Shown one piece after another: positions 1 through 11,086 of a stretch of 11,086 nt of DNA (the first letter of the stretch is position 1; each line of letters opens with the position of its first letter). The stretch is from Akkermansiaceae bacterium (lineage in GTDB: Bacteria; Verrucomicrobiota; Verrucomicrobiia; Verrucomicrobiales; Akkermansiaceae), in NCBI GenBank assembly GCA_023300065.1, contig JALZWJ010000213.1, positions 1 to 11,086 of the forward strand, in the 5' to 3' direction. Both the position numbers and the translations under genes were made by a program. Below the pieces are notes generated by a model. It saw only the letters and a program-made list of their open reading frames with translations, ran no database searches and was not told where the DNA came from.

Positions 1-413
1 CCTTTCAGGCTGATTTCGAGATGACTGATTTTGGTTCCTTGAGGGAGTTCGAGGATATCTTCAAGCTTAACTCCCTCTTTAAAGACAACGTCGTGGATTT
101 TTCCAGATGTCTCGTCGTGAAAATGGCAATGATCCGTCAAATTCGGGCAGTAGCGGGATGACTCACGCTCAAGATTGACCTGACGGACCAAATTATGGCT
201 CACGAGGGCCTCAAGGCAGTTATAAACTGTTGCGAGCGAGATGGAAGACATCCGCTTTTGAGCCCGGCTGAAGATATCGTTCGCCGTAGGGTGATCCCGT
301 TTTGCCAAAACGACCGCCAGCACTTCACGCCGCTGCTTGGTCATACGAAGCCCCTCTAACTCTGCTGGAAACTCCGCAGGATTAGGGTTTGTATGTTGAG
401 CGAGAGAGATCAT
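1..413 (-). CDS. Fur/PerR-family transcriptional regulator (3' end cut by window edge)
   Basis: This is a metal- or peroxide-responsive DNA-binding repressor of the Fur family; 137 codons are visible and the C-terminus lies outside the window. I read it by hand on the minus strand. A winged-helix domain covers residues about 20-80, with the LRMTKQRREVL start and the recognition helix SLATVYNCLEAL (59-70). The dimerisation and metal region follows, with RYCPN (87-91), HCHFHDE (95-101) and KIHDV (105-109). Aligned by eye with Bacillus PerR, the iron ligands H37, D85, H91, H93 and D104 correspond to H41, C89, H95, H97 and D108, so the Asp that marks PerR is a Cys. The first structural-zinc CxxC of typical Fur/PerR is absent (D100, S103), as in Irr-like members. 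The ATG at 413 gives the usual short N-terminal arm; M24 (344) would cut into the domain. A PerR-box-like site lies 47 bp upstream. Family is certain; the sensed signal is inferred. Confidence 0.93.
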   Translation of the reverse strand, partial: MISLAQHTNPNPAEFPAELEGLRMTKQRREVLAVVLAKRDHPTANDIFSRAQKRMSSISLATVYNCLEALVSHNLVRQVNLERESSRYCPNLTDHCHFHDETSGKIHDVVFKEGVKLEDILELPQGTKISHLEISLK

Positions 414-459
414 GGACGGCCGAAAGCTAGATCCATTCTTAGGTGGTTCAAGCCCTAAT

Positions 460-474
460 TTGGAATTATTCTAA
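460..474 (-). promoter_or_regulatory. PerR/Fur-box-like operator upstream of the Fur-family gene
   Basis: TTGGAAT-T-ATTCTAA is a 7-1-7 inverted repeat in which 6 of 7 positions pair. It is close to the Bacillus Per box TTATAATNATTATAA. It sits in the 93-bp gap between the Ig-like gene and the Fur-family gene, about 47-61 bp before the regulator's start. On the minus strand it includes TAGAAT, which could serve as a -10 hexamer, so binding there would block transcription. Autoregulation is typical of the family; for this gene it is inference. Confidence 0.6.
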
Positions 475-506
475 TTCTTGATTACCGACGATTTCACCAG
501 TGCCTA

Positions 507-1388
507 TTACTCCAACATCACCTTAAGGCGGTAGAACTTCTTCCCAACAATCGGGATACTCAGCACGATCGCGGCGTCTGTGCGGGTCACATTCTCGCTA
601 GCCACATCTTGCCAATCCGCCTCAAGGTCACTCCCTTCTTCAAAGCTCACTGCCAACGCACCGGCCGCCACATTTAGCGGGATCGCATAACGCATCTTCG
701 TGGCATCATCCGGATCAATCCCAAAGGTCCCTGGCATCGTCTCCGGTTTCGTCGGATCGAGGTCTAAAACAAACTCCATCTCATTGGTAATCCCGTCTCC
801 ATCTGGATCCGCCGTCGGCGCGACTAAGGCAGGATCGTCTAAATCGCTGCCTGCCCAAAACTCAGTGAGAAAAAACGCAAACGGATCTTCTTCCACCCCG
901 GGGTCGACGGTCAGAGTCAGCAAATACGGAGCCGTCGTTCCACGGGTCCGATTCTCAAAACGGTATCCAAAAATCGTAATTTCATACTCCCCGGGAACCG
1001 TTGGAATACCCGCCAAGAAGATCGTCCCACTCCCGTTATCAGGGCCGAAAAACGAAAGCCCCTCAGGCAAAGTCTCTAGCACGCCATCAGTATTGGCACT
1101 TGCCGCGCGCAACACGTATTGACTCACCACAAACCGCCAAGAGAACTGATCACCCACAGTGACCGTAGCAGTCTCACTGGCGCCATCCTGCGGAACAATC
1201 GTCACTGACTGGCCAGACAGGGCGTGAGTGCCCACGAAGGTGACCGTTAAGGGGGCAGCCAAGTTCACCCCACCTGTCGCCCCGAAGATCGGAGTCAGGC
1301 TCTTCAGAAAAGGCAAACGCTGCGCAACCATCGCGAGGCTACTCGCTAGCACATTTACCGTTCTTTCATACGCGATCCGATATTTCAT
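507..1388 (-). CDS. Ig-like and calcium-repeat protein, last gene of the ApbE/DUF3570 operon
   Basis: This is a 293-residue protein of unknown function, probably extracytoplasmic. Residues about 107-140 (LPEGLSFFG...GIPTVPGEYEITI) match the putative-Ig (He_PIG) pattern LPxGL...GxPTxxGxYxxTV. Residues 194-208 (DPDGDGITNEMEF) look like a thrombospondin type-3 or EF-hand-like calcium loop. The protein ends KFYRLKVMLE, a tail common in large verrucomicrobial secreted proteins. I chose the ATG at 1388: it lies 4 bp after the DUF4266 stop, which suggests translational coupling. The open frame runs on to 1481, but that part only mirrors the DUF4266 coding sequence and contains an artificial VVVVV run. 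From this start there is only a weak hydrophobic N-terminus (residues 12-35) and no clear Sec signal peptide, so export is uncertain. A role as a surface partner of the redox proteins upstream is a guess from context. Confidence 0.8.
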   Translation of the reverse strand: MKYRIAYERTVNVLASSLAMVAQRLPFLKSLTPIFGATGGVNLAAPLTVTFVGTHALSGQSVTIVPQDGASETATVTVGDQFSWRFVVSQYVLRAASANTDGVLETLPEGLSFFGPDNGSGTIFLAGIPTVPGEYEITIFGYRFENRTRGTTAPYLLTLTVDPGVEEDPFAFFLTEFWAGSDLDDPALVAPTADPDGDGITNEMEFVLDLDPTKPETMPGTFGIDPDDATKMRYAIPLNVAAGALAVSFEEGSDLEADWQDVASENVTRTDAAIVLSIPIVGKKFYRLKVMLE

Positions 1389-1392
1389 AAAA

Positions 1393-1608
1393 TTAATTAC
1401 AGCCACAACCACCACCACCGATTCCGTTACCTCCCTGAGATGCTTCTCGTGAAAAATACATATGGTCCGACATGGCATCACCCAATGAATCCCGCCCTGG
1501 TGCCATTACCTTGGCCGCCAAGTTTTTGCGCTCCGCCGGAGTAGATACATTCGTACAAGAAGGCAAAATAAACGCGCAAATCGCTAATAGTTTAAGTGCT
1601 AAGGACAT
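1393..1608 (-). CDS. DUF4266 small lipoprotein
   Basis: This 71-residue protein matches the DUF4266 family as I remember it: a lipoprotein signal, an R..LA..xM segment, HMYFSREAS, and a glycine-rich end GGGGCGCN. The signal is residues 1-17 with lipobox LPSC, so C18 would be lipidated and the mature protein has only 54 residues. Conserved-looking residues are R27, M35, H49, S53, R54, E55 and the terminal C68-G-C70-N71. The function is unknown. The Cys-Gly-Cys end and the location beside an FMN transferase suggest a redox or metal-binding role, which is inference. I chose the ATG at 1608 because the hydrophobic signal follows at once; the frame extends to 1668, but those residues are hydrophilic. 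The gene overlaps the ApbE stop by 17 bp and ends 4 bp before the next start, so all three are probably co-translated. Confidence 0.93.
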   Translation of the reverse strand: MSLALKLLAICAFILPSCTNVSTPAERKNLAAKVMAPGRDSLGDAMSDHMYFSREASQGGNGIGGGGCGCN

Positions 1609-2536
1609 AGTGGTGAATTTTTGAGCTAAAAAGTGTTTCCGAGGACCCCTGCAAAATTGCTTCAACACCGAATTTTCGATCGATCAATTCCATCCCGGCG
1701 GCCAGTCCTAACACACAACTAGTCGTCGCAAGAAGGCCTGCTGTCAAACAGTCATCTGCCAAACACGAGGAAGTCAGGACCTCTGTTTCCGCTGGCCGGC
1801 CAGTGCGCACATCGATGATATGACCGAATTTCTCCCCTCCAATCATCCGAAATCGCCTTCCATTCCCCGAGGTCGCCAAACCTTTTCCACTCACTGCTAA
1901 TCGATAGGCTGATCCGTTTTCCACCCTCGCATCCTCCACACCCAGCACCCAAGCCTCCCCCTGCGGAGGTGTTCCGATGGCAGCCACATCCCTGCCTAAA
2001 TCTACCAAACAATCTTTGATGCCAAAGCGCTTGGCTTCACCGATCAAGCGGTCCACCGCATACTCCTTCCCAAATCCACCAATCTCCAAAGCCATCTCCT
2101 TTTCCGGTAAAAACACCTCACCACTCCCCCACTCCACCGATGGCCAAGACACCAACTCCTTCGCTTCTAAAACCTTCTCCTCACTCGGCAAGCAATTCCT
2201 CTTACCAGCCTCATCCCACAAAGTAGTCATCGGAAGTGACGTCGGGTCATTCAAGCCATCCGTCACCCGGTAAGTATGATCACAAAGCCTTAAAATCTCC
2301 TCATCTTCTTCCGAAACTTCCACCGCTCGGCGCCCCGCCTCCGCATTAATTCTACACAACAAGCTCTCCGGCTTAAACCTCGACCACCGAGCCTCAAACT
2401 CACGTAGCCACCCTAAAGCTGCCTTACGATAATCCTTCGCCGCCTCTACCGACTCCGTCCGGAACTGCACCTCGCACACCGTTCCCAGCGCCTGAAACTT
2501 AAGCCGAAAGAGACCCGCTGTGAGATTCTCCGCCAT
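1592..2536 (-). CDS. apbE: ApbE-like FAD:protein FMN transferase
   Basis: ApbE enzymes cleave FAD and attach FMN through a phosphoester to a Ser/Thr of exported proteins, using magnesium. This protein has 314 residues, a normal core length. Numbered from the ATG, motifs in order are ALGTVCEV (16-23), SRFKPES (52-58), DPTSLPMTTLWD (97-108), GGFGKEYAVD (153-162), VDLGRD (178-183), TSGNGRRF (222-229) and GHIIDVRTG (238-246). Three positions are odd. The usual KGY is KEY. The usual HxxDPxTG has V for P. The C-terminal AD(A/S)LAT reads AGLLAT, which loses the Asp known to bind the metal (G267) but keeps the Thr (T271). No signal peptide or lipobox is visible, although classical ApbE is exported. 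The start is ATG 2536; a GTG lies directly in front at 2539. It lies 15 bp after DUF3570 and overlaps DUF4266 by 17 bp. Family is secure; activity is not proven by the sequence. Confidence 0.92.
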   Translation of the reverse strand: MAENLTAGLFRLKFQALGTVCEVQFRTESVEAAKDYRKAALGWLREFEARWSRFKPESLLCRINAEAGRRAVEVSEEDEEILRLCDHTYRVTDGLNDPTSLPMTTLWDEAGKRNCLPSEEKVLEAKELVSWPSVEWGSGEVFLPEKEMALEIGGFGKEYAVDRLIGEAKRFGIKDCLVDLGRDVAAIGTPPQGEAWVLGVEDARVENGSAYRLAVSGKGLATSGNGRRFRMIGGEKFGHIIDVRTGRPAETEVLTSSCLADDCLTAGLLATTSCVLGLAAGMELIDRKFGVEAILQGSSETLFSSKIHHYVLST

Positions 2537-2551
2537 CACTGAATTACTGAA

Positions 2552-3724
2552 TTAGAAACTCCACTGAATGCCCGCTGAAATCACATTTGCGGTCGGGAAA
2601 AATGAATCCGGCGTGTCTGAATCGAGGCCATTGATCTCATATCTCTCCACTTGTAAATCTAGGATCACATTACTCCGCAGCTCCCAAGCCATTCGCACCC
2701 CGTAAGTCAGAGCCTCCTGCTCAGAGATCCGGTAATCCGAAGAATAATTTTCCCCACTCCCATCGATCAAACCAGTCCCATCGATCCCCGTCCCAGTCAG
2801 GGTCGGAAAATAAAAATCAGCCGCGCTCTGTCGATAATATCGTAAATACGGCGTCACACTCAGCTGCGGATTCACCTGCTGAATCCATTTCAGCTCAAAG
2901 GTATGCCCCTGCAGACCATGGTTATTCGCAAAGAACCGGTAAGACCCATTCAATGCCGCACCAGCCTGTTCAAAATAGTGCCGCAAGTTCAACTTGGCCA
3001 CAAACCGATCCTGCTCATCAGGCCGGTTCTCCGCAAAATTCAAAGTGTTCGTAATCGTTTGCTCCCCCCCGAATGGAGAGATCACCACAAAATCCCTAAT
3101 CTGAGAAATCCGGCGATAAGGATCTGAGAGATACCCCTCACTCCGGCCATAACCAGCGTTAAAATCTAAGAGCGTATTTGGCCCCAGAATCTGAGAAACC
3201 CCAACACTCAAATCAAACGTATCCTTATCCTCATCTTCAAAATTACTCGTCCCACCAGTTGGTGATGCCAACACCTCATCAAAGGCAAATGACACCCCTC
3301 CCGTTACCGTCGTATTTTTCTGATTAAACTGTCGACTGACCCTCGCCGTCACCGCATTCGACCGATAGTCCTCCTCCTCACTATGCGCATACTCAAAGCT
3401 CAGCGTGTAATCATCAACCTCATGCTCAATCGTGGCCACCACCACCTTCCGCTCATCGTCAATCTGCTGGAAGAGGAAGTCCGTATCATCTCCCACCGCA
3501 TGCGTCCCTGTCGGAGTCATCCCGCTTAAAGTATCGATCGCTAAACGCACGCTCGCCTTCGTCTTCCCCCAGCGATGCTCGTAATCCAGATAATGTGACT
3601 CCACCCCGATCCGATCCCCTTCCTCCTGGTAGAGCTGGAAGCGATACTTCAAGGCATCTTGTCCCGATGCCGCACCGACCGTCAGAGCAGGGAAAGCGGG
3701 AAAGAAAAGGGATCGAAATTCCAT
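2552..3724 (-). CDS. DUF3570 outer-membrane beta-barrel protein
   Basis: This 390-residue protein has an N-terminal signal-like segment (1-21, ending AASG), followed by alternating amphipathic strands and a terminal GIQWSF. A final aromatic residue is the usual outer-membrane barrel signature. It matches DUF3570 by its layout: YRFQLYQEEGDRIGVESHYLDYEH near the start, DTLSGMTPTG (64-73) where the family has, from memory, DxLTGASPxG, an S/E-rich EEEDYRS (116-122), and GYLSDPYR (197-204). The function of DUF3570 is unknown. Its recurrent neighbours are ApbE, DUF4266 and thioredoxin-like proteins; no thioredoxin is visible here. The DxxSGxT motif is close to the Dxx(S/T)GA(S/T) acceptor motif of ApbE substrates, so it could be the flavinylated partner, but this is a hypothesis. 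The start is supported by a strong Shine-Dalgarno sequence nine bases upstream. It follows the isomerase gene by 48 bp. Confidence 0.9.
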   Translation of the reverse strand: MEFRSLFFPAFPALTVGAASGQDALKYRFQLYQEEGDRIGVESHYLDYEHRWGKTKASVRLAIDTLSGMTPTGTHAVGDDTDFLFQQIDDERKVVVATIEHEVDDYTLSFEYAHSEEEDYRSNAVTARVSRQFNQKNTTVTGGVSFAFDEVLASPTGGTSNFEDEDKDTFDLSVGVSQILGPNTLLDFNAGYGRSEGYLSDPYRRISQIRDFVVISPFGGEQTITNTLNFAENRPDEQDRFVAKLNLRHYFEQAGAALNGSYRFFANNHGLQGHTFELKWIQQVNPQLSVTPYLRYYRQSAADFYFPTLTGTGIDGTGLIDGSGENYSSDYRISEQEALTYGVRMAWELRSNVILDLQVERYEINGLDSDTPDSFFPTANVISAGIQWSF

Positions 3725-3733
3725 GGCTTAGTA

Positions 3734-3742
3734 ATCACCTCC
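3734..3742 (-). promoter_or_regulatory. Strong Shine-Dalgarno of the DUF3570 gene
   Basis: On the minus strand GGAGGTGAT lies nine bases before the ATG at 3724. It is a near-perfect complement of the 16S rRNA tail. Most other genes in the window have weak or no such site, so this one supports the chosen start and suggests that the barrel is translated strongly from within the operon. Confidence 0.75.
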
Positions 3743-3772
3743 CCACCTTCCCATGTCGATCTTTCTCTCACA

Positions 3773-4630
3773 TTAGCCTTTCCCCACTTTTTCAATCACC
3801 GCCGTCTCTCGCAGCTCCCTCGCCAACCCCTGTAGCGCGCCTCGTCGCTTCCGCGCCAAGGCCCTATTCTCTAGCTCCTCTCTTACTTCCGCCAGTGGCA
3901 CTACCTCCTCTTCCTTCCGTTCCACCACTTTTACCAAATGCATCGCGTGCTCATAAACCATCACCGGCGAAACCTCCCCCACCCTCATTGAAAACAGCGC
4001 CGCTTCAAAGGGATTTGTCGGCCGATCCAGCGTGATCCATCCTAAGTCCACCTTCCCGGTCGTCTTCTCAGTCTCCCGCCCCGCTGGCTCTAAAAAATCG
4101 CCGCTCTCCAGCACCTCCTCACGTAGGCCACACATCTTAGCGAACACCTCCGGCGCCGTCGTATTCTCATTCAACGTCTTCATCACATGCAGACTCCGCA
4201 CCTCCGCCGGAGATCGATATTCATCTCGGTGCTCCTCATAAAAAACCTCCACCTCAGCCGCACTCACCTGGTTGTCAGCCCCCAGTAATTCAGAAATCAA
4301 CTTCTCCATCCGCATCGACGCCGCAATCTCATGCCGCATCATATCGCGCTGCTTATCCAACATCTCCCAAGACGCCCCATTCTCTCGGTAAGCATCGATC
4401 ACCTCCTTCAGCCTCGGCTTAATCTCCTCCTCCGGAATCTCCTCAAACCTCTTCTCAGCCTCCTGCGCGATCAAAATCGAGTCCGCCACCTCCTGCTCCG
4501 CCTGCTCATAAAACTCCCCATCCCGCTCACAGCACTCCCCCTGAATTCGCTGCTCCTCCGCCCCCTTCACCCGATTGAAGGTCTCCTCCACCAACTCCTG
4601 ATCAACCAACTCACCATTCACACGTAACAT
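3773..4630 (-). CDS. Parvulin-type (PpiC/SurA-like) peptidyl-prolyl cis-trans isomerase
   Basis: This 285-residue protein catalyses proline isomerisation during protein folding. An acidic helical SurA-N-like part covers about 1-135 and opens MLRVNGELVDQ, like the VNGxxI opening of the family. A PpiC rotamase domain covers about 140-238: SPAEVRSLHVM (140-150), KVDLGWIT (193-200), FEAALFSMRVGEVSPV (208-223) and HAMHLVKVVE (228-237). The two histidines expected in parvulin active sites are present (in SLHVM and MHLVK). A basic helix rich in R and K ends it. From the ATG at 4630 there is no signal peptide or membrane anchor, so it appears cytoplasmic, unlike SurA; a GTG start at 4690 would add only a Gly/Trp-rich stretch that is not a signal either. 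It is the first gene of the DUF3570-ApbE-DUF4266 operon, so its client may be one of these products. Confidence 0.87.
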   Translation of the reverse strand: MLRVNGELVDQELVEETFNRVKGAEEQRIQGECCERDGEFYEQAEQEVADSILIAQEAEKRFEEIPEEEIKPRLKEVIDAYRENGASWEMLDKQRDMMRHEIAASMRMEKLISELLGADNQVSAAEVEVFYEEHRDEYRSPAEVRSLHVMKTLNENTTAPEVFAKMCGLREEVLESGDFLEPAGRETEKTTGKVDLGWITLDRPTNPFEAALFSMRVGEVSPVMVYEHAMHLVKVVERKEEEVVPLAEVREELENRALARKRRGALQGLARELRETAVIEKVGKG

Positions 4631-4735
4631 TCCAGAACCTTGCCCACCCCACCAAAAAAACACCAGCCCCTTTCCCCCACACCACCCCACGGAGATTTGG
4701 CTTTAGCCCGATTGCAGATCCTAAGCCCCACAACC

Positions 4736-4762
4736 ATTCCGTGTCATCCGTGTATTCCATGG
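4736..4762. repeat. 9-bp periodic intergenic repeat (CCGTGT type)
   Basis: Three 9-base units follow one another: ATTCCGTGT, CATCCGTGT and ATTCCATGG, then TTCAAAAA. They lie in the 234-bp divergent gap between the isomerase and the CPBP protease genes. I recall similar CATCCGTGT phrases between genes in Verrucomicrobiota and related phyla, so it is probably a dispersed genomic repeat rather than an operator. The rest of the gap is C-rich and shows no clear promoter or hairpin. Confidence 0.6.
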
Positions 4763-4864
4763 TTCAAAAATCCCTCAACCAAGCCACCATTCATCCACCA
4801 TCCACCAACCCCCAAATTTAAACCTTCAACATCCCCCCCAAAAACCTGAACCTCCCCCAAACCA

Positions 4865-5656
4865 ATGTCGGACAACCCCTACATCCCACCGCGAGTATCC
4901 CCCCCTCCGCTCCCAGCACTCGATCCCCTCAAAAGAACCCCATGGAACGGCTGGTGGACTCTCCTCTGGGCCATCGTCCTCTTCATTTCCTGGCAGATCA
5001 TCATGTCCATCGGCTTCGGCATTGCCCTAGGCGTCAATGGCGCCATCGACTCAGATCTCGACCCCACCAAACTCCAAAAATCCCTCGCCGACTTCACCAC
5101 CGATGGCGACATTATCGGCATCATCGCCTTCACCACCATCTTCTTCATCTGCCCCGCCTGCTGGCTCATCGGCAAGCTCCGACCCGGCTGGACTGGGTGG
5201 GAATATCTAGGGAACACCAAAACCAAATGGTGGCACTGGCCCGTCTGGGGTGCTGCCACCATCGCCTGCTCACTCCTCTTCGGCCTCATCGGACCCCACC
5301 TCGGAGTCGATGGCCCCGACGACTCCATGGTCGCCATGGGCCAATCCACTCAACACCCCATCCTCCTCTACCTAGGCGTCGGCATCGGCGCCCCCCTTGT
5401 TGAAGAATTCATCTTCCGCGGCGCCGTCTGGCGAGGCTGGCGCGCCTCCCGCCTAGCCCTCCCCGGCACCCTCTTCCTCACCTCCCTCTTCTGGGCCATC
5501 CTCCATGTCCAATACCCCGCCGTCATCATTGCCTACATCTTCTGCCTCGGACTCGTCCTCGGCATCGCCCGCGAGAAAACCGGCAACCTCTGGGTCCCCG
5601 TCTGGATGCATGCCCTCAACAATGGCCTCGCAACCCACAGCATGCTTAACCTATAA
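4865..5656 (+). CDS. CPBP-family intramembrane glutamic endopeptidase
   Basis: CPBP (CAAX protease and bacteriocin-processing, Abi/Rce1-like) proteins are membrane proteases that cut within or near the bilayer. This one has 263 residues. After a proline-rich cytosolic tail (1-25) come hydrophobic segments at about 31-58, 83-102, 126-144, 165-180, 200-215, 218-235 and 243-258. The three catalytic motifs are in order: EExxxR as EEFIFR (180-185), an aromatic-xxx-H motif as WAILH (210-214, with W for the usual F), and HxxxN as HALNN (249-253). The substrate cannot be told from the sequence. The gene is divergent from the isomerase operon and is followed after 11 bp by the SGNH hydrolase gene, so the two are probably co-transcribed. 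Codons end strongly in C, as in the next gene. Confidence 0.92.
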   Translation: MSDNPYIPPRVSPPPLPALDPLKRTPWNGWWTLLWAIVLFISWQIIMSIGFGIALGVNGAIDSDLDPTKLQKSLADFTTDGDIIGIIAFTTIFFICPACWLIGKLRPGWTGWEYLGNTKTKWWHWPVWGAATIACSLLFGLIGPHLGVDGPDDSMVAMGQSTQHPILLYLGVGIGAPLVEEFIFRGAVWRGWRASRLALPGTLFLTSLFWAILHVQYPAVIIAYIFCLGLVLGIAREKTGNLWVPVWMHALNNGLATHSMLNL

Positions 5657-5667
5657 ACCCTCCTACC

Positions 5668-6408
5668 ATGAATCGCCGTCACCTCTTCACCGCATCCGCC
5701 CTCACCACCGGAGCCGCCCTCCTGCCATCCGCCTCCACCGCTCAATCAAAACCAAAACCACCCACCCTTAAGAAAGGCTCAGTCATCCTCTTCCAGGGCG
5801 ACTCCATCACCGACGCCGGCCGTGACAAAAAGAGCCAAGCCAAACCCAACGACCAAGCCGCCCTCGGCCGCGGCTACCCCCTCTTCATCGGCTCAGCTCT
5901 CCTCGGCGCCCACCCCGACCTCGATCTCCAAATCCACAACCGCGGCATCAGCGGACACAAAGTCCCCCAACTCCAAGCTCGATGGAAAAAGGACACCCTC
6001 GACCTCAAACCCGCCGTCCTCTCCATCCTCATCGGCGTCAACGACATGTGGCATAAAATGAACGGGAAATACGACGGCACCGTCCAAGACTACCTCGATG
6101 GCTTCCACGACCTCATCAAAGAAACCAAACGCAAATCCCCCAAAACCACCATCGTCATCTGCGAGCCCTTCGCCCTCAAATGCGGAGCCGTCAAAGACAG
6201 CTGGTTCCCCGAATTCGACGAACGCCGCGCCGCCGCAAAAGAAGTCGCCGAAAAGAACAAAACCCTCTGGGTCCCCTTCCAAACCATGTTCGACAACGCC
6301 ATCGCCGCCGGCACCACCCCACAACACTGGGCCCGCGACGGCGTCCACCCCACCTTCTCCGGCCACTCCCTCATGGCCCAAACCTGGCGCAAAGTCGTAG
6401 GCCTCTAA
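5668..6408 (+). CDS. SGNH/GDSL-family hydrolase with Tat-like signal
   Basis: SGNH hydrolases are serine esterases acting on lipids, acetylated sugars or similar esters. This 246-residue protein starts MNRRHLFTASALTTGAA, a twin-arginine-like signal, with a likely cleavage after the A of STA (residue 25), so it should act outside the cytoplasm. All four blocks are present: GDSIT (44-48, nucleophile S46), NRGISG (91-96, oxyanion Gly), GVND (123-126, N125) and DGVHPT (224-229, with D224 and H227 completing the triad). The spacing fits the single-domain GDSL-2 type (InterPro SGNH_hydro). The substrate is unknown; carbohydrate deacetylation is a common role in this phylum but is not shown here. 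It lies 11 bp after the CPBP gene, and a strong hairpin terminator follows 17 bp after its stop. Confidence 0.94.
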   Translation: MNRRHLFTASALTTGAALLPSASTAQSKPKPPTLKKGSVILFQGDSITDAGRDKKSQAKPNDQAALGRGYPLFIGSALLGAHPDLDLQIHNRGISGHKVPQLQARWKKDTLDLKPAVLSILIGVNDMWHKMNGKYDGTVQDYLDGFHDLIKETKRKSPKTTIVICEPFALKCGAVKDSWFPEFDERRAAAKEVAEKNKTLWVPFQTMFDNAIAAGTTPQHWARDGVHPTFSGHSLMAQTWRKVVGL

Positions 6409-6425
6409 GATCCACTCACCCACAA

Positions 6426-6458
6426 AAAAAGGGCCGAGCAAAACGCTCGGCCCTTTTT
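6426..6458. terminator. Bidirectional intrinsic terminator between SGNH hydrolase and citrate synthase
   Basis: GGGCCGAGC (6431-6439) and GCTCGGCCC (6445-6453) form a perfect 9-bp GC-rich stem around the loop AAAAC. An A-run before it (6424-6430) and five T after it (6454-6458) extend the stem and give a U-run on either strand. It lies between two convergent genes ending at 6408 (plus) and 6481 (minus) and can serve both. Confidence 0.95.
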
Positions 6459-6480
6459 GTAAATTATTCGCAGCCTCAGC

Positions 6481-7611
6481 CTAGCGCTCCTCGATTGGAA
6501 TCACCTTAGAAAGCTCAGTTGGCCCGACATACTTCGTCAACGGACGGTAGAGGCGGTTGTCCTCAAGCTGCTCCAAAACCTGTGCGGTCCAGCCCGCCAT
6601 CCGTGCAATCGCAAAAATCGGAGTGAAGAGGTCAGTTGGGATATCGAGCGAGTAGTAAACCGTCGCGGAGTAGAAATCGACGTTCGCATTCAGCCCCTTA
6701 CGCTCACGCATAATGGTCGCGATGCGCTCAGACATGTCGATCCACTTGGTCTCACCAAGTTCCTCAGTCAGCTTAATCGCCATCTTCTGAAGATGCGGAG
6801 CACGTGGGTCCAGCACCTTGTAAACCCGGTGGCCGATCCCCATGATCTTCTTCTTATTCACGAGGCAGTCTTCGACGAAGGCATCCACCTTATCCAGCGA
6901 GCCGATCTCATTGAGCATCTTGATCACACCCTCATTCGCGCCACCGTGAAGTGGGCCCTTGAGCGTGCCCACTGCGGAAGTCATCGCAGAATAGAAATCA
7001 GAGAGAGTCGCCACCGTCACACGAGCTGAGAAAGTCGAAGCATTCATGCCGTGATCAGCGTGAATCGTGTAAGCCACATCGAGAGTCTTAACCGCAGCCG
7101 CCTTAGGCTCCTCACCCGTCATGAGATAGAGGAAGTGAGCAGACTCAGAAAGGTCCGTACGCACTGGGAGCAGCTCCAAGCCCTGACGAGCACGGTGGTA
7201 GTATGCCACAATCACTGGAGTCTGAGCACAGAGCGAAAGAGCGACCTCGCGGTTCGCCTCTTGATCCGGCTCACCTACCTTAGCACGCTTGTCATAGTGA
7301 CCGAGCATGGAGACCGCCGTGCGGAGAATGTCCATCGGGTTCGCATCCTTAGGAGCGGTTTTTAGGAAATCAATGACACCCTGTGGGATCTCGCGGTTAC
7401 TACGAAGAGTTTTTTCAAACACCGCCAGCTCCGCAACATTAGGGAGCTTGCCACGGTGGAGCAGGTGAGTGACCTCCTCAAACGAGCAGTTCTCTACCAG
7501 CTCATCAATCGAGTAGCCGAGGTAAGAAAGGCGTCCTTCCAGACCTTCCACGTTTGAGAGTGCGGATTCATTAGCAATAACTCCTTCAAGACCTTTGGCG
7601 TAATCAGACAT
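6481..7611 (-). CDS. gltA: Citrate synthase (type II, small form)
   Basis: Citrate synthase condenses acetyl-CoA with oxaloacetate at the entry to the TCA cycle, in the cytoplasm. The 376 residues match the short bacterial form. Catalytic residues are visible: H222 in LHGGANEG, H261 in GIGHRVYK, and D312 in NVDFYS. HADHGMNAS (184-192) and RPLTKYVGP near the C-terminus (356-364) are further conserved segments. The ATG at 7611 begins MSDYAKGLEGVIA, the usual start of these enzymes; an open frame to 7686 adds an unrelated tail without a reason. No Shine-Dalgarno is evident (an A/T-rich leader precedes the ATG). Some members of this subfamily are 2-methylcitrate synthases, but no prp genes are nearby, so citrate synthase is preferred. 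The gene is divergent from tsaB across 130 bp and ends at the shared terminator. Confidence 0.96.
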   Translation of the reverse strand: MSDYAKGLEGVIANESALSNVEGLEGRLSYLGYSIDELVENCSFEEVTHLLHRGKLPNVAELAVFEKTLRSNREIPQGVIDFLKTAPKDANPMDILRTAVSMLGHYDKRAKVGEPDQEANREVALSLCAQTPVIVAYYHRARQGLELLPVRTDLSESAHFLYLMTGEEPKAAAVKTLDVAYTIHADHGMNASTFSARVTVATLSDFYSAMTSAVGTLKGPLHGGANEGVIKMLNEIGSLDKVDAFVEDCLVNKKKIMGIGHRVYKVLDPRAPHLQKMAIKLTEELGETKWIDMSERIATIMRERKGLNANVDFYSATVYYSLDIPTDLFTPIFAIARMAGWTAQVLEQLEDNRLYRPLTKYVGPTELSKVIPIEER

Positions 7612-7710
7612 AAAAAATATTCTAGGTGGTAAAAATTCGATCAATGGATACGGGGCGTCTTGCGTCCGCGCAAGGGTTTCCCGCAAGGGAGGCTTAGTTT
7701 TTTAGTTTAA

Positions 7711-7737
7711 GAGAGTTAAGTGTCTGTTCACACTCTC
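7711..7737 (+). promoter_or_regulatory. Hairpin in the leader just before the tsaB start
   Basis: GAGAGT (7711-7716) pairs with ACTCTC (7732-7737). Inside it, after a TAA bulge, GTG (7720-7722) pairs with CAC (7729-7731) around the loop TCTGTT. The structure ends 4 bases before the GTG start codon of tsaB and covers the place where a ribosome-binding site would be. A regulatory effect is possible, but only the pairing is seen. Confidence 0.35.
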
Positions 7738-7741
7738 ACCC

Positions 7742-8410
7742 GTGAACCACGAATGGATCCTAGCGCTCGAAACAACCGTAGCCTCCGCCACCCTCCTTCT
7801 CGCACGTGATGGAGAGGCCGTCGCGCGCCGCGACTTCACCAGCGAGCGCTCCCAAGAGTGCGACCTCTTCGCCCCCCTTCAAGACATCCTCACCGAGCTC
7901 CCCACCGGCGCCCAGCTCTCCGCCATCATCATCGGCACCGGCCCCGGGAGCTATAACGGGGCCCGCGTCGGCATCGCCGCCGCTCAGGCACTGGCTCAAA
8001 CCCACGGCTGCCGCGTCGCTGGCCTCTGCTCCTTCGAGGGCGTCACCGAAGCGTCACAACATCCCTCACTCTACGCCATCGGCGATGCCCGCCGTGGCAG
8101 CTACTTCCTCATGCCCGTCCTCAATGGCCGCGCCCAAGCCCCACCCCGCTTGCTAGAAAAAGCCGACTTCCTCCAAGCCCTCACCACAGACAACCCAAAC
8201 TCCCACCCCATGGTCACCTTCGAGTCCCCCGACCGCCTCCCCGCCGAACTTCTCTGCACCGAAAGCACCTCCACCGCCGGCGGCCTCCTCGCCTCATGGC
8301 TCACCCGCACCCCCGAGGAACAAAACACCCTCCTCAACACCCCCACCGAAGCCTTCTACCTCCGCCCCCCGCACATCACCAAGGCGAAGAAAAAGGGATC
8401 GAAAAATTGA
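7742..8410 (+). CDS. tsaB: tRNA threonylcarbamoyladenosine biosynthesis protein TsaB
   Basis: TsaB is the scaffold partner of TsaD in the complex that, with TsaE, transfers threonylcarbamoyl to A37 of ANN-decoding tRNAs; it is usually essential. The 222 residues have the ASKHA-fold signs of TsaB: ILALETT (6-12), the hallmark GTGPGSYNGARVG (65-77), YAIGDARRGSYF (111-122) and EAFYLRPP near the C-terminus (203-210). The metal-binding HxxxH of TsaD is absent, as expected for TsaB. The tail KAKKKGSKN is basic. The start is a GTG at 7742, directly in front of the ALETT strand; there is no in-frame ATG nearby and no clear Shine-Dalgarno. Neither tsaE nor rimI is adjacent. It is divergent from citrate synthase. 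Confidence 0.95.
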   Translation: MNHEWILALETTVASATLLLARDGEAVARRDFTSERSQECDLFAPLQDILTELPTGAQLSAIIIGTGPGSYNGARVGIAAAQALAQTHGCRVAGLCSFEGVTEASQHPSLYAIGDARRGSYFLMPVLNGRAQAPPRLLEKADFLQALTTDNPNSHPMVTFESPDRLPAELLCTESTSTAGGLLASWLTRTPEEQNTLLNTPTEAFYLRPPHITKAKKKGSKN

Positions 8411-8473
8411 AGGCTCTCGCTCTCCGTCGGCCTCCGCACCACTCCCCCCCCGTCGACTCCAGCGATGATCCGC

Positions 8474-8497
8474 AACGCACAACGCACAACGCACAAC
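8474..8497. repeat. 7-bp tandem repeat (AACGCAC, 3.4 copies)
   Basis: AACGCAC is repeated three times without mismatch at 8474, 8481 and 8488, followed by AAC. It lies 64 bp after the tsaB stop and is not part of a gene. A slippage-prone simple repeat is the simplest reading. Confidence 0.9.
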
Positions 8498-8638
8498 CAA
8501 GACCCTCGCCCCTTGGCACACCTTAGTCAGCCGCTCCTAAGCAGTCTCCGATGCCGGAACTAGCGCCTCACGCCACGCCGCCTTCATGGCCGTCATAAGC
8601 CTGAATCCCGACTGATCAAATGACCCCGCAAACGCAAA

Positions 8639-8674
8639 CCGTCCAAAAAATCGTCCATCCAAAAAATCGTCTGG
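8639..8674. repeat. 16-bp tandem repeat, copy A of a dispersed repeat
   Basis: TCCAAAAAATCGTCCA (8642-8657) is followed directly by TCCAAAAAATCGTCTG (8658-8673), 14 of 16 identical. With the leading CCG and final CTGG the block has the same plan as that at 10838-10869, where each A-run is three instead of six bases. Confidence 0.8.
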
Positions 8675-8677
8675 CAT

Positions 8678-8706
8678 TCTAAAAAGCTCTAAAACTCTAA
8701 AGCTCT
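8678..8706. repeat. Short TCTAAA-type tandem array
   Basis: TCTAAAAAGC, TCTAAAAC and TCTAAAGC follow each other, then TCT. The array begins directly after the 16-bp repeats in the same gap, so the two may belong to one composite intergenic element. Confidence 0.65.
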
Positions 8707-8768
8707 CGCCTCATTCGAGGCAGCGTCAAATCGCGTCACTCAACAAGAACCCAAGGCCTTTTCCGTGC

Positions 8769-10535
8769 CTAGCTCTCTTTAGAAACCTCCCTGAACAACT
8801 GGCTCAGGATCAGCCCTCCGCCTACAACTAAGAGGAAGCCTTGGAAGTAATCGCCATAAAGCACAAACCCCGTCCCAAGCAGCACCATAATAATTGCGGC
8901 ACTACCAAAGAAGACCTTAATCAAGTCACTTCCCACCGAAGGCTCAGCTGGATCATGCTGAGTCGTTCGAAAACGATCCCACCCTTTCCCCGGAGGCGAA
9001 GTCTTATCCGCAAACCTCGCTAAAGTATTCTGAGACTCTGGTGCAGTCAAAAAAGTTACAACCAACCAAACCGCAGTCGTCAAAATCACTGGCCCAACAT
9101 AAACCCACGGCCCCATCGCCACAGCCCAACCAAATGGATCCGCAAAAGGAATATCCGTCTTGCTCGTAAAGAGGTATGCCGAAATCACAGCCGCTACCGT
9201 CGCTGAAATCTCACTCCAAGCATTCACGCGCCACCAAATCCACCTCAACAGATACACCAAGCCTGTCCCTGCTCCGAACATCAGGATAATATTAAAAATC
9301 TGAGCCGCATTCGTCAGCATGAGAGCCACCAAAGAACCCAAAACCAAAACAATCGCACTCATAACCCGCCCCACCATCACCTGCTTCTTATCCGAAGCTT
9401 TTGGCTCAACGAACCGTGTCCAAAAATCTTTGGTCAAATAAGACGACGCCAAATTAATCTGCGTGGAAAGAGTCGAAATATAGGCTGCAATCAACGAAGC
9501 CAAAACCAAGCCCTTAAGACCCACTGGCAACTGTGCCACCATCGCAGGATAAGCCGCATCGTGCCCCAACTTATCCTCCGCCAAATGCGGGAATGCCACC
9601 CCAATCGACTCTAGCGTCGGAAAAACCGCCAACGAAGCAAGCGCGACTAGAATCCAAGGCCACGGCCTTAAAGCATAATGAGCCACGTTGAAGAAGAGAC
9701 TCGCCTTTGTAGCATGTCTTTCATCCTTCGCCGCCATGATACGCTGGGCAATATATCCACCACCGCCAGGCTCAGCCCCTGGATAGTAAGCCGTCCACCA
9801 CTGGATCGCGATCGGAATAATAAAGAGCGCCACCCAAGCATCCGTCGTCGAAGGAACAAGACTCATCTTCGCCTGCACCGCTTCATTCGCAAACAAGCCC
9901 TCCAAGCCACCCACTTGTTCCATATTTAAAATGTAATAAGTCGCCGCCACCGACCCGATCATCGCAAGCGCGAATTGGAAAAAGTCTACCAGTAAAACCG
10001 AACGCAATCCTCCCGCCACACTGTAAAGCATCGTCGCACCTGCTCCGATCAAGATCGTCTGCATTGGCGAAATCCCGATCAACACCCCCATAATCTTCAT
10101 CGCTGCGAGCGACACGATCGCAATGATGAACACATTAAAAAATAGCCCCAAATAAAGAGCACGAAATCCTCTCAAAAATCGCCCCCCCATTCCGGAATAC
10201 CGAAGTTCATAAAACTCCACATCCGTCATCACCCCTGCCCTCCGCCATCGACGAGCAAAGACAAAAGTCGTTAAGAGCCCAGAGAAAACAAAAGACCACC
10301 AAAGCCAGTTTTTCGAAACCCCATCCGTCCGAACCCAATCCGTGATCAAAGTCGGAGTATCTGCCGCAAAGGTCGTCGCAACCATCGACACGCCCAACAA
10401 CCACCAAGGCATCGAGCGACCCGCTAAAAAGAAACTCTCCGCAGTCCCCTGGTTCTTCTTCGCCGCCCACCAGCCGATTCCCAAGCTGATCGCAAGAGAA
10501 GCCCCAATAATAATCCAGTCCAGTGTTTCAATCAT
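8769..10535 (-). CDS. Sodium:solute symporter (SSS family, TC 2.A.21)
   Basis: This 588-residue inner-membrane protein should import a small solute with sodium. It has about 13-15 hydrophobic segments spread over its length, and opens IGASLAISLGIGWWAAKK followed by SFFLAGRSMPWWLLGVSM, the typical SSS TM1-TM2 start. The segment AAYISTLSTQ (351-360) matches the conserved TM8 motif whose Ser/Thr residues bind sodium in LeuT-fold SSS transporters. A C-terminal extension with two more hydrophobic segments (about 541-581) makes it longer than PutP (about 500). The substrate cannot be deduced; no catabolic genes are adjacent. I chose the ATG at 10535 (MIETLDWIIIG). A TTG at 10556 would add seven residues, and neither start has a well-placed Shine-Dalgarno. 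It converges with tsaB across a 358-bp gap. Confidence 0.95.
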   Translation of the reverse strand: MIETLDWIIIGASLAISLGIGWWAAKKNQGTAESFFLAGRSMPWWLLGVSMVATTFAADTPTLITDWVRTDGVSKNWLWWSFVFSGLLTTFVFARRWRRAGVMTDVEFYELRYSGMGGRFLRGFRALYLGLFFNVFIIAIVSLAAMKIMGVLIGISPMQTILIGAGATMLYSVAGGLRSVLLVDFFQFALAMIGSVAATYYILNMEQVGGLEGLFANEAVQAKMSLVPSTTDAWVALFIIPIAIQWWTAYYPGAEPGGGGYIAQRIMAAKDERHATKASLFFNVAHYALRPWPWILVALASLAVFPTLESIGVAFPHLAEDKLGHDAAYPAMVAQLPVGLKGLVLASLIAAYISTLSTQINLASSYLTKDFWTRFVEPKASDKKQVMVGRVMSAIVLVLGSLVALMLTNAAQIFNIILMFGAGTGLVYLLRWIWWRVNAWSEISATVAAVISAYLFTSKTDIPFADPFGWAVAMGPWVYVGPVILTTAVWLVVTFLTAPESQNTLARFADKTSPPGKGWDRFRTTQHDPAEPSVGSDLIKVFFGSAAIIMVLLGTGFVLYGDYFQGFLLVVGGGLILSQLFREVSKES

Positions 10536-10715
10536 AGCTCCAGTTGTTGTTTCCAATCTCTACGTCTCAAAAACCACCGCCCAACACAAGCTAGAGAAAC
10601 TCAAGAATGCAAAAACCTCGCAACCATGAGTTTTAATCCCAAAGTAAGGTCCGCAGTTTCAGAACTCTCGCGAATAAAAACCTAGAGAGACAGAGGCCCG
10701 GATTCCTTTCGTCTG

Positions 10716-10727
10716 GCTTTGCAAAGC
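10716..10727. repeat. Perfect 12-bp palindrome
   Basis: GCTTTGCAAAGC equals its own reverse complement. It lies about 180 bp before the symporter start. It could be an operator half-pair or chance; on the minus strand it is preceded, not followed, by T residues, so it is not a terminator of that strand. Confidence 0.35.
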
Positions 10728-10837
10728 TTGGAAAAAAAAATCAAACTCTCAGTAACGTCATCGAAACCCTTACTCTTGAATCTAAAAAAATCGCTCCAGC
10801 GATGGAGATTCTAACCAAAGTCAAAGGAGTGGTTACC

Positions 10838-10869
10838 CCGTCCAAATCGTCCGCTTCCAAATCGTCTGG
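10838..10869. repeat. 15-bp tandem repeat, copy B of the dispersed repeat
   Basis: After CCG, TCCAAATCGTCCGCT (10841-10855) is followed by TCCAAATCGTCTGGT (10856-10870). The order CCGTCCAAA-TCGTCC-TCCAAA-TCGTCTGG is shared with 8639-8674. The shared irregular endings argue for common origin rather than independent slippage. Confidence 0.8.
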
Positions 10870-10870
10870 T

Positions 10871-10894
10871 AATCTTAATCTGGCAATCTTAATC
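10871..10894. repeat. 14-bp spaced direct repeat AATCTTAATC
   Basis: AATCTTAATC occurs at 10871-10880 and again at 10885-10894, separated by TGGC. It directly continues copy B of the dispersed repeat and is absent from copy A. Confidence 0.75.
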
Positions 10895-10895
10895 C

Positions 10896-10953
10896 CCACC
10901 TCTCAGATTCATCGTAAATCTTCCCGCGCTTGAGGGCGCTAAACCACCTCTCA
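10896..10953. repeat. 10-bp direct repeat flanking a hairpin at the end of the transposase-like gene
   Basis: CCACCTCTCA is found at 10896-10905 and 10944-10953; the second copy contains the stop codon of the transposase-like gene. A GC-rich hairpin (10926-10939) lies between them. This could be an end structure of a mobile element, but ten bases can also recur by chance in such C-rich sequence. Confidence 0.35.
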
Positions 10954-11086
10954 ACCATCCTTCAAATCCCGCAACGACCAAATCTCCCCCGCCATCTCAC
11001 CCAACGCCCCTCGCGGCTTCCGCGCACCATCCTTCCGCTTCGGCCCAAACCTCTCTCGGCTCGCCCGAAACACCCCATCCACAAAC
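10951..11086 (-). CDS. C-terminus of a probable IS200-like (Y1/REP-associated) transposase
   Basis: The minus strand has an open frame from the window edge to a TGA at 10951-10953, giving the last 44 residues of a longer protein. The pattern FVDGVFRASRERFG followed by KRKDGARKPRG and a final SLRDLKDG resembles, from memory, the C-terminal part of Y1_Tnp (COG1943, REP-associated) proteins of Verrucomicrobiota, where a GSxxFV...FG.KR..GAR pattern closes the domain. These enzymes use a tyrosine to cut and join single-stranded DNA. The catalytic HUH and Tyr motifs would lie outside the window, so the assignment rests on this tail only. The strong G-rich codon use (CGG, GCG, GGG) is unlike the symporter gene next to it. 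Confidence 0.5.
   Translation of the reverse strand, partial: FVDGVFRASRERFGPKRKDGARKPRGALGEMAGEIWSLRDLKDG

Follow-up and report, generated by a model that had tools for sequence, protein, structure and literature searches.

The locus studied here raises the question of which of its products may be furnished with flavin, and whether this would occur before or after export. It lies in the window, the whole stretch of 11,086 nucleotides that was analyzed (Akkermansiaceae bacterium, contig JALZWJ010000213.1), and consists of five ORFs, all of which are real and on the minus strand. These encode a parvulin-type peptidyl-prolyl isomerase (3773-4630, 285 aa; PF13145, 50.8 bits), a DUF3570 outer-membrane barrel (2552-3724; PF12094, 216.7 bits), an ApbE, i.e., FAD:protein FMN transferase (1592-2539 with a GTG start, or to 2536 with an ATG start; PF02424, 199.5 bits), a small DUF4266 protein of 71 amino acids (1393-1608; PF14086, 63.6 bits), and a fifth, Ig-like protein of 293 amino acids (507-1388), recognized from its ORF, its relatives and an AlphaFold2 model. 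The gaps that follow from these coordinates are 48, 15, -17 and 4 bp, the second being counted with ApbE beginning at its ATG, as the original prediction had it, and the DUF3570, ApbE and DUF4266 genes, with Pfam scores above cut-off, are adjacent on one strand. With moderate confidence, we favor the reading that the signal-less, cytosolic ApbE puts FMN on two substrates, DUF3570 and the Ig-like fifth protein, before their export.

The order parvulin-DUF3570-ApbE-DUF4266-fifth gene was found again in 16 of 21 further loci of the window type in the genus, and is therefore not due to chance. The parvulin was absent from the remaining five, of which L091, L096, L097 and L106 are at or near the upstream contig edge, and L104 has none in the fetched flank. 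No thioredoxin gene was recognized among the five genes or in any of these 21 loci, so that the proposed loss of thioredoxin and gain of a parvulin holds for the genus; a thioredoxin-like gene occurs in most other loci compared outside the window-type set. The window also has no DsbD gene; of 27 genus genomes, 23 have DsbD_TM, whereas the window's own genome, which is 65% complete, gave no match to it. As to whether homologues of the five genes occur mostly apart, four of the five were seen to stay together, while the parvulin is linked to them only in the genus. Consensus scans of positions 1-5000 counted 6 promoter-like sites where 3.1 (sd 1.6) were expected, while terminator-like sites numbered 4 for an expectation of 4.4; this settled nothing on transcription. 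Downstream, a gene read from its sequence as a putative Fur-family regulator (3..413, minus strand) is cut by the window end; it is also present in 9 other genus loci, and is counted as a neighbor of the operon and not as an established part of it.

The parvulin contains a PPIC-type domain and, among the fetched loci, was seen only in the window's genus; its inclusion in a general system was therefore rejected. A hydrophobic N-terminus was found in 0 of 17 parvulins, two of which (L092, L094) are cut at their start. It is to be noted that all calls of hydrophobic N-termini in this study came from crude hydrophobicity scans. The protein thus looks cytosolic, and is unlikely to assist folding at the outer membrane as had been proposed. 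Its identity as NifM was also rejected (NCBIfam TIGR02933, 42.7 bits versus a cut-off of 168.2).

The AlphaFold2 model of DUF3570, which starts with MEFRSLFFPAFPALTVGAASGQ, is an 18-stranded structure (pLDDT 93.3, pTM 0.86) with porin-like matches in the PDB. Its motif DTLSGMT (residues 64-70; 3515..3535, minus strand) lines up with the position at which other Verrucomicrobial DUF3570s have ISGAT/IAGAT, and the alignment makes Thr70 the proposed FMN acceptor of this protein, the proposed first substrate. The strict [S/T]GA[S/T] has no match in the window DUF3570, but the site retains its Asp, Gly and Thr, and the locus is therefore best read as a variant, and not a strict member, of the DUF3570-ApbE flavinylation clusters. 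Of the alignments used in this work, A1 comprised 39 of the 55 sequences available for it, A2 40 out of 56 and A3 59 out of 76, and A4 comprised 26 chosen ones.

The fifth protein consists of an N-terminal helix, a QRxP element, a flexible linker and, finally, Ig-like domains. A Pfam search with it gave no match, but its AlphaFold2 model matched Ig domains in the PDB, and the family alignment consensus, derived mostly from genus members, has an acidic ADPDxDGIxN stretch; its earlier description as an Ig/calcium-repeat protein is thus fair, with calcium binding being putative. The same prediction cast it as the surface part of the system, a location that is putative, and overlooked its most telling feature, an ApbE-like motif in the linker. 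This motif, HALSGQS (residues 55-61; 1206..1226, minus strand), is at the end of a low-confidence stretch (32-57) of the model, ahead of the first strand at 64, and its own sequence and its relatives propose Ser61 as the FMN acceptor. The form [D/H/N/Q]-x-x-[S/A/T/V]-G-[A/Q/S]-[S/T] was found in all 127 non-identical family members, which were selected by a profile that itself includes the motif columns; the Gly and the Ser/Thr acceptor are each present in 127/127, and the residue between them is Ala in 103, Gln in 23 and Ser in one. A search of 5.8 billion proteins gave a similar picture in 101 of its 103 matches (Gly in 100/101, Ser/Thr in 101/101), a set that partly overlaps with the 127; P0086, which is without the region, and P0103, which is gapped in the motif, were dropped. 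The strict D-x-x-[S/T]-G-A-[S/T] occurs in 19 of the 127, the window protein not being one of them, and is absent from a background of 604 ORFs outside the family, with 238,741 residues in all, in which the loose form occurs 24 times, and within the first 120 residues in 11 ORFs. Counting against the substrate reading, position 1 is His in 63 and Asp in 52 of the 127, compared with Asp in 90 of 90 paired DUF3570s, and 72 have Ala or Val at position 4. A match at position 4 between the two motifs was not convincing, since cases were few and pairing by proximity goes wrong where a locus has two clusters. The QRxP element was a selection criterion for the first 56 fifth proteins, which makes its conservation among them circular; a profile search added 16 ORFs, several with QKxP, two of these 16 being matched in the later Ig region only.

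The linkage of this family follows ApbE, and Luteolibacter arcticus and Brevifollis gellanilyticus are named relatives in which the family is present. Among the best 80 of at least 581 ApbE loci, a fifth-family gene was found on the ApbE strand in 60, one of which (L234) does not match from the profile start, and was not seen in the other 20, some of them on short contigs. In four loci (L214, L221, L224, L151) it directly adjoins ApbE, with no DUF3570 or DUF4266 recognized in the fetched flank, and in L227 one ORF lies in between. ApbE was not seen in L118, L126 and L133 as fetched, and L125 has a convergent ApbE beside it. In a draw of 288 genomes, a match of >100 bits occurred in 15, all 15 of which had DUF4266, and a strong match was absent from all 13 genomes that have DUF4266 but lie outside the class. 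The family reaches 2571 aa in the loci seen, and its members, if named at their source, are called 'hypothetical', 'Ig-like' or 'immunoglobulin domain-containing'. These results make the fifth protein, in functional terms only, a probable second substrate of ApbE.

The enzyme itself is divergent. Its Ser224 and His240 align with Ser257 and His273 of FmnB (an offset of 20 being applied), the catalytic roles of the FmnB residues being described in the part of review PMC12052999 available to us, and the catalytic Ser and His are kept in 81 of 81 ApbE relatives. FmnB Asp301, on the other hand, is replaced by Gly268, so that the catalytic Asp is missing, and Gly occupies this position in 146 of 149 aligned ApbEs; this counts against the flavin reading, and the FMN transferase activity of the subfamily is best called putative. 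A hydrophobic N-terminus is absent from 76 of 81 ApbEs, including that of the window, while the two other ApbEs found in the same genome begin like lipoproteins. The three ApbEs with Asp at the Gly268 position (L058-L060) all have a hydrophobic N-terminus, and the trait thus goes with the subfamily. Together, the general lack of a signal peptide and the Gly for Asp301 suggest that attachment of FMN probably precedes export. A further difference is seen at Gly227 (1859..1861, minus strand), placed by alignment three residues past the catalytic Ser224, where 119 of 149 ApbEs have Tyr. The window's genus combines this Gly with a bulky residue in both motifs (SGMT in DUF3570, SGQS in the fifth protein). 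A bulky residue in either motif was accompanied by a non-Tyr ApbE in 23 of 23 loci, and was found in 0 of 93 loci with a Tyr ApbE; seven loci have a non-Tyr ApbE and small motif residues. In this count, the DUF3570 motif was used for part of the loci, the named loci were counted by the fifth protein alone, and L156-L165 were excluded as likely repeats of genus loci. The association was not significant in an independent-pairs test, as its two origins offer too few events.

Three other explanations were weighed against these data. The fifth motif could be a signal peptidase I site (A-x-A followed by T/S) of an ordinary secreted Ig protein, leaving DUF3570 as the only flavinylated product. Such sites obey the -3/-1 rule, to which the A-type members, in which a moderately hydrophobic stretch leads into [A/S/V/T]-G-A|[T/S], indeed conform; but Gln takes the would-be -1 position in 23 of 127 members and, among the 101 proteins of the database set, in 64, including the window, and the near-invariant Gly at -2 and Ser/Thr at +1 are both found in only 2 of 180 other ORFs for which the crude scan gave an AxA-like site along with a hydrophobic N-terminus. 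The family also occurs with ApbE alone. We regard this explanation as unlikely. Similarly improbable is the arrival of ApbE in the periplasm by another route, with flavinylation following export as in known systems, for the scarcity of hydrophobic N-termini in this subfamily and their presence in the three Asp-type enzymes speak against it.

Least probable, and indeed very unlikely, is that flavinylation is being lost in the genus, with motifs drifting from [S/T]GA[S/T], active-site residues of ApbE lost and the operon serving a purely structural purpose. The SGMT and SGQS motifs and the two glycines of ApbE, 227 and 268, would be in keeping with such decay. Nonetheless, the motif Gly, the acceptor Ser/Thr and the catalytic Ser and His are retained in the aligned genus members, window-type clusters recur there, mostly with the full gene order, and a substrate with Ala changed to Val was still about 50% flavinylated (Bertsova 2019, as related in PMC12052999). 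Moreover, Gly268 is found across nearly the entire alignment, mostly beside standard motifs, and is therefore not a sign of decay in this genus.

The preferred reading, modification of both proteins in the cytosol, is as follows. The gene content, conserved linkage, motif conservation, lack of a hydrophobic N-terminus on ApbE and predicted barrel and Ig folds are computed results; flavin on both DUF3570 and the fifth protein, its timing, the direction of electron flow and a role for the parvulin are inferred. The signal-less ApbE would attach FMN, prior to export, to Thr70 of the barrel and to the Ig-like protein at Ser61 of its N-terminal linker. The apparently cytosolic parvulin, which replaces the thioredoxin gene in the genus operon, may maintain both substrates in a state open to modification by ApbE. 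After export, DUF4266, as a putative lipoprotein, would relay periplasmic electrons to the flavins; it has a lipobox-like LPSC and a C-terminal Cys-Gly-Cys (1399..1407, minus strand), a possible redox-active thiol pair, and all 86 DUF4266 ORFs scored have a hydrophobic N-terminus. The barrel flavin would be near the outer rim of DUF3570, and the Ig protein would bear the second. A broader proposal is tentative and perhaps slightly more doubtful than not: that a divergent cytosolic ApbE flavinylates envelope proteins before export throughout the class, that the Ig-array family acts as tethered-flavin electron carriers, and that enzyme and both motifs changed together at one recognition position in the genus. 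If the preferred reading is right, a substrate class with no recognized flavin-binding fold would join the short list of ApbE substrates, Verrucomicrobial Ig-array proteins would gain a redox role, and flavin would be attached to envelope proteins before their export; confirmation at the bench would establish a new class of bacterial envelope redox protein.

Much of the core is known from other bacteria. The portion of Meheust et al. 2021 (eLife; PMC8238504) available to us describes DUF3570-ApbE-DUF4266-thioredoxin(-DsbD) clusters, and reports that the Chlorobium luteolum DUF3570, expressed in E. coli with its ApbE, both without signal peptide, became flavinylated. DUF3570, ApbE and DUF4266 are recurrent neighbors, as originally predicted, and a flavin-dependent redox role in the envelope is the published reading; the statement that their function is undefined no longer holds, and the five-gene set could not be accepted as wholly uncharacterised. 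Shared with those clusters are the three adjacent genes on one strand and the highly conserved C-terminal CXC of DUF4266. In contrast, the window has no thioredoxin or DsbD gene alongside, a single atypical motif (SGMT) in DUF3570 where theirs has two [S/T]GA[S/T], a signal-less ApbE with Gly for Asp, a parvulin, and an Ig protein with its own motif. According to the same portion of PMC12052999, a stretch of seven residues is enough for ApbE and performs best when placed at a protein terminus, and the effects of an Asp to Ala change in the motif are minor. One paper calls this Asp essential. The cytosolic ApbE of Klebsiella pneumoniae treated there also lacks a signal peptide, and attachment therefore takes place in the cytosol, but its substrate is a soluble fumarate reductase, whereas both proposed window substrates look like envelope proteins. 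The Flavodoxin_4 and FMN_red substrates (mSystems 2024; PMC11334425, as far as available) were likewise found by ApbE neighborhood and motif, and their modified residue lies in an inserted loop or tail, but they have a flavin-binding fold; none was recognized in the window Ig protein, the flavin of which would therefore sit on a flexible tether.

Parvulins of the NifM/PrsA type share the PPIC domain with the window protein, most of which is covered by weak NCBIfam matches. PrsA-type parvulins carry a signal peptide, whereas none is apparent here. What goes beyond Meheust et al. 2021 is the fifth family with its motif, the signal-less Gly-type ApbE, and the pattern of bulky motifs and Gly227 in the genus.

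The five tightly spaced genes of the original prediction were borne out on the minus strand, from 4630 to 507, where Pfam identified a PPIC-type parvulin, DUF3570, ApbE and DUF4266, and returned no match for the fifth and last protein (507-1388, minus). By single-linkage clustering, this Ig-like protein was grouped with larger DUF4266-adjoining proteins from many loci; Ig-type Pfam domains (He_PIG, Ig_3, Ig_7, HYDIN-like) were found in three of the four members scanned, and none in the fourth. Members of this fifth family have a hydrophobic N-terminus, nearly all of them share Q[R/K]xP, and a seven-residue motif follows 32-40 residues on from the Q; in 127 non-identical sequences the motif reads [H63/D52/N10/Q2]-x-x-[A65/S46/T9/V7]-G(127)-[A103/Q23/S1]-[T94/S33]. 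In an overlapping set of 103 database proteins, two of which were dropped (one without the region, one gapped in the motif), the final residue was S/T in 101 of 101 and the Gly was present in 100 of 101. By sequence it is a looser form of the ApbE motif, D-x-x-[S/T]-G-A-[S/T] (PMC12052999, PMC10722498), relaxed at positions 1, 4 and 6. The strict motif occurs in 19 of the 127 sequences and in none of 604 other ORFs (238,741 residues; fifth-family members taken out), in which the loose motif occurs 24 times. The fifth motif also resembles the DUF3570 site of the same locus, as in one comparison locus, L061 (DSIAGAT in DUF3570, DTLAGAT in the fifth protein). In the AlphaFold2 model of the window's fifth protein (mean pLDDT 79.9, pTM 0.47), a helix at 2-24 and a low-confidence stretch at 32-57 precede the first strand at 64, and the motif lies at 55-61; a tag-like site close to the protein end is reportedly what ApbE modifies best (PMC12052999). 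The fifth family is a well-supported but unproven candidate for a second family of flavinylation substrates.

The fifth family follows ApbE. Among the best 80 of 581 named loci of this ApbE subfamily (titled Verrucomicrobiota, 'PVC group' or plain bacteria, the closest being Akkermansiaceae, Verrucomicrobiales or Verrucomicrobiota MAGs), a same-strand member was found in 60 and none in 20, some of which are short contigs. At L214, L221 and L224, the fifth gene begins 20, 57 and 21 bp after ApbE, and the flanks retrieved contain nothing recognisable as DUF3570, DUF4266 or a thioredoxin-like gene; L214 and L224 appear closely related and are not independent cases. At L151 it lies 40 bp after ApbE, without other core genes, and at L227 one ORF separates the two. 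No ApbE was recognised around four members (L147-L150), all of which retain the motif. In a 288-genome draw across the phylum, all 15 genomes with a fifth-family match above 100 bits also have DUF4266; such matches occur in 15 of 16 DUF4266 genomes inside the class and in 0 of 13 outside it. The exception, from the family draw, is G392, with a match above 100 bits and no DUF4266 match. At L034, L052 and L150, a response regulator, a histidine kinase, a protein of 415-444 aa (the one scanned, from L034, matches no Pfam family) and a fifth-family protein form a run, the L052 regulator being assigned by reading of the ORF and the regulator and kinase of L150 being separated by one more ORF; these runs are a possible sensor for the flavinylation system.

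The window combines SGMT in DUF3570 and SGQS in the fifth protein with Gly227 in ApbE, three residues past the catalytic Ser, where 119 of 149 ApbEs have Tyr. Of 123 loci with both motif and ApbE information, 23 have one of the bulky residues Q, M and E before the acceptor in either motif; all 23 have a non-Tyr ApbE (22 Gly, 1 Ala), and none of the 93 loci with Tyr-type ApbE has such a residue there; seven loci pair non-Tyr ApbE with small motif residues. Joint variation of motif and enzyme is a lead, as on the tree bulky motifs have two origins and Tyr four changes, too few events for significance.

Window residues Ser224, His240 and Gly268 align with Ser257, His273 and Asp301 of the reference enzyme FmnB (offset of 20 derived here; residue roles after PMC12052999). 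The catalytic Ser and His are retained in 81 of 81 cluster ApbEs, and Asp301 is replaced by Gly in 78, the remaining three being L058-L060; in the larger set of 149, 146 have Gly at this place and 3 have Asp. The L058-L060 enzymes, the only ones with Asp, have a hydrophobic N-terminus. GKE stands in place of AKG, which is found in L058-L060 and in four of five other genus ApbEs examined; at a guess, GKE perhaps compensates for the Asp-to-Gly change. A Cys at position 264, four residues ahead of that change, is present in all 26 chosen ApbEs aligned. Since a hydrophobic stretch ahead of the domain is missing from 76 of the 81 cluster ApbEs, unlike the two further ApbEs of the window's genome (G000:C119, L237; G000:C232, L236), which have lipoprotein-like starts, the window's enzyme is most likely cytosolic. 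Beside one of these two lie an FMN_bind protein and what, by reading, is probably a membrane protein of the PepSY type.

The DUF3570 model has 18 strands (pLDDT 93.3, pTM 0.86) and matches porins including OmpG and AlgE. Its four longest loops, of 36, 13, 11 and 7 residues, each come after an odd-numbered strand and would therefore lie outside if both barrel ends are periplasmic; strand lengths would then place the motif (64-70) high on strand 55-76, close to the outer rim. In the published test, DUF3570 and ApbE both lacked signal peptides, and the mostly insoluble barrel was still flavinylated (PMC8238504); thus, folding in the membrane is not needed. Most likely, ApbE would put FMN onto both DUF3570 and the fifth protein in the cytosol, both would then be exported flavin-loaded, and the DUF4266 CXC would pass electrons on to their flavins from thiols in the periplasm. 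DsbD was found in 23 of 27 genus genomes and not in the window's own incomplete one. As a bold guess, the Thr-Pro bond just past the DUF3570 acceptor (GMT-P) could be a target of the parvulin, itself apparently cytosolic.

DUF4266 occurs in 29 of the 288 genomes and in 51 of 260 family genomes, 22 of them from the window's genus (27 genomes); the window itself, a contig of 11 kb, belongs to a genome of 2.2 Mb that is 65% complete. A Fur-family gene, assigned by sequence reading, lies 3' of the operon (3-413, minus) and downstream in nine other genus loci, and may indicate iron or peroxide control; a CAAX-type protease gene lies upstream in 11. Four genus genomes (L118, L125, L126, L133) carry a second cluster of DUF3570, thioredoxin-like, DUF4266 and fifth genes, with motifs LSGQT and LSGAS and no ApbE on the same strand; in L125 an ApbE gene lies on the other strand, its product having TSGNE at the Tyr position. 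L107, L108, L113, L142 and L058-L060 have DUF4266-DUF3570-ApbE clusters of different gene order and no fifth-family protein, and in one L046 cluster DUF3570 is split into three ORFs, by real damage or assembly error.

The original prediction held that the core genes had no defined function, which is outdated, since the DUF3570-ApbE-DUF4266 core is of a kind already described by Meheust et al. 2021 (PMC8238504), where its role is given as uncertain, with a hint of iron; in the library searched, no other paper mentions DUF4266 or DUF3570. The commonest order around DUF4266 is DUF3570-ApbE-(thioredoxin)-DUF4266. Among the 21 other window-type loci, none has the thioredoxin gene and 16 have the parvulin, which is confined to the genus among the loci compared; four of the five without it stop at or near the upstream contig edge. 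The window operon is a clear variant of the known system.
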